Assembly: GCF_009497655.1 (NCBI RefSeq)
Contig: NZ_CP023317.1
Span: forward strand, 1,889,501 to 1,953,500
Direction of reading: 5' to 3'
Length of the DNA: 64,000 nt
Source: Priestia megaterium
Lineage (GTDB): Bacteria; Bacillota; Bacilli; Bacillales; Bacillaceae_H
The notes under the pieces: model-generated
Told to the model about the DNA's origin: nothing
Seen by the model: the letters and a program-made list of their open reading frames with translations, nothing else
Database searches by the model: none
Position numbers and translations under genes: made by a program
Shown: piece after piece, positions 1 to 64,000 of the stretch
Position numbering within the stretch: position 1 is the first letter of the stretch
How the letters are laid out: every line of letters starts with the position of its first letter

Positions 1-1356
1 GCACAAGTTCATGAACTCGTAACGGAGCGAAAAGAGTTCCAGCCGCCTTTATTATTTAACTTATCATCACTTCAAGCAACGGCGAATAAAGCGTTTAAGT
101 TTTCACCTAAAAAGACGCTTGATGTGCTGCAAGGGCTGTACCAGAAAGGAATTGTTTCTTATCCACGATCAGACTCAAACTACGTAACAGAAGGCGAAGC
201 GGAAACGTTTCCTGAGATTTTAGAAAAGCTGAGTACTTTTTCTGAATATGAGCATTTATTTCCGCTTCCTTACCCTTCAATTTTAGGAAATAAACGCTAC
301 GTAAATGCAAAAAAAGTGAGCGATCACTATGCGATCATTCCAACGGAACAAGTGAAGGACCCTAGCAAACTATCAGGAGACGAACAGAAAATTTATGACT
401 TAGTCGTAAGACGGTTAATTGCGGCACACTACGAAAAAGCGATTTTCGACTACACAACGATTACGACACTTGTGGCAAAGCGAGCAGCTTTTATTTCAAA
501 AGGAAAGCAGCAAATTCAAGAAGGCTGGCGCAAGGTAATTTTTCAAAATGAGAAAGACGACGATGTCATTCTTCCGAATGTTCAAGAAGGCGAAGAAGGT
601 AAAGTTATTAAGGTAGACGTAAAAGAAGGCAAAACACAGCCTCCAAAACGCTACACCGAAGGTCAGTTGATTACATTGATGAAGACAGCAGGTAAGCATT
701 TAGATAATGATGAGCTGGAGAAAATTTTAGCAAAATCAGAAGGGTTAGGGACGGAAGCTACGCGCGCTGGAATCATTACAATGCTTAAAGATCGTAAATA
801 TATTGATGTGAAAAAAAACCAAGTGTTTGCGACTGATAAAGGAAAGGTATTGATTGACGCGATTGGAGATAAAATTTTAGCTTCACCAGAAATGACGGCT
901 AAGTGGGAGCAGCGTCTAGCTGAAATTGGAGAAGGAGCAGCATCGGCCGCTACTTTTATGGAACAAACAAAGAAACTTTCAGCTAAAATTATCGAAGACG
1001 CTGTCGAAGCAGAAAGTAAGTGGAATTTCAGCGGATACGACACTGAATCCATTCAGCGAAAAGGCAAGGGAAAAGGTAAAAGTTTTTCTTCTAAATCGTT
1101 TGGTCCATGTAAGCTTTGCGACGGAAAAGTAGTCGATAAAGGTTCATTTTACGGATGCTCAAACTATGCAAAAACAAAATGCACGTTTACCGTATCAAAA
1201 AAGATTTTAGGTAAAACAGTTACTCAAGCTAATTTAAAAAAGCTGTTAAGCGAAGGACAGACAGATTTGATTGAAGGTTTTAAAAAAGGCGACAAGACTT
1301 TTAACGCTAAGTTAGAATGGAAAGAAAACAAAGTGCAGTTTTTATTTGAAAAGTAG
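1..1356 (+). CDS. topB: DNA topoisomerase III, C-terminal part (5' end outside window)
   Basis: Type IA topoisomerase that relaxes and decatenates DNA by cutting one strand through a tyrosine. The frame is open from base 1, so the gene is cut by the window edge and about 451 residues remain. The motif SYPRSDSNYV (tyrosine codon at 160-162) matches the active-site tyrosine region of TopB. A C-terminal zinc-ribbon-like segment (CKLC near 1108, then GCSNYAKTKC) follows, as in Bacillus TopB. Internal ATG codons such as the one at 124 are not starts. The family and C-terminus are clear; the missing N-terminal Toprim domain cannot be assessed. Confidence 0.93.
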   Translation, partial: AQVHELVTERKEFQPPLLFNLSSLQATANKAFKFSPKKTLDVLQGLYQKGIVSYPRSDSNYVTEGEAETFPEILEKLSTFSEYEHLFPLPYPSILGNKRYVNAKKVSDHYAIIPTEQVKDPSKLSGDEQKIYDLVVRRLIAAHYEKAIFDYTTITTLVAKRAAFISKGKQQIQEGWRKVIFQNEKDDDVILPNVQEGEEGKVIKVDVKEGKTQPPKRYTEGQLITLMKTAGKHLDNDELEKILAKSEGLGTEATRAGIITMLKDRKYIDVKKNQVFATDKGKVLIDAIGDKILASPEMTAKWEQRLAEIGEGAASAATFMEQTKKLSAKIIEDAVEAESKWNFSGYDTESIQRKGKGKGKSFSSKSFGPCKLCDGKVVDKGSFYGCSNYAKTKCTFTVSKKILGKTVTQANLKKLLSEGQTDLIEGFKKGDKTFNAKLEWKENKVQFLFEK

Positions 1357-1362
1357 AGGGAT

Positions 1363-1400
1363 AAAAAGCGCTTGCTAAAGATAAAGAGCAGGCGCTTTTT
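1363..1400 (+). terminator. Rho-independent terminator of topB
   Basis: Stem AAAAAGCGCTTGC pairs with GCAGGCGCTTTTT, followed by T residues, seven bases after the topB stop. Confidence 0.8.
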
Positions 1401-1473
1401 GTATGTAAAAACAGGAGTTTTCCAGCCTTTCTAGAATTTCCTACATAGCTTATTTATGTAAAGGATGAGATTA

Positions 1474-1872
1474 ATGAAACGAACGAGTAAAGGGATGATT
1501 CCGTTTTGGGATTATATTGGCATTGAAGAAACGCTGCTTGAAAAAGGATATGCAGAGTTGAAAATTACGATTCAACCGCAGCTTCTGCAAGGAAGAGGAA
1601 CGGTTCATGGAGGCGTTATTGCCACGCTTATCGACGCGGCTGTTGGTTCGGCTGTACGTTCTTCTCTTTCTGAGGAGGAAAGTGCCAGTACAGTTGAGTT
1701 AAAAGTAAATTACACAAGGCCGGGTATAGGCGAATATTTAGTTGCAAAGTCTACATTGTCTCACCGCGGCAAAACGCTTGCTGTTGGAGAAGTGAAAATT
1801 GAAGACAGCAGCGGCAAGCTTGTTGCGCTTGGCAGTGCAACATATATGATTTTTTCAGCAAAAAAAGCTTAG
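1474..1872 (+). CDS. PaaI-type hotdog-fold thioesterase
   Basis: About 132 residues, the usual length of a single hotdog domain. The segment VHGGVIATLIDAAVGSAV matches the HGG...TLxD motif of PaaI/YbgC-like acyl-CoA thioesterases, in which the aspartate takes part in catalysis. These enzymes hydrolyse acyl-CoA or aryl-CoA thioesters in the cytoplasm; the substrate cannot be read from sequence. ATG 1474 is preferred over in-frame ATG 1465 because the AAGGATGAG ribosome site at 1461-1468 overlaps the earlier ATG and sits at proper distance from the later one. The stop codon lies inside a terminator stem shared with the convergent NUDIX gene. Confidence 0.85.
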   Translation: MKRTSKGMIPFWDYIGIEETLLEKGYAELKITIQPQLLQGRGTVHGGVIATLIDAAVGSAVRSSLSEEESASTVELKVNYTRPGIGEYLVAKSTLSHRGKTLAVGEVKIEDSSGKLVALGSATYMIFSAKKA

Positions 1873-1887
1873 GATTCTAAGCTTTTT
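1862..1887. terminator. Bidirectional terminator carrying both stop codons
   Basis: Perfect 11-bp inverted repeat (AAAAAGCTTAG / CTAAGCTTTTT) with a GATT loop and A/T tracts on both sides. The TAG of the thioesterase gene ends the left arm, and the TAG of the convergent NUDIX gene is the first triplet of the right arm. Confidence 0.88.
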
Positions 1888-2506
1888 CTGCTGAATTCAG
1901 CTGCTGACTAATACATGCAATAATTGTTTTATAGTAAGCTTTGGGATGGGGAGCAAATTCACTTTTATGTGCTGTACGGTGAATTGGCTCTTTTTCATTT
2001 GTTATCCCTTCAATGATCAGTTCTGTTTGATTTCCAAGCCACAGTTCGCAAAAGTTAGAAAAAGGCGCTTTTACAAGTCCTGATACTTCTTCTTGCTGCA
2101 ACGTAAACGCACTAAGAGGGTGAGAGCTGTAGTATAAAAATACATGTGCAAATTCTTTATCAACATAGTGCGGCTGAGATACTTCGTATTTAAAGACATC
2201 TAAAGGAAGCAATTCATCAAATGAAATGTTGACGCCGAGCTCTTCGTGAATTTCTCTTACACCGTCCTCAGCGGTTTCTGTATGAAGCAAATGTCCGGCA
2301 GCTGTGATATCGAGTGCACCGGGGTAATCTTGCTTTTGCTCGCTGCGAATTTGGAAATAAATATAGTCTATATCATTTTCGCGGCTGACAAACCAGCAGT
2401 GAAACGCTTCGTGCCAATAGCCTTTTTCGTGAACTTCTTTGCGAGACGCTGTTCCTATGCGCTGCTGTTGGTTGTTAAATATGGTTAACACTTCATCGTT
2501 CATCAT
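1877..2506 (-). CDS. NUDIX hydrolase, isopentenyl-diphosphate-isomerase-like subgroup
   Basis: A 209-residue protein with a complete Nudix box (glycine of AAGHLL, then REIHEELG), which binds the metal that activates water for pyrophosphate cleavage. The N-terminal part (FNNQQQRIGTASRKEVHEKG and YWHEAFHCWF) resembles NUDIX proteins often annotated as IDI-like or YfcD-like. The exact substrate is unknown. Start ATG 2506 has a GGGGGAC ribosome site six bases upstream. The longer open frame to 2611 lacks such a site. The gene is convergent with the thioesterase and divergent from the DUF421 gene. Confidence 0.82.
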   Translation of the reverse strand: MMNDEVLTIFNNQQQRIGTASRKEVHEKGYWHEAFHCWFVSRENDIDYIYFQIRSEQKQDYPGALDITAAGHLLHTETAEDGVREIHEELGVNISFDELLPLDVFKYEVSQPHYVDKEFAHVFLYYSSHPLSAFTLQQEEVSGLVKAPFSNFCELWLGNQTELIIEGITNEKEPIHRTAHKSEFAPHPKAYYKTIIACISQQLNSAEKA

Positions 2507-2651
2507 AAGTCCCCCAATTTGTTTCCTACTTCTTTCTACTCTAACCTGCCGTGAAAGGTATGTAAATAATGGAAGATGAAAATCTGCTTTGATACATACA
2601 AATATGCACAAAATAAAAGATACATCAATTTTAGTAAAGAAGGTGCATGCG

Positions 2652-3332
2652 TTGAATCATTGGATGGAAGTAGTACTTCGTTCGGTGCTGATTTTACTTG
2701 GCTTGTTTTTTATTACAAAGCTGTTAGGAAAAAAACAGTTATCCAAACTTTCTTTTTTTGAATATATCGTTGGCATTACGATTGGAGATATTGCGGGAAC
2801 CATTTCAATGGACGTAGATTTACAGGCAAGTCATGGGGTAGTCGCGATTTTAGTGTGGGCATCGTTTCTTATTTTTGTCTCAAACGTATCGTTAAAAAGT
2901 ATTAGCTTTCGAAAGGCGGTGGAAGGGACGACGACGATCCTCATTAAAGAAGGAAAAATTCTTGAGGAAAATGTAAAAAAAGAAAAATATACCGTAGATG
3001 AGCTCATGGAACAGCTTCGGAAAAAAGACATCTTTTATGTGGAAGACGTAGCTTTTGCCATGCTCGAAACAAACGGCGAATTAAGCGTGCTGTTAAAAAA
3101 AGAAAAGCAGAACGTTACGCGTGAAGATTTAGTACTGAAAGAAGAACATACAAGATTACCTCAAACGATTATCATGGATGGAAATATAATGAAAGAAGCG
3201 GTTCATGAGCTGGGGTATAGCGTAGCGTGGGTTAAAGAACAGCTCAAAGAGAAAGGTGCTGCAGTCGACAAAGTATTTTTAGGGCAAGCAGACTCAGCGG
3301 GTCATCTCTATCTTGATTATTATGAAGACTGA
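2652..3332 (+). CDS. DUF421 (YetF/YrbG-type) membrane protein
   Basis: About 226 residues: two or three N-terminal membrane segments (VLILLGLFFITKLLG, YIVGITIGDIAGTI, VVAILVWASFLIFV) and a cytoplasmic C-terminal half with a VDELMEQLRKKDI helix region, the architecture of the YetF family of spore formers. Several family members are sporulation- or germination-associated in Bacillus; function here is not established. TTG at 2652 is chosen because AAGAAGGTG lies just upstream; the in-frame TTG at 2589 has no ribosome site. The stop codon TGA is part of the terminal repeat of the following repeat element. Confidence 0.8.
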   Translation: MNHWMEVVLRSVLILLGLFFITKLLGKKQLSKLSFFEYIVGITIGDIAGTISMDVDLQASHGVVAILVWASFLIFVSNVSLKSISFRKAVEGTTTILIKEGKILEENVKKEKYTVDELMEQLRKKDIFYVEDVAFAMLETNGELSVLLKKEKQNVTREDLVLKEEHTRLPQTIIMDGNIMKEAVHELGYSVAWVKEQLKEKGAAVDKVFLGQADSAGHLYLDYYED

Positions 3333-3656
3333 GGCTAGGACAAACGTATTTTAGCCCAAGTGAAAAACGAACCACTAATCAACATGTTGATTAGTGGTTC
3401 GTTTTTTTGTGATGGTACATATCGTTTTATCTGTTTCGTTCCCTCTAGCAGTTGATTGGAGGGCAAGGTGAAGACTCCTGCGGAAAAAGCGGATCAGGTG
3501 AGACCCCGCAGGAGCGCAAGCGACGAGGAGGCTCAGCGGCCGCCCGCGGAAAGCGAAGCCTTGCACGGAAATCAACTTCGGTGTCACAAGCAGTCCAGCT
3601 CATGTATCTCATTTGTTCGCCTTTAGGCTGAATTCATTTCGTTATGTCTCAGCCTC
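3331..3656. repeat. MITE-like dispersed element, copy 1 (326 bp)
   Basis: Ends are near-perfect inverted repeats (GAGGCTAGGAC at 3331, GTCTCAGCCTC at 3646). The element fills the whole gap between two convergent genes, and both stop codons (TGA 3330-3332 and the reverse TGA 3655-3657) overlap its tips. Internal blocks recur in the copy at 22581-22890: TCTAGCAGTTGATTGG, GGAGCGCAAGCGACGAGGA and GAAATCAAC-N-GTGTCA. It contains no coding region. It holds a terminator hairpin near its left end. Confidence 0.75.
3363..3408. terminator. Terminator hairpin within repeat copy 1
   Basis: Near-perfect palindrome AAAAACGAACCACTAATCAA / TTGATTAGTGGTTCG followed by seven T. It sits 30 bases after the DUF421 stop and likely ends that transcript. 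Confidence 0.85.
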
Positions 3657-5172
3657 AGCGGGGATCTACTTCTCGTCCAGATTTTATGTCGATGACTTTA
3701 AGGCTGTCTTTTGGTGCTTTAATATCTTTACTTGCAGGCGCTACTTTTTTATTTTCTACCCAGTCTACTAACAAATCAAAAGATTGATGAGCATATGGGA
3801 GCAGGGGCTGAAGCTCTTGATTTGGATCCGTTTGTTTATTCCACACTAAGCTATCAACGTGATTTCCGTTTTTCACAGTATAAAGGCGATGAAGATTTGC
3901 CTTGCCAGCTTTTTTAACGAGTTTTTCATAGCCTTCGGCGTGAATAGACGGGAAGATAAGTGAATCGAGAGAGCCAGTCATACTGATAAGAGGCACATCG
4001 ATATCGCCCGTATTTTCTACTTTTGCTACATTTTCTTTTACGCTTTTTGGACGGGTTTGATAGCGATAATTTTCAAAGATATAGTCCCATGAACGGTCGC
4101 GCAGGCCTGATGAAGTAAAGTTTAAATAGTTGTGCCAGTTTGTTCTTCCTGGAGCTGTCGGATCAAAATGGTCACGGTAAATGTTTAAAGTAACCGCCCA
4201 GTACACTTGATCATGGTAATTCCACAGTTTTTCTGATCCTTTGGGAAGGCCGGCTTTATACATTTGTTTAATAGCTTTTTTCTGCTCTTTTCCCGTTCCG
4301 TACAGCGCTTCTTCCGCGTTGTTTACAACCGGTGTTAGTGAGCTGATTAAATTTGGCGCTTTTGCACTCCACAATACGCCTTCCCAATCGACGCCTCCAT
4401 CAAATAAACGAGGCTCTTTGGTTTGTTTTGGATCGTCGTGTTCAAGTGCGTATCTGACAACGTATCCGCCGTTTGAAATGCCAATTGCATACGTGGGTAC
4501 TTTATGATCGTTTCGAATCAAATCGCTTGCAGGGTTTTTTCGATTAGCCGGATTGATTAGTTTGTCTGAGTAATGAGTAGTCAAGTATTGCTGAGCTGCT
4601 TTTGTCATTTGACGATAGCGCATATTCCATTCTGCTACGCTGTCGTCATCGTTAGCAAGCGCATTTTTTACTTTAGCAAAAGGATCGGTAGGGTCACTTT
4701 CTCCTTGCGTTCCTTTATCAATCGCGGCAAACGCATAGCCTTTTTTAAGAACGTAATCGCTGAATAATAAATCGGTGGACGTTTCGTTGCGCGTAGCAGG
4801 AATGCCGGCTACCACAAGTTTTCCATTCCAGTTATCAGGAACCCGGATGACGAACTGAGCGTCTTCAAAAATTCCATTTACTTGCGTTCCTTTAACCGCA
4901 GCGGGCTGATTGATTCGATACCAGCCTGATTCATCTTCAGCTTTTCCCCAGTTATAAGGAGTAAGCCCGATGTTTCCATAGAGCGTAGCCAGCTGATATT
5001 GAGCGGGGTTTTTAGTCGTCAGCCAATTCCCGTTCGCTCCGTCAAAATAGGTTTCTGCTGATTGATCAGCATTTGGAATGACATCTGTTTTGTTAGCAGC
5101 TTCAGCAAGAGATCCTGAAGCGGAAAAACAAAGAGCAGCAGAAAAAGTAAGCGCTATCATTTTTCGTTTCAC
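3655..5172 (-). CDS. Secreted alpha/beta hydrolase (esterase-like)
   Basis: A 505-residue protein with a Sec signal peptide ([10 protein letters not shown] then a hydrophobic core ending near SLAEAANK). GISNGG (Ser233) is a nucleophile elbow; Asp403 in GSLDSLIFP and His438 in NGNHVDS complete a plausible triad. The layout resembles large secreted esterases annotated as hydroxybutyrate-oligomer hydrolases or tannase-like enzymes, but the substrate cannot be assigned. RBS GAGGAGGAAG lies just upstream of ATG 5172. It appears monocistronic, divergent from the AEC transporter. Its stop codon is contributed by the tip of the adjacent repeat element. Confidence 0.8.
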
Positions 5173-5349
5173 GTTTCTTCCTCCTCATGAAAATACTCAT
5201 ACCTTTTAAGTAAATTCCATAAAAAAGAAAAATGTCCTGTTTTAAAATCAATTTAGAAAAAAGTTTTTGCGTTTGTTTCTAAGCTGTTTTTGTCTGACAA
5301 ATAGGTAAACTGCATCCAATTCTCTAGTTTCTTTTTAGGCTGCTTATAT

Positions 5350-5355
5350 TATAAT
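5350..5355 (+). promoter_or_regulatory. Possible -10 element upstream of the AEC transporter
   Basis: A perfect TATAAT lies 74 bases before the start codon in an AT-rich divergent intergenic region. The -35 region is weak (TTTCTT-like), so this is tentative. Confidence 0.4.
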
Positions 5356-5428
5356 GAAACAAGGATTAAAAAAGACAGGGTAAAACAATCGATTAAATAA
5401 GTATAAAAGAAGGTAAGGGAGTAGGTCT

Positions 5429-6340
5429 ATGAGTAGCTTTAACAGTCAGTTTTTGTATTCCATTACAATTATTCTATTAGGATACATACTAAAACGAACA
5501 AACCTCCTTCAGCAAAAAGACGGGGAAGCTTTAGCAAGAATTATTTTTAATATTACAATGCCTTGCTTGATTATTGTTACATTCAGCAGTATTAAAATTG
5601 ATGGATCGCTTATTTTACTATTAGTTATTGGGATTGTCTATGGCTTGCTGTTAGCTGCAGTCGGAATTTTTGTTTTTCGAAAAGATGAGCGAAAGGTGAA
5701 AGGCATGCTGACGATGATGATTCCAGGGTTTAATATTGGAATGTTTGCCTATCCGTTAGTAGAAGGCATTTGGGGAAAAGAAGGGCTTAAATACTTTGGT
5801 ATGTTTGATGTCGGAAATGCTTTTGTTATTTTTGTTTTATGCTACGTAATTGGCAGCTACTACTCAGGGGATGATATTGACATTGAATTTAAAAAGATTT
5901 TATACAAAGTATTAAAATCGATGCCGCTTCTGACCTATGTAATCATTTGTCTTCTTGCGATTATAGGCCTTCATTTACCAGCATATGTATTAGACGTCTC
6001 AGGTATTATCTCTAAAGCGAATATGCCGCTTTCTCTTTTGCTTTTAGGCGTATATTTAAATTTTTCGTTCCAAAAAAGCTACTTAAAAAAAATTATCATG
6101 TTTTTAAGCATTCGCTACGTGATCGGACTTGGCGTAGGAATTGCGCTGTTTTTCTTGCTTCCATTTGAAGATATGTTCCGGTATACAATTTTAGTTTGTT
6201 TCATTCTACCCGTAGCGGGATCCGTTTTACCTTACGCAGTAGAATTCAAATACGATCAGAAATTTGTCGGGACCGTTTCAAATATGACCATTTTGCTTAG
6301 CTTTTTGCTGCTGTGGGGAATGACAAATATTTTAATGTGA
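5429..6340 (+). CDS. AEC family permease (auxin efflux carrier/malate permease type)
   Basis: A 303-residue integral membrane protein with about ten hydrophobic segments in two halves (ITIILLGYILKRTNL, LILLLVIGIVYGLLLAAVGI, then LLTYVIICLLAIIGLHLPAY onward). It shows the family signatures NITMPCLIIVTF and PGFNIGMFAYPLVEG. Bacillus members include MleP/YwkB/YfdV-like organic acid exporters. Substrate is unknown. RBS AAGGGAG is nine bases before ATG 5429. It is followed directly by a terminator, so it is transcribed alone. Confidence 0.85.
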   Translation: MSSFNSQFLYSITIILLGYILKRTNLLQQKDGEALARIIFNITMPCLIIVTFSSIKIDGSLILLLVIGIVYGLLLAAVGIFVFRKDERKVKGMLTMMIPGFNIGMFAYPLVEGIWGKEGLKYFGMFDVGNAFVIFVLCYVIGSYYSGDDIDIEFKKILYKVLKSMPLLTYVIICLLAIIGLHLPAYVLDVSGIISKANMPLSLLLLGVYLNFSFQKSYLKKIIMFLSIRYVIGLGVGIALFFLLPFEDMFRYTILVCFILPVAGSVLPYAVEFKYDQKFVGTVSNMTILLSFLLLWGMTNILM

Positions 6341-6345
6341 ATAAC

Positions 6346-6376
6346 AAAGGACGCTCGCACTTGTGAGCGTCCTTTT
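6346..6376 (+). terminator. Terminator after the AEC permease
   Basis: AAAGGACGCTCGCA / TGAGCGTCCTTTTT hairpin six bases after the stop codon. Confidence 0.85.
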
Positions 6377-6465
6377 TGATGAAAAAAGGATATTCCCAAA
6401 TAAACAGAGGTAAGCTAGGAGAAGAGAAAATCCATCATACATACAACCTGACGGGAGGAAAAAAA

Positions 6466-7965
6466 GTGGAGTCCTTAACTTTTGTTTTATTTGGCGCAAC
6501 GGGTGATTTAGCAAAAAGAAAAATCTTTCCTGCTCTTTATAATTTATTTACAGACAAAAAGCTCCCTGATGCTATTTCTATTATTGGATCAGGGTACGAG
6601 CAGCTATCTCATGAGGATTTTAAAGAGCGTGTAAAGCAATCTATAAACGATTTTTCGAGACGGAAAATGGAAAGTAACGAGGAAGATTTTTTGTCGCTGT
6701 TTCATTACCAAGCAGTAGACGCAAGCAAAACAGAAGATTACAAACAGCTGCTAAATCTTGTGAATGAGCAAGAAACAACTCATAGAAGTAAAGGAAATCG
6801 TTTGTTTTATTTGTCCGTAGCACCAGAATACTTCGATGTAATTGCGCTGCATATAAAAAAAAGCGGCTTAGACCAAACGAGCGGCTGGAAGCGTCTTATG
6901 ATTGAAAAGCCATTTGGACATGATCTTGCTTCAGCAAGAAAGCTTAATGAAAAGCTAAGCAGTACGTTTAAAGAAGAAGAAATTTATCGAATTGATCATT
7001 ATTTAGGTAAACCGATGGTACAAAATTTAGAAGCGCTTGAATTTACGAACCCTGTACTGCAATCATTGTGGAATAACAAACACATTGCGAATGTCCAAAT
7101 TACAGCAAGTGAAACAGTCGGTGTTGAAAATCGTGCAGGGTATTATGATCATACGGGAGCCATACGCGACATGATTCAAAATCATATGCTGCAGGTTCTC
7201 ATGATGACAGCCATGCATCTTCCAAAACGAATTTGCTCAGAAAACATTTTAGAAGAAAAGCAAAAAGTAATGGAGTCACTGAGGAAAATTCCAGCACAAG
7301 AAGTAGCTCGCGATGTTGTACGAGGACAATACGGAAGCGGAGAAATTGATCACAAATCTGTTAAAGGATACAAAGAAGAGCCCGGCGTAGAAGCAAACTC
7401 TAAAAATGACACGTTTGTAGCCGCTCGCTTATGGATTGATAATCCATTTTGGAAAGGTGTTCCTTTTTATATTCGAACGGGTAAACGAATGAAAGAAAAA
7501 TCAACTCGTATCGTCATTGAATTTAAAGATTCGTTAAAAGGTCTGTATGAAACTCCTTATGATAAAGTAGCGCCAAACTTATTTATTATTGAAATTAGCC
7601 CAAGCGAAAACGTCGCTTTGCAGCTTAATAGCAAAAATCCATTAAAAAATGGCGTTATTGAGCCGGTTCGTATTACGTTTTCAAGAGAAGAAGAAAGTGT
7701 GCCGGAGGCATATGAACGAATTATTTACGACGCATTAATCGGCGACTCCACATTTTTTGCCCATTGGAAAGAAGTAGAGCTATCTTGGCAGTGGGTACAG
7801 CCAGTATTAGATGCATTTGAAGCTGATATGCTGCCGCTTTATGAATATCCATCTGGTTCACAAGGCCCTGAAGAAGCACAAAAATTAGTTGCACAGGAAG
7901 GCTTTAAATGGTGGCTCGATGACGATGAACATGGGGAAGCACCTGGAGTGTTTTTGCCGATTTGA
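6466..7965 (+). CDS. zwf: Glucose-6-phosphate 1-dehydrogenase
   Basis: Oxidises glucose 6-phosphate to 6-phosphogluconolactone with NADP, the entry step of the oxidative pentose phosphate pathway. The 499-residue length is standard. FGATGDLAKRK (near residues 9-19) is the nucleotide-binding loop, EKPFG (147-151) and RIDHYLGK (175-182) are the substrate and catalytic motifs. The GTG at 6466 is preferred: GGGAGG stands seven bases upstream and the protein then begins ESLTFVLFGATG. The longer frame from 6376 starts inside the previous gene's terminator. A terminator follows immediately, so the gene is monocistronic. Confidence 0.95.
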   Translation: MESLTFVLFGATGDLAKRKIFPALYNLFTDKKLPDAISIIGSGYEQLSHEDFKERVKQSINDFSRRKMESNEEDFLSLFHYQAVDASKTEDYKQLLNLVNEQETTHRSKGNRLFYLSVAPEYFDVIALHIKKSGLDQTSGWKRLMIEKPFGHDLASARKLNEKLSSTFKEEEIYRIDHYLGKPMVQNLEALEFTNPVLQSLWNNKHIANVQITASETVGVENRAGYYDHTGAIRDMIQNHMLQVLMMTAMHLPKRICSENILEEKQKVMESLRKIPAQEVARDVVRGQYGSGEIDHKSVKGYKEEPGVEANSKNDTFVAARLWIDNPFWKGVPFYIRTGKRMKEKSTRIVIEFKDSLKGLYETPYDKVAPNLFIIEISPSENVALQLNSKNPLKNGVIEPVRITFSREEESVPEAYERIIYDALIGDSTFFAHWKEVELSWQWVQPVLDAFEADMLPLYEYPSGSQGPEEAQKLVAQEGFKWWLDDDEHGEAPGVFLPI

Positions 7966-7995
7966 AAAAGACATCTCTTTGAGGGATGTCTTTTT
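7965..7995 (+). terminator. Terminator of zwf
   Basis: AAAAAGACATC / GATGTCTTTTT hairpin beginning at the stop codon. Confidence 0.88.
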
Positions 7996-8114
7996 CACGG
8001 TTTGTATATTCTGAATTTTCTTGAGATGATTATTTTCCCTGCGTATAATCAAAAGAGTATAATGCATGAAGTATTGTGTATAGATCTATATAAAAAGACG
8101 CAGGGGGACTTTTG

Positions 8115-9170
8115 ATGAAAACGTTAAAAATAGCGAATATACCAGGAGATGGAGTAGGGAAAGAAGTTGTTCCAGAGGCAGTTAGAGTTCTTCATACGAT
8201 TGCAGAGCTTCACGGGGGATTAAAATTTGAATTTACAGAATTTCCTTGGAGCTGTGATTATTATTTGAAGTACGGACAAATGATGCCGGAAGATGGGCTA
8301 CAGCAGCTTCAAGACTTTGACGGAATTTTTTTAGGAGCCGTAGGAAATTTAAATCTTGTGCCAGACCACGTGTCGTTATGGGGTCTGCTTATTAAGATTC
8401 GTCGAGAATTTCAGCAGGTAATTAATATTCGTCCGGCCAAGAGGCTAAAAGGCATCGCATCTCCACTAACGAACCCAAAAGACTTTGATTTAATTGTTGT
8501 TCGTGAAAATAGTGAAGGGGAATACAGTGAAGTAGGAGGCCGGATATATCAAGGAGAAGATCAAATTTCGATTCAAAATGCGGTTTTTTCTCGAAAAGGA
8601 ACAGAACGAGCGATGCGCTATGCTTTTGAATTAGCTTCTAAAAGAAAAGGCAAAGTTACAAGCGCCACGAAGTCAAACGGAATTGTTCATTCCATGCCGT
8701 TTTGGGACGAAGTGTTTCAAGATGTTGCAAAGAGTTATCCTCATATTGAAACAGATTCCCAGCACATCGATGCGCTGGCGGCTTTCTTCGTAACAAATCC
8801 AAGTCGTTTTGATGTCATTGTGGCAAGCAATTTATTTGGAGATATTTTAACAGATATTGGAGCTGCTATTATGGGGAGTATTGGCGTTGCTCCTGCTGCA
8901 AATATTAATGTGAACGGAAAATATCCTTCGATGTTTGAACCGGTGCACGGGTCTGCTCCTGATATTGTCGGAAAAGGAATTGCAAATCCAATCGGACAGA
9001 TTTGGACGGCTAAAATGATGTTGGATCATTTCGGTGAACAAGAATTAGGCAGTCATTTGTTAGAGGTTATTGAGCAAGTGACGGAATCGGGTATCATTAC
9101 ACCAGATGTTGGAGGCAGCGCAACTACTGGTGAAGTAACGGATCAAATTATTTCTCATTTAAAAAAGTGA
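8115..9170 (+). CDS. ycsA: Tartrate/D-malate-type dehydrogenase (YcsA-like)
   Basis: A 351-residue member of the isocitrate/isopropylmalate beta-decarboxylating dehydrogenase family. Visible motifs are IPGDGVGKEV near the N-terminus, the arginine cluster RREFQQVINIRPAKR, TKSNG, SNLFGDILTDIGA and FEPVHGSAPDIVGKG. The sequence WGLLIKIRREFQQVINIRP fits the tartrate dehydrogenase/D-malate dehydrogenase branch (B. subtilis YcsA, Pseudomonas TtuC) rather than LeuB or Icd. It uses NAD and Mn to oxidise and decarboxylate 2-hydroxy diacids. ATG 8115 follows GGGGGAC at good spacing; a TTG at 8112 is less likely. A short repeat-type terminator follows. Confidence 0.85.
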   Translation: MKTLKIANIPGDGVGKEVVPEAVRVLHTIAELHGGLKFEFTEFPWSCDYYLKYGQMMPEDGLQQLQDFDGIFLGAVGNLNLVPDHVSLWGLLIKIRREFQQVINIRPAKRLKGIASPLTNPKDFDLIVVRENSEGEYSEVGGRIYQGEDQISIQNAVFSRKGTERAMRYAFELASKRKGKVTSATKSNGIVHSMPFWDEVFQDVAKSYPHIETDSQHIDALAAFFVTNPSRFDVIVASNLFGDILTDIGAAIMGSIGVAPAANINVNGKYPSMFEPVHGSAPDIVGKGIANPIGQIWTAKMMLDHFGEQELGSHLLEVIEQVTESGIITPDVGGSATTGEVTDQIISHLKK

Positions 9171-9181
9171 CGCTTCTAAAA

Positions 9182-9245
9182 GAGGCTGGGATAAAAGTAA
9201 TGTAGTTGAAGGGAAATCCGAACGATTAATCGTTCGGATTTTTTC
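9182..9245 (+). repeat. Short dispersed terminator module, copy 1
   Basis: Begins GAGGCTGGGATAAAAGTAAT, then GTAGTTGAAGG, then the hairpin AATCCGAACGAT / ATCGTTCGGATT with a T tract (9214-9244). The same order of blocks recurs at 13302 and in the left end of the 22581 element. It starts 11 bases after the dehydrogenase stop and serves as its terminator. Confidence 0.8.
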
Positions 9246-9269
9246 ATTGTGATGGTGAATGTAGGTTTC

Positions 9270-9310
9270 ATTTATCGATTTGTTTCTATAGAAAAATGAA
9301 ATCGATAAAT
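9270..9310. promoter_or_regulatory. 12-bp inverted repeat upstream of the MFS promoter
   Basis: ATTTATCGATTT at 9270-9281 and AAATCGATAAAT at 9299-9310 are perfect inverted arms separated by 17 bases, ending six bases before the -35 box. The position suits an activator or looping repressor site. The regulator is unknown. Confidence 0.5.
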
Positions 9311-9315
9311 ACATG

Positions 9316-9344
9316 TTGACACTTACATATATGAACCCTATAAT
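9316..9344 (+). promoter_or_regulatory. Consensus SigA promoter of the MFS gene
   Basis: TTGACA, a 17-base spacer and TATAAT: a perfect match to the vegetative promoter consensus. It leaves a leader of about 90 bases that contains an inverted repeat ATTCGTA / TACGAAT (about 9361-9419). Confidence 0.8.
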
Positions 9345-9443
9345 AGTTTGAGTTGAGATAATTCGTATACATATTATTTATGGACTATGCTTTAGTTTGT
9401 TTTAATAAATAGGTACGAATGAAAAGATAAAAGGAGGAAAATC

Positions 9444-10655
9444 ATGCAGAAATCGAAATTATGGACAAAAGATTTTTTAGCGGTCTCACTGACTAGCTTT
9501 TTTGTTTTTGTCATTTTTTATATGTTAACTGTCACATTGCCGCTGTTTGCAACGGATGAACTTCATGCAAGTAAGCAAAGCTTAGGGTTAATTGTGACAA
9601 TTTTTTTAGTCTCCGGCATTGTGTTCAGACCGCTAGCCGGTAAGTGGATGACAACATTAGGACAAAAGAAAGTCCTATTAATAGGTGTCTTCATCTTTTT
9701 AATTGGTTCTATTTTATATATGAATATCCACTCATTATCAGCGCTGCTGCTGCTGCGTGTGCTTCATGGTATTGGTTTTGGAATGAGCACAACTGCTACA
9801 GGAGCAATTGTTGCAAATGTGATCCCAGAGCGTAGAAAAGGAGAAGGGATGGGATACTATGCGACGTTCATGAATTTAGCGATGGTAGTGGGTCCGTTTG
9901 TAGGCTTAACGTTAACAAATACTTTGGGTCATACAGCGGTCTTTACCGTTGCGATTGTATCTTCTGTTTTAGCAGCATTATGCAGTTTAGTACTTCGTGT
10001 ACCTGAGGTGGAGCCAGCTTCTTCTGCAACAAATAAAATACAGCCAGCTAAAGGTCTTGCGGCGTTTTTTGAATACCGTTCGCTGCCTATTTCTGTTGCT
10101 GGCCTTGTGGTAGCTTTTTCATATGCAAGTGTTATTTCGTTTGTGTCTATGTATGCAAAAGAAATGGGCTTTACGCAAGCTTCAAGCTTTTTCTTTGTTG
10201 TATACGCGGTGTGCTTATTAGCTTCTAGACCTTTTACTGGAAAATGGTTTGATCAATACGGAGAAAACAGCGTGGTATATCCGTCCATTTTATCTCTAGC
10301 TATCGGTATCTTTTTGCTTAGCCAAGCGACAACAAGCTGGGTGTTTTTATTAGCTGGAGCATTGATTGGATTAGGATTTGGAACGATTACATCAAGTTTT
10401 CAATCCATTGCTGTAAAAAAAGCTTCTCCTCATCGCCGAGGTGTCGCCACGGCTACGTTTTTTGTGTTTTTTGACTCTGGAATGGGGTTAGGGTCCTTTT
10501 TATTAGGTATTTTATCTACAGCAGCCGGATATAAAGGCATGTATGTATTCTGTTCCATTGTTGCTCTTTTAGCTATAGCAGTATACCTTGTATTGCACGG
10601 CCGAAAAAGCCAGAAACAGCGTATTATTTCTCAAAATGAATCATTAGGAAAATAA
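9444..10655 (+). CDS. MFS transporter, drug-efflux-like
   Basis: A 403-residue, 12-segment major facilitator. The loop between segments 2 and 3 reads RPLAGKWMTTLGQKKVLLIG, matching motif A (GxLaDrxGrkxxl); its counterpart RPFTGKWFDQYGENSV lies in the second half. FLVSGIVFRPLAGK and GFGMSTTATGAIVANVIPE resemble the YfcJ/YwoG group of Bacillus multidrug-type exporters. Substrate not determinable. AAGGAGG is six bases before ATG. A consensus promoter with an inverted repeat lies upstream, suggesting a strong promoter under control. A terminator follows. Confidence 0.85.
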   Translation: MQKSKLWTKDFLAVSLTSFFVFVIFYMLTVTLPLFATDELHASKQSLGLIVTIFLVSGIVFRPLAGKWMTTLGQKKVLLIGVFIFLIGSILYMNIHSLSALLLLRVLHGIGFGMSTTATGAIVANVIPERRKGEGMGYYATFMNLAMVVGPFVGLTLTNTLGHTAVFTVAIVSSVLAALCSLVLRVPEVEPASSATNKIQPAKGLAAFFEYRSLPISVAGLVVAFSYASVISFVSMYAKEMGFTQASSFFFVVYAVCLLASRPFTGKWFDQYGENSVVYPSILSLAIGIFLLSQATTSWVFLLAGALIGLGFGTITSSFQSIAVKKASPHRRGVATATFFVFFDSGMGLGSFLLGILSTAAGYKGMYVFCSIVALLAIAVYLVLHGRKSQKQRIISQNESLGK

Positions 10656-10662
10656 CATAAAT

Positions 10663-10699
10663 AAAAAAAGGCGTGCTCAAGGGGAGCATGCCTTTTTTA
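10663..10699 (+). terminator. Terminator after the MFS gene
   Basis: AAAAAAAGGCGTGCTC / GAGCATGCCTTTTTT hairpin. Confidence 0.85.
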
Positions 10700-10773
10700 T
10701 TTATGGAGCTCTAAAGAAAACGGCTGTGAGCACATCGATATTGAAGCCTTCCTGATTTCTTTAGAGATTTCTT

Positions 10774-11097
10774 TTATTCCACTTCTTCTTTTGTAATCCA
10801 CTCACTGGACCATGTCTGAATTTCCTGAATTACCGGCGCCAGTGCTAATCCTTTGTCGGATAGCGAATACTCGATTCGAACAGGAGTTTCCGGAATAACC
10901 GTACGAATGACGATTCCTTCATACTCTAATTCTTTTAAGCGCTCGGATAAGAGCCTTCCGCTTACTGGAAGTGCTTCTTGCATTTGAGAAAACCGCTGTG
11001 AGCCGGAAAGTAGCTGAAAAATGATCAAACTCGTCCAACGTTTCGTTAGAATAGTAACAGCCTTTTCAAAACGCGGGCAGAGTGCTAAACCGTCCAT
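10774..11097 (-). CDS. HxlR/DUF24-family transcriptional regulator
   Basis: A 107-residue winged-helix protein with the family hallmark CPRFEKAVTILTKRWTSLII near the N-terminus, including the conserved cysteine (Cys7) that acts as a redox or electrophile sensor in relatives such as HypR, YodB and CatR. LPVSGRLLSERLKELEYEG is the recognition region. The gene diverges from the ribA-like/ribD pair across a 360-base AT-rich gap that carries two matching palindromes, so it probably represses itself and that pair. GGAGGTAAT precedes ATG 11097. Confidence 0.88.
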   Translation of the reverse strand: MDGLALCPRFEKAVTILTKRWTSLIIFQLLSGSQRFSQMQEALPVSGRLLSERLKELEYEGIVIRTVIPETPVRIEYSLSDKGLALAPVIQEIQTWSSEWITKEEVE

Positions 11098-11239
11098 GTT
11101 ATTACCTCCATTCTCTTCCTATATTATAAAACAAAGTCAGCATTTTATCTAGTGTTGTGTAATTTAATTACTTAAAGAACATAAATTACTTTACGTTTTT
11201 ATGTTTTAATTATATAATTTATATAATTAAAGAAGTTAA

Positions 11240-11252
11240 TTACTAAAAGTAA
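11240..11252. promoter_or_regulatory. Putative HxlR-family operator 1
   Basis: TTACTAAAAGTAA is a perfect palindrome (TTACT-AAA-AGTAA). It resembles the half sites reported for YodB/CatR-type DUF24 regulators. It lies 18 bases upstream of the -35 box of the ribA-like gene. Confidence 0.5.
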
Positions 11253-11270
11253 CAAAGAGAACATAAAAGC

Positions 11271-11299
11271 TTTACAAGATAAATGTATCGTCATATAAT
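11271..11299 (+). promoter_or_regulatory. SigA promoter for the ribA-like/ribD pair
   Basis: TTTACA, 17-base spacer, TATAAT. The predicted start near 11306 falls between the two palindromes. Confidence 0.6.
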
Positions 11300-11320
11300 A
11301 CTTTAAGCAAGTAAAGTTAC

Positions 11321-11333
11321 TTACTTTTAGTAA
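11321..11333. promoter_or_regulatory. Putative HxlR-family operator 2
   Basis: TTACTTTTAGTAA, the exact reverse complement of the palindrome at 11240. It lies just downstream of the predicted transcription start, where a repressor would block RNA polymerase. Confidence 0.5.
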
Positions 11334-11459
11334 GCTAATACATCAATTAAAAAAGATAAATGTAGTGAAGTGCTAGAAAAAATATTTGTTCATGTGAGAG
11401 ATTGAGCACAATGTGAAAAGAGTAGATAAGTGAAAGACACATAAGAGGAGGAAATGACT

Positions 11460-12203
11460 GTGATTAACGAAAAAGTTGTTTCAATTTTAAAAGATAAGAT
11501 TAATGTAGTAAAAAATGATGATCATTTTATTTATATAGTAGGACCTATCACGCTTCCGGTGAATCTAGATGGAGAGACACAAGTATTTAGTTGGTATTCA
11601 TGGTTGCGTTCTGATAATGTAAAAGAAGGATCTTTAAGTACGGAAGAGCTTATTGAAAAAATGCAAGGAGCTAATTTAGCTGACATGCAGCAATCGAGTG
11701 TTCTTGTGTACGGAGATTTTCAAGAATCGCATGAGGCACTCATTCGTATGCACAGTATCTGCCATACGGGAGACATATTCGGAAGCAAACGCTGCGACTG
11801 TGGTTTTCAATTAAAACAATCGATGAAAATGATTGTCGAAAATGGAAGCGGAGCGCTATTTTATTTAGCAAATCATGAAGGACGCGGCATTGGCCTATTC
11901 AGCAAAGCAATGGCATACGTTCTTCAAGAAAACGGATTTGATACGGTAGAGGCGAATGAAGGGTTAGGATTTGAAGATGATACTCGCAGCTATAGCGAGG
12001 CCATCAGTGTGTTAAAAGTGCTGCGTCAAAAACCTGTTACGCTGATTACGAATAATCCGAAAAAGCTAATCGCACTTGAGAAAAACGGTGCACTTTTATC
12101 AGGGCGCGTTCCACTTTGGGGAGATGTATCTCAGTTTAATGAAAAGTATCTAGACACCAAAGTTAAACGTTCAGGACACTTAAAAGAGGAGGTTCTTCTT
12201 TGA
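11460..12203 (+). CDS. GTP cyclohydrolase II (stand-alone RibA-like)
   Basis: About 247 residues. HSICHTGDIFGSKRCDC supplies the three zinc cysteines (about Cys101, 112, 114) and HEGRGIGL (139-146) is the catalytic loop; TNNPKK binds GTP. The enzyme opens GTP to 2,5-diamino-6-ribosylamino-pyrimidinone phosphate, the first riboflavin step. The usual Bacillus RibBA also has a dihydroxybutanone-phosphate synthase domain, which is absent here. GTG 11460 is favoured: AGGAGG is eight bases upstream, but only two bases before ATG 11454. The gene overlaps ribD by four bases and is likely controlled by the divergent HxlR protein. Confidence 0.87.
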   Translation: MINEKVVSILKDKINVVKNDDHFIYIVGPITLPVNLDGETQVFSWYSWLRSDNVKEGSLSTEELIEKMQGANLADMQQSSVLVYGDFQESHEALIRMHSICHTGDIFGSKRCDCGFQLKQSMKMIVENGSGALFYLANHEGRGIGLFSKAMAYVLQENGFDTVEANEGLGFEDDTRSYSEAISVLKVLRQKPVTLITNNPKKLIALEKNGALLSGRVPLWGDVSQFNEKYLDTKVKRSGHLKEEVLL

Positions 12204-13291
12204 TCAATCACGAATTTTATATGAATATAGCTTTACAAAACGCAAAAGCAACAAAAGGACAAACAGATCCAAATCCGCTTGTAGGATCTGTCATTGTAAA
12301 CGATAATCGAATCGTTGGAATCGGTACGCATTTAAAAGCGGGAGAGCCTCACGCTGAAATTCATGCGCTGCGAATGGCTGGCGAACAAGCACAAGGAGCG
12401 ACTGCTTATGTAACGCTAGAGCCTTGTTCACACCACGGACGTACAGGTCCTTGTGCTGAAGCGCTGGTTGAAGCCGGTGTAAAAAAAGTGGTCATAGCAA
12501 CTTTAGACCCCAACCCTTTAGTAGCAGGTAATGGAGTTGAAATTTTAGAAAAAGCAGGCATTGAGGTCATAACAGGTGTATGTGAAGAAGAGTCACGTCA
12601 AATGAACGAAGTCTTCAATAAGTATATTGTAACGAAGAAGCCGTTTGTTTCGTTAAAGTCAGCGATTACGTTAGACGGTAAAATAGCTACTGCTTTTTCT
12701 CACAGCAAGTGGATTACGTCTGAGGCAGCTCGTTTGGATGTACATCAGCTTCGTCATGAAACGGCGGGTATCTTAGTAGGGGTGAACACGGTCATTAAGG
12801 ACAACCCCGAGCTGACAACTCGCATCGAAGGCGGCCGAAGCCCGATTCGTATTGTGATGGATTCGAAGTTGCGTATGCCCCTTGATTCCAAGCTAGCAAC
12901 GGATTCTTTAGCCCCAACATGGGTATTTACAAGTCAGGGCTATTCAAAAGAAAAAAAAGAACAGCTTGAGAAACAAGGCGTCGAAGTATTTGTCACAAGC
13001 GGTGAGGACAAAGTAAATCTTGAAGATATGCTTTCTATACTAGGTGAGAAATTTGTGTCGTCTCTTTTAATTGAAGGAGGCGGCGAAGTGAATGCCGCAT
13101 TTCTAGAAAATCGTTTAATTGATAAATTGGTGCTGTATATGGCTCCAAAGCTTTCAGGAGGAAAAGAAGCTCCTACTTTTCTAGAAGGAAAAGGCGTAGA
13201 AAAGATGTGGGATGCAGTGGACGTGGAGCGTCTTTCTGTTACTTCAATTGGTAAAGACTTTAAATTTGTTGGATATCCTGTTTATAAATGA
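12200..13291 (+). CDS. ribD: Bifunctional riboflavin deaminase/reductase
   Basis: A 363-residue two-domain enzyme: an N-terminal zinc deaminase (His51-Ala-Glu53, PCSHHGRTGPC with Cys76 and Cys85) and a C-terminal reductase (SLKSAITLDGKIATA, GVNTVIKDNPELTTR, LLIEGGGEVNAAF). It performs the second and third riboflavin pathway steps. The start is TTG at 12200, overlapping the upstream stop (TTGA), with GAGGAGG upstream, which indicates translational coupling. The product of RibA plus RibD is a ribitylamino-pyrimidine phosphate. No ribE or ribH is nearby, so this is a satellite copy of the early pathway. Confidence 0.92.
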   Translation: MINHEFYMNIALQNAKATKGQTDPNPLVGSVIVNDNRIVGIGTHLKAGEPHAEIHALRMAGEQAQGATAYVTLEPCSHHGRTGPCAEALVEAGVKKVVIATLDPNPLVAGNGVEILEKAGIEVITGVCEEESRQMNEVFNKYIVTKKPFVSLKSAITLDGKIATAFSHSKWITSEAARLDVHQLRHETAGILVGVNTVIKDNPELTTRIEGGRSPIRIVMDSKLRMPLDSKLATDSLAPTWVFTSQGYSKEKKEQLEKQGVEVFVTSGEDKVNLEDMLSILGEKFVSSLLIEGGGEVNAAFLENRLIDKLVLYMAPKLSGGKEAPTFLEGKGVEKMWDAVDVERLSVTSIGKDFKFVGYPVYK

Positions 13292-13301
13292 AAATGTAAA
13301 T

Positions 13302-13364
13302 GAGGCTGGAACAAAAATATGTTAGTTGAAGGAAAATCCGAACGATTTATCGTTCGGATTTTTT
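13302..13364 (+). repeat. Short dispersed terminator module, copy 2
   Basis: GAGGCTGGAACAAAAATATG, TTAGTTGAAGG and hairpin AATCCGAACGAT / ATCGTTCGGATT with a T run, eleven bases after ribD. Same block order as the modules at 9182 and 22581. Confidence 0.8.
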
Positions 13365-13539
13365 AGAGAAGAAAAATAATACACTATTTTACTCTTATAG
13401 ATTAATTTGCTATTATAGGGAATGGTCAATTTCGAAACAGTGTATAAATTTTTAACGTGTTTACAGTTGACTATCTAAATAAAAGCACTATATGTTTATA
13501 GAGAGAATATATTATGTGAAAGTAAGGGTGAGAAAAGAG

Positions 13540-14415
13540 ATGAGAGAGTATAGAATTGGGAGTGTTATGAGAGACCTTCGCAAAATGGCAGGGTTGACAC
13601 AACAAGAATTATCAAGAGACATTTGTACACAAGCGCAAATCAGCAAAATTGAAAATGGTGAAGAATATCCATCAAGCATTACCCTCTATAAAATTTCTAA
13701 GCGCCTTGGCGTAGATGTTAACTACTTTTTTGATAGTGTAGAATCACCTCGACTTGATTACGTAGATGCGGTTCAATCGTTAATTCGTCAATATATTCGT
13801 CAGAGAGATTATGATGCTATTCATAATATCATTGTAAAAGAAAAAGAAAGTCCCCTGTTTCAAAATCCGCTGAACAAGCAGTTTTTAATGTGGCACGAAG
13901 GTATTTGCGTGTATTACATTCATCACAACAAAGAAGATGCGCTGTCTAAAATGTACCAAGCGATCGAGCTTACTAAGCAATCAGCAACGTTTTATAAAGA
14001 AAGAGAAATTGAAATTTTAAATAGCATTGGGATTATTCTTTATGAAGAGAAAGAGTATGAACAGGCTCTAGATACATATCAAACAGCACTCAAAAGCTTA
14101 AATGAGCTGCCCCAAACAAAAGACGAAAATATAAAAATTAGAATTTTAAATGCACTTGCCAAAACGCTTGGAGATATGAGTAACTATGATGAATCATTGA
14201 TATATAGCAACCGAGGAATCGATTTGTGCATTAGTAATGAATCAATGTATTTATTTGGAGAACTTCATTACCAAGCAGGAGAGAGCTTAATCAAATTAGG
14301 TAAAATTGAACAAGGTAAAGAATATATGGAAAAGTCTATGACCATTTTCACCTTGCAGCGAAACGAGCGATTCGTCAAGCTAGTAGAAAAAGAACTTGAA
14401 GCTCTATTTGTTTAA
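13540..14415 (+). CDS. PlcR-like quorum-sensing regulator (RNPP family: HTH plus TPR)
   Basis: About 291 residues. Residues 5-60 are an XRE helix-turn-helix (IGSVMRDLRKMAGLTQQELS, ICTQAQISKIENGEEYPS). The rest is helical TPR-like repeats, for example ILNSIGIILYEEKEYEQALD and NYDESLIYSNRGIDLC. Length and repeat layout match Bacillus PlcR, which is activated by a re-imported peptide. The next gene encodes a 39-residue exported peptide, the classic receptor-peptide arrangement. ATG 13540 is chosen over ATG 13492 because TAAGGGTG lies nine bases upstream. Targets are not known; a PlcR-box-like palindrome lies before the peptide gene. Confidence 0.85.
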   Translation: MREYRIGSVMRDLRKMAGLTQQELSRDICTQAQISKIENGEEYPSSITLYKISKRLGVDVNYFFDSVESPRLDYVDAVQSLIRQYIRQRDYDAIHNIIVKEKESPLFQNPLNKQFLMWHEGICVYYIHHNKEDALSKMYQAIELTKQSATFYKEREIEILNSIGIILYEEKEYEQALDTYQTALKSLNELPQTKDENIKIRILNALAKTLGDMSNYDESLIYSNRGIDLCISNESMYLFGELHYQAGESLIKLGKIEQGKEYMEKSMTIFTLQRNERFVKLVEKELEALFV

Positions 14416-14455
14416 AATATTCCTATCATTATAATTTTTGAGAAATTTCTATCAA

Positions 14456-14472
14456 AATGGAGGAAATCCATG
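14456..14472. promoter_or_regulatory. PlcR-box-like palindrome upstream of the peptide gene
   Basis: AATGGAGGAAATCCATG matches 8 of the 11 fixed positions of the B. cereus PlcR box (TATG-N-AA-N4-T-N-CATA) and contains the perfect dyad ATGGA / TCCAT. A wider inverted pair TTTCTATCA (14446) / TGATAGAAA (14492) surrounds it. A possible extended -10 (TGATACACT, 14524-14532) lies downstream. Confidence 0.45.
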
Positions 14473-14565
14473 GTTTTAAGGTGATAAATGCTGATAGAAA
14501 GGAATTCATCTACTTTTATCCTGTGATACACTAGAGTCAAATCAAAGAAAGAGGAGGAAATAATT

Positions 14566-14685
14566 ATGAAAAAAGTATTAGTCGGTATGGCATTAGCGTT
14601 TACATTAGTAGCAGGTGTTGCTTCAGTTGGAACAAGCGTAGCAACAGGAGATTTTTCAACATTAGGTCTTCCAAGCCAACATTAA
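14566..14685 (+). CDS. Small exported peptide, candidate PapR-like signal precursor
   Basis: A 39-residue product: a lysine-containing N-terminus (MKKVLVG), a hydrophobic core (MALAFTLVAGVASVG), a possible cleavage area TSVATG and a short tail DFSTLGLPSQH. AGGAGG lies seven bases before ATG. It directly follows the PlcR-like receptor gene, as papR follows plcR, and ends at its own terminator. The mature signal would be processed from the tail; which residues cannot be told. It is the right length for an RNPP propeptide, but identity with known PapR is not claimed. Confidence 0.7.
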   Translation: MKKVLVGMALAFTLVAGVASVGTSVATGDFSTLGLPSQH

Positions 14686-14686
14686 T

Positions 14687-14720
14687 AAAAAAAGCCGTGC
14701 TAAAAAGCACGGCTTTTTTT
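14687..14720. terminator. Bidirectional terminator of peptide gene and convergent small gene
   Basis: AAAAAAAGCCGTGCT / AGCACGGCTTTTTTT, A and T runs on both sides, directly after the peptide stop and overlapping the convergent gene's stop. Confidence 0.88.
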
Positions 14721-14865
14721 ATTGTGTTTTACTAGACTGATCTTTGTTGCGTTTGTTTCCCTTTGAATTATCCCCGCTTGAAATTTCTTCACCCATTTCA
14801 ACAAGGTGGTGCTGCGTTTTTGGATTACTTTGATTAGCGCTTCCTTTGTTATTCTTTTTTGTCAT
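14719..14865 (-). CDS. Small hydrophilic protein, unrecognised
   Basis: A 48-residue product starting MTKKNNKGSANQSNPKTQ and ending SKGNKRNKDQSSKTQ, very rich in Lys, Asn, Ser and Gln and without hydrophobic stretches. AAAGGAG stands six bases before ATG 14865. The composition is reminiscent of small spore-associated proteins of Bacillus, but no family is recognised. It is followed by the DUF3892-type gene upstream on the same strand (gap of 12 bases), so both are probably cotranscribed. Confidence 0.6.
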   Translation of the reverse strand: MTKKNNKGSANQSNPKTQHHLVEMGEEISSGDNSKGNKRNKDQSSKTQ

Positions 14866-14877
14866 ATCCATTCTCCT

Positions 14878-15102
14878 TTAAAACGATGGCAATGCATCGA
14901 GATTATTTGTTTTGTCATGGTCAGGAATGCTGCGAATATACGTACCGCCGTCTTTCCCTACAAAGGTACTCACATGCTCAACGTCCCCAGCTTCTACTTT
15001 CTTTAACGCTTCTTCATAGGTTAAAACGTCTCCTGAAGCCGTTTGGAATTCTAAGAGGTCACCGTCTGCATTTTTACGTACTGCAACGAAACGTTCTTTC
15101 AT
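14878..15102 (-). CDS. DUF3892 family protein
   Basis: A 74-residue protein, MKERFVAVRKNADGDLLEFQ, followed by SGDVLTYEEALKKVEAGDVEHV and a terminal SIPDHDKTNNLDALPSF, which fits the small DUF3892 family found across Bacillus. Function unknown. ATG 15102 has AAGGAAGG upstream; the in-frame GTG at 15114 overlaps that site and is rejected. Confidence 0.75.
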   Translation of the reverse strand: MKERFVAVRKNADGDLLEFQTASGDVLTYEEALKKVEAGDVEHVSTFVGKDGGTYIRSIPDHDKTNNLDALPSF

Positions 15103-15206
15103 ACAAATAAACACCTTCCTTTACATCTATATGGTTGCTGAAATAGTCGTTTTTATTCATTATAAAAAGTGATAAGGTAAAGAAAAGAGTGCAAAGGGGA
15201 TAAAAA

Positions 15207-15887
15207 ATGACAACATTTAATTGGCATGATCAAGCTCAAGACGAGTGGAACCAAAAAGTATCATTTTGGAATAGCCGAAGTGAAGAAATGTGGAAAAACG
15301 GAAGTCGGAAAACAGTGATTCCATTTGTTCAAAAACATCTTAAATCAGGGGGTATAGTGGCAGACGTGGGCTGCGGTGATGGGTTTGGGACATCTCTTCT
15401 AGCTGCTTCTGGATACAAAACAATCGGTCTTGATTTATCGGAAGAAATGATTCAAAAAGCATCGCAGCTGCATAAAAGTGAAAATTTGTCGTTCGCTCAA
15501 GCTGATATTATGAAGCTCCCGCTGTCTTCTGAATCAGTAGAAGGGGTTATGGTAATCAATGCGTTAGAATGGACTGAGCATCCTCGATTAGCTTTGAAGG
15601 AATTGTACCGAGTTGTAAAACCAGGAGGATATGCATGCGTAGGTATTCTTGGGCCAACTGCTCAGCCTCGTACCAACAGTTATCAAAGGCTATATGGGGA
15701 AGACGTTATTTGCAATACGATGATGCCGTGGGAGTTTGAACAGCTTGCAAAAGAAAATGGTTGGGAAGTAATCGATGGCGAAGGTGTATATAAGCGAAAT
15801 GTTACTGATAAGCTGATTGGACAGCTCCCAAATGAATTAAAGCAAGCCTTAACGTTTCTATGGCTATTTATGCTCAAGAAACAATAA
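15207..15887 (+). CDS. Class I SAM-dependent methyltransferase
   Basis: A 226-residue protein with the SAM-binding motif I VADVGCGDGFG (near residues 51-61), acidic motif II LDLSEEM and a motif resembling post-I ADIMKLPLSSESVEGVMVINAL, typical of methyltransf_11 (UbiE/YodH-like) enzymes. The methyl acceptor is unknown. GGGGAT lies six bases before ATG. A single small gene follows in the same direction. Confidence 0.8.
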   Translation: MTTFNWHDQAQDEWNQKVSFWNSRSEEMWKNGSRKTVIPFVQKHLKSGGIVADVGCGDGFGTSLLAASGYKTIGLDLSEEMIQKASQLHKSENLSFAQADIMKLPLSSESVEGVMVINALEWTEHPRLALKELYRVVKPGGYACVGILGPTAQPRTNSYQRLYGEDVICNTMMPWEFEQLAKENGWEVIDGEGVYKRNVTDKLIGQLPNELKQALTFLWLFMLKKQ

Positions 15888-15952
15888 AAACAGCACGCGT
15901 CTCCTTATATGTAGCTGTACAAAGGGTACACTACAAACTGGAGGTGAGTGAC

Positions 15953-16081
15953 ATGAGTAAAATTAAAAAAGACCGCTCAAAATCAGAGCTAGGTTCACCA
16001 AATGTAGAAGGACAAGGGACGACCACTTCTGAACAAGGTGTTCAAAGCAGTTCAGCTAACAAAAAGCAGAAGCGTTCATAA
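15953..16081 (+). CDS. Small hydrophilic protein, unrecognised
   Basis: A 42-residue product, MSKIKKDRSKSELGSPNVEG, then QGTTTSEQGVQSS and NKKQKRS. It is charged and Ser/Gln-rich, similar in character to the 48-residue product at 14719. TGGAGGTGAG lies directly upstream of ATG 15953. It ends in a strong terminator. Possibly a spore-core or coat small protein; this is only inference. Confidence 0.6.
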   Translation: MSKIKKDRSKSELGSPNVEGQGTTTSEQGVQSSSANKKQKRS

Positions 16082-16085
16082 CAAA

Positions 16086-16138
16086 AATAAAACGAACTTG
16101 CAGGGAGAACAACGAGCTCACTGCAAGTTCGTTTTATT
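16086..16138 (+). terminator. Strong terminator
   Basis: Perfect 18-bp stem AATAAAACGAACTTGCAG / CTGCAAGTTCGTTTTATT. Confidence 0.88.
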
Positions 16139-16168
16139 TACGGTGTCATCTTTATAAGTAAGAAGGTA

Positions 16169-16198
16169 TTGTCTGCAAGATTGCAGATAGCTTATAAT
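16169..16198 (+). promoter_or_regulatory. Promoter overlapped by a palindrome
   Basis: TTGTCT, 18-base spacer, TATAAT (16193-16198). The palindrome CTGCAA-GA-TTGCAG at 16173-16186 covers the -35 edge and could be an operator. Confidence 0.45.
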
Positions 16199-16269
16199 AA
16201 AATCTGAGCCAATAATTGTAATTTTCTACAAGCTTGGTTTCCATTCGATGTAAAGCGGAGGTGTAATAA

Positions 16270-16362
16270 ATGGTGAATAAAAGATATTTACCGGATACTG
16301 CAGCGTCTCATGCAAAGCCTGATATTAGAGAGGCGATACTTTGCATGGGGTGGACGGTTTAG
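16270..16362 (+). CDS. Putative 30-residue small ORF
   Basis: ATG 16270 has AAGCGGAGGTG just upstream, and the product is MVNKRYLPDTAASHAKPD followed by IREAILCMGWTV. A promoter lies 70 bases before it. Its coding DNA contains a 9-bp inverted repeat CATGCAAAG / CTTTGCATG (16309 and 16339), so the region may act as structured leader RNA instead. It may be a leader peptide for the next gene. No family recognised. Confidence 0.4.
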   Translation: MVNKRYLPDTAASHAKPDIREAILCMGWTV

Positions 16363-16456
16363 TAATAGACATCGCCTAACCGAGCATATCTCATTTCTAA
16401 TATATACGGCTTTGCCCCTTATTGTATAAGCAAAATCACATAAGGAGCTGGCAGAA

Positions 16457-16726
16457 ATGACGTATGTAAAAGCAACAAATATTTTACCTGAAGAGCTGAT
16501 TAGTGAAATTCAAAAATATATTCAAGGAGAAACCATTTATATTCCAAAGCCGCAGAAGGCAAGGAAGAAATGGGGCACTTGCTCTGGTGGAAGAAAGTTG
16601 ATTGACGAGCGAAACGAACAGATTAAGACGTTGTTCAAAAAAGGAGCTTCAATCGAGGAGCTAGCCCGTGAATATTTCTTATCAACCGAAACCATCAAAA
16701 AAATTGTATATAAAAAGCAACGGTAA
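16457..16726 (+). CDS. CD3324/Mor-like small DNA-binding protein
   Basis: An 89-residue protein. The sequence NILPEELISEIQKYIQGE, IYIPKPQKARKKWGTCSGGR and a C-terminal helix-turn-helix (KGASIEELAREYFLSTETIK) fit the CD3324 family, short proteins related to Mor transcription activators. Role unknown; likely binds DNA. AAGGAG lies ten bases before ATG. It may share a transcript with the 30-residue ORF upstream and is followed by a terminator. Confidence 0.75.
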   Translation: MTYVKATNILPEELISEIQKYIQGETIYIPKPQKARKKWGTCSGGRKLIDERNEQIKTLFKKGASIEELAREYFLSTETIKKIVYKKQR

Positions 16727-16731
16727 AAATC

Positions 16732-16763
16732 AAGCGCGGGCGACTGAATGCCCGCGCTTTTTT
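16732..16763 (+). terminator. Terminator
   Basis: AAGCGCGGGC / GCCCGCGCTTTTTT GC-rich hairpin. Confidence 0.88.
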
Positions 16764-16861
16764 AGGTATAGTTTATTTCTGATTTATTTTTTACATTTCG
16801 TAAAAGGAATCCATACGGTAAAGTAAAAAGTAGCTGATTACCTGAAGAAGGAGTGAAGATC

Positions 16862-17506
16862 GTGGAAGCGTTTATAAGAAATGATCAATATAACTTTATC
16901 AAAAGCCAAACGCAAATTCTTATCAATGGATATGGAACAGTGAACAATTCCGATGTGCTGCAGGCTTTAAAAGCTCTTGCAAAAGAAAAAGTATTAAACG
17001 CGTTTGAAGTTCTTACTGAGGAACAGGAAGAGTTATTGCTACCGGTTGCTGAAGTTAAAAATAAAGAACAAGCAGAGGTGTTTTTAGAAACGATAAAGCC
17101 TTACGTGATTCCATTTAAATCGTTTACAGAAGCTGGCGTGAAAAAATTGTTTCCGAAAGTGAAAAAGTTAAAGATTCCTTCAGTTGATACCATTGATCTA
17201 GGGAGCATTTCATATGTTAGCTGGGTCGATAAAGGCTCAAACAAAAAGTTTATCGTAGCGCAGGATCCGTATACCGAGAAGCTAAAAGGTATTCAAGGAA
17301 CATTTAAGCCTATCAACCAGAAGGGAATATGCACACTTTGCCACAGCTACGAGGAAGTCGGTATGTTCACTGCTGAAATCAAAGGAACTGTTCAAGGAAC
17401 ATTTACCCAACGAGGAAATTATATTTGTCAAGATAGCGAAGCGTGTAATCAAAACTTGCTTACCTTAGATCGGCTTCATGATTTTATGTTGAGGCTCAGT
17501 AAATAG
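16862..17506 (+). CDS. FusB/FusC-family elongation factor G-binding protein
   Basis: A 214-residue protein. The N-terminus (EAFIRNDQYNFIKSQTQILI, NGYGTVNNSDVLQAL) and a C-terminal treble-clef zinc finger (CTLCHSYEEVGMF ... CQDSEACNQNL) match FusB-type and Listeria/Bacillus FBP proteins. They bind EF-G and help release it from the ribosome; some give fusidic acid resistance. GTG 16862 has AAGGAG eight bases upstream and is preferred over the GTG at 16853, which overlaps that site. Chromosomal FBP homologues are common, so resistance should not be assumed. Confidence 0.85.
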   Translation: MEAFIRNDQYNFIKSQTQILINGYGTVNNSDVLQALKALAKEKVLNAFEVLTEEQEELLLPVAEVKNKEQAEVFLETIKPYVIPFKSFTEAGVKKLFPKVKKLKIPSVDTIDLGSISYVSWVDKGSNKKFIVAQDPYTEKLKGIQGTFKPINQKGICTLCHSYEEVGMFTAEIKGTVQGTFTQRGNYICQDSEACNQNLLTLDRLHDFMLRLSK

Positions 17507-17533
17507 CATGCGGCTAATAAGAAAAATACAAAA

Positions 17534-17579
17534 AAAGAAGGTTCAGTCTCTATACTTTTGGTGAGACTGAGCCTTCTTT
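17534..17579. terminator. Bidirectional terminator
   Basis: AAAGAAGGTTCAGTCTC / GAGACTGAGCCTTCTTT between convergent genes. Confidence 0.82.
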
Positions 17580-17581
17580 GT

Positions 17582-18424
17582 CTATCTGTTTTTCTCGATT
17601 GGATTGTCACGATAGCTAATCCAATCGCTCCAGCTGCCGGCATATAATTTTACATTTGGAAAACCGGCTGATTTTAAAGCCAAAACGTTAGGGCAAGCAG
17701 ATACACCCGATCCGCAGTATACAATGATTTCAGCGTGAGAATCAATAGCTGAAAACATCTCCTTCCACTCTTTATCTGTTTTCCATAAACCTTCTGAAGT
17801 TAACACATCTTGCCAAAAAGAATGAATGGCGCCTGGAATATGTCCTGCTACAAAATCAATGGGTTCTTCTAAGCCGAGATATCTCTTTTTTTCACGAGAG
17901 TCGACAAGAACAACATTAGGATTATGAAGATTCTCTTTTACGTATTCAACTCCTGCAACTCCCCAATCTTGTTGAACGAAAGGTACAAAAGTTTGAGGAG
18001 AAGATGCTGGAACGCTCTTAGTTGTTTCATATCCCGATTGTTTCCAGTTATTAAAACCTCCATTTAAAATTTGTACGTATTCAATTCCTATATATCGCAG
18101 TAGCCACCATGCTCTTGAAGCCATCATTCCGTTTTGTTCATCATAAACGACGACTCTGGAATCAGCATTAATTCCTAAGTTGCCGAGCTTCTGAGCGAGC
18201 TTTTGAACATCGGGCAGCGGGTGTCTGCCTCCGTGAGAAGTAGCCACAGAGGACAAATCTTTTTCTAAATCCAAATAATGAGCATCCGGGAGGTGCTCAT
18301 TTTGATAAGCATCTGCTCCTGCCTCAGGCTTTCCAAGGGTAAATCGGCAGTCAAGCAACACAATGGAGTGTTGGGGTTGCTGTAATGCAGTATGTAAGTC
18401 AGCCGGTGAAATAATAGTGTTCAT
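17582..18424 (-). CDS. Sulfurtransferase with two rhodanese domains (3-mercaptopyruvate/thiosulfate type)
   Basis: About 280 residues in two rhodanese domains: an inactive N-terminal one (VLLDCRFTLGKPEAG, HLPDAHYLDLEKDL) and a catalytic C-terminal one (VLVDSREKKRYLG, GHIPGAIHSFW) with the persulfide cysteine in VYCGSGVSAC (about Cys237). CGSGVS at the active loop is closer to mercaptopyruvate than to classic thiosulfate sulfurtransferases (CRKGVT). It moves sulfane sulfur to thiol or cyanide acceptors in the cytoplasm. ATG 18424 is favoured by AAAGGATGTG at good spacing. Confidence 0.87.
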   Translation of the reverse strand: MNTIISPADLHTALQQPQHSIVLLDCRFTLGKPEAGADAYQNEHLPDAHYLDLEKDLSSVATSHGGRHPLPDVQKLAQKLGNLGINADSRVVVYDEQNGMMASRAWWLLRYIGIEYVQILNGGFNNWKQSGYETTKSVPASSPQTFVPFVQQDWGVAGVEYVKENLHNPNVVLVDSREKKRYLGLEEPIDFVAGHIPGAIHSFWQDVLTSEGLWKTDKEWKEMFSAIDSHAEIIVYCGSGVSACPNVLALKSAGFPNVKLYAGSWSDWISYRDNPIEKNR

Positions 18425-18669
18425 AACATTCACATCCTTTTACCAAAATTCTAGTTGAAATAAATAAAAATGAAAAGCTTTAAATATAAATTACGGCAAA
18501 GGTATGCTGCTTTCCTTCAATTATTCCCCATAGAATAATTGACCATTTTAGCGCTTATCTGATGCAGAGTGAAATGTTCCTGTGCTACAGTTATAGTAAG
18601 AGTTACATAGTATAAGTTAAATACTCAGCGCAATGTCATACTTACTATTGATGAGAAGGAGAGAGAAAG

Positions 18670-19419
18670 ATGCAAACAAATGAAAAGAAAGAATTTAAAC
18701 TGATTGCACTAGATATGGATGGAACCCTGCTGAACGATCAGCAAGAAATTTCTGAAGAAAATCGTGCGGCCATTGCTAAAGCTCAAGAACAAGGTGTTCA
18801 TGTGGTATTAAGCACGGGGCGATCTCTTTTAACATGCCGTGAATACGCGCAGTCTCTTCAGCTGTCTTCTTACCTTATTACAGTAAACGGAAGTGAAATT
18901 TGGGATGAATCTGGACAGCTTGTAGAACGAAAGTTAATTGATGCTTCACACATTGAGAAAATGTGGAATCTAACGCAAGAGCATAAGCTTAACTTCTGGG
19001 CTGTGACGACGGATAAAGTATGGAGAGATGAATTTCCAGAAGATATTGCTTCACAGGAATGGCTGAAGTTTGGCTACGATATTCCAGATGATGCTTTACG
19101 AGAAGAAGTGCTGAAACAAATAGCAGGCATTTCAGATTTTGAAATCAGCAATTCTAGTTTAACGAATCTAGAAATTAATGCACTTGGTATTAACAAAGCA
19201 AAAGGGATCATGACTGTATGTGAACGTTTGGGCATTTCAATGGATGAAGTCATTGCAATGGGAGACAGCTTAAATGATATGGCTATGATTGAAGCGGCAG
19301 GTTGTGGAATCGCCATGGGAAATGCTCAGGAAGCTGTAAAAGAAGCAGCGGACTGGGTGACAGATACAAATGTCAATAACGGAGTAGCGAAGGCTATCAG
19401 CCACTGGGTACTGAAATAA
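18670..19419 (+). CDS. Cof-type HAD phosphatase (YcsE-like)
   Basis: A 249-residue HAD hydrolase. DMDGTLL (nucleophile Asp15, Asp17) is motif I, VLSTGRS motif II, NKAKG with the catalytic lysine motif III and MGDSLNDMAMIEAAG motif IV. Type IIB Cof proteins dephosphorylate sugar or flavin intermediates. Length and motifs are close to YcsE, a B. subtilis enzyme that acts on the ribitylamino-uracil phosphate of riboflavin synthesis. That role would fit the ribA-like/ribD pair 5 kb upstream, but it is only inference. GAAGGAGAG precedes ATG. Confidence 0.82.
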   Translation: MQTNEKKEFKLIALDMDGTLLNDQQEISEENRAAIAKAQEQGVHVVLSTGRSLLTCREYAQSLQLSSYLITVNGSEIWDESGQLVERKLIDASHIEKMWNLTQEHKLNFWAVTTDKVWRDEFPEDIASQEWLKFGYDIPDDALREEVLKQIAGISDFEISNSSLTNLEINALGINKAKGIMTVCERLGISMDEVIAMGDSLNDMAMIEAAGCGIAMGNAQEAVKEAADWVTDTNVNNGVAKAISHWVLK

Positions 19420-19554
19420 CAGCAGCTCTACACAGCAGGCGTCACTGTTGCACCACTTAACTACTTTCCGCATAAACTGATACTGGATGCCTCCCTTAGA
19501 GTTCGTCTTATACGTATATATAAGGAGAAGCCATCTAGTTAAGGAGTGGGGAGT

Positions 19555-20250
19555 ATGAGCGATTTATCATTAGACAAGCTGTTAAAAAAAGCAGAAAATA
19601 AGCTGCAGAATGTACATGAAATAGTGCAAGAAAAAGCGTACGAACTCATTAGGCAAGCATATAAAGAAAGTATATTTATTGTGATCACTGAAGGATTTAG
19701 ATCGATAGAGCAGCAGCGCAAACTATATTCACAAGGCCGAACAACACCAGGAAGTATCGTGACTAATGCCAAAGGCGGCTATTCTTATCATAATTATGGA
19801 CTAGCTATTGATATTGCGCTGCTTGATAACAACGGAGAAGTTGACTGGACCATTGATCGAAGATGGAACAAAGCGGGAGAGGTAGGAAAAAGGATCGGGT
19901 TGGAATGGGGAGGAGATTGGAAAAGCTTAAAAGATTATCCTCATTTTCAATATACATTCGGTTTATCTTTGTCGGAGCTTCGAAGTGGAAAAAAACCTGA
20001 GAAACAGACGGAAAAGGTTTCAAGAGTGCTAATTGAATACGGAGATCGAGGAAATCAAGTACAGTTAATTCAACGTATGCTTATTCACTTAGGCTATTCT
20101 CTTTTTGGAGGAGCAGACGGTATATTCGGGTCTTCCACTCTCAAAGCGGTAAAAGCTTTTCAACAAGCACTTTATTTGCAGGTAGATGGAATAGTTGGAC
20201 CGAAGACACTCGAAAAACTCTATGGAAATTTTAATAAAACTATGTTCTAA
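19555..20250 (+). CDS. Endolysin-like L-Ala-D-Glu/D-Ala-D-Ala peptidase (M15) with peptidoglycan-binding domain
   Basis: A 231-residue protein. The M15 domain shows EGFRS, the zinc ligands His79 and Asp86 in SYHNYGLAID and His130 in YPHFQY. The C-terminus (about 150-225: GNQVQLIQRMLIHLGY, DGIFGSSTLKAVKAFQ, DGIVGPKTLEKLYG) is a PG_binding_1 repeat. No signal peptide is visible, as in phage endolysins such as Ply500 and Bacillus CwlK relatives. No phage genes flank it. AAGGAG is eight bases before ATG 19555. The last 17 coding bases are part of a 20-bp direct repeat found again at 22904. Confidence 0.85.
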   Translation: MSDLSLDKLLKKAENKLQNVHEIVQEKAYELIRQAYKESIFIVITEGFRSIEQQRKLYSQGRTTPGSIVTNAKGGYSYHNYGLAIDIALLDNNGEVDWTIDRRWNKAGEVGKRIGLEWGGDWKSLKDYPHFQYTFGLSLSELRSGKKPEKQTEKVSRVLIEYGDRGNQVQLIQRMLIHLGYSLFGGADGIFGSSTLKAVKAFQQALYLQVDGIVGPKTLEKLYGNFNKTMF

Positions 20251-20253
20251 ATA
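20234..20253 (+). repeat. 20-bp direct repeat, copy 1
   Basis: ATAAAACTATGTTCTAAATA spans the stop codon of the endolysin-like gene. The identical 20 bases occur at 22904-22923; flanks differ. Confidence 0.75.
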
Positions 20254-20273
20254 ACCATAAAAATATGAGAACG

Positions 20274-20325
20274 AGAAAAGGAAGAAAAGAGATGGATGGA
20301 AATCGTCTCCTTTCTTCCTTTTCTG
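20274..20325 (+). terminator. Probable terminator after the endolysin-like gene
   Basis: Long imperfect stem AGAAAAGGAAGAAAAGAG / CTCCTTTCTTCCTTTTCT, with only a short T run, so less certain than the others. Confidence 0.5.
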
Positions 20326-20373
20326 TAGTTATGGTAGAAAAACTGAAATTTATAAAGAAATAAAAAGGATTTT

Positions 20374-20538
20374 CTAAGCGTAAGAAACGTTCACGTGATC
20401 TAACTGGATAACATTGCTCAACAACACGATATCTTTATATATTTCACTTTTTACAGAGGCGTTTGAACAGTTTTGATAGTCTTTCAACAAGCGGCCAAGT
20501 TCTTTAATAAATAACAACGTCTCTTGTTCATTAATCAT
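20374..20538 (-). CDS. Small protein, unrecognised (54 residues)
   Basis: The product begins MINEQETLLFIKELGRLLKD, continues YQNCSNASVKSEIYKDIVLL and ends SNVIQLDHVNVSYA. It is predicted mostly helical. AAGGAGT lies seven bases before ATG 20538, giving good start support. It resembles small Bacillus DUF proteins of 50-60 residues, but no family is recognised. Convergent with the endolysin-like gene. Confidence 0.6.
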   Translation of the reverse strand: MINEQETLLFIKELGRLLKDYQNCSNASVKSEIYKDIVLLSNVIQLDHVNVSYA

Positions 20539-20964
20539 AGTCAAAACTCCTTGTTTAGAAATGAATCCAGGTCATTATATAGGAATTCTATCATATCTAT
20601 ACGCACCTGTTGACAAAAAAAGTTCGTCAATTTTTTTGTGAGAAGAAGAAATTTAGGGATATGTGGAATGCGTTCGACTCTCTCATTTTATACATATGCA
20701 GCTTGTCTAAAAATATGAGAGTAGTTATAGTAATATTTACTCCTAATTATGCAACTTAAAACCTATTTTAGAGGTTATCCGTAAATTCCCTCTATTGTAG
20801 AGTGATGGAACAAAAAAAGAATGCCTCCTTTTGTATCTTTAGTATGATAACGTTTTGAAGGAATAAGGCATATTTTTGAGTTTTAAGATGGATTTGTATT
20901 AGATCTTTTGACACGCTCTTTTTGTAGGGGGAGGCATATTTACTTTCTATTAAAGAAAATTGTA
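20539..20964. other. Intergenic region without a supported gene
   Basis: AT-rich. An imperfect hairpin lies at 20812-20877 (GAATGCCTCC ... AAGGAATAAGGCAT), and a complementary GGAGGCAT recurs at 20930. No convincing ORF with a ribosome site. Confidence 0.5.
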
Positions 20965-21005
20965 AAGCTCCAACGAGTTTCTAAATCAGAAACTCGTTGG
21001 AGCTT
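20965..21005. terminator. Perfect 18-bp hairpin after the deacetylase gene
   Basis: AAGCTCCAACGAGTTTCT / AGAAACTCGTTGGAGCTT with loop AAATC. It overlaps the stop codon of the minus-strand deacetylase gene and likely ends it. Confidence 0.8.
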
Positions 21006-21741
21006 AATTTTTTGGATAAGGGATGTGCAAAAGTTCTGGGACGGTCACAAAATGATATCCTTCTTGTTTAAGTCTAGGAATGATGGTGTCCAGCGACTTT
21101 GGGGTGTTGGAAAGATCCATGGTCCAATGGCCGCCGTCGTGCATCAAAACAATTGTTCCAGCGTGCATGTTCTTAAATACATTCTTGGTGATTTCCGCTT
21201 CTGGGATTTGCTTCCAGTCTAATGAATCAGAAGACCAGTTAATCGCATAGACATTTTCATTTGGCAGCTCGCTGATCATTTCTTGCGTTAAATTTCCATA
21301 GGGAGGACGAAACAGCTGTGTTTCAAACCCGGTAATGTTTTTAATAATAGCCTGAGTTTTGGCAATTTCCCAGTGAAACTTTTCAGTCGATTCTTTTAGT
21401 AAGTTGGGGTGCCAATAGGTATGAATCCCAACAGCATGACCTTCAGCTACCATTCTCTTCACCAGCTCAGGATGTTCGTGAGCTTTTGCCCCAATAAGAA
21501 AAAAGGTTGCTTTAATACCATGCTTTTTCAATTGATCCAATACATGTGGAGTAAAGCGCGGATCCGGTCCATCATCAAATGTTAGGGCGGTTTGCTTTAG
21601 GTGGTTATTACCTTGATAAAGCAAACGGTCACGCACAGCTATATTTTTTACTTGTTCCGCTTTACATAGTGCAGGAAGGGCTCCATTAAATAAGAAGCAC
21701 AGTGTGAGAAGCAGTATACTAATTCTTCGTATCATGTACAT
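21004..21741 (-). CDS. Secreted polysaccharide deacetylase (NodB domain)
   Basis: A 245-residue protein with an N-terminal signal peptide (MYMIRRISILLLTLCFLFNG) and a NodB homology domain: TFDDGPD (Asp56/57), metal-binding HTYWH (His107, His111), RPPYG (Arg145) and LMHDGG. Such enzymes remove acetyl or formyl groups from peptidoglycan or polysaccharide sugars outside the cell. The target is unknown. AAGGAG lies five bases before ATG 21741. Divergent from the membrane gene at 21896. A second, unrelated-length paralogue sits at 33527. Confidence 0.9.
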   Translation of the reverse strand: MYMIRRISILLLTLCFLFNGALPALCKAEQVKNIAVRDRLLYQGNNHLKQTALTFDDGPDPRFTPHVLDQLKKHGIKATFFLIGAKAHEHPELVKRMVAEGHAVGIHTYWHPNLLKESTEKFHWEIAKTQAIIKNITGFETQLFRPPYGNLTQEMISELPNENVYAINWSSDSLDWKQIPEAEITKNVFKNMHAGTIVLMHDGGHWTMDLSNTPKSLDTIIPRLKQEGYHFVTVPELLHIPYPKN

Positions 21742-21895
21742 GCACGCTCCTTTCTAGGACAAAGTATAACGTTATGATACCCGATTAAAAAATTTGTATG
21801 AAGCTGAATTGCCCTTTTGTTCCAAAACGTATGATATGCATGAAACAGCGCACTATAATAAACAGTTACTATTAGGTCAAGAAAGGAAAAAACAG

Positions 21896-22306
21896 ATGAA
21901 AAAAATACTGATCGCTGTAGCATTAATCTTTTCGCTAAGTTTATCTCCTTTAGCTGAATATATTTCCTATCACGATGACTATAACGCAAGTGCAAGGTCG
22001 TATCGTTCGGGAAAGCGTTCGTTTAATAGACAGCCAAGCGTTAGACAAAATGAGCCGAGATCTAATTTTTCAAACCGCAGAAATGGAACGGTAAATCGAG
22101 GTGTTACTCGTTCAAACCGGGGGGGATTCGCCCGTGGACTTCTGTATGGAGGGCTAGCAGGACTTTTATTTGGAGGTTTGCTTGGTCATATGGGGGCACT
22201 GGGCGGGATTTTTGGGTTATTAATTAACATTTTGGCTATTGTGCTTGTCATTAATTTAATTCTGCGCTTTTTTCGCTCTTCTCGCCGCGACAACAATTGG
22301 AGATAG
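21896..22306 (+). CDS. Small membrane protein with Arg/Ser-rich linker (Tim44-like N-terminal type)
   Basis: A 136-residue protein: an N-terminal hydrophobic signal (MKKILIAVALIFSLSLSPLA), a basic Arg/Asn/Ser-rich stretch (residues 30-70), a glycine-rich segment (GLLYGGLAGLLFGGLLGHMG) and a C-terminal membrane helix (INILAIVLVINLILRFF). The order resembles Tim44-like membrane proteins of Bacillus but lacks the C-terminal Tim44 domain. Function unknown. AAAGGAAAAAACAG precedes ATG 21896; TATAAT at 21854 is a possible -10. Confidence 0.6.
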   Translation: MKKILIAVALIFSLSLSPLAEYISYHDDYNASARSYRSGKRSFNRQPSVRQNEPRSNFSNRRNGTVNRGVTRSNRGGFARGLLYGGLAGLLFGGLLGHMGALGGIFGLLINILAIVLVINLILRFFRSSRRDNNWR

Positions 22307-22390
22307 GCGGTAATTGCTGTCATAAACTGATAAGAAAGCTCCATATAAATAAGAAAACGCTTTCTATAGTTAATCGAAAGGATGAAACGT

Positions 22391-22579
22391 ATGTCAGCAA
22401 ACAGACAGCGCAGCAAGTACTTGGCGTTTTGCACAGAATGCGGTCTCCCAAACAGGTTAACATTGTTTCTTTTAAGACAGTACGTTGCGACAGACGAATA
22501 TAGCGGATTTTATTGTGGGAATTGCGGAATTCGAAACGAATTTCCAGATTCGGTCATTGAATATATTAAAGAACTTTAA
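22391..22579 (+). CDS. Small zinc-ribbon-like protein
   Basis: A 62-residue protein with two CxxC knuckles (CTECG at about 15 and CGNCG at about 45) that could hold one zinc, and a helical tail PDSVIEYIKEL. Not recognised beyond that. ATG 22391 is favoured by AAAGG upstream; the ATG at 22382 overlaps it. The full-length repeat element starts two bases after its stop codon. Confidence 0.65.
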   Translation: MSANRQRSKYLAFCTECGLPNRLTLFLLRQYVATDEYSGFYCGNCGIRNEFPDSVIEYIKEL

Positions 22580-22580
22580 A

Positions 22581-22890
22581 GAGGCTGAGACAAACGTATA
22601 TTAGTTGAAGAATCCGAGCGGTGAATCGTTCGGATTTTTTCATGGATAGGCTGAACGTAGACCTTATGTATGTAGCTGATTCTAGCGGTTGGTTGAAGGA
22701 CAAGGTGTAGAAAAGCTAAATAGATAAGAACTCGCCGAAGGAGCGCAAACGGCGAGGAAGCTCAACATCATCCTATAAAAAGTAAGGTATTGCACCGAAA
22801 TCAACAGCAGTGTCATAGGCGATTCATACTCGATTTTTTATCCCGTTCGTTTCTTCTGGGATTGGATTGATCTCGTGATGTCTCAATCTC
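22581..22890. repeat. MITE-like dispersed element, copy 2 (310 bp)
   Basis: Left end GAGGCTGAGAC, right end GTCTCAATCTC (inverted, one mismatch). The left part holds TTAGTTGAAG and the hairpin AATCCGAGCGG / ATCGTTCGGATT, as in the short modules. Internal blocks match copy 1: TCTAGCGGTTGGTTGAAGG, GGAGCGCAAACGGCGAGGA, GAAATCAAC and GTGTCATAGGC. No coding region. Confidence 0.75.
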
Positions 22891-23056
22891 TTTTCTTTAT
22901 TTGATAAAACTATGTTCTAAATACAAATTACAAGACATGGCCGCTTACAAAGAAGAAGTGATGCCTGAATGCTTCACCTTATTCAGGGCGATTAAAAAAC
23001 TCCCGTTTTAAACTTACTAGGTAGGGGAGTACAAAGGGTTTACGAGAAGAACATAT
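22891..23056. other. Scar-like region after the element
   Basis: Contains the second 20-bp repeat, an open frame without ribosome site (MAAYKEEVMPECFTLFRAIK and a few more residues, 22937-23011) that may be a gene remnant, and a hairpin CCTGAAT / ATTCAGG (about 22965-22989). Confidence 0.4.
22904..22923 (+). repeat. 20-bp direct repeat, copy 2
   Basis: Identical to 20234-20253. Together the two copies bracket 2.65 kb that includes the deacetylase and the second repeat element. Confidence 0.75.
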
Positions 23057-23173
23057 ATGAATTTAGTGGCGATAGATTTAACGAACATGTTAATTGCAGA
23101 AAATCAATTGAACCATACTTTAAACGGACGCATATACTACATTAAAATTTTAGAAAGCGGAGGAATGGACTAA
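23057..23173 (+). CDS. Putative 38-residue ORF upstream of the GerPA-like gene
   Basis: Starts MNLVAIDLTNMLIAENQLNH and ends YIKILESGGMD. Its stop overlaps the next start (TAATG). No proper ribosome site precedes ATG 23057, and a sigmaK-like promoter for the next gene lies inside it. It may therefore be a remnant or spurious; reported because of the exact overlap. Confidence 0.3.
   Translation: MNLVAIDLTNMLIAENQLNHTLNGRIYYIKILESGGMD
23112..23139 (+). promoter_or_regulatory. SigmaK-like promoter for the first GerPA-like gene
   Basis: AC at 23112-23113, a 17-base spacer and CATATACTA (CATANNNTA consensus) at 23131-23139. Transcription would start about 27 bases before the ATG and keep its ribosome site. 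Confidence 0.5.
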
Positions 23174-23415
23174 TGCCTGTTTCCGTCATTTTCAACCAAA
23201 TAAACGTGGTAAGTATGGTGTCCAATTCAGTAATTGCTTCAGGTCAAAATAGCCAGCCAGATTGGAATTCCCAAGGTAAATTTAACTTAGGAAACGGTTT
23301 TGCTATAAATTCAGCTATATTGGGCAGCACGAATATCATTAATGATCAGGATGTTTGTGATACGCCAATTACTCAGCCTGAAAATATTAATCCTCAGCCA
23401 GTTTCTCAGTTCTAG
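23173..23415 (+). CDS. GerPA/GerPF-like spore protein, paralogue A
   Basis: An 80-residue protein. The core INVVSMVSNSVIASGQNSQP then W, GNGFAIN and NIINDQDVCDTP follows the pattern of GerPA/GerPF-family coat proteins (I-x-V...G...S...G-x-G...TN...D-x-DV-x-D). It also aligns with the next proteins of this cluster through N-x-Q-x-x-W and a G-F-x motif. GerP proteins are made late in the mother cell and let germinants pass the coat. GGAGGAATGG precedes ATG 23173. A sigmaK-like promoter sits upstream. Family placement is by eye and remote. Confidence 0.55.
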   Translation: MPVSVIFNQINVVSMVSNSVIASGQNSQPDWNSQGKFNLGNGFAINSAILGSTNIINDQDVCDTPITQPENINPQPVSQF

Positions 23416-23445
23416 GAAAAAGAAGATGAAAGAAGTTGAGAAAAG

Positions 23446-23688
23446 TTGATTATAAAATTTACTAATCTTAATGTTACGTATATTTCTAATAACTCTGGTA
23501 TTTTCACAGGAGAAAATACTCAATCAGATTGGGAAGTGAATTGGAAAAGTAATACGGGGTTTGGTGAAATAATTGGCTATAATAACTTCGCCTCTCAAAT
23601 GGTAAATGTTATTAACGATAATGACGTCGTTGATTCCAATTTTTCTGAACACATAGATTTCAACAATGCTCCTGTTACACAAAGTTAA
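23446..23688 (+). CDS. GerPA/GerPF-like spore protein, paralogue B
   Basis: An 80-residue product with TTG start at 23446: IIKFTNLNVTYISNNSGIFT then GENTQSDW, TGFGEIIGYNN and VINDNDVVDSNF. It has all cluster motifs (NNSG-I-F-x-G-x-N-x-Q-x-x-W, GFG-x-I-x-G) and also the acidic DNDVVD tail seen in GerPF-type proteins. The gap to paralogue A is 30 bases, so they are likely cotranscribed. The ribosome site is weak (GAAGTTGAG). Function inferred from similarity of pattern only. Confidence 0.55.
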   Translation: MIIKFTNLNVTYISNNSGIFTGENTQSDWEVNWKSNTGFGEIIGYNNFASQMVNVINDNDVVDSNFSEHIDFNNAPVTQS

Positions 23689-23748
23689 AGAAGTAAAAGT
23701 AATTAGGCATTCTATCAATCGGTTATTTTGGCAGAGTGGGGAGGATAT

Positions 23749-23892
23749 ATGAGTAACAGGCTTAAACCATCTTTTATACAGATGGTTTTTTTGCTAGCTT
23801 ATTTTAGAGGGAAAGCTATTAATATACACTGCAAGGGGAATGAGAGGAATACTTTTATAGTAAATGGAGTAAGTATCATAGAAAAGGCGTAA
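23749..23892 (+). CDS. Putative 47-residue ORF overlapping a terminator
   Basis: ATG 23749 has a strong GGGGAGGATAT site. The product reads MSNRLKPSFIQMVFLLAYFR then GKAINIHCKGNERNTFIVNG and VSIIEKA. However, codons 6-15 form a terminator hairpin, which is unusual inside a coding region. It may be a small membrane-associated peptide or an accidental frame. No family recognised. Confidence 0.35.
   Translation: MSNRLKPSFIQMVFLLAYFRGKAINIHCKGNERNTFIVNGVSIIEKA
23764..23792 (+). terminator. Terminator-like hairpin after paralogue B
   Basis: AAACCATC / GATGGTTTTTTT with a run of seven T, 75 bases after paralogue B and inside the small ORF at 23749. Confidence 0.6.
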
Positions 23893-23947
23893 AAGCTTAA
23901 ATGATTAAAGAGACGTTCAATTTGAGACGAACAAATAAGAATTTAAA

Positions 23948-23956
23948 CATAAGATA
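23948..23956 (+). promoter_or_regulatory. SigmaK-like -10 box for paralogue C
   Basis: CATAAGATA matches CATANNNTA, 60 bases before the start of the next gene. AC dinucleotides lie 15 and 19 bases upstream, not at the ideal 16-17, so this is weaker than the site at 23112. Confidence 0.35.
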
Positions 23957-24016
23957 ATGTATTTTCAGTTTTATATTGAATCAGATGAAGTAAACTGCTG
24001 TCTGTGAGGTGTTTTT

Positions 24017-24214
24017 ATGTCTAATATTCACTATCATTCCATCAAAGTAAATAAAATCCAAAACAGTTCAGGCCTATTTTATGGCGTTAATATTCAATAT
24101 AAATGGAGTCATAAAAGTCGAATTTCTGACGGTTTCGGAAAAATAGTTGGTGATTCTAATAAAATTTTAAATAATACCACCGTGGCGAAAACCCCTAAAA
24201 AAAATGATGAGTAA
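24017..24214 (+). CDS. GerPA/GerPF-like spore protein, paralogue C (short)
   Basis: A 65-residue protein: IKVNKIQNSSGLFYGVNIQY, KW, then DGFGKIVGDSNKIL and a basic tail KTPKKNDE. It retains the cluster core (NSSG-L-F-x-G-x-N-x-Q-x-x-W ... GFG-x-I-x-G-x-x-N) but lacks the DxDVxD tail. GAGGTG lies five bases before ATG. Convergent with paralogue D, ten bases apart, without an obvious terminator. Confidence 0.55.
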   Translation: MSNIHYHSIKVNKIQNSSGLFYGVNIQYKWSHKSRISDGFGKIVGDSNKILNNTTVAKTPKKNDE

Positions 24215-24224
24215 AATCCTAGAG

Positions 24225-24470
24225 TTAAGTTTCTTTTGCAGCCTGCTTAAAAGAGTCATTTACATCATCTTCACCAAGAACAAGATGTGTATTGTAGGAT
24301 AGTTGATTATCATCTCCCGAAATTGTGCCAAAACCTGAATTGCTGCTGCTGATTGTAGTTTCCCAATTTTTTTGCATGTTTTTTCCTATAAATACTCCTG
24401 CGTTGTTTTTAACCGTATTTACGGTGAGGTCATCAAAAATGATTTGCGGAGAACGGAGATCTATTTTCAT
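24225..24470 (-). CDS. GerPA/GerPF-like spore protein, paralogue D
   Basis: An 81-residue protein: IIFDDLTVNTVKNNAGVFIG, KNMQKNW, SGFGTISGDDNQLSYN and EDDVNDSF. It has the full core plus an acidic DDVND tail. GGGGAGGAATT precedes ATG 24470. A sigmaK-like promoter lies 50-75 bases upstream on the minus strand. It diverges from the GerPC-like gene across 103 bases. Confidence 0.55.
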   Translation of the reverse strand: MKIDLRSPQIIFDDLTVNTVKNNAGVFIGKNMQKNWETTISSSNSGFGTISGDDNQLSYNTHLVLGEDDVNDSFKQAAKET

Positions 24471-24518
24471 AATTCCTCCCCATACATATGAGACATTAAT
24501 TAAAGTTATCTAATACAC

Positions 24519-24546
24519 TACTATATGTTGTAAATGGGCTAAAAGT
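24519..24546 (-). promoter_or_regulatory. SigmaK-like promoter for paralogue D
   Basis: Read on the minus strand: AC at 24546-24545, 17-base spacer, CATATAGTA at 24527-24519, an exact CATANNNTA match with ideal spacing. Confidence 0.5.
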
Positions 24547-24573
24547 GTTAAAACAAATGAGGGGTCAAACTCT

Positions 24574-25299
24574 ATGGATGAAAAGGTGTTGAATATACTC
24601 AAAAACATTGAAAAAAGGCTCGCAAGCTTAGAAAAACACGTAAATGAACTTTCAAAAGAAAAGGTCCAATCTTTTCATTTAGATATAAAGAACGTTGAAA
24701 CACTGAACTTGGACGAACTGTCTTATTATTTAGAACATATTGATGTAAAGGAACTTAGTGGAACTTTGAATATTGGTAATACTTTTCCTGCGCAAACGAA
24801 TCAATATCAAGCGCCGAGAAAGAAAGGTAAAAAAACAACAAATGACTCTGATGTTAATCGGAAATCGGGTAGTCAGAATAATAAAGCAAAAAATAAAGAA
24901 AAGGGTCCTTCTGAAATATCAGTTAAAATTAATGAAAGAAGTGTCCCTTACAAACTAATCCATACAGAAAAAATGAGGGAGTCTAATCAGGCTCTAGAAT
25001 CAATCTTTAGCATAGGTGACATTCATATTGGTACAATCGAAGATGCTTCAGCTGTAAACTTTGGTAATAACTTTCCGACAAATTTTAGAAGTCATAAAAA
25101 AGTGAGTCAGGGATTTGGCAATATTTTGGGCAATCAAAATGATATACATGACATCTTATCCTCTTTAGAGGAAAAAGATGCTTCAGAAGTATACAATGAA
25201 AACCAAGGTGAAAAGCCGCCTGAATGGCTGGACACAATGATAGAAGAACAAAAGAAGGAGATGGGTACCAACCTAAATGGAGATGAAAAGGGAGAGTGA
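24574..25299 (+). CDS. GerPC-like protein with C-terminal copy of the cluster motif
   Basis: A 241-residue protein. The N-terminus is a coiled coil (VLNILKNIEKRLASLEKHVN), then IDVKELSGTLNIGNTFPAQ, which matches the L-x-GTLNIG motif of GerPC. A Lys/Asn-rich linker (about 80-120) follows. The C-terminal part repeats the pattern: SIGDIHIGTIEDASAVNFGN, NFP, then SQGFGNILGNQND, the cluster core. GerPC belongs to the GerP set that makes the spore coat permeable to germinants. Here GerPC-like and GerPA-like parts seem joined. GAGGGGT lies nine bases before ATG. Assignment is by motif only. Confidence 0.55.
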   Translation: MDEKVLNILKNIEKRLASLEKHVNELSKEKVQSFHLDIKNVETLNLDELSYYLEHIDVKELSGTLNIGNTFPAQTNQYQAPRKKGKKTTNDSDVNRKSGSQNNKAKNKEKGPSEISVKINERSVPYKLIHTEKMRESNQALESIFSIGDIHIGTIEDASAVNFGNNFPTNFRSHKKVSQGFGNILGNQNDIHDILSSLEEKDASEVYNENQGEKPPEWLDTMIEEQKKEMGTNLNGDEKGE

Positions 25300-25395
25300 A
25301 TAGGAGAGCAAAACCTTTGGGTTCTAAGGTCAGTGTTGTTGATGCGAAATTTCTGAAAGAAAGCTTTAATTACGGAATAAAGAAGGATTAGTAAT

Positions 25396-25433
25396 AAAAA
25401 ACCTGCTACTTGTTTGGAGTAGCAGGTTTTTTA
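25396..25433. terminator. Bidirectional terminator
   Basis: AAAAAACCTGCTACT / AGTAGCAGGTTTTTT, between the GerPC-like gene and convergent metA. Confidence 0.85.
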
Positions 25434-25513
25434 GTTTGTTTCTTGTTCGCTGCAGTTTCAACATGAAAAAGAGCATGCGTAATTTAATTGAACACTGGGA
25501 TAGATCGGTTCTT

Positions 25514-26425
25514 TCATTCCCACAGATATGGAGTCTCTTGGTAAACATAATAGTTTAACCAATTCATAAACAGCAGGTTGGCATGAGAACGCCATGTTTT
25601 TAAAGGGTTTTTGTCAGGATCATTGTTTGGGAAATAGTGTTCCGGAAGCTTTGGTTCTAGTCCTTTTTCTGTATCTCGAAGAAATTCTTCTTGCAGTGTT
25701 TGAACGTCGTACTCTGGGTGGCCTGTCACGAAAACAAACTTTTCGTCTTTAGACATCGCCATATAAACACCAGCTTCTTCAGAGTAGGAAAGAAGCTCAA
25801 GGTCAGGATGATTTTTTACTTCATTCATGTCTACATCAGTGTGACGGGAATGAGGAGAATAAAAGACATCATCAAATCCTCGCAGCAGCTTAATGGGTTC
25901 TTCACTCGATACAACATGTGTAAATACACCCGTGCATTTATCAGAAAGAGGTCGCTTGTCAATGCCAAAGTGATGATAAAGTCCGGCTTGAGCTCCCCAA
26001 CAGATATGAAGGGTAGAAGTCACATTTGTTTTACACCAATTCATAATTTCTTGAAGTTCTTTCCAGTAGTTTACTTCTTCAAATGGTATATGTTCTACAG
26101 GTGCTCCTGTAATAATCATTCCGTCATATTTTCGTTCTTTAATTTGTTCAAACGTTTTATAAAACTGATCTAGGTGATTTTTACTCGTTGTTTTTGCTTT
26201 ATGGCTTGCCGTGTAAAGAAGTGTAATATGCACTTGCAGCGGTGAGTTCCCGAGTAAACGTAACAATTGCGTTTCAGCTTTTTCTTTTTCCGGCATTAAG
26301 TTTAGGATAACAATATTAAGCGGGCGAATTTCTTGGTTAACAGCGCGCACGTCGTCCATGATGAAAATTCTCTCTTTTTCTAAAATTTCTTTTGCCGGAA
26401 GATCACGTGGAATATTAATAGGCAA
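25514..26425 (-). CDS. metA: Homoserine O-acetyltransferase
   Basis: A 303-residue Met[21 protein letters not shown] is the family signature, ICWGAQA holds the acyl-accepting cysteine (Cys142), and TGHPEYD carries the His/Glu pair. Glu111 in [12 protein letters not shown] is the residue that in B. cereus MetA gives acetyl-CoA rather than succinyl-CoA use, so the product should be O-acetylhomoserine for methionine synthesis. AGGAGGAATTTT precedes ATG 26425. I found no S-box or T-box in its leader. Confidence 0.94.
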
Positions 26426-26776
26426 TAAAATTCCTCCTATTCGATTTCGAAGTAATGACGCGTATAAATGTTCTTTCTCACGTGAAGATGAGGTTCAACA
26501 TTTATGTACAATATACTATTATAGGAATATACAGAATATTAAGCAATTGAATTTTGAAAAAAAAGAGCATTAATATGCGTAATGGCTAAAATGAAATGGT
26601 ACAATAAGGTTAAATTGGAGCATTGCTATGCTTTTTTAGCATGACTGAAACTCAGTAAAATTTATAGAGCAGTCGTTCCTGTATTTATTAAACTTCATAT
26701 CTCCCCCAGAAAACGGATTTTATCCTTTTTTGATGAAGTGTTTAAAAAGAATTCTCAGCAGAAAAGGGGTTTTTAT
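26426..26776. other. Divergent region between metA and fhs
   Basis: No supported gene. Contains a -10-like TACAAT near 26600 and two small hairpins (ATGCT-TTTTT-AGCAT near 26628-26642 and ACTGA-AACT-CAGT after it). No recognisable SAM, T-box or folate riboswitch motif. Confidence 0.5.
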
Positions 26777-28465
26777 ATGACAACTAAGAAGCAAATAAAA
26801 AGTGATTTGCAAATTGCACAAGAGGCAACGATTAAACCGATTAAAGAGATTGCCGAGCAGCTCGATATTTTAGAGGCCGAGCTAGAGCCGTACGGACATT
26901 ATAAAGCCAAGCTTTCTTTGTCCGTTATGGAACGTTTACACACAAAACAAGATGGAAAAGTGATTTTAGTTACAGCTATTAATCCAACTCCAGCAGGAGA
27001 AGGGAAGTCGACAGTGACGGTTGGCTTAGCTCAGGCATTACATAGATTAGGTAAAAAAGCGATTGTCGCCATGCGTGAACCTTCTCTTGGTCCGGTAATG
27101 GGAATTAAAGGAGGTGCCGCTGGAGGTGGCTATGCTCAAGTGCTACCAATGGAGGATATTAATTTACACTTTACTGGAGACCTGCATGCCATCACAACAG
27201 CTAACAACGCGCTGGCAGCCATTTTAGATAACCATATACATCAAGGTAATGAACTGCGTATTGATACACGTAAAATTACGTGGAAACGAGTGGTGGATTT
27301 AAACGACCGCGCGCTGCGTCAGGTTGTCGTTGGATTAGGTGGTCCGATGCAAGGTGTTCCTCGAGAAGATGGATTTGATATTACGGTTGCATCAGAAATT
27401 ATGGCTATTTTCTGCTTAGCGTCAGATTTACAAGACTTAAAGCGTCGCTTAGCGTCCATTGTTGTAGCTTACAACATGGATAATGAGCCTGTAACGGTTG
27501 CGGACTTAGGTGCACAAGGAGCGCTTACTCTTCTTTTAAAAGATGCGATTAAACCAAACCTTGTACAGACGTTGGAACATACTCCAGCCCTCATTCACGG
27601 AGGTCCTTTTGCTAATATTGCCCACGGCTGCAATAGCGTCATTGCAACAAAAATGGCTGCAAAACTAGGCGACTATGTAGTAACAGAAGCGGGATTTGGG
27701 GCAGATTTAGGCGCAGAAAAATTCCTGAATATTAAAGCTCGTATGGCAGATATTAAACCAGAAACGGTGGTAATCGTTGCCACAATTCGTGCTCTGAAAA
27801 TGCATGGGGGCGTTCCTAAAGAGCGTTTAAATGAAGAAAACATTGAGGCTTTAGAAGCGGGAATTGAAAATCTTGAAAAACATATTGAAACGATTCAGGC
27901 ATTCGGCGTTCCTTATGTGGTAGCCGTGAACCGTTTTGTAACAGATTCAAAAGGTGAAGTAGAAGCGCTTATGAATTGGTGCGCTTCAAAGAATGTTCCA
28001 GTTGCTTTAACAGAAGTATGGGAAAAAGGTGGAGAAGGCGGCGTCATGCTTGCTGAAAAAATTCTTGAGGTCATGAACGAGACAGAAAGTCAGTTTTCTC
28101 CTCTTTATGATGTGTCAGCTTCGATTCCAGAAAAAGTAGAAGCTATTGCTAAAACCGTATACGGAGCACAAGGCGTAGATTTTGCTCCAAAAGCGTTAAA
28201 GCAAATACAGCAATTTGAAGCAAACGGATGGGATCACCTGCCGATCTGTATGGCCAAAACGCAGTATTCGTTAAGTGATGATCAGACGAAGCTGGGGCGA
28301 CCAACTGATTTTAAGATTACAGTGAGGGAATTCCGTCCTTCGCTCGGCGCTGGTTTTCTCGTGGCGCTAACAGGTTCAATTATGACAATGCCTGGACTTC
28401 CAAAAAAACCTGCTGCGCTCAATATGGATATTGACGAGAATGGACATGCACTAGGTATTTTTTAA
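26777..28465 (+). CDS. fhs: Formate-tetrahydrofolate ligase
   Basis: A 562-residue enzyme that uses ATP to join formate to tetrahydrofolate, giving 10-formyl-THF for one-carbon metabolism. Visible signatures: [20 protein letters not shown] (P-loop region), [20 protein letters not shown] and [12 protein letters not shown]. Length is standard. ATG 26777 has AAAAGGGG upstream; the longer frame from GTG 26738 lacks a site. Terminator directly after. Confidence 0.95.
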
Positions 28466-28497
28466 GAGAAAAGCGATGCCTTGGCATCGCTTTTCTT
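28466..28497 (+). terminator. Terminator of fhs
   Basis: GAGAAAAGCGATGCC / GGCATCGCTTTTCT hairpin at the stop codon. Confidence 0.85.
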
Positions 28498-28594
28498 ATG
28501 ATATAAAACAAAATAACAGGTATGTTATGAATTAATTTGGCAAGAAAGAAGAAGAGCTGACTGTTCGTATTTTATAAAAAAGGAAGTAGTTGAA

Positions 28595-29113
28595 ATGTTT
28601 GATCCAATTGTATTTGATAATTTAAAAGTAGTTGTAGAAGGAGAGATCTATGATCTTGACTTATCTGGGCAAGTATCTGTTACGAATCGCGAAGATTTTG
28701 TAGACTTAGCTCAGTTTACTCGAACGTACCGCATTTCTTTTCAACAGCATTTTTGCTGTACCGCGTCGCTAACTTTATCAACCGACTTAGATAATATTCA
28801 TGCGGAATTAACGCCTTCCCGTGTAGAAAAACCAGGTTGTACAGTTTATATTCATTTTCAGCTGAAAAAACAAAAACCGTTTGAAGAAGCTGAGTTTCAA
28901 AACATACAGGAAATGTGTGAAAGGATCTGGGGAACAACAAGAGTGGTTAAGCAGCGTATTACTCATGAAGTTGGAGCAAACGAATATGAAAACAATATTG
29001 AGGTGACCTTTAACCGATTTATTTACGAAGATCAAGTGGGAGATTTAATCGAAATGATTGATTATATGCTGCAAACGACTGACCAGCTAAAGGTTCTTTA
29101 CGACAAATCATAA
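28595..29113 (+). CDS. Conserved hypothetical protein, unrecognised
   Basis: A 172-residue protein with no signal peptide or membrane segment. It begins MFDPIVFDNLKVVVEGEIYD, includes FQQHFCCTASLTLSTDL and FQLKKQKPFEEAEF, and ends in a helix EMIDYMLQTTDQLKVLYDK. Mixed alpha/beta composition. AGGAAGTAG precedes ATG. It sits 60 bases ahead of the glutathione peroxidase gene without a clear terminator, so the two may be cotranscribed. No function proposed. Confidence 0.7.
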   Translation: MFDPIVFDNLKVVVEGEIYDLDLSGQVSVTNREDFVDLAQFTRTYRISFQQHFCCTASLTLSTDLDNIHAELTPSRVEKPGCTVYIHFQLKKQKPFEEAEFQNIQEMCERIWGTTRVVKQRITHEVGANEYENNIEVTFNRFIYEDQVGDLIEMIDYMLQTTDQLKVLYDKS

Positions 29114-29174
29114 GAGCGTTTCAGTTGTACTCTAGAAATAAAGTGAATTACAATAGAGAAAAGGAGGCGTTTTA

Positions 29175-29651
29175 ATGAGCGTGTATGAATACTCTGCAAA
29201 AACAATTAAAGACGAAGACGTATCACTATCTAACTATCAAGGTGACGTACTGTTGATTGTGAATACAGCTAGCAAATGCGGCTTCACCCCTCAATATAAA
29301 GATTTACAGGCGCTGTATGAAGAAGAAAAAGAAAACGGTCTAACGGTTCTAGGTTTTCCTTGCAATCAGTTCGGTGGTCAAGAGCCAGGAAGTTCAAATG
29401 ATATTGAACAATTTTGCGAGTTAAACTACGGCGTTTCGTTTCCAATGTTTGCAAAAGTAGATGTAAAAGGTGAGCATGCACATCCGTTATTTGCATACTT
29501 AACGGAACAAGCACCTGGCCTGCTAGGTTCTAAAGCGATAAAGTGGAATTTCACAAAGTTTTTAGTGAATCGTCAAGGTGAAGTCGTGAAGCGATACGCA
29601 CCTCAAACTGCACCAAAAGATATTCAAAAAGATATAAAAGAATTGCTGTAA
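29175..29651 (+). CDS. bsaA: Glutathione peroxidase-family thiol peroxidase
   Basis: A 158-residue peroxidase. VNTASKCGFTPQYKDLQALY holds the peroxidatic Cys35; FPCNQFGGQEPGS contains the conserved Gln region and a possible resolving Cys; KWNFTKFLV completes the Gln-Trp-Asn active site. Bacterial members usually take electrons from thioredoxin or bacillithiol rather than glutathione. bshB2, yuxK and brxA in this window support a bacillithiol cell. AAGGAGGCG precedes ATG. Confidence 0.92.
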   Translation: MSVYEYSAKTIKDEDVSLSNYQGDVLLIVNTASKCGFTPQYKDLQALYEEEKENGLTVLGFPCNQFGGQEPGSSNDIEQFCELNYGVSFPMFAKVDVKGEHAHPLFAYLTEQAPGLLGSKAIKWNFTKFLVNRQGEVVKRYAPQTAPKDIQKDIKELL

Positions 29652-29652
29652 A

Positions 29653-29686
29653 AGCAGGTGGATCTCCATCTGTTTTTTATTTTTCA
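29653..29686 (+). terminator. Probable terminator
   Basis: GCAGGTGGA / TCCATCTGTTTTTT hairpin right after the stop. Confidence 0.7.
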
Positions 29687-29775
29687 GCCAGGGTTTTCAA
29701 AGGGTGCTCAGCTGTCAGTGAGACGAGCGCCTTACTTTGTGCTAAAATAATGGTGGATATAATTGAGGTGAGCAA

Positions 29776-30429
29776 ATGAACAAAATAGAAAAGACGGAAA
29801 AGTGGGTTCAAGCAAAGCTTGCGCATGACACGACGGGACATGACTGGCAGCATATCGATCGCGTGCGTCGAAATGCAGTGCTTTTATATAAAAAAGAAGG
29901 CGGCAACCGGGAAGTTATTGAACTAGCCGCGCTTTTACACGATGTGGTAGATGATAAGCTAGTGGAAGATGTTGAAAAAGCGTATGAAGAAGTGCGGGAG
30001 TGGCTGAAGAGTCAGCGCGTAGAAGAAGAGAACTGCAAGCATATCGTTCATATTTTACAAACGATGTCATATAAAGGCGGCAACCGTCCGGCTATGGCCA
30101 CGCTTGAAGGTCAAGTTGTTCAAGATGCAGATCGTTTAGATGCAATTGGTGCGATTGGTATCGCACGTACGTTTATGTATGCAGGTTCTAAAGGCACGGC
30201 TCTGTATGACGAAAACATTGCTGTACGAAGTGAGATGACAGAGGAAGAATACAGACACGGAAAATCAACGGCTATTGCTCATTTTTATGAAAAGTTGTTA
30301 AAGCTGACTGCGTTAATGAATACTCAAACAGCACGGTCTCTAGCGCAAGAGCGACATACATATATGAAAGAATTTTTAGTTCAATTTAAGAAAGAGTGGA
30401 ATTATCATTATGAAAATGCTGACTGTTGA
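29776..30429 (+). CDS. HD-domain phosphohydrolase (YedJ-like)
   Basis: A 217-residue metal phosphohydrolase. His residues in TTGHDWQHIDRV and the HD pair in ALLHDVVDD, with QDADRLDAIGAIGIART, match the YedJ/YpgQ group. B. subtilis YpgQ relatives are dNTP or nucleotide pyrophosphohydrolases, and ypgR lies just downstream here, which supports a YpgQ-like role. GAGGTGAG precedes ATG. The 3' end overlaps the ABC-F gene by 20 bases. Confidence 0.83.
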   Translation: MNKIEKTEKWVQAKLAHDTTGHDWQHIDRVRRNAVLLYKKEGGNREVIELAALLHDVVDDKLVEDVEKAYEEVREWLKSQRVEEENCKHIVHILQTMSYKGGNRPAMATLEGQVVQDADRLDAIGAIGIARTFMYAGSKGTALYDENIAVRSEMTEEEYRHGKSTAIAHFYEKLLKLTALMNTQTARSLAQERHTYMKEFLVQFKKEWNYHYENADC

Positions 30430-32308
30430 AAACTTAACAAAAACATATGGAGAAAAAGAGCTGTTTCATCAGCTAACGTTTACAATTACGGAAAATGAGC
30501 GAATCGGCTTAATTGGTGTAAACGGAACAGGAAAATCGACGCTTCTTAAAATTATCGCAGGTCTAGAGCTGGGAGATGAAGGGGATATTATTCATGCTAA
30601 AGACTACAGCGTGACATATTTACCTCAGCATCCGGATTTTGATGAAGACTTAACGGTTTTAGAGCAAGTTTTCAGCGGAGATACGCCCCTTCTTAATTTA
30701 TTAAAAAACTATGAGCTGGCTCTGTATGCGTTAGAGCAAGATTCTGCAAACGAGAAGAACCAGCAGACACTGTATGATTTACAGCAGAAAATGGATGCGA
30801 TGAACGCGTGGGAAGCCAATTCTAACGCACAGTCGATCTTAACGAAGCTGGGAATTTCAAATATGAGTGCAAAAATTGGTGAGCTTTCAGGTGGACAGAA
30901 AAAGCGCGTGTCAATTGCCCAAAGCCTAATTCAAACACCTGATTTATTAATTTTGGATGAGCCGACTAACCACTTGGATTATGAGACGGTTAAATGGCTC
31001 GAAGAATATTTATCCAAATATCAAGGAGCCGTATTGCTTGTTACTCATGATCGCTATTTCTTGGATGCTGTTACAAACCGAATTTTTGAGTTAGACGGTG
31101 GAAATTTATATAGCTATAAAGGAAACTATGCTGCTTTTCTAGAAGGAAAAGCGATTCGAGAAGATCAGGAAAAAGCAACTCAAGCAAAATTAAGTAACTT
31201 ATATCGCAATGAATTGGCTTGGATTCGCCGAGGAGCAAAAGCGCGTACGACTAAACAAAAAGCGCGTATTCAGCGATTTGATGAATTAGAAGGAAAACTC
31301 GATTCTTCTGAAAAAGAATCACTAGATTTAAGTTTAGCAGGCAGCCGCCTTGGGAAAAAAGTGTTTGAATTAAAAGATGTGTCTAAGACGTATGAAAATA
31401 AAATCATTCTTTCAGACTTTACGCACATCGTGAAAAAACAAGACCGAATTGGAATTGTCGGTAAGAACGGAAGCGGAAAGTCTACCCTGTTGAATATGAT
31501 TGCAGGACGCATTGAGCCGGACAGCGGTGAAATTGACAGAGGACAAACGGTTAAAATTGCTTACTATACTCAAGAAAGCGATGATATGGACTTGAATCAA
31601 CGCATGCTTGATTATATTAAAGAATCGGCAGAAGTTGTTCATACGACGGATGGGAAAATGATCTCTGCATCGCAAATGCTTGAGAGATTTCTATTTCCTT
31701 CACATACGCACGGAACACCGATTCAAAAGTTGTCCGGAGGAGAGCGCCGTCGTTTATATTTATTGAAATTGTTGATGACATCGCCAAATGTTTTACTGCT
31801 AGATGAGCCGACTAATGATTTGGATACTCAAACGCTAACGGTGCTTGAAGACTACCTCGAAGAATTTCCAGGTGTTGTTATCACGGTATCACATGATCGC
31901 TATTTCTTAGATAAAGTAGCAGATTACTTACTTGTCTTTGAAGGAGAAGGAAACATTTCGACTTATTTTGGCGCTTATACAGATCAATTAGAAGAAGCGG
32001 TGAAAAAGAAGCAGGCAATGGCTCAGCAGGCTAAAGTGAAAGAAGAAAAGCCAAAACAGCCGGAGAAAACGAAAAAGCGTCGCTTAACGTATAAAGAACA
32101 AAAAGAATGGGAAGAAATCGAAGATCATATTGCAGCAAAAGAAGAAGAAATTGAACGCTTAACAAGTGAAATTGAACAGGTGGGCAGCGATTATACAAAA
32201 GCGCATAACCTATCGTTAGAACAAGAAAAAGCAAATGAAGAATTAAATGCACTGCTTGATCGCTGGGCAGAGCTTTCAGAGCTGATTGAAGAAATTGAAA
32301 ACGCGTAA
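30410..32308 (+). CDS. ABC-F ATPase (YfmR/Uup type)
   Basis: A 632-residue soluble protein with two ABC ATPase domains and no membrane segments. Walker A loops GVNGTGKST (about 36-44) and GKNGSGKST, signatures LSGGQKKRVSIAQ and LSGGERRRLYLL, Walker B LLILDEPTNHLD and LLLDEPTNDLD are intact. A coiled-coil C-terminal domain (about 560-630) marks the Uup/YfmR branch of translation-associated ABC-F proteins. It acts on stalled ribosomes rather than in transport. ATG 30410 overlaps the previous gene, implying coupling. Confidence 0.88.
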   Translation: MKMLTVENLTKTYGEKELFHQLTFTITENERIGLIGVNGTGKSTLLKIIAGLELGDEGDIIHAKDYSVTYLPQHPDFDEDLTVLEQVFSGDTPLLNLLKNYELALYALEQDSANEKNQQTLYDLQQKMDAMNAWEANSNAQSILTKLGISNMSAKIGELSGGQKKRVSIAQSLIQTPDLLILDEPTNHLDYETVKWLEEYLSKYQGAVLLVTHDRYFLDAVTNRIFELDGGNLYSYKGNYAAFLEGKAIREDQEKATQAKLSNLYRNELAWIRRGAKARTTKQKARIQRFDELEGKLDSSEKESLDLSLAGSRLGKKVFELKDVSKTYENKIILSDFTHIVKKQDRIGIVGKNGSGKSTLLNMIAGRIEPDSGEIDRGQTVKIAYYTQESDDMDLNQRMLDYIKESAEVVHTTDGKMISASQMLERFLFPSHTHGTPIQKLSGGERRRLYLLKLLMTSPNVLLLDEPTNDLDTQTLTVLEDYLEEFPGVVITVSHDRYFLDKVADYLLVFEGEGNISTYFGAYTDQLEEAVKKKQAMAQQAKVKEEKPKQPEKTKKRRLTYKEQKEWEEIEDHIAAKEEEIERLTSEIEQVGSDYTKAHNLSLEQEKANEELNALLDRWAELSELIEEIENA

Positions 32309-32371
32309 ACAAGTCGTTAGACTGAGTATAAGCCACATGCTACAATTTTAATGAGAGGAGTACGATACGAT

Positions 32372-33496
32372 ATGAACATTAAATCAATTGAGCCAACGCC
32401 AAGTCCGAATACAATGAAAATTAATTTAGACGAAGTGCTATCAGGCGGAAAAAGCAATAACTATACGGAAAAAAATGCTGAAGCAGCGCCTGAAGTTGTT
32501 CAAGACATCTTGAAAGTAGAAGGGGTAAAAGGAGTCTATCACGTAGCGGACTTCTTAGCAGTAGAGCGAAATGCTAAATATGACTGGAAGCAAATTTTGC
32601 CGCAAGTTCGTGCAGCGTTTGGTGAAGATTTGCAGAGTAACAGCGAACAGCACAAAATGAATGAGCATTTTGGTGAGGTCAATGTGTCCGTTCAAATGTT
32701 CAAAAACGTACCAATGCAAGTTAAGCTAACGGATGGAAATGAAGAAAAGCGATTTGGTCTGCCTGAACGATTCGCAAAAGCGGTAGCAGAGCTTCAAAGC
32801 TTTTCAGATAATGTAGTGTTAGAACGGAAATGGAAAGAACAAGGCGTTCGTTACGGAGAGTTAGCGGCTATCGGAGACGAAGTAGTGGAAGAATTAGCAG
32901 CAGCATATCCGCAAGAAAGATTAACTCGCCTTGTAGCCAATGCACAAGAAGAAAAAGAAGGCGGAAAAACGGTACAGCCGCGTAAAACCTATAAAGTTAC
33001 AGAAGAGATGCTAGAAGACAACGATTGGTCAGTGCGCTATGCCCATTTAGAACAAATGGATCCAACAGAAGCTGATTTAGACGTTTTAAATAAAGCGCTT
33101 GATGATGAAAAAGCATCTATTCGCCGCTTAGCTACGGTCTACTTAGGAATGATTGAATCAAAAGCGGTACTGCCTTATTTATACAAAGCATTAAAAGATA
33201 AATCAGTCACTGTGCGCCGTACTGCTGGAGACTGCATGTCGGATTTAGGTTTTGAAGAAGGTATTCCGGCAATGTGTGAAGCCCTTGGTGATAAAAACAA
33301 GCTTGTGCGCTGGCGTGCAGCGATGTATTTATACGAGGTAGGGGATGAGACGGCTCTTCCTGCATTAAAAGCAGCAGAGAATGACAAAGAATTTGAGGTA
33401 GATTTACAAATCAAGCTAGCGATTGAACGTATCGAAGGCGGAGAAGAAGCAAAAGGTTCTGTTTGGAAACAAATGACGGAAAGCAGAAAAGCATAA
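32372..33496 (+). CDS. ypgR: YpgR/CvfC-type protein: Nfu N-terminal domain plus HEAT repeats
   Basis: A 374-residue protein. The start SIEPTPSPNTMKINLDEVLS and EGVKGVYHVADFLAVER is the Nfu/NifU N-terminal domain. From about residue 210 it turns to HEAT-like repeats (DNDWSVRYAHLEQM, DEKASIRRLATVYLG, DKSVTVRRTAGDCMS, DKNKLVRWRAAMYLY). This matches B. subtilis YpgR and the S. aureus conserved virulence factor C. The molecular function is not known. ATG 32372 fits GAGAGGAG upstream better than ATG 32351. Confidence 0.85.
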   Translation: MNIKSIEPTPSPNTMKINLDEVLSGGKSNNYTEKNAEAAPEVVQDILKVEGVKGVYHVADFLAVERNAKYDWKQILPQVRAAFGEDLQSNSEQHKMNEHFGEVNVSVQMFKNVPMQVKLTDGNEEKRFGLPERFAKAVAELQSFSDNVVLERKWKEQGVRYGELAAIGDEVVEELAAAYPQERLTRLVANAQEEKEGGKTVQPRKTYKVTEEMLEDNDWSVRYAHLEQMDPTEADLDVLNKALDDEKASIRRLATVYLGMIESKAVLPYLYKALKDKSVTVRRTAGDCMSDLGFEEGIPAMCEALGDKNKLVRWRAAMYLYEVGDETALPALKAAENDKEFEVDLQIKLAIERIEGGEEAKGSVWKQMTESRKA

Positions 33497-33528
33497 AAAA
33501 AGATCATTCACTTGAATGATCTTTTTTT
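33494..33528. terminator. Bidirectional terminator overlapping both stop codons
   Basis: AAAAAAAGATCATTCA / TGAATGATCTTTTTTT. The TAA of ypgR and the reverse TAA of the deacetylase gene fall at its two edges. Confidence 0.88.
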
Positions 33529-34411
33529 ATGACTGTTTTGCAGCGGGAGTTGGAAACTGCATAGGCTGCATCGTGTTATCAATTTTAATAGGCTGATAAC
33601 CGGACTGTTTTAAGTAAGTCAAAATAGTCGGTAGAGACTGTGCCGTAAAGGATTTGTCATGAAATAAAATGACGGGTGTTCTTCCGTTGGAGTTAACCCC
33701 TTGAATATGAGGTTCAAGGCCCTGAATAATTCTAGGTGCAGAACGAAGTGCCCAGTCTTCACTGTCTACATTCCAGTCCCATAATTTAAAGTGGCTTAGC
33801 AACTCTGTACGGTGCGGCTCTTTTAAATAAGGAACGCTGCCGTAAGGAACGCGGATTAACTTACTGTCAACACCGGTTACTTTCTTAACTGTCGCTTGAC
33901 ACTCCTGCATTTCTTTTAACGCGGCGCCGTCTTCACTATACATGACATGAATATCATGAGAGACGCCGTGACAGCCGATGGCATGTCCTTCCTGTGCTAC
34001 TTTTTTAGCAATTTCAGGGTGAGCGTCAATTTGATACTTTAACATAAAGAAAGTTGCTTTTACGTTATATTGACGCAAAGCATCTAAAATGTGAAGGGTA
34101 TCAGGCGTTGGACCATCGTCAAACGTAAGGTAAACAGGCTGTGTAAGAGCTTGATTTTGATCGTTCACGGTATTTCCTACATACATATTATGGTGAAGTG
34201 TATTAAGCAGCTTCTCAGGTTGTGCTGAAGATGCAGCTTCTTTCAGCGGCAATGCAGTAGATGCTAAGACTTGCTGAGATGCAGCGGATTCACTTCCTTT
34301 GGCTTCTGTAATAAAAAATAAAGAAGCGACAATCACTAACACTAAAGACAAAAATGCATAAAATCGTTTGTTTGGCTTAAATCGTTTGTTCGGTTTAAAT
34401 CGCTGGTTCAA
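33527..34411 (-). CDS. Membrane-anchored polysaccharide deacetylase (NodB domain)
   Basis: A 294-residue protein: basic N-terminus with a duplicated KPNKRF unit, one membrane anchor (FLSLVLVIVASLFFI, about 20-34), then an outside NodB domain with LTFDDGPTPDT (Asp98/99), HGVSH (His148, His152), RVPYGS and LFHDKS. It likely deacetylates a wall polymer. TTG 34411 is the likely start, with GAAAGGA eight bases upstream; no ATG or GTG alternative is near. Convergent with ypgR. Confidence 0.87.
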   Translation of the reverse strand: MNQRFKPNKRFKPNKRFYAFLSLVLVIVASLFFITEAKGSESAASQQVLASTALPLKEAASSAQPEKLLNTLHHNMYVGNTVNDQNQALTQPVYLTFDDGPTPDTLHILDALRQYNVKATFFMLKYQIDAHPEIAKKVAQEGHAIGCHGVSHDIHVMYSEDGAALKEMQECQATVKKVTGVDSKLIRVPYGSVPYLKEPHRTELLSHFKLWDWNVDSEDWALRSAPRIIQGLEPHIQGVNSNGRTPVILFHDKSFTAQSLPTILTYLKQSGYQPIKIDNTMQPMQFPTPAAKQS

Positions 34412-34651
34412 TTTGAAAATCCTTTCTACTAAACTACTATTTACTACTATAGTACAAAAAATGGAATATTAATAGTAAAAATCGACATTTTTATGGAAAA
34501 AAATTAGATGATATGACCCGGTTTTAATCTTTTTTGTCAAATGAAAAAGGAGAACGGGACAGCGATAAGGATTTGAAGAGTGAGTAGCTAGATTTTTCCT
34601 GGTTTTTATAGTATGCTTTTAGCGTGAATGATTGTTAGGAGGAATGTTAAT

Positions 34652-35089
34652 ATGTCAATGGCATATGAAGAATATATGCGTCAGTTAGTTAAACCAATGC
34701 GTCAAGAATTAACTCAAGCCGGTTATGAAGAATTAACAACAGAGGAAGCCGTAGTTGATTTTATGGAAAACGTAGAAGGAACAACTTTTGTTGTCGTTAA
34801 TTCAGTTTGTGGATGCGCTGCTGGTTTAGCACGTCCTGCAGCAACGCAAGCGTACTTACAGTCTGAGCAAAAACCAGATCAAGTGGTAACTGTTTTTGCC
34901 GGTCAAGATAAGGAAGCAACAGCTAAAATGCGTGAATATTTTGGGGACATTGAGCCTTCATCACCGTCTATGGCACTTTTAAAAGGAAAAGAAGTTGTTC
35001 ATTTTATTCCTCGACATGAAATTGAAGGTCAGCCGTTAGAAGTTATTTTTGAAAACATTTTAAATGGCTTTAAGCAGCACTGTTCATAA
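34652..35089 (+). CDS. brxA: Bacilliredoxin BrxA (YphP)
   Basis: A 145-residue protein almost identical in pattern to B. subtilis YphP: MSMAYEEYMRQLVKPMR, VVVNSVCGCAAGLARPAATQ with the CGC active site, and SPSMALLKGKEVVHFIPRH. It removes bacillithiol from S-bacillithiolated proteins, including MetE and OhrR. ATG 34652 has AGGAGG nine bases upstream; the frame opening at 34628 has no site. Confidence 0.94.
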   Translation: MSMAYEEYMRQLVKPMRQELTQAGYEELTTEEAVVDFMENVEGTTFVVVNSVCGCAAGLARPAATQAYLQSEQKPDQVVTVFAGQDKEATAKMREYFGDIEPSSPSMALLKGKEVVHFIPRHEIEGQPLEVIFENILNGFKQHCS

Positions 35090-35151
35090 AATGTCCTGCT
35101 TTTGTCACATCTAGTATATAGATTTTTAAAGAAAAATCGCATATACTTTAT

Positions 35152-35186
35152 AAGAAAAAGGATGTCTATCGGCATCCTTTTTCTTT
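35152..35186 (+). terminator. Terminator after brxA
   Basis: AAGAAAAAGGATG / CATCCTTTTTCTT hairpin. Confidence 0.82.
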
Positions 35187-35217
35187 ATGTAAATAGCCAA
35201 ACAGTGTAGGGGGAGTT

Positions 35218-36003
35218 ATGAAAGTGATTGTTACGACTGCTGGTCGAACAAATGAACAGATGATTGTAAAAGCCAAACAAGTAGCCGCTGATTTAAGTAT
35301 ACCTTTTGTAACAAGAGAGAAGAAATCTGTTGCAGATCTTCAAAATCTTGAAGCGGCAGACGTGCTGGTTGTCGGTAAAAATAGAGTAGAATTGCACGTC
35401 CAAAGTGAAGAAGAACCTATTTTTTTTCATCCAAATTCCGCTATGTTTAGAGTGAAGAGATGGCTGCGGGGAGAACGTGATCCGTTTATTGAAGCTGCTG
35501 GTTTAGAAAAAGGAATGAGCGTGCTTGACTGTACACTTGGTCTTGCATCGGATAGTATGATGGCGAGCGTGGCGGTAGGGAAAAGTGGGAAAGTTGTCGG
35601 ACTAGAAGGCAACCGCTATGTAGCTTATTTAGTCAAACAAGGACTTTTAAATTGGGAAAGTGACGTACAAGAGTTGAATGATGCAATGAAGCGTATAAAC
35701 GTGGTTCATCAAAATTTTGAATCGTTTTTGGCGTGTTGTGAAGATAATTCTTTTGATGTTGTCTACTTTGATCCTATGTTTCAAGAACAAATTGAGGAAT
35801 CGAATGGAATTAACGGTATTAAAGCAATAGCACTGTATACCACGCTGACGCCAATGGCTATACAAGAAGCAAAAAGAGTAGCCAAACAAAAGGTCGTGCT
35901 AAAAGATCATTGGAAAAGCAGTCGTTTTAAAGAGCATGGATTTACTGTGCAAAAACGAAAAACATCAAAATTTCATTACGGGACAATTGATATACAAAAA
36001 TAA
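35218..36003 (+). CDS. Class I SAM-dependent methyltransferase (RsmJ-like)
   Basis: A 261-residue protein with an N-terminal segment VIVTTAGRTNEQMIVKAK and a methyltransferase core: VLDCTLGLASDSMMASVAVG is SAM motif I, VVGLEGNRYVAYLV motif II, and DVVYFDPMF a DPPY-like motif IV. The order matches the RsmJ-like family of putative rRNA or other methyltransferases in Bacillus. Substrate not established. GGGGGAGTT precedes ATG. Monocistronic, with a terminator after. Confidence 0.78.
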   Translation: MKVIVTTAGRTNEQMIVKAKQVAADLSIPFVTREKKSVADLQNLEAADVLVVGKNRVELHVQSEEEPIFFHPNSAMFRVKRWLRGERDPFIEAAGLEKGMSVLDCTLGLASDSMMASVAVGKSGKVVGLEGNRYVAYLVKQGLLNWESDVQELNDAMKRINVVHQNFESFLACCEDNSFDVVYFDPMFQEQIEESNGINGIKAIALYTTLTPMAIQEAKRVAKQKVVLKDHWKSSRFKEHGFTVQKRKTSKFHYGTIDIQK

Positions 36004-36035
36004 CCAAAAAAGTAAAATTAATTACGCTCATTGAA

Positions 36036-36084
36036 AAGACTTCCAAAACCTTTTAGGAATTAAAAAGTTTTGGAAGTTTTTTTT
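36036..36084 (+). terminator. Terminator
   Basis: AAGACTTCCAAAACCTTTT / AAAGTTTTGGAAGTTTTTTTT hairpin. Confidence 0.88.
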
Positions 36085-36383
36085 ATGAATTTCATCTAAA
36101 GTTCATAAAAGTATGATATATTTTTGAACATAAAAATACTTTTTTGTTTAAGCATCCAGCAAAAAAGGAATATCTTGTATAGGTTTCCGCTCGGTGTGAC
36201 AACCTCAAACAGAAGAAGGAAGGTGGTAACTGAAAAGTCGTCAAATGCCCGTAGACAGCATAAATGAATAAGCAAATATAGGTAAAAAATTAATAAGTAT
36301 GTTACAATACCTAGTGAGTTATGATAATGAATTTTACAATATGAAAAGACCATATGGGAAAAGATGAGAAAGGAAAGATACGA
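36085..36383. other. Leader region upstream of ypjP, no gene supported
   Basis: Contains AAGGAAGGTGGTAACTG at about 36216, which only loosely resembles a T-box core, and GGTTTCCGCTCGGTGTGAC. No terminator follows and no tRNA-linked gene is downstream. A TATGTTACAATACC -10-like stretch lies near 36298. Confidence 0.4.
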
Positions 36384-36986
36384 ATGCCTAGATGGATAAA
36401 AAGAATGCTAATTGTATTTATTACAGTATTTACATTTGGGCTTGTCACTCCACCAGAATATTTATACGTTGATGATGCAAAAGCGGACAAGCAACATAAA
36501 GCAGGGTATGTAAGAGAAACAACTCCTGTCACAGCTGTTATAGAAGATATTCATTTGCCATATGAAGAACCAAAATATGAAGACGTTTCATCATTTGTTA
36601 CGTATGCAATGGAATCAGCTGAAAAACAGTCAGTGGAAAAATTCGGAACAAAAATTGGTCCTGTCATTGAAGATGAATTTCGTCAAGCAGTGTTACCTAA
36701 AATTGAAGAAGTGCTGACCGACATTGGCACTGAACGTGAACAGTCAATTCAGAATCTCGAGATAAGCGAGCACCCTGCTGCTGGCTACGGTGAAAAGATT
36801 TTCCATGTATATGACCGGGAAACCGGTCAGGACTTAATACGGTTTCATGTACGGCGTGAAAATCCTCCAAAAGATGGATACTGGTTTAATTTTCACTATC
36901 ATGCGGCCGCAGATAATTTTCAAAAGCATTATGATTTAGGGAAAATTTATTGGAACCGAAACATGCCGCCTAAGTGGTTCAGCTGA
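36384..36986 (+). CDS. ypjP: YpjP-family protein
   Basis: A 200-residue protein with an N-terminal signal or anchor (MPRWIKRMLIVFITVFTFGL) and an extracytoplasmic domain ending HYDLGKIYWNRNMPPKW, the YpjP family pattern. Function unknown. ATG 36384 has AAAGGA nine bases upstream and matches the usual YpjP start; the frame opening at 36354 lacks a site. B. subtilis ypjP lies near thyB/dfrA; those are not in this window. Confidence 0.82.
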   Translation: MPRWIKRMLIVFITVFTFGLVTPPEYLYVDDAKADKQHKAGYVRETTPVTAVIEDIHLPYEEPKYEDVSSFVTYAMESAEKQSVEKFGTKIGPVIEDEFRQAVLPKIEEVLTDIGTEREQSIQNLEISEHPAAGYGEKIFHVYDRETGQDLIRFHVRRENPPKDGYWFNFHYHAAADNFQKHYDLGKIYWNRNMPPKWFS

Positions 36987-37013
36987 TAATAGACACAACA
37001 TTCTACAATTTCG

Positions 37014-37046
37014 AAATGTTAGCTTTTTTAAGCTAGCATTTTTTTA
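37014..37046 (+). terminator. Terminator after ypjP
   Basis: AAATGTTAGCTT / AAGCTAGCATTTTTTT hairpin. Confidence 0.82.
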
Positions 37047-37174
37047 CGTCTAAAACCGTTATGGTCTAAATAAGCTGAAACATTAGCACAACGATAAAAA
37101 AATCGTTTATAATGAAGTCAGACTTCTTACTATAGAATTGTAGGAAGGAACGAATAGACGCTGGAGGTAACACA

Positions 37175-37489
37175 ATGAAACAATTTACGGAAGAAAAACA
37201 ATTTCGCGAACAAATTAAGAATGAAACACTAAGCGTTGGGATTTTTACGACAACGTGGTGTCCTGATTGCAAACGTTTGGATATGTTTATTGATGAAATC
37301 GTTGACGAAAATACAGATAAAGCATGGTTTAAAATTGACAAGGATGAGTTTGAAGAACTTTCTGCTGAAAACAATGTAATGGGTATTCCTTCTCTTCTTG
37401 TATATAAAAACGGTGAAAAAATTGCGCACCTGCACAGTGCAAATGCTAAAACGCCTGAAGCGGTCCGTGAATTTTTAGCAACTCTTTAA
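37175..37489 (+). CDS. Thioredoxin-family protein (YtpP-like)
   Basis: A 104-residue thioredoxin fold. FTTTWCPDCKRLDM holds the CPDC active site (Cys29, Cys32), and NNVMGIPSLLVYKNGEK has the cis-proline. It differs from TrxA in its CxxC residues, and fits the YtpP group of Bacillus thioredoxin-like proteins. Reductant and targets not known. TGGAGGTAAC precedes ATG. Monocistronic with a strong terminator. Confidence 0.87.
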   Translation: MKQFTEEKQFREQIKNETLSVGIFTTTWCPDCKRLDMFIDEIVDENTDKAWFKIDKDEFEELSAENNVMGIPSLLVYKNGEKIAHLHSANAKTPEAVREFLATL

Positions 37490-37496
37490 TTCCCTA

Positions 37497-37527
37497 AGCT
37501 GCGAGAGCATTCTCGCAGCTTTTTTTG
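37497..37527 (+). terminator. Terminator
   Basis: AGCTGCGAGA / TCTCGCAGCTTTTTTT hairpin. Confidence 0.9.
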
Positions 37528-37540
37528 TGAGAATGGCTAT

Positions 37541-37568
37541 TTCCATTTTTCGATGAGTGGGGTATACT
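37541..37568 (+). promoter_or_regulatory. Likely promoter of the cobalamin operon
   Basis: TTCCAT, 16-base spacer, TATACT, about 25 bases before the riboswitch. Confidence 0.5.
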
Positions 37569-37591
37569 AGGACAAGTGAATAATCGTAAAG

Positions 37592-37701
37592 CAATAAGGT
37601 CTCAATTTAAAGATTGAGTGAAAAGGGAAGTCTGGTGAAAAACCAGCGCGGTCCCGCCACTGTAAGCGCTTTGTGCGTAAGTCAGGAGACCTGCCTTATT
37701 G
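37592..37701 (+). promoter_or_regulatory. Cobalamin riboswitch aptamer
   Basis: Carries the conserved order GGGAAGTCTGGTGAAAAACC, then the B12 box region GCGCGGTCCCGCCACTGTAA and GTCAGGAGACCTGCC. CAATAAGG (37592) and CCTTATTG (37694) close the P1 helix. It senses adenosylcobalamin and shuts the operon when the cofactor is plentiful. Confidence 0.95.
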
Positions 37702-37799
37702 TTAGCTGTGAAACCTTCGAGGAAGGGTGAAGCAGGGTAATGAACATACATATCAAGTATAGTGAACGGATTCTTTTCCTGCTTATCTTGACGTTACCT

Positions 37800-37831
37800 G
37801 CTTTGCTTTCAATTGAAAGTAAAGCTTTTTT
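37800..37831 (+). terminator. Riboswitch-controlled terminator
   Basis: GCTTTGCTTTC / GAAAGTAAAGC with an AATT loop and six T, about 140 bases before btuF. It is the expected expression platform of the aptamer. Confidence 0.85.
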
Positions 37832-37971
37832 ATTTTGAAGCTGCTGCCGAGCAGTATACATAGTCAAAGCGGAAAAAACGGGATAGCGCTGCTTTTTGCA
37901 TGATCATTTGCTTTTTCTTTAACGTGGAGGTTTCGTATTCACAATGAACAATATATAGGGGGAGTATTTAG

Positions 37972-38931
37972 ATGAAAAAATGGCTTTCGTATTCCATTAT
38001 TGCGCTGTTAGTCATCGTACTTGCTGCATGCGGTGCAGGCAGCCAAAGCAACAGTGATAAAAAAACGAAGCAAGATACAGAACAAACGTCACAAGCTGCG
38101 TTTCCAGTGAAGGTAAAAGACGCGCGTGATAAAGAAATTACGTTGAAAAAACAGCCTAAGAAAATTGTTTCATTAATGCCAAGTAATACGGAGATTGTAT
38201 ATGCCCTTGGCCTTGAAAAAGAATTAGTCGGTGTCACAAGCAACGATGATTATCCTAAAAGCGTAAAGAAAAAAGCGCAGGTGGGAGATATGAACGTTAA
38301 TGCAGAAAAAGTTATTGCTTTAAATCCTGATTTAGTGCTGGCACACGCTTCAAGTATGGGCGTTTCAGATGAAGTATTTAAACAAATTGAAAGTGCGGGT
38401 ATTCCGGTATTTGTTGTAAAAGATTCAACAACGTTTGATACGGTTTATGATTCTATTACGCAAATTGGTAAATTAACGGGTAAAACAAAAGAAGCTAATC
38501 AAACAATTAAAGACATGAAAGAAAAAGTAGCTTCAATTGAGAAAAAAGCAAAAACGATTTCAAAAGAAGATCGTAAAAAAGTATGGATAGAGGTATCGGG
38601 AGCTCCTGAGATTTATACAACAGGAAAAGGTACGTTCATGAACGAAATGCTTACTATGATCGGTGCTGATAACGTAGCGGCTAGTGAAAAGGGTTGGGTT
38701 AAGTTTTCTGAAGAGCAAGTTGTTAAGTTAAACCCTGACGTTATTATCGCAACGTATGATGCAGACAAAAATGAGATTATGAAGCGTCCCGCTTGGAGCA
38801 GCATGACTGCTGTAAAAGAGGGGAACATCGAAAAGGTTAATCAAAACAAAATCAACCGCTTAGGACCTCGTATTGTAGATGGCTTAGAGGACTTAGCAAA
38901 AGCAGTATACCCTGAGGTGTACAATAAATAA
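37972..38931 (+). CDS. btuF: Cobalamin ABC transporter substrate-binding lipoprotein
   Basis: A 319-residue lipoprotein with lipobox LAAC (Cys20) after a basic hydrophobic leader. The mature part is a two-lobe helical-backbone binding protein of the BtuF/FhuD type (KKIVSLMPSNTEIVYALGLE, VIALNPDLVLAHAS, GPRIVDGLEDLAKA). It binds B12 or cobinamide outside the membrane for import. The B12 riboswitch upstream fixes its pathway. GGGGGAG precedes ATG. The membrane and ATPase partners (BtuC, BtuD) are not next to it in this window. Confidence 0.92.
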   Translation: MKKWLSYSIIALLVIVLAACGAGSQSNSDKKTKQDTEQTSQAAFPVKVKDARDKEITLKKQPKKIVSLMPSNTEIVYALGLEKELVGVTSNDDYPKSVKKKAQVGDMNVNAEKVIALNPDLVLAHASSMGVSDEVFKQIESAGIPVFVVKDSTTFDTVYDSITQIGKLTGKTKEANQTIKDMKEKVASIEKKAKTISKEDRKKVWIEVSGAPEIYTTGKGTFMNEMLTMIGADNVAASEKGWVKFSEEQVVKLNPDVIIATYDADKNEIMKRPAWSSMTAVKEGNIEKVNQNKINRLGPRIVDGLEDLAKAVYPEVYNK

Positions 38932-38985
38932 AAAGAGGGACCATATTCCAGTTCGAATTGAAAAGGGGATTGGTCCCTTTTCACA
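38931..38985 (+). promoter_or_regulatory. Hairpin between btuF and cbiZ covering a ribosome-site-like sequence
   Basis: GGGACCA (38937-38943) pairs with TGGTCCC (38971-38977), with flanking A and T runs. It could attenuate transcription or hide the AAGAGGG site just before the upstream cbiZ frame. Confidence 0.45.
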
Positions 38986-39019
38986 TCTTAAAATTGAAGA
39001 ACGGCCTGAGCTTTTAATC

Positions 39020-39628
39020 ATGAAAACCGAGACTTCTTATAAAACATACAGCTCAGGCGTTTTAGGAACAGGCATCACGGAAACGGACACCTTTTACAAT
39101 CGATTTGTTCATAAAGACTATTATTCAGATACTCCTTCTTTAGAGTATGAGCAATATTTGATGAAAGAAAATGTGCGCCATGAGCAAATCGTAGGGTTGA
39201 TGACAGCGGTTTGGTTAAAAGAAAGAGCGATTTACTGTTATGAAGGCTACGGAGTAAGAGTAGCTTCCGTGATAACGGCTGGAGTAGGAAACGCAGTGGA
39301 TATTACAGCTGACGAAGCTGTCCCTTTCTATTCCTCTCCCGGTACAATTAATATGTTTTTTTTCGTGGAAGGCAGGCTTACGGATGCGGCGTTTTTACAG
39401 CTTTTTATTGCCGCTACAGAAGCCAAAACAAAAACGCTGTCACAGCTGGGTGTCATAGATCCAGCTACAAAGACGATTGCTACGGGAACATCTACGGACA
39501 GTATCTCAGTTGCAGCGTCTCAGCAAGGACCATTATATGAATATGCAGGCTCTATGACCGCTTTAGGTCAAGCGGTAGCCAAGCTGGTAAAAATAAGCTT
39601 AGAGCAGGCACTTAAGGAAAAGAGGTGA
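39020..39628 (+). CDS. cbiZ: Adenosylcobinamide amidohydrolase (start uncertain)
   Basis: Removes the aminopropanol arm from adenosylcobinamide so that imported cobinamide can re-enter the pathway. Signatures: VITAGVGNAVDI, ATEAKTKTLSQLG and TGTSTDSISVA. From ATG 39020 the protein has 202 residues, but this ATG has no ribosome site, and the frame stays open upstream to 38897. The upstream residues HLKIEERPELLIMKTE look like the usual CbiZ N-terminus. No ATG, GTG or TTG exists there; an ATT at 38945 has AAGAGGG at good spacing and could be the real start. Confidence 0.85.
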   Translation: MKTETSYKTYSSGVLGTGITETDTFYNRFVHKDYYSDTPSLEYEQYLMKENVRHEQIVGLMTAVWLKERAIYCYEGYGVRVASVITAGVGNAVDITADEAVPFYSSPGTINMFFFVEGRLTDAAFLQLFIAATEAKTKTLSQLGVIDPATKTIATGTSTDSISVAASQQGPLYEYAGSMTALGQAVAKLVKISLEQALKEKR

Positions 39629-39632
39629 AGAA

Positions 39633-40619
39633 ATGAGTATTGCACAAGCGATGATTGCACACCTGACAGCCATGACGATTGCTCTACTCATTGACCGAAT
39701 CATAGGTGACCCAGAAAATTGGCCGCATCCCGTTCGCTGGTTTGGCAAGTGGATTTATTGGATGGATTCCAGATTAAATAAAGGCGCAGGAAAACGATTC
39801 AAAGGATTGCTTCTTGTGATAAGTATGGTGGTGCTCGCAGGAGTTATTCCTTTTTTATTCCTTCATGCTTTGTACGGAGTTCATTTTATACTAGGTGTTT
39901 TAGTAGAGGGCGTAATGATTGCGACTACTATATCCACTCGTTCCTTAAGCGAAGCTGCTTATAAGGTGCAAAAGCCGCTTCAGCTAGGAGATATGGAGAA
40001 AGCTAGATATGAAGTAAGCATGATTGTGGGACGAGATACGGACCGTTTATCAGAAGGAGAAATTGCCAGAGCGACGGTAGAGACCGTGGCTGAAAATACA
40101 AGTGATGGTATTACAGCTCCGCTTTTTTATGCATTTATAGGAGGGGGAGCCCTAGCCTTTTTTTACCGAGCTATTAACACATGCGATTCAATGGTTGGGT
40201 ATAAAAATGACCGCTACTTTCTGTTCGGCTATTTTAGTGCAAAAACCGATGACGTATTAAACTATATTCCAAGTCGGTTAACTGCAGTGGTGATGACCGC
40301 TGTTAATGTAGCAAAAAGCCAATATTCTCTTTGGCATGTAACGAGTTTGATTAAGCGCGATGCTAAGAAGCACCCAAGTCCAAATAGCGGATACGGGGAA
40401 AGTGCAGTGGCTGCCCTTTTAGGTATTCAACTCGGCGGGCTTAATACATATAAAGGCATAGAATCTAATCGTGCAAAAATGGGCGAACCACTCATTCCCC
40501 TGCAACCCGGTCATATTGAACAAGCTGTTTTCATTATGAAAAGGACGGTCTATGCTACGTGGTTATTCTATCTTTTGTTAGGAGGAGTTATTAGTGCTAT
40601 TACCTACACATGGAGCTAA
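39633..40619 (+). CDS. cbiB: Adenosylcobinamide-phosphate synthase
   Basis: A 328-residue membrane enzyme that joins cobyric acid with aminopropanol phosphate. DRIIGDPENWPHPVRWFGKW, ETVAENTSDGITAPLFYA and HPSPNSGYGESAVAALLGIQ are the CbiB/CobD family motifs; four or five membrane segments are visible. It rebuilds the arm removed by CbiZ. GAGGTGAAG precedes ATG, five bases after cbiZ. In alternative nomenclature this is cobD. Confidence 0.94.
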   Translation: MSIAQAMIAHLTAMTIALLIDRIIGDPENWPHPVRWFGKWIYWMDSRLNKGAGKRFKGLLLVISMVVLAGVIPFLFLHALYGVHFILGVLVEGVMIATTISTRSLSEAAYKVQKPLQLGDMEKARYEVSMIVGRDTDRLSEGEIARATVETVAENTSDGITAPLFYAFIGGGALAFFYRAINTCDSMVGYKNDRYFLFGYFSAKTDDVLNYIPSRLTAVVMTAVNVAKSQYSLWHVTSLIKRDAKKHPSPNSGYGESAVAALLGIQLGGLNTYKGIESNRAKMGEPLIPLQPGHIEQAVFIMKRTVYATWLFYLLLGGVISAITYTWS

Positions 40620-41673
40620 CCCCAATGTCTTTTTAAAAGCAATAGGGGCCGAGAATTTGTCGCATCTAAAAGACTTTAGCGTAAACACAAATCCTTTAGG
40701 GGCTCCCCTTGTTCTTCACGAAAAGTGGAACGAATTCAAGGAAGCTGCGTTTAGTTACCCTGATCCTGAAGTAACAGAACTAAAAAATAAACTTGCAGCT
40801 CATCATCATGTTTCCGCTGCCCAAGTGCTGCCCACAAATGGGGCCGCTGAAGCTTTTTTCCTTATTGCTTCTTTATTTTCAGGAGAGAAAGCGGGGATTG
40901 TACAGCCGACGTTTGTCGAATACGAACAGGCAAGTAAAGCGTATGGATGTGAAGTGACATACGTTCCTTTAGCTGAAGAAAATGGCTGGAGCTGGGATAT
41001 AGAGTTGATTATGAGTATTCTTCCGGATATAAAAGTACTATGGATTTGTCACCCAAATAATCCAACGGGCGTTATGTATAGTCACGAGGAATGGATGAAA
41101 GTAGTAAAAGCTGCTGCTCATCATGGTACATACTTAATAATTGATGAAGCATTTATTGATTTTGTCGAACATCAGCCTTCATTTGATTCTCTTATTCTAA
41201 ACTATGAACATCTCATTGTTGTGCGTTCGATGACAAAGATGTTTAATATTGCGGGGCTTCGCCTTGGCTATATTTTGGCAAATGAAAAAATTATTAGCAA
41301 GATGTCTAAAAAACAACCTCCTTGGAGTGTAAACGGATTGTCGCAGCAAGTAGGGATGATATGTGTAGATGAAAAAGATTTTGTGAAAAAAACCGTACAT
41401 TATATTAAACAAGAACGAAAACGGATCTTGAGTCAACTAGAAGAATGGGGGCTTTTGGTTTCTCCGTCTCAAACAAACTATTATCTTTGCAGCGTTCCGT
41501 CTTCTATTAAAACGCGCGACTGGCTTATCTATTTAGCAAGCCGCGGTGTGGTAGCTCGGCATACTGAAAACTTCCCATTTTTAAATGGACGCTATATCCG
41601 TTTGGCTGTGAAAACGAAAGAAGAAAATGACTATTTACTTAACGTAATCAAACAAGGACTCGATGAAATATGA
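40594..41673 (+). CDS. cobD: L-threonine-O-3-phosphate decarboxylase
   Basis: A 359-residue PLP enzyme of the histidinol-phosphate aminotransferase fold that makes aminopropanol phosphate for CbiB. HPNNPTGV, DEAFIDF and SMTKMFNIAGLRLGY (Lys215, the PLP lysine) are present. The operon context selects CobD over HisC. GTG 40594 has AGGAGG upstream and overlaps cbiB by 26 bases, which implies coupling. Confidence 0.9.
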   Translation: MLLPTHGANPNVFLKAIGAENLSHLKDFSVNTNPLGAPLVLHEKWNEFKEAAFSYPDPEVTELKNKLAAHHHVSAAQVLPTNGAAEAFFLIASLFSGEKAGIVQPTFVEYEQASKAYGCEVTYVPLAEENGWSWDIELIMSILPDIKVLWICHPNNPTGVMYSHEEWMKVVKAAAHHGTYLIIDEAFIDFVEHQPSFDSLILNYEHLIVVRSMTKMFNIAGLRLGYILANEKIISKMSKKQPPWSVNGLSQQVGMICVDEKDFVKKTVHYIKQERKRILSQLEEWGLLVSPSQTNYYLCSVPSSIKTRDWLIYLASRGVVARHTENFPFLNGRYIRLAVKTKEENDYLLNVIKQGLDEI

Positions 41674-42230
41674 TCATCTTTATTAGCGGAGGGGTTCGAA
41701 GCGGCAAATCACGTGCAGCGGAGAACATGGTTCAAACTTTTTGTACAAAGCGCGCTGTTTATATTGCCACAAGCCGGCAAACAGATAGTGAAATGCAAAA
41801 ACGTATCCAGCTTCATCAAACAGAACGTCAAGCGGCGAACACGCCTTGGGCAACGATCGAGCAGTCTGTAGATTTACAACAAATTCTTCCAAACCTTCGA
41901 AGTGATGATACTATACTCTTGGACTGTGTCACAAACTGGCTTGCCAATGAGCTTTTTTTAACCGAAAAAAGGTGGCAAACAAAAGAAGGTAAACAAGAGG
42001 TTTTTCGTCAGATGATAGAAGCGCTCGATAAGCTGTTTGCGCAGTCTCAGACGGTCGTGCTAGTATCTAATGAACTGTTTGAAGCGGGCGTGTTAGAGGA
42101 GCCGACATATAGCTATATGCATATGTTAGGGAAATTACATCAGTATATTGTAGAAAAAGCAGATGTGGCTATTTGTGTAGAAGCGGGACTTTCCCGTTTT
42201 AAAAAAGGAAAGGAATGTGTAAGCAAATGA
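41670..42230 (+). CDS. cobU: Adenosylcobinamide kinase/guanylyltransferase
   Basis: A 186-residue bifunctional enzyme that phosphorylates and then activates adenosylcobinamide with GTP. FISGGVRSGKSRAAE is the P-loop (Ser14), YIATSRQTDSEMQKRIQLHQ the following motif, LLDCVTNWLANELF the Walker-B-like region. ATG overlaps the cobD stop by four bases. A shorter paralogue lies three genes downstream. Confidence 0.92.
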   Translation: MIIFISGGVRSGKSRAAENMVQTFCTKRAVYIATSRQTDSEMQKRIQLHQTERQAANTPWATIEQSVDLQQILPNLRSDDTILLDCVTNWLANELFLTEKRWQTKEGKQEVFRQMIEALDKLFAQSQTVVLVSNELFEAGVLEEPTYSYMHMLGKLHQYIVEKADVAICVEAGLSRFKKGKECVSK

Positions 42231-43000
42231 AAGAATGGATAGCCATACTACGAATCTCTCTTCAGTTTTTTACGATCTTACCACTGGCTAAAACCGTTCA
42301 ATGGACTGAAAAAAGAACGGCACGCTCACTTTTTGTTCTGCCTTGGATTGGCATATTACTAGGTTTAATGTTTTATAGCTTTTTACAGCTGCTTCACTAT
42401 TCACCTATCACTGCTATTGTTAGCAGTATTTTAGTTTTGCTTTTGCCGCTTGTTTTAACGGGTGGTCTTCATGTAGACGGGTGGATGGATGTAAGTGATG
42501 CGTATTTTTCCCATCAGTCAAAGGAAAAGAAACTGCAGATTTTAAGCGATCCGCACGTTGGGTCTTTTGCTATTCTTTCTCTTATTGTTCTGCTTCTGCT
42601 GCGCTTTAGTGCAATCTATGAATTAACGTCTCTTTCTTCTTTATCGGTTTGGGCATGTATAACCGTCTTTACACTTCCAAGAATCGGAGCCGCTTTCTTA
42701 GTTATGAGAGATAAGCCCGCTAAAGATACGGGGCTTGCTGCTTATTTTCAAAAAGGAGTCACCAAATGGTCTATTTATGCATTTATCGTCATGAGCCTAT
42801 TCTTAGTTGCTATTTTCATTGTTTTTATAGACAATAAATTCATTATCTTTTTCTTTGCCGGTTTTTTATGGCTCTGGATACGGTTTTATCGTTCGCAGTT
42901 TGGTGGCGTAACAGGAGATGTTATAGGTGCAACCATTGAAGGAGGAGAAACGTTTTTATGGATAATTCTTTGGTTATCACATGTATTCGCCATGGCATGA
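42215..43000 (+). CDS. cobS: Adenosylcobinamide-GDP ribazoletransferase (cobalamin synthase)
   Basis: A 261-residue membrane protein that joins adenosylcobinamide-GDP to alpha-ribazole. LTGGLHVDGWMDVSDAYFSH is the acidic metal-binding motif, SDPHVGSFA the next, and FGGVTGDVIGATIEGGE near the C-terminus is a family hallmark. Six to seven membrane segments. Start ATG 42215 overlaps cobU by 16 bases; ATG 42227 is possible. Confidence 0.92.
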   Translation: MCKQMKEWIAILRISLQFFTILPLAKTVQWTEKRTARSLFVLPWIGILLGLMFYSFLQLLHYSPITAIVSSILVLLLPLVLTGGLHVDGWMDVSDAYFSHQSKEKKLQILSDPHVGSFAILSLIVLLLLRFSAIYELTSLSSLSVWACITVFTLPRIGAAFLVMRDKPAKDTGLAAYFQKGVTKWSIYAFIVMSLFLVAIFIVFIDNKFIIFFFAGFLWLWIRFYRSQFGGVTGDVIGATIEGGETFLWIILWLSHVFAMA

Positions 43001-43572
43001 CGCTTGAAAATCAACAAAAAAAATATATAGGGTGGAGTGATCCGCCTTTAAGTATAGAAGGGAAAAATGAATTAAAAGAGCTTTCTCTAGAGCCGGAGCT
43101 CGTTATTTCCAGTGACTTAAAAAGAGCGCTAGAAACAAGTTCAATTGTTTTTCCTAAATCTCAGGTGATTAAAAGGGAAAGTTGGCGTGAGCTGCATTTT
43201 GGAAATTGGGAAGAGAAGACGTATGAAGATTTAAAAAACATACGGGCATATAGAAATTGGATCGATCACTGGGCAGAACATACGCCTCCGAATGGTGAAA
43301 GCTTCTCAGGGTTTTCAAACCGAGTTTGGGAAGCTTGGGAAGAAGCGGTCGATTTGGCGGCTAGTCAGCAATTGCGTCACATTGCTATTGTTTCACACGG
43401 CGGACCACTGCGTTTACTTGCGTCCCATTTTAAACAGACAGCGTCGCTTTGGGATGTTTCTTTTTCTTATGGAGAAGGTTTTTCAGTAACGTGCACATAC
43501 AAACAGGCAAAGGAGAGAAGAGCATGCATTTCGTATTCGGCGGTGCATTTACCGGCAAAAGAAAATGGGTGA
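42958..43572 (+). CDS. cobC: Histidine phosphatase, probable alpha-ribazole phosphatase
   Basis: A 204-residue phosphoglycerate-mutase-like protein. CIRHGMTLEN holds the catalytic His (RHG), SSDLKRALETS and HFGNWEEKTYEDL follow, and IVSHGGPLRLL is the second His. In this operon it most likely removes phosphate from alpha-ribazole phosphate or from the final cobalamin phosphate. GGAGGAG is nine bases before ATG; it overlaps cobS by 43 bases. Confidence 0.85.
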   Translation: MDNSLVITCIRHGMTLENQQKKYIGWSDPPLSIEGKNELKELSLEPELVISSDLKRALETSSIVFPKSQVIKRESWRELHFGNWEEKTYEDLKNIRAYRNWIDHWAEHTPPNGESFSGFSNRVWEAWEEAVDLAASQQLRHIAIVSHGGPLRLLASHFKQTASLWDVSFSYGEGFSVTCTYKQAKERRACISYSAVHLPAKENG

Positions 43573-43949
43573 AGCAGCAGTATGCCAGTAAGTCGATAAA
43601 ATGGCATTGTTTGTATGAAGACCCCGTTTTACCGGCCATTGAGTTTGAAGAAAGTTACATTGTGCTAGAAGGATTTGAGCACTATGTTAAGGAATTAATA
43701 CATAGCGAGCTGGAGGCTCCGCATCTTGTTGTTAAAAAGGTCATACAGAAGTGGAGAGACAGCGGTGTATGGGAACAGTTAATAGTGATTGGAACTGAAG
43801 TCGGCAAAGGCATTGTTCCTTTAGATCCAATAGAGCGGCAGTGGAGAGATGAATGCGGGTATGCGTATCAGCATTTGGCGGCACATGCCCAGAAAGTAGA
43901 TCACATTTGGTACGGAATTGCTAATCGATTGAAGGAGGAAATACAATGA
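43524..43949 (+). CDS. Short CobU-like paralogue with altered P-loop
   Basis: A 141-residue protein. FVFGGAFTGKRKWVKQQYAS resembles the CobU P-loop but has Arg where the Ser/Thr after Lys is expected. VIGTEVGKGIVPLDPIERQW, RDECGYAYQHLAAHAQKVDH and IWYGIANRLK match the C-terminal CobU motif set. It is about 45 residues shorter than CobU. AAGGAGAG precedes ATG 43524, overlapping cobC by 49 bases. It may be a regulatory or nucleotide-binding partner; activity is uncertain. Confidence 0.75.
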   Translation: MHFVFGGAFTGKRKWVKQQYASKSIKWHCLYEDPVLPAIEFEESYIVLEGFEHYVKELIHSELEAPHLVVKKVIQKWRDSGVWEQLIVIGTEVGKGIVPLDPIERQWRDECGYAYQHLAAHAQKVDHIWYGIANRLKEEIQ

Positions 43950-44515
43950 ACATTTACACAAAAACAGGGGACAAAGGGCAGACAAGCTTGATTGGAGGAA
44001 GAGTAAATAAAGATGATATTCGAGTGGAAGCATACGGGACGATTGATGAGCTAAATGGCTTTGTAGGTCAAGCGATTTATCAGCTGGATGAAGCAACATT
44101 AAAAGATGTAAAAGAAGAGCTAATTACGATTCAGCATGAGCTTTTTGACTGTGGAAGTGATTTAGCATTTGCAAAAGATGATCATCCGTACAAAGTAACG
44201 AATGACATGATAGCAGTACTTGAAAAGCGCATTGATGTCTATATGTCAGAAGCGCCGGCCATTGAGCGTTTTATTTTACCTGGAGGCACACCTGCAGCGA
44301 CAACGCTTCATATTTGTCGGACGATTACACGCCGCGCAGAACGGCTTGTTGTTGGCGTGCAGCGTGAGCATAAAATTAATGTGGCGGTGCTTCAGTATTT
44401 AAATCGTTTATCCGATTATTTCTTTGCTGCGGCTCGAATCGCTAACGCGCGAGAAAATGTACAAGACGTAGAGTATATTCGCAGTGCCAAAGTATTTAAA
44501 CAACCTAAAAAATAA
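43946..44515 (+). CDS. pduO: ATP:cob(I)alamin adenosyltransferase, PduO type
   Basis: A 189-residue enzyme that transfers adenosyl to Co(I) corrinoids. IYTKTGDKGQTSLIGGRVNK is the ATP-binding N-terminus, GTIDELNGFVG and RTITRRAERL with YLNRLSDYFFAAAR the conserved helices. Homologue of B. subtilis YvqK. ATG overlaps the previous stop by four bases; it ends the operon, followed by a terminator. Confidence 0.93.
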   Translation: MNIYTKTGDKGQTSLIGGRVNKDDIRVEAYGTIDELNGFVGQAIYQLDEATLKDVKEELITIQHELFDCGSDLAFAKDDHPYKVTNDMIAVLEKRIDVYMSEAPAIERFILPGGTPAATTLHICRTITRRAERLVVGVQREHKINVAVLQYLNRLSDYFFAAARIANARENVQDVEYIRSAKVFKQPKK

Positions 44516-44525
44516 TGTATAAAAA

Positions 44526-44569
44526 ACGGTCGAGCTAAAAGCGATCGTTTTTTTTTTTTTTTTTTTTTT
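44526..44569 (+). terminator. Operon terminator with a 22-T tract
   Basis: ACGGTCG / CGATCGT-type stem followed by 22 consecutive T (44548-44569). The homopolymer length is exceptional and could be uncertain in assembly. Confidence 0.8.
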
Positions 44570-44662
44570 GAGCTATTTCGATAGGCAAAATAAAGCTATA
44601 AAAAAGAGGTAAATGCATCTATAATGATAAGAGACAGAGAGATAAAGAAAAGAGGTTGAGAA

Positions 44663-45589
44663 ATGAATCAAGATTCTAAACGAGCAGGTATTGTTTATAC
44701 AGCCAGCGCTTACGTTATGTGGGGGCTTTTTCCGCTTTACTGGAAGCTTCTTGGCGAGGTGAATGCGAATGAAATACTCGCTCACCGCGTTATATGGTCA
44801 TTTATTTTTATGCTTTTACTTTTGCTTGTGACAAAGCAAATGAGTTCTTTAAAGAAGACGCTTGGTTTATTATTTCGTAATACGAAACAAGCGGTCATTT
44901 TATTTGTGGCTTCAGTGCTAATCAGCATCAACTGGTTCGTTTACATTTGGGCGGTTAACCATAATCATATTATTGAAACAAGTTTAGGTTACTACATCAA
45001 TCCGCTCGTTAGTATTTTGCTTGGCATAGTCGTTTTAAAAGAGAAGCTTAATTTTTGGCAAGGTGCTTCTGTTGGATTGGCTGCTATAGGTGTTATCGTT
45101 ATGACAGTTACATACGGACATATCCCATGGGTATCATTAAGCTTAGCGTTTAGCTTTGGTTTGTACGGTCTTGTAAAAAAGACTATTCAGTTAGAAGCAA
45201 AAGTAGGATTAACGATTGAAACGATGATGGTTGCACCTATTGCAGTTATTTATTTTATTTTTCTTTTAGTGAAAGGATCTTCAAGTTTTTCCCTTCAGTC
45301 GCTTGATGTGAGTGCTCTTTTAATTGGAGGCGGTGTTGCTACAGCTATGCCACTATTGTATTTCGCTAAAGGAGCCCCGCTTATTCCGCTATCGATGGTC
45401 GGTTTTTTGCAGTACATTGCTCCTACCATGACGCTTTTATTAGGGGTATTCGTGTATCACGAACCGTTTTCTAGCGTGGAAATGATTGCCTTTTTGTTCA
45501 TTTGGGGCGGGTCGGTTATGTTCATTTTATCTAAAACTAAGTTCATGAGCTCTCATCAGCCGAAATTCTTTAAAGGGCGTTCAGCTTAA
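44663..45589 (+). CDS. rarD: EamA/DMT-family permease RarD
   Basis: A 308-residue membrane protein with about ten hydrophobic segments. GLFPLYWKLL near the N-terminus, INWFVYIWAVNHNHIIETSL, GYYINPLVSILLG and LQYIAPTMTLLLGVFVYHEP are the RarD signatures. Substrate unknown. GAGGTTGAG precedes ATG. Own terminator after. Confidence 0.9.
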   Translation: MNQDSKRAGIVYTASAYVMWGLFPLYWKLLGEVNANEILAHRVIWSFIFMLLLLLVTKQMSSLKKTLGLLFRNTKQAVILFVASVLISINWFVYIWAVNHNHIIETSLGYYINPLVSILLGIVVLKEKLNFWQGASVGLAAIGVIVMTVTYGHIPWVSLSLAFSFGLYGLVKKTIQLEAKVGLTIETMMVAPIAVIYFIFLLVKGSSSFSLQSLDVSALLIGGGVATAMPLLYFAKGAPLIPLSMVGFLQYIAPTMTLLLGVFVYHEPFSSVEMIAFLFIWGGSVMFILSKTKFMSSHQPKFFKGRSA

Positions 45590-45592
45590 CGG

Positions 45593-45630
45593 ACAAAAAA
45601 GCGGATATCTTTAGATATGCGCTTTTTTGT
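45593..45630 (+). terminator. Terminator of rarD
   Basis: ACAAAAAAGCGGATATCT / AGATATGCGCTTTTTTGT hairpin. Confidence 0.88.
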
Positions 45631-45680
45631 CTGCTGTAAAGAAATAAAAACGGAGACGGAAAAGTCACCGTATGTATACT

Positions 45681-46007
45681 TTATAGCTTCCGCTTGAAAT
45701 GAGCGTTCAACTGACCTTGAAGCATTTGGTTTTTTACTTCTTTCATTTTTCTCGCTTCATCTTTTTTAGCCAGTTCTGTGCGTATTTCACTCGTTTGAAC
45801 TCCTTCTTCTATACGATCGGCAATATCCATTAATCGTTCGACGTCTGAAAACGAATATTTCCGGATACCCGTATTGGTTCGGTCCGGAAAGAGCAGGCTT
45901 CTTTTCTCATAGTAGCGAATTTGTCTTTCTGATAAACCGGTTAATTCTTTTACAATCCCAATAGACATGACTTTTTTATCTCGATATGACGCTTCATTCG
46001 TAGACAA
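45681..46007 (-). CDS. tnrA: Nitrogen regulator TnrA (MerR family)
   Basis: A 108-residue protein matching B. subtilis TnrA along its length: [49 protein letters not shown] and the C-terminal [14 protein letters not shown], the part that contacts glutamine synthetase. TnrA controls nitrogen genes under nitrogen limitation. The start is TTG 46007 with GGTGAGGG upstream. Two perfect TnrA boxes lie in its promoter region, which fits autoregulation. It is not next to glnA here, as expected for tnrA and not glnR. Confidence 0.93.
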
Positions 46008-46074
46008 TCTCCCTCACCCCTGAGTACGTAGTAGTATGTTATTATAAAGGAAAAAAATACAAAAAATTATAACA

Positions 46075-46091
46075 TGTAATACATTCTAACA
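46075..46091. promoter_or_regulatory. TnrA/GlnR box 1
   Basis: TGTAATACATTCTAACA matches TGTNA-N7-TNACA exactly, 68 bases upstream of tnrA. Confidence 0.75.
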
Positions 46092-46118
46092 TATATATGT
46101 TATATTTTTGAATTACTA

Positions 46119-46135
46119 TGTGAGAAAAAGTGACA
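46119..46135. promoter_or_regulatory. TnrA/GlnR box 2
   Basis: TGTGAGAAAAAGTGACA matches TGTNA-N7-TNACA exactly, 27 bases beyond box 1. It may serve tnrA or the small gene at 46302. Confidence 0.75.
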
Positions 46136-46188
46136 TAAATAATGAAATAGGGAAAAGAGTCCTATAAACTAATGATTAACTCGATCCC

Positions 46189-46231
46189 AAGTGGTTAACC
46201 ATACAGGATAAAGCCTTGTGGTTAATCACTT
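46189..46231. promoter_or_regulatory. 15-bp inverted repeat near the small gene promoter
   Basis: AAGTGGTTAACCATA at 46189-46203 and TGTGGTTAATCACTT at 46217-46231 are inverted arms with two mismatches. Could be an operator or the terminator of a short transcript. Confidence 0.4.
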
Positions 46232-46301
46232 GCTTTCAAAATGATGAATAGAAAATAAATGTGAGAATATACATAAATTCTAAAAGGGAAGGGCGTTTTA
46301 C

Positions 46302-46460
46302 ATGGCTGTGCAACAATTGAAAAAAGAAGAGATTATTGAGCTGGCAAAAGAAATTATTGAACTCGATTTGAAAAGAGATGAAAAATTTGAAGAATTGACA
46401 GAGTTAGCCGGAAATCGTGCATATGAAATTTTGCGCAGAGTACAAAATGCCTGTTTATAA
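46302..46460 (+). CDS. Small helical protein, unrecognised (52 residues)
   Basis: Product MAVQQLKKEEIIELAKEIIE, LDLKRDEKFEELTELAGNRA, YEILRRVQNACL. It is highly charged and predicted all-helical. GGGAAGGG lies nine bases before ATG. It is divergent from tnrA and downstream of TnrA boxes, so it could be a nitrogen-regulated small protein; this is only inferred from position. Terminator follows. Confidence 0.65.
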   Translation: MAVQQLKKEEIIELAKEIIELDLKRDEKFEELTELAGNRAYEILRRVQNACL

Positions 46461-46464
46461 GTAA

Positions 46465-46494
46465 TAAAAAAATCCCGCCTAGAGCGGGATTTTT
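46465..46494. terminator. Bidirectional terminator
   Basis: AAAAAAATCCCGC / GCGGGATTTTT hairpin between the small gene and the convergent GTPase. Confidence 0.87.
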
Positions 46495-47413
46495 AATGAG
46501 ATTGCTGTTCAAGATTAAATAATTCTTGTTTCATCTTAGCGTGATCGAGGTTTTCACCTATAAAGACAAGAGTGGTGGGCAGCTTCATCATTTCTTTCAT
46601 ATATAGAGGCATGCCGTATGAATATTGAAACGAATACGTATCATTCGAATGAGTGAAGCGCATGTAGCCTTTAATGCGATAAATGGTATCTGGCATTTGG
46701 CGCAGCCAATTTTCAAATAATTCAAGATCCACTTTTTTTGTAAACTCATATACAAATGTTTTCAAATGAAGATGATCTTCAACATGAGCCTTATGGTGCG
46801 GCTGTTTTTGAGACAGCTGAGCTTTTTGAATCACATCAAGCTTCACGCGGGAAAATGTCGTTAATAATGTCCTTGCACTAGCGTTAATGGATTGAATCTC
46901 AAAAAGCAGGGAAGACTTTTCTGACTCAGACAGCATGTCCGTTTTATTTAATAAAATTACATCCCCATGTTTTACTTGTTCTTGAAGAAGTTTTTGAAGT
47001 TGAATGCTTAAGGAACCACGTTCTTTCCATCTTGTCGCATCCAGTGTGGTGATAATACTTTTAATCGTAACTTGATGCGCAAAAAGAGGAGACATACAAG
47101 CATCTAATACTTCAATGGGATGGGCAACTCCCGTTGTTTCTATATAGATAGCATCCAATGTGTTCTCCTGTAAAAGTGAATGAAGCTGCGTTTCAAATTG
47201 ACCTTGAATCGTACAGCACACGCAGCCATTTAGCAATTCTTTTAACGGCGTGTCTTCTTCTACTTCATTTGAGTCAATCGAAACTTGGCCAAGCTCATTC
47301 ATCACAACAGCAATATTGCGATTACGATCTTTTTCTTGCTGAAGCAGCTGTTTAAGCAACGTTGTTTTTCCGCTTCCTAAAAATCCAGATAAAATGTAGA
47401 TTTCTGTTTTCAT
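46493..47413 (-). CDS. CobW/YciC-type metal chaperone GTPase (COG0523)
   Basis: A 306-residue G3E GTPase. LSGFLGSGKTTLLKQLL is the P-loop (10-17), GCVCC (64-67) the metal-binding CxCC motif, NKTDM the guanine specificity motif. A C-terminal CobW domain follows (FVYEFTKKVDLELFENWLRQ). Relatives insert or traffic zinc or cobalt; B. subtilis YciC/ZagA is Zur-repressed. A Zur-like palindrome lies 32 bases upstream, favouring zinc. Despite the neighbour cob operon, it is not cobaltochelatase-linked CobW by position. GGAGAGACTGAA precedes ATG 47413. Confidence 0.87.
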   Translation of the reverse strand: MKTEIYILSGFLGSGKTTLLKQLLQQEKDRNRNIAVVMNELGQVSIDSNEVEEDTPLKELLNGCVCCTIQGQFETQLHSLLQENTLDAIYIETTGVAHPIEVLDACMSPLFAHQVTIKSIITTLDATRWKERGSLSIQLQKLLQEQVKHGDVILLNKTDMLSESEKSSLLFEIQSINASARTLLTTFSRVKLDVIQKAQLSQKQPHHKAHVEDHLHLKTFVYEFTKKVDLELFENWLRQMPDTIYRIKGYMRFTHSNDTYSFQYSYGMPLYMKEMMKLPTTLVFIGENLDHAKMKQELFNLEQQSH

Positions 47414-47444
47414 TTCAGTCTCTCCTATGTAAATAACATTATTT

Positions 47445-47465
47445 AAATCGGAATTTTTCCGATTA
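47445..47465. promoter_or_regulatory. Zur-like box
   Basis: AAATCGGAATTTTTCCGATTA written as 20 bases plus a final A: arms AATCGGAA and TTCCGATT. Compared with the Bacillus Zur box (AAATCGTAAT-N-ATTACGATTT) it differs at four positions, symmetric in the arms. Positioned to repress the GTPase gene. Confidence 0.55.
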
Positions 47466-47664
47466 AGGGTTGGTAAATCGTATATCCAAGAGGGGATAAA
47501 TGTCTAAACGTAAATTTTTATGCTTTTTTGTATTCATTATAACAACTTTAAAAGCGCTATGGCTATCTTTTGTAGAAAACTCAAAATACAATGAAATAAG
47601 AATATTATAAAATTTCAAACTAGCTGTGCTACAATAAAAGAAAAAGAAAAGGGGAGCAAAAGTT

Positions 47665-48594
47665 ATGCGAATATTAGTTTTAGGCGCAGGCGGCGTTGGC
47701 GGTTATTTTGGAGGCAGGCTTGTGGAAAAAGGAGAAGATGTTACTTTCCTTGTCAGAGAACGCAGAAAAAAAGAGCTGGAACAAAACGGACTTGTGATTA
47801 AAAGTGCACACGGTGACTTCACTTCACCTGTACAAGCTATTACAAAATCTGAGGTAAAAGGACCTTATGATGTTATTTTGTTCACAACGAAGGCTTATCA
47901 TCTTACACAAGCAATTGAAGATGTCCGTCCTTTTGTAGGGAATCAGACCGTTGTAATACCTTTGTTAAACGGTATGGCTCATGTCGCTCCATTGCAGGAA
48001 GCTTTTGGGGAAGAGAAAGTCATTGGAGGGCTGTGCTTTATTGAAACTACTTTAAACCAAGATGGAGAGGTCGTCCAGACGAGTCCTGCTCACAGACTTG
48101 TATTTGGTGAATTTAAGCAGAAGGACACAGAACGATTACAACTGATTGAGCAAGCGTTCAGTGGTACAAAAGCTTCGTTTGTGAAAAGTTCATATATTGA
48201 ACAGGATATGTGGCATAAGTATTTGTTTATTACGGTTATGTCAGGCATGACTACTCTTATGCGCGCACCTGTTGGACCAGTTTTAGCAGCAAAAGGCGGG
48301 CGTCAATTTGTGCAAGAACTTTTTAAAGAAGTGGAAAATATTATGATGGCCTACGATGCACCATTAGCCGAAGGAATCATTGAACAGCATATGAATACGA
48401 TGGACAAAATGACGTATGACATGAAGTCATCGATGCAGCGCGACATGGAAAAAAGCTCTCAAATTGAAGGAGACCACCTTCAAGGATATTTGCTGAAGTT
48501 AGCTGAAAAATCGTCTATACACGTACCGCTTCTTCAAACTGTACATACGCATCTAAAAGTATATGAAGAAATGTTAAAAGGTTATCAAAAATAA
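47665..48594 (+). CDS. panE: 2-Dehydropantoate 2-reductase family
   Basis: A 309-residue NADPH enzyme that reduces ketopantoate to pantoate for CoA synthesis. GAGGVGGYFGGRL is the Rossmann loop, LVRERRK binds the NADP phosphate, PLLNGMAH and the catalytic Lys in YDVILFTTKAYHL follow; SSMQRDMEKSSQIEGDHLQG is the C-terminal motif. Bacillus genomes usually carry more than one PanE-like gene, so true ketopantoate use is probable, not certain. GGGGAGC precedes ATG. Confidence 0.85.
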   Translation: MRILVLGAGGVGGYFGGRLVEKGEDVTFLVRERRKKELEQNGLVIKSAHGDFTSPVQAITKSEVKGPYDVILFTTKAYHLTQAIEDVRPFVGNQTVVIPLLNGMAHVAPLQEAFGEEKVIGGLCFIETTLNQDGEVVQTSPAHRLVFGEFKQKDTERLQLIEQAFSGTKASFVKSSYIEQDMWHKYLFITVMSGMTTLMRAPVGPVLAAKGGRQFVQELFKEVENIMMAYDAPLAEGIIEQHMNTMDKMTYDMKSSMQRDMEKSSQIEGDHLQGYLLKLAEKSSIHVPLLQTVHTHLKVYEEMLKGYQK

Positions 48595-49394
48595 TGACAG
48601 CAAAAATTGATTTAGCAGTCATGCAAGTATTGCAAAAGCTGCTAAGTACAGCAGAAATGGGACAATTACCTTCCGCTCCTGGCATTTATTTTTTCTTTGA
48701 TGAACCCGGCCGGCTTTTGTATATCGGAACCACGACGGGCTCTCTATCAGAAAGAGTAAGAGCTCACGTTGCAGGAAAAGGTGTTAGCAATACAAAAAAA
48801 TTCCACAAAGAAATTCATGCGGTTGGATATATTGAAGTTCATGGATTAAAAAAAGAATTAGATATGTTGAGAACGATGCTTGTGAATGGTTATTTTCCAA
48901 AATACAATAAACAAGATGTAAAAAGAGAAAATGAATACGACATTTACACCGTTCACGGCAGAGTCCTCAGGGATACAGGAGTTAACAAGAAAAAAGTCTC
49001 TAAGCGAAAAACGGTGCTAAAGCCAACGTTAAAAGAGATAGAGATTCGTCAAGAAAACAGCGATATTACATATGCACGAGTCGCAAATATGAATGCTGAA
49101 GATCGAGTGAAAAAATTGTGGTCTTGTCAAGAAGCAGGAGCGCAGCTACATCTTCCGGAGTCGAAAGTGTTAGCAATAAGTGACCGGCTCTTAAAAGAAC
49201 AGTATACATTTCAGCGAGATATGAAAAAGAATATGATGTTTACGATGCGGGATTTAGTTGTTATTCAAGTGTTGTTAAATTTAAATCCGACTCATGATTT
49301 GAAAAAGAGAGAAATAAAGGAAGCCATCAGTTTAGTGCGTAAATTTGGCATAGAAGAAGCTCTTCGCATCTCTGAAAAATTACTCAAAACGTAA
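48594..49394 (+). CDS. GIY-YIG domain protein with C-terminal helical domain
   Basis: A 266-residue protein. SAPGIYFFFDEPGRLLYIGT begins a GIY-YIG nuclease-type domain (about residues 27-100), with an Arg in SERVRAH. The rest is unrecognised: KRKTVLKPTLKEIE linker and a C-terminal helix-turn-helix-like region (FTMRDLVVIQVLLNLNPTHD). Whether the GIY-YIG catalytic glutamate is present is unclear. Its start overlaps the panE stop (TAATG), so it is translated with panE, although the functional link is obscure. Confidence 0.7.
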   Translation: MTAKIDLAVMQVLQKLLSTAEMGQLPSAPGIYFFFDEPGRLLYIGTTTGSLSERVRAHVAGKGVSNTKKFHKEIHAVGYIEVHGLKKELDMLRTMLVNGYFPKYNKQDVKRENEYDIYTVHGRVLRDTGVNKKKVSKRKTVLKPTLKEIEIRQENSDITYARVANMNAEDRVKKLWSCQEAGAQLHLPESKVLAISDRLLKEQYTFQRDMKKNMMFTMRDLVVIQVLLNLNPTHDLKKREIKEAISLVRKFGIEEALRISEKLLKT

Positions 49395-49429
49395 TAAAAT
49401 CCATGATCATTGTGATCATGGATTTTATC
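49393..49429. terminator. Bidirectional terminator
   Basis: AATAAAATCCATGATCA / TGATCATGGATTTTATC hairpin. Confidence 0.87.
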
Positions 49430-49444
49430 ATTTATCATTCGCGC

Positions 49445-49771
49445 TTAAGCTAATTCGTCAATAACTTTTGGTAGAGCCATAATGGAAATAACGCAAAGTG
49501 AACTGACAACTTGATGCATTTCAAAAATGGCAATGATGAATAACATCAGTGATATATATAATTGAAGGCCTTTTAATCCCCACGGCTTGCGATCGAAAAA
49601 AAAGTCGCTAAGTACAAATACAAAGAAAATGAGCGAACTGAACAAAATAATCATGGATGTAGACATGGAACGATCATAAGCAATGATAAATAACAAAGCG
49701 AGAAGCGACACAACAGATATAACTTTTAATGTTTTAATCATCGTGTTTTTATTCACTTTTTTCACCTTCAT
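49445..49771 (-). CDS. Small membrane protein, unrecognised
   Basis: A 108-residue protein with four hydrophobic segments (VISVVSLLALLFIIAY, MIILFSSLIFFVFVLS, LQLYISLMLFIIAIFEM, SSLCVISIMALP). No family recognised. ATG 49771 has a poor ribosome site; GTG 49756 follows AAGGTGA and may be the true start. Convergent with the GIY-YIG gene. Confidence 0.65.
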   Translation of the reverse strand: MKVKKVNKNTMIKTLKVISVVSLLALLFIIAYDRSMSTSMIILFSSLIFFVFVLSDFFFDRKPWGLKGLQLYISLMLFIIAIFEMHQVVSSLCVISIMALPKVIDELA

Positions 49772-49999
49772 TTGTAGGATTGATCTTTCATCCTCATTTT
49801 ATAGGATAGTCAAAAGTTCTAAAAGTCAAACGAATAAATCATAACAACAATTTAACATCTTTATACTACATTTACATTGAGAGAAAAAAATGGGCGGGTT
49901 TTGAGCTTTGTGCACTTCATTGACGCGTGCAAAGAACAAGTGCTATAGTATGTTTGCTCTAAAAGCTAAAGGAGCAAAGTTTTCAAAGGACGTGACTAT

Positions 50000-50887
50000 G
50001 TGAACGAAACACTATTAGTAATTGATGGATTTAATTTATTAAGCCGCTGTTATTTTGCTACTTCTTATGGAAGAGATGAAGCAGCGTTGACAAGAAACAG
50101 TAAGGGCCAATTTACGAATGCCCTGAGAGTAACGATTCAAAAAATGCATGCATTGATTCACCAATATGAGCCAAGCCATATTTTCGTCGCTTGGGATGTT
50201 AAACGCGAGGATACAAAACGTAAAGATACATACGCTTTATATAAGCAAACAAGAGCAGAGCTGCCTGATCCGCTGATTCAGCAGTACGAAACGTTAAAGC
50301 AATTTTTTGATACAGTAGGCATTTATCAAATGTCATTGTCTTCTTATGAAGCAGATGATTTAATTGGAGCACTTGCAAGCAAGTGGAGTAAGGAAAAGCA
50401 AAGTCCAGGGTACATCTATAGCAACGACCGAGACTTGCTTCAGCTCCTAGATCAACATATTTCGCAAATTATTGCTAAAAAGCAGGTTGGCGATCTTGTT
50501 TATGGCTTTAAGCACTTTCAAGAAGAATATAATATTCATCCTCGTCAATGGGTGGACGTAAAAGCATTGCTTGGTGACAAATCTGATAATATTCCGGGCG
50601 TTCCAGGTGTAGGAGAAAAAGCCGCACTGCCTCTTATTCAACAATATGGCTCTATCCATGAAATTTATGCACAAATTGAACAATTAGATCCAGCTTTTAA
50701 TCGTTACAAAAAAAAGCTAGCAGAAGGAAAAGAACTAGGTATGCTTAGCCGTGAACTCGCTGAGATTATTATAGACATTCAAGAAATCAGTATGTTGAAT
50801 TGGGAAGAATTAACATTTATGTATGATTATGAACGATGGAATAAAGAAATTCAAAGTCTAGAACTAAACATTAGGATTCGCTCCTGA
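50000..50887 (+). CDS. ypcP: 5'-3' exonuclease/flap endonuclease (YpcP-like)
   Basis: A 295-residue PolA-like 5' nuclease without polymerase domain. LLVIDGFNLLSRCYFA, YEADDLIGALASKW, YSNDRDLLQLLDQ and LLGDKSDNIPGVPGVGEKAA (H3TH motif) carry the metal-binding aspartates. It removes RNA primers and flaps during lagging-strand synthesis. GTG 50000 with AAAGGACG upstream. It is followed 46 bases later by yojF, possibly cotranscribed. Confidence 0.92.
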   Translation: MNETLLVIDGFNLLSRCYFATSYGRDEAALTRNSKGQFTNALRVTIQKMHALIHQYEPSHIFVAWDVKREDTKRKDTYALYKQTRAELPDPLIQQYETLKQFFDTVGIYQMSLSSYEADDLIGALASKWSKEKQSPGYIYSNDRDLLQLLDQHISQIIAKKQVGDLVYGFKHFQEEYNIHPRQWVDVKALLGDKSDNIPGVPGVGEKAALPLIQQYGSIHEIYAQIEQLDPAFNRYKKKLAEGKELGMLSRELAEIIIDIQEISMLNWEELTFMYDYERWNKEIQSLELNIRIRS

Positions 50888-50933
50888 TTTTTAGTACAAT
50901 ACAATTTATGAACATGAGAAAGGAGTAACAAGC

Positions 50934-51281
50934 GTGCAACCAATTCATAAAGAAACAGTTCAAAAAAAAATACAAACATTTTTAAATAAAGACGTATATG
51001 TACACCTTGAAACGACAAACGGTGCATATGCTTCACACGTAAATGAAAAAGTAATGACAGTTGGGGCTTTTATTCGCAATGGTAAAGTCACTATTTCAAA
51101 CGGAAAGATAACTGGAGAAGGTCCTTATCGTGTAGGTCTTCAAATTGATTTAGGATGGATTTATGCAGAGGGATTAACAGATTGGGAAATTGATGAAGAA
51201 GGCAGACTTCTTTTAGCAGGGCATGACTTTGAAGGTCGTTTAGCAGTTGCCCTTCAATTAAGTGAACATCCGTTTTCATAA
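50934..51281 (+). CDS. yojF: YojF-family protein (DUF1806)
   Basis: A 115-residue protein matching YojF: VYVHLETTNGAYASH, GAFIRNGKVTISNGKI and GLQIDLGWIYAEGLTDWEID. Function unknown but gene order yojF-bshB2 is kept in Bacillus, suggesting a link with bacillithiol metabolism. GTG 50934 has GAAAGGAG nine bases upstream. Confidence 0.9.
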   Translation: MQPIHKETVQKKIQTFLNKDVYVHLETTNGAYASHVNEKVMTVGAFIRNGKVTISNGKITGEGPYRVGLQIDLGWIYAEGLTDWEIDEEGRLLLAGHDFEGRLAVALQLSEHPFS

Positions 51282-51304
51282 CAGAAAAGAGAGGAGAATA
51301 GAAC

Positions 51305-51967
51305 ATGGAAGAAAGATTATTAATTGTATTTCCGCATCCTGACGATGAAGCATATGGAGCAGCAGGAATGATCACGCAAGCTAGACAAAAAGGAACGCCC
51401 GTTACATATGCTTGTGTTACGCTAGGTGAAATGGGACGAAACATGGGTAGACCGCTGTTTGCTAACCGTGAAACTCTACCTCAAATCCGAAAAAAAGAAC
51501 TTTTAGATTTAGCAAACGTTTTAGACATTCAAGACTTGCGTATGCTAGGGCTTCGTGATAAAACGCTAGAATTTCTTGATATTGATGTTTTTGCAGATAA
51601 AATTGAAGAAATTATTAACGATGTAAAGCCGACTCACATTTTAACGCATTACCCTGGCTTTGCAGTACACCCTGATCATAATGCCACGGGAGCAGCTACG
51701 ATCCAAGCGGTAAAACGTATGCCAAAAGAAAAGCGTCCGGTTGTTTGGTGTCATGCGTTTTCAAAAGATCGTATTGAACATATTGGAGAACCAGATGTTA
51801 TTTTTGATGTAACAGCGATGAAAGATAAAAAAATTGAAGCGTTAAAAGCCCATCGTTCTCAAACAGAAGGAATGATGAACGCAATTGACTTCGATCGCTT
51901 ATCTGACTATCCGCAAATGGAACGTCTATTAACAAGAGAAGAATTCTGGACATATAACTGGGAGTAA
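51305..51967 (+). CDS. bshB2: Bacillithiol biosynthesis N-acetyl-glucosaminyl-malate deacetylase BshB2
   Basis: A 220-residue zinc LmbE-type deacetylase. VFPHPDDEAYGAAGMI holds the His and Asp metal ligands, TLGEMGRNMG the family motif, HYPGFAVHPDHNATG a further metal-binding segment. It deacetylates GlcNAc-malate, the second bacillithiol step, and may hydrolyse bacillithiol conjugates. Homologue of YojG. GAGAGGAG precedes ATG, 23 bases after yojF. Confidence 0.93.
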   Translation: MEERLLIVFPHPDDEAYGAAGMITQARQKGTPVTYACVTLGEMGRNMGRPLFANRETLPQIRKKELLDLANVLDIQDLRMLGLRDKTLEFLDIDVFADKIEEIINDVKPTHILTHYPGFAVHPDHNATGAATIQAVKRMPKEKRPVVWCHAFSKDRIEHIGEPDVIFDVTAMKDKKIEALKAHRSQTEGMMNAIDFDRLSDYPQMERLLTREEFWTYNWE

Positions 51968-51970
51968 CAG

Positions 51971-52774
51971 ATGAAAAAACAGCGAATTTTATTTATTGGA
52001 GCAGGACGAATGGCTGAAGCCGTAGCGGCTGGCTTGGTTACGAGCAGCGCTGATAGTATTGAGGCAGTGGTGATGTCAAACAACGGAGATATCGGTCGGT
52101 TACAGCGAGTTGAAAAAACGTACGGCGTACAAACGACGCAAAATTGGCGCCAAGAAGTTGACAATTCGGACGTTATTATTTTAGCGATGCCTCCCGAGGC
52201 GCATCCTTCCGTTCTCAAGGAACTTTCGACTCATTTAAATCAGCAATTTGTTGTAACGTTAGCTGCAGGAATTGGTCCGAGTTATTTAGAAAACCACCTT
52301 CCTCAGGAAACGCCTGTCGCTTGGATTATGCCAAATACAGCTGCTATGATTGGGCAATCGATGTCCCTGTATACACTTGGAACTTCTGCAACAAAAGAGC
52401 ATAAAGAAGTGCTTCAAATGATTTTAAAAGGAATTGGTGAAGCGCATGAGTGTTCAGAAAAAGAAGTACATGAGCTAACGGCTGTAACTGGCAGTGCACC
52501 TGCGTTTTTATATTATTTTGCAGAATCGTTAATTGATGCAACGACTGCTTACGGTGTGGACGAAAAAACAGCCAAAGATTTAGTTATTCAAATGATGTAT
52601 GGCTCTGTACAAATGCTGCATGAAACCAAAGATCCTGCGTCTTTAAGAGAGCAAGTAACAACTCCAGGCGGCGCTACTGCCGAAGGATTAAAAGTGATGA
52701 AAGAACAAGACTTTTTCTTAACAATGAAGCAGGCAATTGAAGCAACGAATAAAAAAGCAATGGGTGGAAGCTAA
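51971..52774 (+). CDS. proC: Pyrroline-5-carboxylate reductase
   Basis: A 267-residue NAD(P)H enzyme for the last step of proline synthesis. ILFIGAGRMAEAVAAGL is the nucleotide loop, AWIMPNTAAMIGQSMSLYTL and LTAVTGSAPAFLYYFAESLI are the ProC signatures, and TTPGGATAEGL ends it. Bacillus has several paralogues (ProI, ProH, ProG); which one this is cannot be told. Starts three bases after bshB2, so cotranscribed with it. Confidence 0.9.
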   Translation: MKKQRILFIGAGRMAEAVAAGLVTSSADSIEAVVMSNNGDIGRLQRVEKTYGVQTTQNWRQEVDNSDVIILAMPPEAHPSVLKELSTHLNQQFVVTLAAGIGPSYLENHLPQETPVAWIMPNTAAMIGQSMSLYTLGTSATKEHKEVLQMILKGIGEAHECSEKEVHELTAVTGSAPAFLYYFAESLIDATTAYGVDEKTAKDLVIQMMYGSVQMLHETKDPASLREQVTTPGGATAEGLKVMKEQDFFLTMKQAIEATNKKAMGGS

Positions 52775-52802
52775 AAAAGCTCATACAACCATATGTTAGA
52801 TA

Positions 52803-52865
52803 AAAAATCCGAACTATAGTTCAGCATTCTTTCATTAGAATGTTGAATCAGTTCGGATTTTTTTA
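52803..52865 (+). terminator. Terminator of the yojF-bshB2-proC unit
   Basis: AAAAATCCGAAC ... GTTCGGATTTTTT with inner pairing TTCAGCATTCT / AGAATGTTGAA. The outer stem shares AATCCGAAC with the dispersed modules, but the left GAGGCTG motif is absent. Confidence 0.8.
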
Positions 52866-52933
52866 TGAATAGACTTTCTTAACATAAAAATATGCCTCTT
52901 TGGAATCGTTTTTTCTCTATGTGCCGAGCTTTT

Positions 52934-53332
52934 TTAGTCATCGACAAATCGCTTTTTTGTATCAGAAGTTGGGAGCATGCAGTGCTGCTGTTTGCCAAAC
53001 CACTTATATCGGTTGCGAGCGATCCAGTTGTATACGATATCTCGAATAGGCGCAGGAATGATAATAAGTGCATATAAAAATTTAACGGGTCCATCTAAGC
53101 GCTTGGCGATTTTTAAAGCAGCCGTTGATTTTATATATCTTTGTTTTCCATGGATATATACAATGCTGTCTAATTGCTCAGGAAGTAAGCCGTGAGAGGC
53201 GAGCTGCTGCTTTCCGAAATCTGATTGAAGAGAGGCGAAAGAAAACAAAGCTTGTTCATCATGTTTAATAATAAATTGAACACTGCTGTTACATAAATTA
53301 CATATGCCATCAAAAAGAATCAAATGTTTCAT
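52934..53332 (-). CDS. yuxK: DCC-family thiol-disulfide oxidoreductase (YuxK-like)
   Basis: A 132-residue protein with LILFDGICNLCNSSVQFIIK (the DxxCxxC motif, Cys11 and Cys14), FASLQSDFGKQ, and the C-terminal PIRDIVYNWIARNRYKWFGK, the DUF393/YuxK pattern. Probable redox role, partner unknown. Weak ribosome site AGGAGCG, eleven bases before ATG 53332. Confidence 0.88.
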   Translation of the reverse strand: MKHLILFDGICNLCNSSVQFIIKHDEQALFSFASLQSDFGKQQLASHGLLPEQLDSIVYIHGKQRYIKSTAALKIAKRLDGPVKFLYALIIIPAPIRDIVYNWIARNRYKWFGKQQHCMLPTSDTKKRFVDD

Positions 53333-53481
53333 TGGACAATTTCGCTCCTATTCCATAAAAAAAGTATAATTACTTGTCATTTTTGAAAAATAAAGGTACG
53401 TTTAAAAGATGTGAAAGTGATCCAAATGCAAAGGTAATTCGATTATATAATAAGGACTCATAAGAGTTAAAGGAGAAGGGT

Positions 53482-54048
53482 ATGAAAGAGCAAAACGACG
53501 TTGTCTTATACAATAGAATAAAAGAACGAGACAAAAAAGCCCTTGAACTGCTGTATGACAAGTACGAGCGAATTCTTTATTCGTTTGTATACCGGTTAAC
53601 AAATAGCTCTGATATTGCTGAAGAAGCTGTTCAAGAAGTATTTATTAAGCTGTGGAGAGGAAAGGGAGTTTACAGCGATGAAAAAGGGAAGTTTTCATCA
53701 TGGCTGTTTACGATTACAAGAAACACCGCGATTGATATGGTGAGAAAAAGAAAAAACGATCCTATTTTCTCAGAAGAAATTTTTGATTTTATTGAAGATG
53801 ATCATCCTCAGATTGACGAGCACCTTCAGTGGAAAGAAGAACAGCAGAGAGTACGGCACGCTGTATCAAAATTGTCTGAAGACCAAAAAAAGATTATTCA
53901 ATCCGTTTATTTTAAAGGATTAACGCAGCAAAAAGTAGCAGAAGAGCAGCAAATCCCATTAGGAACAGTAAAGGGTAGGGTGCGATTAGCGTTGCGGAAA
54001 TTAAAAACATATTTAGGTACCGATGCAGAAGGGAGAGCTGATTCATGA
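53482..54048 (+). CDS. ECF-type RNA polymerase sigma factor
   Basis: A 188-residue sigma-70 family protein. Region 2 (LELLYDKYERILYSFVYRLT, SSDIAEEAVQEVFIKLWRG) and region 4 (LSEDQKKIIQSVYFKGLTQQ, KVAEEQQIPLGTVKGRVRLA) are clear. It is followed by and overlaps (4 bases) a membrane anti-sigma gene, so it is presumably held at the membrane until a signal. GGAGAAGGGT precedes ATG 53482. Targets unknown. Confidence 0.92.
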   Translation: MKEQNDVVLYNRIKERDKKALELLYDKYERILYSFVYRLTNSSDIAEEAVQEVFIKLWRGKGVYSDEKGKFSSWLFTITRNTAIDMVRKRKNDPIFSEEIFDFIEDDHPQIDEHLQWKEEQQRVRHAVSKLSEDQKKIIQSVYFKGLTQQKVAEEQQIPLGTVKGRVRLALRKLKTYLGTDAEGRADS

Positions 54049-54806
54049 GTATGTGCGATAAACTAATTGATTACTATAATGATCAGTTGACTTCCCATGA
54101 GAAAAAAGAGTTTGAAATGCACTTAAAAAACTGTCAAAGCTGTCAGGATGAACTAAAAGAACTGGAGGAAGTTCTTGGAGATCTAACGTATTTGACACCA
54201 GAGCAATCTCCTCCTCCAGAAATGAAACAGCGAATACTTGCAAATGTATTCGAAGAAGATCAAGGTGAGACAAAGAGAGAATCAATAGCTTTAAAAAATG
54301 AAAAACAATATGCTGCGTCTAAGAAATCAAATAAAAAATCCGTCATTATTGGATTAGCTGCGGCACTTATTTTATCCCTTGTAGGAAACAGCTACTTTCT
54401 GTTGAAAGATGGAGACAAAGGCAAACAAGAACCAAATGTTTCGGTTGCTCCTCAAAATGAACCTCTTACATCTGAGAAAACGATGAAGCTGCAGGCAGAG
54501 CCGAATGTTTCTGGTGAAGCAACAGCATCTCTGACGAAAAAAGGTGGAAATTTAAATGTGGTCATTCAAGCGAATAACTTGAAAAATGTAAAAGGGAATG
54601 AAGTCTATCAGGTATGGCTCATAAAAGGTGATAAGCCTCACCCGGCAGGTGCTTTTGTAACAGATAAAAATGGAAATGGGACAGTGGTCTATACGATGAG
54701 CCAAAAAGAACAGAGTGAAAAGTGGGATGTTATGGCCATTACTTTAGAACCGAACGCGAATAATAAGACGCCAAAAGGAAACGTTGTGTTAAGTTCAGCG
54801 CTCTAA
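54045..54806 (+). CDS. Zinc anti-sigma factor, RskA-like
   Basis: A 253-residue protein: N-terminal ZAS domain with His26-x3-Cys30-x2-Cys33 (MHLKNCQSCQDEL), one membrane segment (VIIGLAAALILSLVGNSYFL, about 100-120) and an outside RskA-type beta domain (EVYQVWLIKGDKPHPAGAFV). It should bind and inhibit the sigma factor encoded just upstream and be released by proteolysis or redox change. ATG overlaps the sigma stop. Confidence 0.9.
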   Translation: MSMCDKLIDYYNDQLTSHEKKEFEMHLKNCQSCQDELKELEEVLGDLTYLTPEQSPPPEMKQRILANVFEEDQGETKRESIALKNEKQYAASKKSNKKSVIIGLAAALILSLVGNSYFLLKDGDKGKQEPNVSVAPQNEPLTSEKTMKLQAEPNVSGEATASLTKKGGNLNVVIQANNLKNVKGNEVYQVWLIKGDKPHPAGAFVTDKNGNGTVVYTMSQKEQSEKWDVMAITLEPNANNKTPKGNVVLSSAL

Positions 54807-54840
54807 CAAAAACCCTTCTGCTAGCAGAAGGGTTTTTGTT
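54805..54840. terminator. Bidirectional terminator
   Basis: Perfect 18-bp arms AACAAAAACCCTTCTGCT / AGCAGAAGGGTTTTTGTT. Confidence 0.9.
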
Positions 54841-54848
54841 ACGTGCAG

Positions 54849-55283
54849 TTAATCATCTTCAAACTGTATAGCAATGGTTTGATCATTTTCTATCTTATTC
54901 AGTCGAATTTCCAATAAACCATTTTTGTACTTAGCGCGAACTGGTTCGTCCGTGTAGTGAAAAGGAAGTTTGACCGTGCGAGAAAATACGCCTGTATGGC
55001 GTTCGTTCAGCTTTAGCTTTTGTTTAGATGCTTCATAAGCATAAGGAACGTTCCCTTCAACTGTTAATATATTTGCGTCCAACTTAATTTGAATGTCGTT
55101 AGTGGAATGTAGTCCAGGAACTTCAACGACGATAATGCCTTCTTTATCGGTTTCATATAAATCGACGTTTGGAAATCGCTTTGGCAAGATGTGATTTAAA
55201 TCGCTCCAAAAGTGATTTCCAAGCATATCTTCTACCTTATGCTGAATTGAACCCCAATCAATCTCTTCATATTTTTTACTCAA
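54849..55283 (-). CDS. Hsp20/alpha-crystallin-family small heat-shock protein
   Basis: A 144-residue protein with an alpha-crystallin domain: VDLYETDKEGIIVVEVPGL, LTVEGNVPYAYE, FSRTVKLPFHYTDEPVRAKY and KNGLLEIRLNK. It holds unfolding proteins; some Bacillus members (CotP, YocM) act in spores or salt stress. TTG 55283 is the start, with AAGGAGGGG upstream. No CIRCE element was seen. Confidence 0.88.
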   Translation of the reverse strand: MSKKYEEIDWGSIQHKVEDMLGNHFWSDLNHILPKRFPNVDLYETDKEGIIVVEVPGLHSTNDIQIKLDANILTVEGNVPYAYEASKQKLKLNERHTGVFSRTVKLPFHYTDEPVRAKYKNGLLEIRLNKIENDQTIAIQFEDD

Positions 55284-55512
55284 AGGAACCCCTCCTTATA
55301 TTCACGTAAATTCCTTCTATATATATGAAAAAAAGAAAATTCAATGCCTGCTTACAAAGAATGAGAAAAATGCGTAAATAAGTGAAAAAATGTGAGGAAA
55401 AAAAGAGATTTTGAGTGAAAAAGAAGGATTATGTAGAATAAAAAAAGTATAATTACGTATAGAGCTTTCTATTATTCTAAATGAAAGCAAGTATGTGAAG
55501 GGGGAAGTTGAG

Positions 55513-55893
55513 ATGAGAGAAAAGCGTACATCCAGTGGTTTTCTATTAAAACAACGTGCTTTCTTAAAATTATATATGATTACAATGACGGAGCAAGAGC
55601 GTCTGTATGGCCTTCGGTTATTAGATGTGTTGAGAGATGAATTTCGACCTTTTGGATTCAAACCTAATCATTCTGAGGTATACAAAGCTCTTCATGACTT
55701 GATTGAAGACGGTGTCCTCAAACAGGTGAAGCGTAAAAAAGAAGGAATGAAGCTTCAAGAAGTGGTTTATTATACATTTACAAATGAGGGAGAAGAGAAA
55801 GCTAAATTATATAAAAAACAATTAAAAGTAGAGCTGGAGCGGTGTGAAGCTATGATTCAAAAAGCTATTCGTGACAACTTCGGGTCCAAATGA
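55513..55893 (+). CDS. rtp: Replication terminator protein
   Basis: A 126-residue winged-helix protein matching B. subtilis RTP along most of its length: SSGFLLKQRAFLKLYMITMT, EQERLYGLRLLDVLR, FGFKPNHSEVYKALHDLIED, KKEGMKLQEVVYY and LYKKQLKVELERCE (dimer helix). RTP dimers bind Ter sites and block forks. No clear Ter site was found in the adjacent intergenic DNA. ATG 55513 has AAGGGGG eight bases upstream; the GTG at 55495 is too early. Confidence 0.92.
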   Translation: MREKRTSSGFLLKQRAFLKLYMITMTEQERLYGLRLLDVLRDEFRPFGFKPNHSEVYKALHDLIEDGVLKQVKRKKEGMKLQEVVYYTFTNEGEEKAKLYKKQLKVELERCEAMIQKAIRDNFGSK

Positions 55894-55925
55894 ACGTGTC
55901 TTTAGTTAGAAAAGACACGTTTTTT
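55893..55925 (+). terminator. Terminator of rtp
   Basis: AACGTGTCTTT / AAAGACACGTTTTTT hairpin. Confidence 0.87.
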
Positions 55926-56267
55926 CTATAGCTGATTTTGTCGTCTTATGTCGGAATAAAAGTTATAAAATGGGTACAAAGTAGTGTAAAAGATGGATAT
56001 ATAGTTATATTATGGATAAAATACACACTTTTAACATATATGGATGAATTCGATTTTAAAGATTATGCACTATTCATAAATAGTGTACGAATTGATATGA
56101 TACAAAGTGTATATAAATCTATTTAATACGTTATTTGCCATATTTTAAGAACTTATAAACCGTTATCAGACCATCATTCAAGCATTTTGGTTTTAGCAAC
56201 TCTGACGAATTTGACTAGATTTGTATCGAGAAGATATTATTTGTTTACTATGAAAGGAATGGATTTT
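55926..56267. other. Intergenic region between rtp and abrB-like gene
   Basis: No supported gene. Contains GCACTATT / AATAGTG inverted arms (about 56066-56082) and several TGTA-centred motifs, e.g. AGTGTACGAAT, only weakly like RTP sites. Confidence 0.4.
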
Positions 56268-56546
56268 ATGAAGTCTACAGGAATTGTAAGAAAAGTAGAT
56301 GAATTGGGTCGCGTAGTAATTCCTATTGAATTGCGCCGTATTTTAAATATCAACACAGGTGATCCAGTAGAAATATATGTTGATGAAGATATTATTATTT
56401 TACAAAAGTATAGCCCGTATGGTGCTTGCTTAGTAACTGGGGAAATTACGCGTGAAAACTTAACCTTTGGTAATGGAAACGTTGTGTTAAGTAAAAAAGG
56501 TGCGGAACAGCTTTTACAAGAGTTAGAGCGTACCTTAAATAAATAA
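56268..56546 (+). CDS. abrB: AbrB-family transition-state regulator
   Basis: A 92-residue protein. MKSTGIVRKVDELGRVVIPI, ELRRILNINTGDPVEIYVDE is the AbrB swapped-hairpin DNA-binding domain, nearly identical to AbrB/Abh; the C-terminal GNGNVVLSKKGAEQLLQEL fits AbrB more than Abh. Bacillus species have several paralogues, so it could be Abh or another copy. ATG 56268 has AAAGGA nine bases upstream; ATG 56250 overlaps that site. Confidence 0.88.
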   Translation: MKSTGIVRKVDELGRVVIPIELRRILNINTGDPVEIYVDEDIIILQKYSPYGACLVTGEITRENLTFGNGNVVLSKKGAEQLLQELERTLNK

Positions 56547-56590
56547 GAAGTTTTAGGTCTTAGTATAAGGAAGAATATCCATCCATCTTT

Positions 56591-56636
56591 AAACCAAAAA
56601 AGAACGTTCTTTTGAGAACGTTCTTTTTTGGTTTAA
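56591..56636. terminator. Bidirectional terminator
   Basis: AAACCAAAAAAGAACGTTC / GAACGTTCTTTTTTGGTTT, overlapping the stop of the convergent MATE gene. Confidence 0.9.
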
Positions 56637-58006
56637 GCCGTTCGAGAAGATTTATCCTCCTCTAGCAGCTGCTTTTTTTGTATTTTTATCAAACGATACG
56701 CAAGTCCTGTTGCTCCTGCAGCGAGCCCAGCAATTAGTCCAACCCAATAGCCAAACGCCTGCAAATCGGTGTATTTTGCTAACACAATGCCTAAAGGTAG
56801 ACCAATTACCCAATAAGATACCAAGGACATTAAAAAGGTTACATTTACATCCTTATATCCTCGCAGCGCACCTTGAATAGGAGCTTGAAGAGCATCAGAA
56901 AGCTGAAAGAAAATTGCATAAATCAAAAAGTGAGAAGTTAATGCCAGTACCTCTGCATCTTTTGTATATAAAGATGCTACGGATTCTCGAAGAGTAAATA
57001 AAAGACCTGCGCAAACAAAAGCCATGCCAACAGCAATTGTTATACCAATTCTGCTATAGCTTCGTGCATCCTGATTCCGTTTAGCACCCGCTTCAAATCC
57101 TACAACGATTGTTAAAGCCATCGAAATACTCAGTGGAATCATATAGAGAAATGAGGCGAAATTAATAGCTGCTTGGTGAGAAGCGATTGTAATGGTATTA
57201 TATGAGCTCATAAACAGCGTGACAGCTGAAAAAATACTTGTTTCGAAAAATACGGAAAAACCGATAGGTAAACCAATTTTTAATATTTCTTTCCAGGCAG
57301 AAAATGAGATACGGTGAAATTTTTTAAATAAACCGAAGCTAGAAAAAGGCTCTTTTTTATGAATAATTAAAATCGATATGACAAGTATGCACCAATATGT
57401 GATGGCCGTTGCATAACCAGAGCCTACTCCACCCAAGTGAGGGAAGCCCAGCTTACCGAAGATTAATACATAGTTTAAAGCCACATTAATCGGAAGCCCT
57501 AAAATGGTGACCAGCATAGACGTACGAGTTTGCCCTAAAGCATCAATAAAGTTTCGTAAAACCGTATAAATAAAAAGCGGAATAATACCAAAAGATAAAG
57601 CGATTAAATACTGTTTGGCAATGCGCATCACGTTTGCTTCTAAATTCATTCCTTTTAAGATAGGACTAACAACAAAAAAGCCGATTAAAATGATAACAGC
57701 GGCCATTAAAATGGAGACATAAAGCCCTTGAATGACAGAGAACGGAACTTTTTTCTTTTGATTAGCTCCCACCAGCTGTGCAACAATTGGCGTAATAGAC
57801 ATTAAAATTCCGCTTAGCCCTGTAAAAACAGGCACCCATAAGCTCGAACCAATTGCTACCCCTGCCAAGTCATCTGCACTAACTCTTCCTGACATCATCG
57901 TATCAAAAAAAGTCATTGAAAACATTCCAAACTGGGTGACCAATATCGGAAATAAAATAAAAACGAACTGCTTAACTTTTTGAGACGTTGAAAACGTTTG
58001 TTGCAT
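56633..58006 (-). CDS. MATE-family efflux transporter
   Basis: A 457-residue membrane protein with 12 hydrophobic segments. [56 protein letters not shown] and the mid-protein [20 protein letters not shown] are MATE signatures (NorM/YeeO group). It probably exports cationic drugs or metabolites with Na or H exchange. TTGGGGGTTTTTT precedes ATG 58006. Confidence 0.9.
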
Positions 58007-58225
58007 TAAAAAACCCCCAATTTGAAAACATTTACACCAAAAAGCATTATATCACGCAAAGGCTTGTTTTTGCTAAGAGTTCTGACAATAAATTCAAAGA
58101 ATGTATCCATAAAGAACACACTTTGAAAGGAAGTAAAAGGTAAAGTAGTATATGATTTTAATTTTGAGACGCGGTGGGATATGATAGAAAGTATAGTAGT
58201 TATCATTTAACGTGGAGGGATACGT

Positions 58226-58978
58226 GTGGATTTACAGTTGCAAAGCAAAAATGTACTCATTACCGGTGGATCAAAAGGGATTGGGAAAGCTATAGCTGCT
58301 TTGTTTATTCAAGAAGGAGCAAACGTTGGAATTGCTGCAAGAGGAGAGGAAGCATTACAGCATGCACAGTCAGAATTAGAAAACGTACGTACATATACAG
58401 CAGATCTAACAAACGAAGCGGATAGAGTTGCGTTAATTAAGAAATTCATTAACGACTTTGGGAGTATTGATATTTTAATTAATAACGCTGGAGGAAGTAA
58501 TGGAAGCACGGCAATGGAAACAGATTTATCTCTTTTTCAGGAAGCGATGGAGCTAAACTACTTTTCAGCTGTCCACTTGAGTAAATTAGCAGCGGCACAT
58601 ATGACAAAAGGTGGGTCCATCATTAACGTTACCTCTATTTTTGGGAGAGAAAGTGGAGGGAAAGTCACGTACAATAACGCAAAAGCAGCGCTTATCAGCT
58701 TTACAAAGTCGTTTGCAGATGAAATGATTTCTAAAGGAATTCGTGTAAATGGAGTAGCGCCTGGAAGCATCTTGCATGAAACGGGTAATTGGAAAAAAAG
58801 AATGGATGAAAATCCGGAAAAGATTAAGCAGTTTGTTGAAAATGAAATACCAGCAGGGCGCTTTGGAGAGCCAGAAGAAGTGGCAAACGCCGTTGTTTTT
58901 TTAGCATCTTCTCAAGCTTCATGGATAGTAGGTGCGACATTAAACGTAGACGGTGGACAGTCAAAAATGAACTTTTAA
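58226..58978 (+). CDS. Short-chain dehydrogenase/reductase
   Basis: A 250-residue classical SDR. ITGGSKGIGKAIAALF is the cofactor loop, NNAGG the structural motif, NVTSIFGRESGGKVTYNNAK contains the catalytic Ser and YxxxK, GVAPGSILHE follows and VDGGQ ends it. It fits FabG-like/3-oxoacyl-type reductases; substrate unknown. GTG 58226 has GTGGAGGGAT upstream. Confidence 0.87.
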   Translation: MDLQLQSKNVLITGGSKGIGKAIAALFIQEGANVGIAARGEEALQHAQSELENVRTYTADLTNEADRVALIKKFINDFGSIDILINNAGGSNGSTAMETDLSLFQEAMELNYFSAVHLSKLAAAHMTKGGSIINVTSIFGRESGGKVTYNNAKAALISFTKSFADEMISKGIRVNGVAPGSILHETGNWKKRMDENPEKIKQFVENEIPAGRFGEPEEVANAVVFLASSQASWIVGATLNVDGGQSKMNF

Positions 58979-59008
58979 AAAAAGTGCAGGAATTTCCTGC
59001 ACTTTTTC
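58977..59008. terminator. Bidirectional terminator
   Basis: AAAAAAAGTGCAGGAA / TTCCTGCACTTTTTC hairpin. Confidence 0.87.
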
Positions 59009-59009
59009 A

Positions 59010-60521
59010 TTATCCAATATCTTTTTGCATACGAGGAATTTGAAAATCTTCATTAATCGCGTCCGCTGTAAGCTGACCTGATAATGTCACCATTGGCACG
59101 CCGCCTCCAGGGTGTGTAGAGCCTCCTACAAAATAAAGGTTAGAAAGAAGCTGACTTCTTGCCGGAATTTTAAACCCTCCATTTTTCTTACGGTCAGTTG
59201 CTACGCCATAAATGGACCCACCGTTAGCGCCGTAAAGCTCTTGGATATCGTTAGGAGTAAACGTATATTCAAACTCAATGCTGGAACGTAAGTCTTCTAA
59301 TCCCATTGCCTCAAGCTTTTTTAGTACGATATCACGGTAGCGGTCTTTTAATGCAGCCCAGTCGTCGCCTTCTTTTAAAGGAGGTACATGAGTAAGAACG
59401 AACAGGTTTTCTTTTCCTTCAGGAGCTTGCGTAGGGTCTGATTTAGACGATACGCCAATGTAAATTGTCGGATCCATGGCTACTTGACCTTTGTTAAAGA
59501 TTGTATCAAACTCTTCTTTCTGATCCTTTGAGAAGAAGAAATTATGATGTTGAAGCTGTTTGTACTGTTTGTTAACCCCTAATAAAAGAACAAGGCCAGA
59601 AACAGTAGGTTCAAATTTTGCAAGCTGCTGAGTTTGCTTAGCTGCTTGCGCATGATTTTTTAATAAATAGCGGTAAGTTGGAATGGCTTCTAGATTAGAT
59701 ACCACAACATCTGCTGATAGGCTTTCACCGTTTTCTAGTGTAATTCCAGTTGCCTTTGCTCCGCTTGTTGTGATTTCTTTTACCGGCGTATTTAGATGCA
59801 CAGTGACGCCAAGTTCTTGAAGGAGCTTATCCATCGCTTCAGCAATTTTGTACATTCCGCCTTTTACGTAATAAATACCTAATCCTAGCTGAACGTGAGC
59901 AAGCTGTGTTAATACAGCCGGTGCATGATAAGGAGAAGAGCCGATGTACATAATTAAAAAATTAAACAATTGACGCAAATGTTTGTTTGAAAAATATTTG
60001 CGTGTAGTAGCATCCATAGATCTCATTGGATCCATTTGAAGCAGTTCTTTTACCGTGTGCATCGTTCGTAAATCGTGCAGTCCAGATAAACTTTTTTTAT
60101 AAAAACTTTTTAAGTTCGATTCGTACATTTTATTTGCATAAGATAAATAGTCAAAAAAACCTTCAATGTCTTCTGGAGCAAGTTCTTGAAGCTGCTGAAG
60201 CATGCGAGGAAGGTCACTGGTCAAATCAATTTGTGTTCCATCTTGGAAAAAAGTTCTCCACTGAGGCTCAATTCGTTCTATTGTCAAGTAGTCGTGGATA
60301 TTGCGACCTGCACTGTCAAACAGCTGCTCTAGCACCCACGGCATTGTTAAAATAGAAGGTCCCGTATCGAAAGAAAACCCTTTGCCGCTGCGAATATTTA
60401 ACTTACCGCCAATTCGCTCGCTTTTTTCAACGACTGTTACATCATATCCATCAGCTGACAGACGAATAGCAGCTGACAGACCACCTAAACCTGCGCCTAC
60501 AACAATTACTTTCTTTTTCAT
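59010..60521 (-). CDS. Carotenoid desaturase/oxygenase of the CrtN/CrtP family
   Basis: A 503-residue FAD enzyme. VIVVGAGLGGLSAAIRLSAD is the dinucleotide loop, ERIGGKLNIRSGKGFSFDTG the next, and YFVGGSTHPGGGVPMVTLSG the C-terminal FAD signature of phytoene/diapophytoene desaturases. Divergent C30-type glycosyl- and acyltransferase genes make diapophytoene desaturase (CrtN) or the ketolase paralogue CrtP likely; which is not resolved. ATG 60521 has AGGAGGAAAAAG upstream. The longer open frame to 60863 has no ribosome site and runs into the divergent gene. Confidence 0.88.
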   Translation of the reverse strand: MKKKVIVVGAGLGGLSAAIRLSADGYDVTVVEKSERIGGKLNIRSGKGFSFDTGPSILTMPWVLEQLFDSAGRNIHDYLTIERIEPQWRTFFQDGTQIDLTSDLPRMLQQLQELAPEDIEGFFDYLSYANKMYESNLKSFYKKSLSGLHDLRTMHTVKELLQMDPMRSMDATTRKYFSNKHLRQLFNFLIMYIGSSPYHAPAVLTQLAHVQLGLGIYYVKGGMYKIAEAMDKLLQELGVTVHLNTPVKEITTSGAKATGITLENGESLSADVVVSNLEAIPTYRYLLKNHAQAAKQTQQLAKFEPTVSGLVLLLGVNKQYKQLQHHNFFFSKDQKEEFDTIFNKGQVAMDPTIYIGVSSKSDPTQAPEGKENLFVLTHVPPLKEGDDWAALKDRYRDIVLKKLEAMGLEDLRSSIEFEYTFTPNDIQELYGANGGSIYGVATDRKKNGGFKIPARSQLLSNLYFVGGSTHPGGGVPMVTLSGQLTADAINEDFQIPRMQKDIG

Positions 60522-60657
60522 CTTTTTCCTCCTTATAAAACAAAAGCGAGTTGTCAACAATGTGTATAAAATGACTTCACGCAAAATAAAAATAGGTCTA
60601 CAACTTTTTATTTTGTCCAGTTCGCTAATTTTCATACGTGAAGGAAAGGAGAAAGAG

Positions 60658-61761
60658 ATGTCTTTTTTACTGGTTGCTCTTGTCTTGACAGGTACGCTTG
60701 TCATCACTATCCCTACATTTAAACGTGTAAAAATAGTAAGAAACGATATGTCATGTTTGTCCATTATTATTCCAGCTAGAAATGAAGAAAAAAACCTTAC
60801 CTTTTTATTGCAGTCACTCCAGTTACAGAACGCTGACTTTGAAGTGATTGTTGTAGATGACAACTCAACAGATCATACTGAGCGGGTAGCCAAAGCATTT
60901 GGCGTGAAAGTAGTGCACCCGGGGACACTTCCAGCTGGATGGTTAGGAAAGTCATGGGCATGCTGGAATGGAGCAAGAGAAGCAAAAGGCTCGTTGCTTT
61001 TGTTTTTAGATGCTGATCTTACAGTAGAGAAAGACGGAATTGAAAAAGTATTTTTCTACTATCAACAGCAAGGGGGGGTGCTGTCGGTTCATCCTTATCA
61101 TCTTGTTAAGAGGCCTTATGAAATGTTTTCTGCTTTATTTCACTATGTTACGTTTGCATCGATTGGCGCTTTTCACCCCTTTAAAAATTGGAAAAGTCCT
61201 TCCGTCGGTTTCGGGCAGTGCTTGCTTTGCAGCGCAGCCTCCTACTTTCAAAGCGGAGGCCACGAAGGGATAAAAAAAGAAGTGGTTGAAAATATGGCAC
61301 TGGTTGAGAAAATGAGCAAACAAGGTGAATTTATTGCGTGTATGAGTGGACAAGGAGCTCTTTCCATGCGCATGTATCCAGATGGTATGAAAAGCCTGAT
61401 AAGAGGGTGGAGTAAAAGCTTTGCTTCAGGTGCGGGGAAAACGGAAGCCATTTATTTATTTCTAGTAAGTTTATGGCTTACTAGCATGATTAATTATGTT
61501 CTTTTTTTACCTACTCTATGGAATCAACATGCAGGCTTGGCAATTAGCAGTTATGTTTGCTATGTCAGTCTCTTATTTAATAGCTTAAGAAAAATAGGTT
61601 CGTTTACTTTTTTTTCTTTGTGCTTATTTCCTATTCACGTGCTGTTTTTTCTGGGCCTATTCGTATGGTCTTTCATCCAAACAGCGGTGAGAAAGCAAGT
61701 TAAATGGAAAGAACGCAGCATATCTATAGAAGAAGAAAAAAAGAAGAAAGTGATAAAATGA
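60658..61761 (+). CDS. crtQ: Glycosyltransferase family 2, CrtQ-like
   Basis: A 367-residue membrane glycosyltransferase. MSFLLVALVLTGTLVITIPT is a membrane anchor, LSIIIPARNEEKNLTFLLQS and VIVVDDNSTD, then LFLDADL are the GT2 motifs; three C-terminal membrane segments follow. The sequence LPAGWLGKSWACWNGA is typical of the diaponeurosporenoate glucosyltransferase CrtQ, which glycosylates the carotenoid acid. AAGGAAAGGAG precedes ATG 60658. It overlaps crtO by four bases and diverges from the desaturase. Confidence 0.85.
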   Translation: MSFLLVALVLTGTLVITIPTFKRVKIVRNDMSCLSIIIPARNEEKNLTFLLQSLQLQNADFEVIVVDDNSTDHTERVAKAFGVKVVHPGTLPAGWLGKSWACWNGAREAKGSLLLFLDADLTVEKDGIEKVFFYYQQQGGVLSVHPYHLVKRPYEMFSALFHYVTFASIGAFHPFKNWKSPSVGFGQCLLCSAASYFQSGGHEGIKKEVVENMALVEKMSKQGEFIACMSGQGALSMRMYPDGMKSLIRGWSKSFASGAGKTEAIYLFLVSLWLTSMINYVLFLPTLWNQHAGLAISSYVCYVSLLFNSLRKIGSFTFFSLCLFPIHVLFFLGLFVWSFIQTAVRKQVKWKERSISIEEEKKKKVIK

Positions 61762-62222
61762 CAGGTGCTCAGCTCTTAATTAATATCATGGCATGGTTTG
61801 TGATTCACATGTTCATCGCCTACAGGTGCGCAAAAATTTCTGCCTTTTATTTAAAAAAAGACCTTGCGCTGTTTAAGGTTCACAGCTGGGAAACAGTTGG
61901 AATATATAAAAAATTCGGGGTGCACCGATGGAAAACCTGGCTTCCTGATGCAGGAAAGCTATTTAAACGAGGGTTTTATAAAAAGAAATGGGAGAGTAGA
62001 ACGAAGGAATATGCACAGCTTTTTTTAATGGAAACAAATCGAGCAGAGTTAACTCACTGGATCAGCATACTTCCTTCTATTCTTTTTTTTATATGGAACT
62101 CTCCTTCTATAGGTGTTTGGATGGTTATTTATGCGATTATTGCAAACGTACCGTTTATTTTGGTTCAACGATATAATCGAATACGGATTCATCAAGTCGT
62201 TTTAAAACTCAAACGAAATTAA
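61758..62222 (+). CDS. crtO: Glycosyl-4,4'-diaponeurosporenoate acyltransferase
   Basis: A 154-residue membrane protein. HRWKTWLPDAGKLFKRGFYK, LETNRAELTHWISILPSILF-type segment and VPFILVQRYNR match CrtO, which esterifies the glucose of the carotenoid with a fatty acid in the staphyloxanthin-like pathway. ATG 61758 overlaps the upstream stop (ATGA). Convergent, by four bases, with the next membrane gene. Confidence 0.87.
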   Translation: MTGAQLLINIMAWFVIHMFIAYRCAKISAFYLKKDLALFKVHSWETVGIYKKFGVHRWKTWLPDAGKLFKRGFYKKKWESRTKEYAQLFLMETNRAELTHWISILPSILFFIWNSPSIGVWMVIYAIIANVPFILVQRYNRIRIHQVVLKLKRN

Positions 62223-62671
62223 TTAACATGCCTTTGGCTCCGAGTAGGGGCCTCGGTTTTTATCTTTTTCTCCTTATTTGAAGACAATAATTTCTTGGAT
62301 AAAAGAAAAAAAGAAGCAAAGGCGATATAAATACTAAAAAACACTAAAAATCCCCATAAGCCTGCTATGGCATCATCAAATTCCATGTTGCCCCGGGTAG
62401 TAATTCCTTGCTGAATTTCAATAGCAAAAACTAAGACAAGCATAACGGTAAGAGTATAGATAAAAGAAATAGCTGTAATACTAAATTTCCATTTTGACAA
62501 TAATTTAAAGATCATATAAACGCTTAAAAACGTGAGCAGTCCAATAATGCCAATAATCCAGAAGTGAAGTTCTTTATCTGAAAGAGAAAATCCTAGTAAA
62601 TAAAAAATATAAATTAATCCATCGTGCAATACATTAATAATATTTGTAATGAAAACAATACATTCTTTCAT
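62219..62671 (-). CDS. Small four-helix membrane protein, unrecognised
   Basis: A 150-residue protein with four or five hydrophobic segments (WIIGIIGLLTFLSVYMIF, ITAISFIYTLTVMLVLVFAI, LWGFLVFFSIYIAFASFFLL) and a basic tail KLLSSNKEKKIKTEAP. No family recognised. AAAGGAG lies six bases before ATG 62671. Its last four bases overlap the convergent crtO stop. Confidence 0.65.
   Translation of the reverse strand: MKECIVFITNIINVLHDGLIYIFYLLGFSLSDKELHFWIIGIIGLLTFLSVYMIFKLLSKWKFSITAISFIYTLTVMLVLVFAIEIQQGITTRGNMEFDDAIAGLWGFLVFFSIYIAFASFFLLSKKLLSSNKEKKIKTEAPTRSQRHVN
62234..62263 (+). terminator. Terminator of the carotenoid genes, inside the convergent gene end
   Basis: GCTCCGAG / CCTCGGTTTTTA hairpin 12 bases after the crtO stop, within the 3' coding end of the minus-strand gene. 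Confidence 0.55.
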
Positions 62672-63203
62672 TTTTTCTCCTTTATAAAAATGTAAGACGT
62701 TTAAACTTCTAGGTATACAAGTATACGTAGCCCGTACTCATTCCAATTTTATATAAAAAATGCACTTTCTAGATCAAATATTAAAGAGATCTGAAATTTC
62801 AAATAATATTTATAATTTATATTATAAACAAAAAGGTAAAAAAATAAAAATTTTCGATGCAAACTGACACATTTTTTTCATATTTAAAGAAAGAAATAAC
62901 TCAGAATATGTGGTTTACTGTAGAAAGAAAAGAAAATAAGAGGCATTGATATAACAAATATTCACAAGTGCTTTTATGCATTCTCTTGTAAAGCAGAAGG
63001 AAAACTAAGGCAAGTGTTAAATTTATATGTATAGTGGACAAAATAAAAAATAAATATAAAATAGTGAAACCTAAAGAGAAGCTGTCCGTATTAAATAGTG
63101 AGAAGAAAAAAGCGCAGGATATATTTGTGTTTGAAAGCCGATAGAGCTGGGAATAAGAAAGTAGTTATTTTCTCACGTTTGGTGAAAATTATACGTAGCG
63201 GTG
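62672..63203. other. Long AT-rich intergenic region
   Basis: More than 500 bases before the ltaS-like promoter with no ORF that has a ribosome site. Contains GTATACAAGTATAC (62714-62727) and AT-rich stretches. It may hold an sRNA or an additional promoter; nothing specific is supported. Confidence 0.5.
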
Positions 63204-63231
63204 TTGACAATTTTTTTTAAAGAGTTAAAAT
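63204..63231 (+). promoter_or_regulatory. Promoter of the ltaS-like gene
   Basis: TTGACA, 16-base spacer, TAAAAT. The leader of about 100 bases contains the hairpin at 63249. Confidence 0.6.
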
Positions 63232-63248
63232 GTGAAAGAACAGATTAG

Positions 63249-63283
63249 CTCTCTTACATTTTTTGTAAGGGAGATTTCTTTTT
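63249..63283 (+). terminator. Attenuator-like hairpin in the ltaS leader
   Basis: TCTCTTACA / TGTAAGGGAGA followed by TTTCTTTTT, located between the promoter and the start codon; fits a leader terminator. Confidence 0.5.
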
Positions 63284-63340
63284 ACATTTACTATAAAAAT
63301 AAAAGTGAGCTTAAATTTCAATAGAGACAGAGGTGGGAAT

Positions 63341-64000
63341 ATGAAACAGCTCATGACAAACGGTAAAAATATTTTTTCGAAACAGCTGCCGTTATTTCTA
63401 ATTGCAGTTTTGTTGTTTTGGATTAAAACGTATACCGTTTATCGTATCGAATTTAACTTAGGGCTAGATAATTTTATGCAAAAGTTCTTACTTTTCATAA
63501 ACCCAATTGGTTCGGCAATTTTCTTTTTTGCCATTGCATTACTATTTAAAGGGCGCGGAAAAGTACGAGCACTGCTTGGAATGAATTTTTTACTTTCATT
63601 CATCCTGTACGCAAATGTAGTGTACTATCGCTTCTTTAATGATTTTATTACTGTTCCTGTATTGACTCAGTCAAACAACTTTGGTCAATTAGGCGGCAGT
63701 GCTATGGCTTTAATCAGCCCAACTGATATTTTATACTTCACAGATTTCTTTATTCTTTTAGTTTTAGTACTATGGAAAAAAGTTGACTTACCAGCAACAA
63801 TTAGTCGACGTACTGTGACAGGTGTATTTTTATCAGGGATTTTATTCTTAAGTGCCAACATTGCACTAGCGGAAATGGATCGTCCTCAACTATTAACGAG
63901 AACATTTGACCGCAACTATTTAGTAAAATATTTAGGAACGTATAACTATACGATCTATGACATCATCCAGAGCTCGAAATCTTCAGCACAGCGCGCGCTA
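63341..64000 (+). CDS. LTA synthase family protein, N-terminal part (cut by window end)
   Basis: The first 220 residues of a membrane sulfatase-fold enzyme that polymerises glycerol phosphate into lipoteichoic acid or a related primer. Five hydrophobic segments are present (LFLIAVLLFWIKTYTVY, KFLLFINPIGSAIFFFAIAL, MNFLLSFILYANVVYYRFF, IVLVLVLW-like and VFLSGILFLSANIAL). The phrase VYYRFFNDFITVPVLTQSNN, and FDRNYLVKYLGTYNYTIYD after the last helix, are typical of LtaS, YfnI and YqgS. Which paralogue it is cannot be decided without the catalytic domain. AGGTGGG precedes ATG. Confidence 0.9.
   Translation, partial: MKQLMTNGKNIFSKQLPLFLIAVLLFWIKTYTVYRIEFNLGLDNFMQKFLLFINPIGSAIFFFAIALLFKGRGKVRALLGMNFLLSFILYANVVYYRFFNDFITVPVLTQSNNFGQLGGSAMALISPTDILYFTDFFILLVLVLWKKVDLPATISRRTVTGVFLSGILFLSANIALAEMDRPQLLTRTFDRNYLVKYLGTYNYTIYDIIQSSKSSAQRAL

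Follow-up and report, generated by a model that had tools for sequence, protein, structure and literature searches.

A divergent GerP-type gene cluster of Priestia megaterium, probably an accessory spore-coat module

Sequence comparisons support the view that five genes at one site in the chromosome of the soil bacterium Priestia megaterium code for conserved relatives of GerPA/GerPF and of the N-terminal part of GerPC. The cluster is probably an accessory GerP-type spore-coat module, made late in the mother cell; we infer a coat location and a role in permeability. It lies within a stretch of 64,000 nucleotides (the window), in which no tRNA genes were found. All five open reading frames are present where the original prediction, made from the letters of the DNA, had placed them, and its reading of a divergent GerP-like module is supported. 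The genes, the two parts of the protein encoded by gene E and the terminator-like hairpins are as follows.

23173..23415, plus strand: gene A, 80 aa, GerPA/GerPF-type
23446..23688, plus strand: gene B, 80 aa, GerPA/GerPF-type, TTG start
23764..23788, plus strand: terminator-like hairpin 3' of B, weak
24017..24214, plus strand: gene C, 65 aa, GerPA-type
24225..24470, minus strand: gene D, 81 aa, GerPA-type
24574..25299, plus strand: gene E, 241 aa, GerPC-like N part fused to a GerPA-type domain
24577..24795, plus strand: GerPC-like N part of E, residues 2-74, with GTLNIG
24991..25230, plus strand: GerPA-type domain of E, residues 140-219
25395..25433, plus strand: terminator-like hairpin 3' of E, 17 pairs

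The hairpin after B is weak evidence, since the region holds two such hairpins against a mean of 1.3 in shuffles.

The excerpts available of two studies describe the gerPABCDEF operon as an inner-coat system under sigma-K control that is involved in germinant access (PMC2817736, PMC11841064); mutants in gerP genes germinate slowly until the coat is removed (PMC2817736). The cluster shares with this operon the small GerPA/F-type proteins, a GerPC-type protein with GTLNIG and sigma-K-type patterns. However, gerP consists of six genes, A-F, in one operon, whereas the cluster has five, one of them on the opposite strand. Also unlike gerP, it combines four short GerPA-type genes and one additional domain of this type with only the N part of GerPC, and this N part is fused to the GerPA-type domain. 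No match to GerPB, GerPD or GerPE was listed for the window proteins in the profile searches, and the literature searched yielded no description of the cluster.

The four short proteins and the C-terminal region of E had been predicted to share one core, NNSG-x-F-x-G-x-N-x-Q-x-x-W...GFG-x-I-x-G. The full core is present in B, C (as NSSG) and D (as NNAG), but not in A, which has SNSVIASGQNSQPDW and lacks GFG, or in E, which has DASAVNFGNNFPTNF ... QGFGNILG. A and B do carry the predicted D-x-DV-x-D tail, although more residues follow the motif, which is therefore not terminal. Gene D carries the related EDDVND; the more general D-x-D-x-x-D downstream of the core is found in A and B, in partial form in D, and not in C. 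In B, residues G22, N24, G38 and G40 do not vary across 19 aligned relatives. The dN/dS values against congeners are 0.014-0.36 for the five genes where computable (one C comparison was saturated, and the values for B come from just three relatives), against 0.007-0.047 for the control gene metA. These two observations, along with the 98.5 % hhalign match between the profiles of the short proteins and the E domain, indicate that the shared motifs are more than chance.

Single-sequence scores are low. Against the Pfam gerPA family (PF10676, gathering score 27.3 bits), A reaches 13.7 bits (E-value 0.076) and B 15.1 bits (E-value 0.027), both under the cut-off. C and D have no Pfam match at an E-value of 10 or less, the E domain by itself has no PF10676 match in Pfam, and none of A-E has a match in NCBIfam. 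A-D are also not among the listed matches of a gerPA search of their own genome (E-value <= 10). The original prediction would have been refuted by profile searches that show no such relation, but profile-profile comparison supports one to both GerPA and GerPC. The short-protein profile aligns with GerPA at hhalign 84.1 % (E-value 7.5e-6, 60 columns), where 20 column-shuffled targets gave at most 0.9 %. At a Pfam E-value of 0.1 or less, gerPA is matched by 46 of 100 short proteins (best 1.8e-7) and 23 of 32 E domains, and the next family in each case by a single member. Compared directly with GerPA, the E-domain alignment reaches only 44 %, with shuffles up to 6.2 %. Together, these comparisons support a reading of the four short proteins and the E domain as distant GerPA/GerPF relatives.

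The N part of E gives a similar picture. The whole protein scores 15 bits against GerPC (PF10737) and residues 1-126 score 17.3 bits, both under the Pfam gathering score of 22.4 bits, whereas the N protein of one relative (L116) passes it with 29.6 bits. The alignment of N parts matches GerPC at hhalign 95.9 % (E-value 6.4e-9), whereas none of 20 column-shuffled targets exceeded 1.1 %. In Pfam (E-value <= 0.1), GerPC is matched by 20 of 31 N proteins and the next family by three. As in GerPC, an N-terminal helix or coiled coil is followed by an L-x-G-T-L-N-I-G segment; GTLNIG had been predicted to lie after such a helix, and it does. The coiled coil is read from the sequence, and a low-confidence model places a helix at residues 3-29. 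The match spans positions 3-54 of the 174 in the GerPC profile; the C-terminal part (positions 73-174) is absent from E, and the GerPA-type domain stands in its place. The claim that both halves of the GerP system are joined in one chain thus does not hold, since only the N-terminal part of GerPC is fused, and to one GerPA-type domain.

The linker between the two parts of E, VKINERSVPYKL, matches the C-terminal end of some N proteins that are encoded separately, such as VKVNGTPLKYTVS; a linker-like C-terminus is seen in 7 of 33 by a strict pattern and in 13 of 33 by eye on the same output. A proposed motif link between LNIG in N and VNFG in the E domain (A5 vs A6, 79 %/68 %) was not accepted, because row L012 of A5 runs on into the E domain and the alignment covers only short stretches.

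Candidate sigma-K promoters are found upstream of A, C, D and E, those of D and E being arranged back to back.

23112..23139, plus strand: sigma-K-like promoter of A, AC-N17-CATATACTA, strict pattern, 33 bp 5' of the ATG
23931..23956, plus strand: sigma-K-like promoter of C, AC-N15-CATAAGATA, loose pattern only
24493..24520, plus strand: sigma-K-like promoter of E, AC-N17-AATACACTA, loose pattern only
24519..24546, minus strand: sigma-K-like promoter of D, AC-N17-CATATAGTA, strict pattern

Similar -10 sequences precede A orthologues. Among related loci, the strict pattern occurs at 30 of 99 predicted cluster unit starts versus 14 of 207 controls (p 1.4e-7), and the loose pattern at 58 of 99 versus 25 of 207 (p 6e-17), leaving 69 cluster starts that lack the strict pattern and 41 that lack the loose one. 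Dinucleotide shuffles gave a mean of 1.3 and a maximum of 4 strict matches in 99, and the highest of 200 scrambled patterns matched 23 % of cluster starts (mean 1.1 %). The positive control, gerPA, has the strict pattern in 17 of 22 cases and the loose one in 21 of 22. These counts support an enrichment of cluster unit starts in sigma-K-type patterns like those 5' of gerPA. They also bear, along with the profile controls and the purifying selection, against a reading of these genes as vegetative or phage-related, with a chance likeness to GerP. The weak single-sequence scores and the short reading frames could be expected from such genes, but E has no tblastn match in the plasmid and phage collections searched, and this explanation is very improbable.

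A search for the same neighbourhood in other genomes found the cluster conserved: the layout A> B> C> <D [N=E]> is kept in 12 of 12 fused-type loci examined, so that the mixed gene orientation noted in the original prediction is real and characteristic of these loci. Among loci with flanks listed, the flanks of fused-type loci are common only to congeners, and one congener has the same flanks and no cluster. N and E are more commonly separate genes (34 of 51 loci), and an Hsp20 gene is present in 23 of these 34 split-type loci and in 25 of the 51 overall. Hsp20 was rejected as a member of the window cluster, as none of the 12 fused-type loci carries it. The system is wider than its fused version; split N and E genes are the more frequent arrangement, commonly with Hsp20 beside them. 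In the tree, the A, B, C, D and E types each fall in their own clade (A, 27 rows, support 100/99; B, 12 rows, 100/98; C, 14 rows, 98/89; D, 12 rows from fused-type loci only, 83/97), and the fused form lies within the split forms, with support of only 83/86.

GerPF-type paralogues outside gerP are known from before: in the part of the source available, gerPF2 and gerPF3 are each a lone gene of the gerPF family, and their nucleotide identity to gerPF is 79 % and 59 % (PMC2817736). As in that case, the cluster comprises GerPF-type genes elsewhere on the chromosome; unlike those genes as described there, it includes a GerPC-like protein of its own, and its members have diverged much further. It may be that its products are spare GerPF-type subunits, connected through E as an adaptor to the regular GerP complex, which gerPF2 and gerPF3 may likewise join in another Bacillus. 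The functions of gerPF, gerPF2 and gerPF3 overlap (PMC2817736), and the P. megaterium genome also holds a gerP locus with GerPC. However, a dedicated GerPC-like protein, the constant layout of the fused-type loci and separate clades for A-E all argue against this model, as does a one-contig genome (G130) that has an E-profile match of 6.7e-23 and no GerPC match at 1e-8. Such a role is improbable.

The distribution of the system is patchy across species, with 64 of 397 genomes matching the E profile at a best E-value of 1e-12 or less. A match is present in 119 genomes, none of them among the 15 that lack a SpoIVA match (P 0.004, uncorrected for kinship); the association does not reach significance for the stricter 64-genome set (P 0.068), and one family label accounts for 8 of the 15 genomes in which SpoIVA is not matched. 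The argument that only spore formers carry the system is kept weak, because SpoIVA is matched in 382 of the 397 genomes of the order.

CotM and CotP are Hsp20-type proteins. Both are listed as spore coat proteins in the excerpt available of one survey (PMC3533761), and the Hsp20 genes in nearly half of the loci, like the patchiness expected of species-specific outer parts, could suit a structural coat or interspace component that is built from GerP-type folds and strengthens or shapes a layer, such as the outer coat or the exosporium base, with no part in permeability. Yet N resembles GerPC, the small proteins resemble GerPA, and gerP mutants show slow germination that coat removal relieves (PMC2817736); a purely structural role is rather unlikely, if worth keeping in mind.

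In an accessory GerP-type module, the mother cell would make the proteins late in sporulation, and the coat would be where they assemble. The coiled coil of E could form an oligomeric scaffold, with the LNIG segment and the tethered GerPA-type domain as a docking surface on which the small A-D proteins would stack, as GerPA-F may in gerP. The N-E fusion would fix the contact between the two parts; in the split form, the Hsp20 encoded alongside probably chaperones assembly. The outcome may be a second coat path or filter for small molecules, or else a means of tuning the main GerP path. AlphaFold2 models are poor (E, 12-row alignment, pLDDT 46; B, 100 rows, pLDDT 67, without assigned secondary structure), the B model matched nothing in a PDB fold search, and a PDB sequence search with both alignments gave only matches with E-values of 0.18 or worse; the stacking model is therefore without structural support.

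That two types of protein, usually separate, are fused in one chain suggests contact between GerPC-type and GerPA-type proteins within the spore coat. No account of GerP-GerP contacts in the coat was found in the excerpts of the gerP literature available, and a natural fusion leads to a testable prediction of direct contact. In split-type loci, the linked Hsp20 suggests a chaperone dedicated to assembly. Congeners that differ at one chromosomal site in having or lacking the module provide a natural experiment on permeability of the coat; their genus, Priestia, includes laboratory strains. A bolder and doubtful extension is that of a self-contained, transferable coat-channel cassette, in which a GerPC-like coil/GerPA-type scaffold and four dedicated subunits would form a second coat conduit, the ancestral form would be chaperoned by Hsp20, and gain or loss between close species would alter entry into the spore. 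If so, the fusion would reveal direct binding of GerPC-type to GerPA-type proteins in gerP as well.

Two further loci of the same genome (L018 and L020) resemble the cluster, with GerPA-type genes (three and two, respectively) beside Hsp20 and a longer G(A/H)LNIG protein. The GerPA-type proteins of L020 exceed the gerPA cut-off, and the LNIG protein of both loci, unlike E, has no GerPA-type domain. The cotP-ydgA-ydgB region of B. subtilis may be comparable to these Hsp20-bearing clusters.

The cluster consists of five genes, each present where the original prediction had placed it, in a genome of 5.24 Mb (three contigs):

23173, forward strand: gene A, short GerPA/GerPF-type protein
23446, forward strand: gene B, short GerPA/GerPF-type protein
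24017, forward strand: gene C, short GerPA/GerPF-type protein
24225, reverse strand: gene D, short GerPA/GerPF-type protein
24574, forward strand: gene E, 241 residues, predicted GerPC-like N part and GerPA-type E domain in one chain

As single sequences, A and B match Pfam gerPA (E-values 0.076 and 0.027) and E matches GerPC (0.025, over Pfam positions 3-54 of 174), all below threshold. The Pfam scan of C and D gives no match, the NCBIfam scan matches none of the five, and A-D are not among the 17 places found by a gerPA search of their own genome (E-value <= 10). Among the relatives, Pfam gerPA is matched by 46 of 100 short proteins (best 1.8e-7) and 23 of 32 E domains (best 2.4e-6), and GerPC by 20 of 31 N proteins (best 7.8e-7); the runner-up Pfam family reaches one short protein, one E domain and three N proteins. 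The N protein of locus L116 lies above the curated GerPC cut-off. The predicted kinship with GerPA and GerPC is supported by profile-profile comparison, in which the short proteins match 84 GerPA-type rows at 84.1 % (20 column-shuffled targets, at most 0.9 %) and the N part matches 18 GerPC rows at 95.9 % (20 shuffled targets, at most 1.1 %). The E domain matches GerPA at 44.2 % (20 shuffled targets, at most 6.2 %) and the short proteins at 98.5 %. Judged by these Pfam and profile matches, E is a predicted fusion of a GerPC-like N part, which includes GTLNIG, and one GerPA-type domain.

Among 397 genomes in the order, 119 have an E-profile match at E-values <= 1e-4, and 64, under 18 family labels, remain when the best match must reach 1e-12; with the E-domain profile (<= 1e-8), 58 of 398 genomes sampled from the class have a match. 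A comparison was made of 51 loci, comprising the window, 10 relatives and 40 chosen non-randomly from listings. N and E form one gene in 12 of these, and all 12 fused loci have A, B and C followed by D on the opposite strand and then the fused gene. In 34 loci N and E are separate genes, adjoining in 28; the commonest split layout (12/34, with five more carrying an extra Hsp20 gene) is Hsp20, a short gene, N and E on one strand, then two short genes on the other. The remaining five lack an N-E pair, including two without any match. By profile, an Hsp20 gene is present in 23 of the 34 split loci, none of the 12 fused and two of the five others. By BLAST, the linkage occurs at 30 of 54 loci, including L018 and L020 in the window's own genome, and the runner-up neighbour family reaches eight. 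HSP20 scores above the Pfam cut-off at L112, L058, L018 and for one L020 gene; the second L020 gene falls below.

Promoter patterns were sought in the 160 bp upstream of predicted unit starts, with other genes of the same loci as controls. The strict search used the sigma-K consensus pattern AC-N16/17-CATANNNT(A/G), which occurs at 30 of 99 cluster unit starts versus 14 of 207 controls (p 1.4e-7), and at 21/74 versus 7/160 (p 6e-7) without nine near-identical loci. A loose pattern gives 58/99 versus 25/207. When the cluster upstreams are dinucleotide-shuffled, strict hits average 1.3 (maximum 4), and 200 scrambled patterns occur at a mean of 1.1 % of cluster starts (highest 23 %). Sigma-E and sigma-G patterns are each found at 2/99 starts and sigma-A-like patterns at 0/99; sigma-70-type sites show no excess (8 versus a shuffle mean of 11.1). 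As a positive control, gerPA upstreams carry the strict sigma-K pattern in 17 of 22 cases and the loose one in 21, and the gerP operon is described as having a sigma-K promoter (PMC2817736). In the window, strict patterns precede A and D, and loose ones C and E. The putative sigma-K-like promoters that precede D and E lie back to back and overlap (24493-24546), so this gene pair may be under joint regulation or in competition.

In a tree of 176 rows, with only 77 columns and many forks unresolved, A forms its own clade (27 rows, 100/99) and the E domains a separate one (47 rows, 100/96), and the B, C and D types of the fused loci each group apart. All 12 fused E domains and that of a broken locus, L057, form one group of 13 among the split ones, with modest support (83/86). 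The N-E fusion is taken as derived, having most simply arisen once. In some of the separate N proteins (7/33 by strict pattern, 13/33 by eye) the C-terminal end looks like the E linker, VKINERSVPYKL, so the join probably lies directly after this linker. Where computable, dN/dS of the cluster genes is 0.014-0.36.

The host is very probably a Priestia: a 12 kb piece of the second contig matches two Priestia aryabhattai plasmids at 99.7-99.8 % over 81 %, and Priestia accounts for 74 of the 75 records matched. The window's flanks recur at three loci of the same genus (L053, L054, L055); at L056, L060, L091, L092, L012 and L058 the flanking genes differ from the window's, save for scattered common-family matches. 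Within the genus, an E match occurs in six of 10 genomes, one of the six broken. Genome G001, of this genus, has no E match, yet its flanks align at 95.0 % and 97.5 %, and window positions 22964-25504 and 22581-22890 have no counterpart there; gain or loss thus seems to affect the cluster as a whole. The patchy pattern could reasonably be explained by horizontal transfer, though this is unproven. The broken copy (L057 7012-7604, genome G009, same genus) is decaying, with a truncated N part and a retained E domain, and no A-D matches were found in 15 kb.

The cited work places GerP proteins in the inner coat, where they are thought to form germinant channels, and describes germination of gerP mutants as slow while the coat is in place (PMC11841064, PMC2817736); extra gerPF paralogues outside the operon are described as overlapping gerPF in function (PMC2817736). 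Both the gerP operon and these paralogues are already described; among the entries listed in a search of open-licence literature, which is not proof, no title or abstract opening describes the present cluster, its fusion or a link with Hsp20. A gerP locus that includes GerPC and GerPA-type genes also lies near C1:613k in the window's genome; over that whole genome eight places exceed the gerPA cut-off, and a ninth counts only with its neighbours. The cluster is best read as a GerP-type accessory module of the coat. What has been computed is its homology, its conservation and the excess of promoter patterns; we infer that its proteins would be located in the coat, form an oligomeric scaffold, stack and affect permeability.

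Two genomes under one genus label (g9), G020 (locus L118) and G130, have an E match. Neither has a GerPC match at E-values <= 1e-8, gerP being absent or merely divergent, and G130 is a single contig. The L118 layout is of the split type. In these genomes, the module may be standing in for gerP.

Two further GerPA-type clusters in the window's genome, L018 4818-7247 (C1:2519k) and L020 4028-6553 (C1:2890k), each include Hsp20 and a longer G(A/H)LNIG protein; perhaps each such cluster has its own GerPC-like LNIG protein. A GerA-type germinant receptor operon (Spore_permease, GerA and GerAC by Pfam) and a gamma-glutamyltranspeptidase gene lie immediately upstream of the cluster at L056 19-5686 (G005, same genus). 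Elsewhere, single ORFs contain two tandem GerPA-type stretches by profile:

L105 2301-2888: tandem GerPA-type ORF, confirmed by Pfam
L111 6073-6588: tandem GerPA-type ORF, no Pfam match at 0.001
L113 4631-5149: tandem GerPA-type ORF
L114 6468-6986: tandem GerPA-type ORF
L128 2986-3762: tandem GerPA-type ORF, no Pfam match at 0.001

The Pfam scan of L105, L111 and L128 finds both stretches in L105 only. From these ORFs, GerPA-type domains seem also to fuse with each other.
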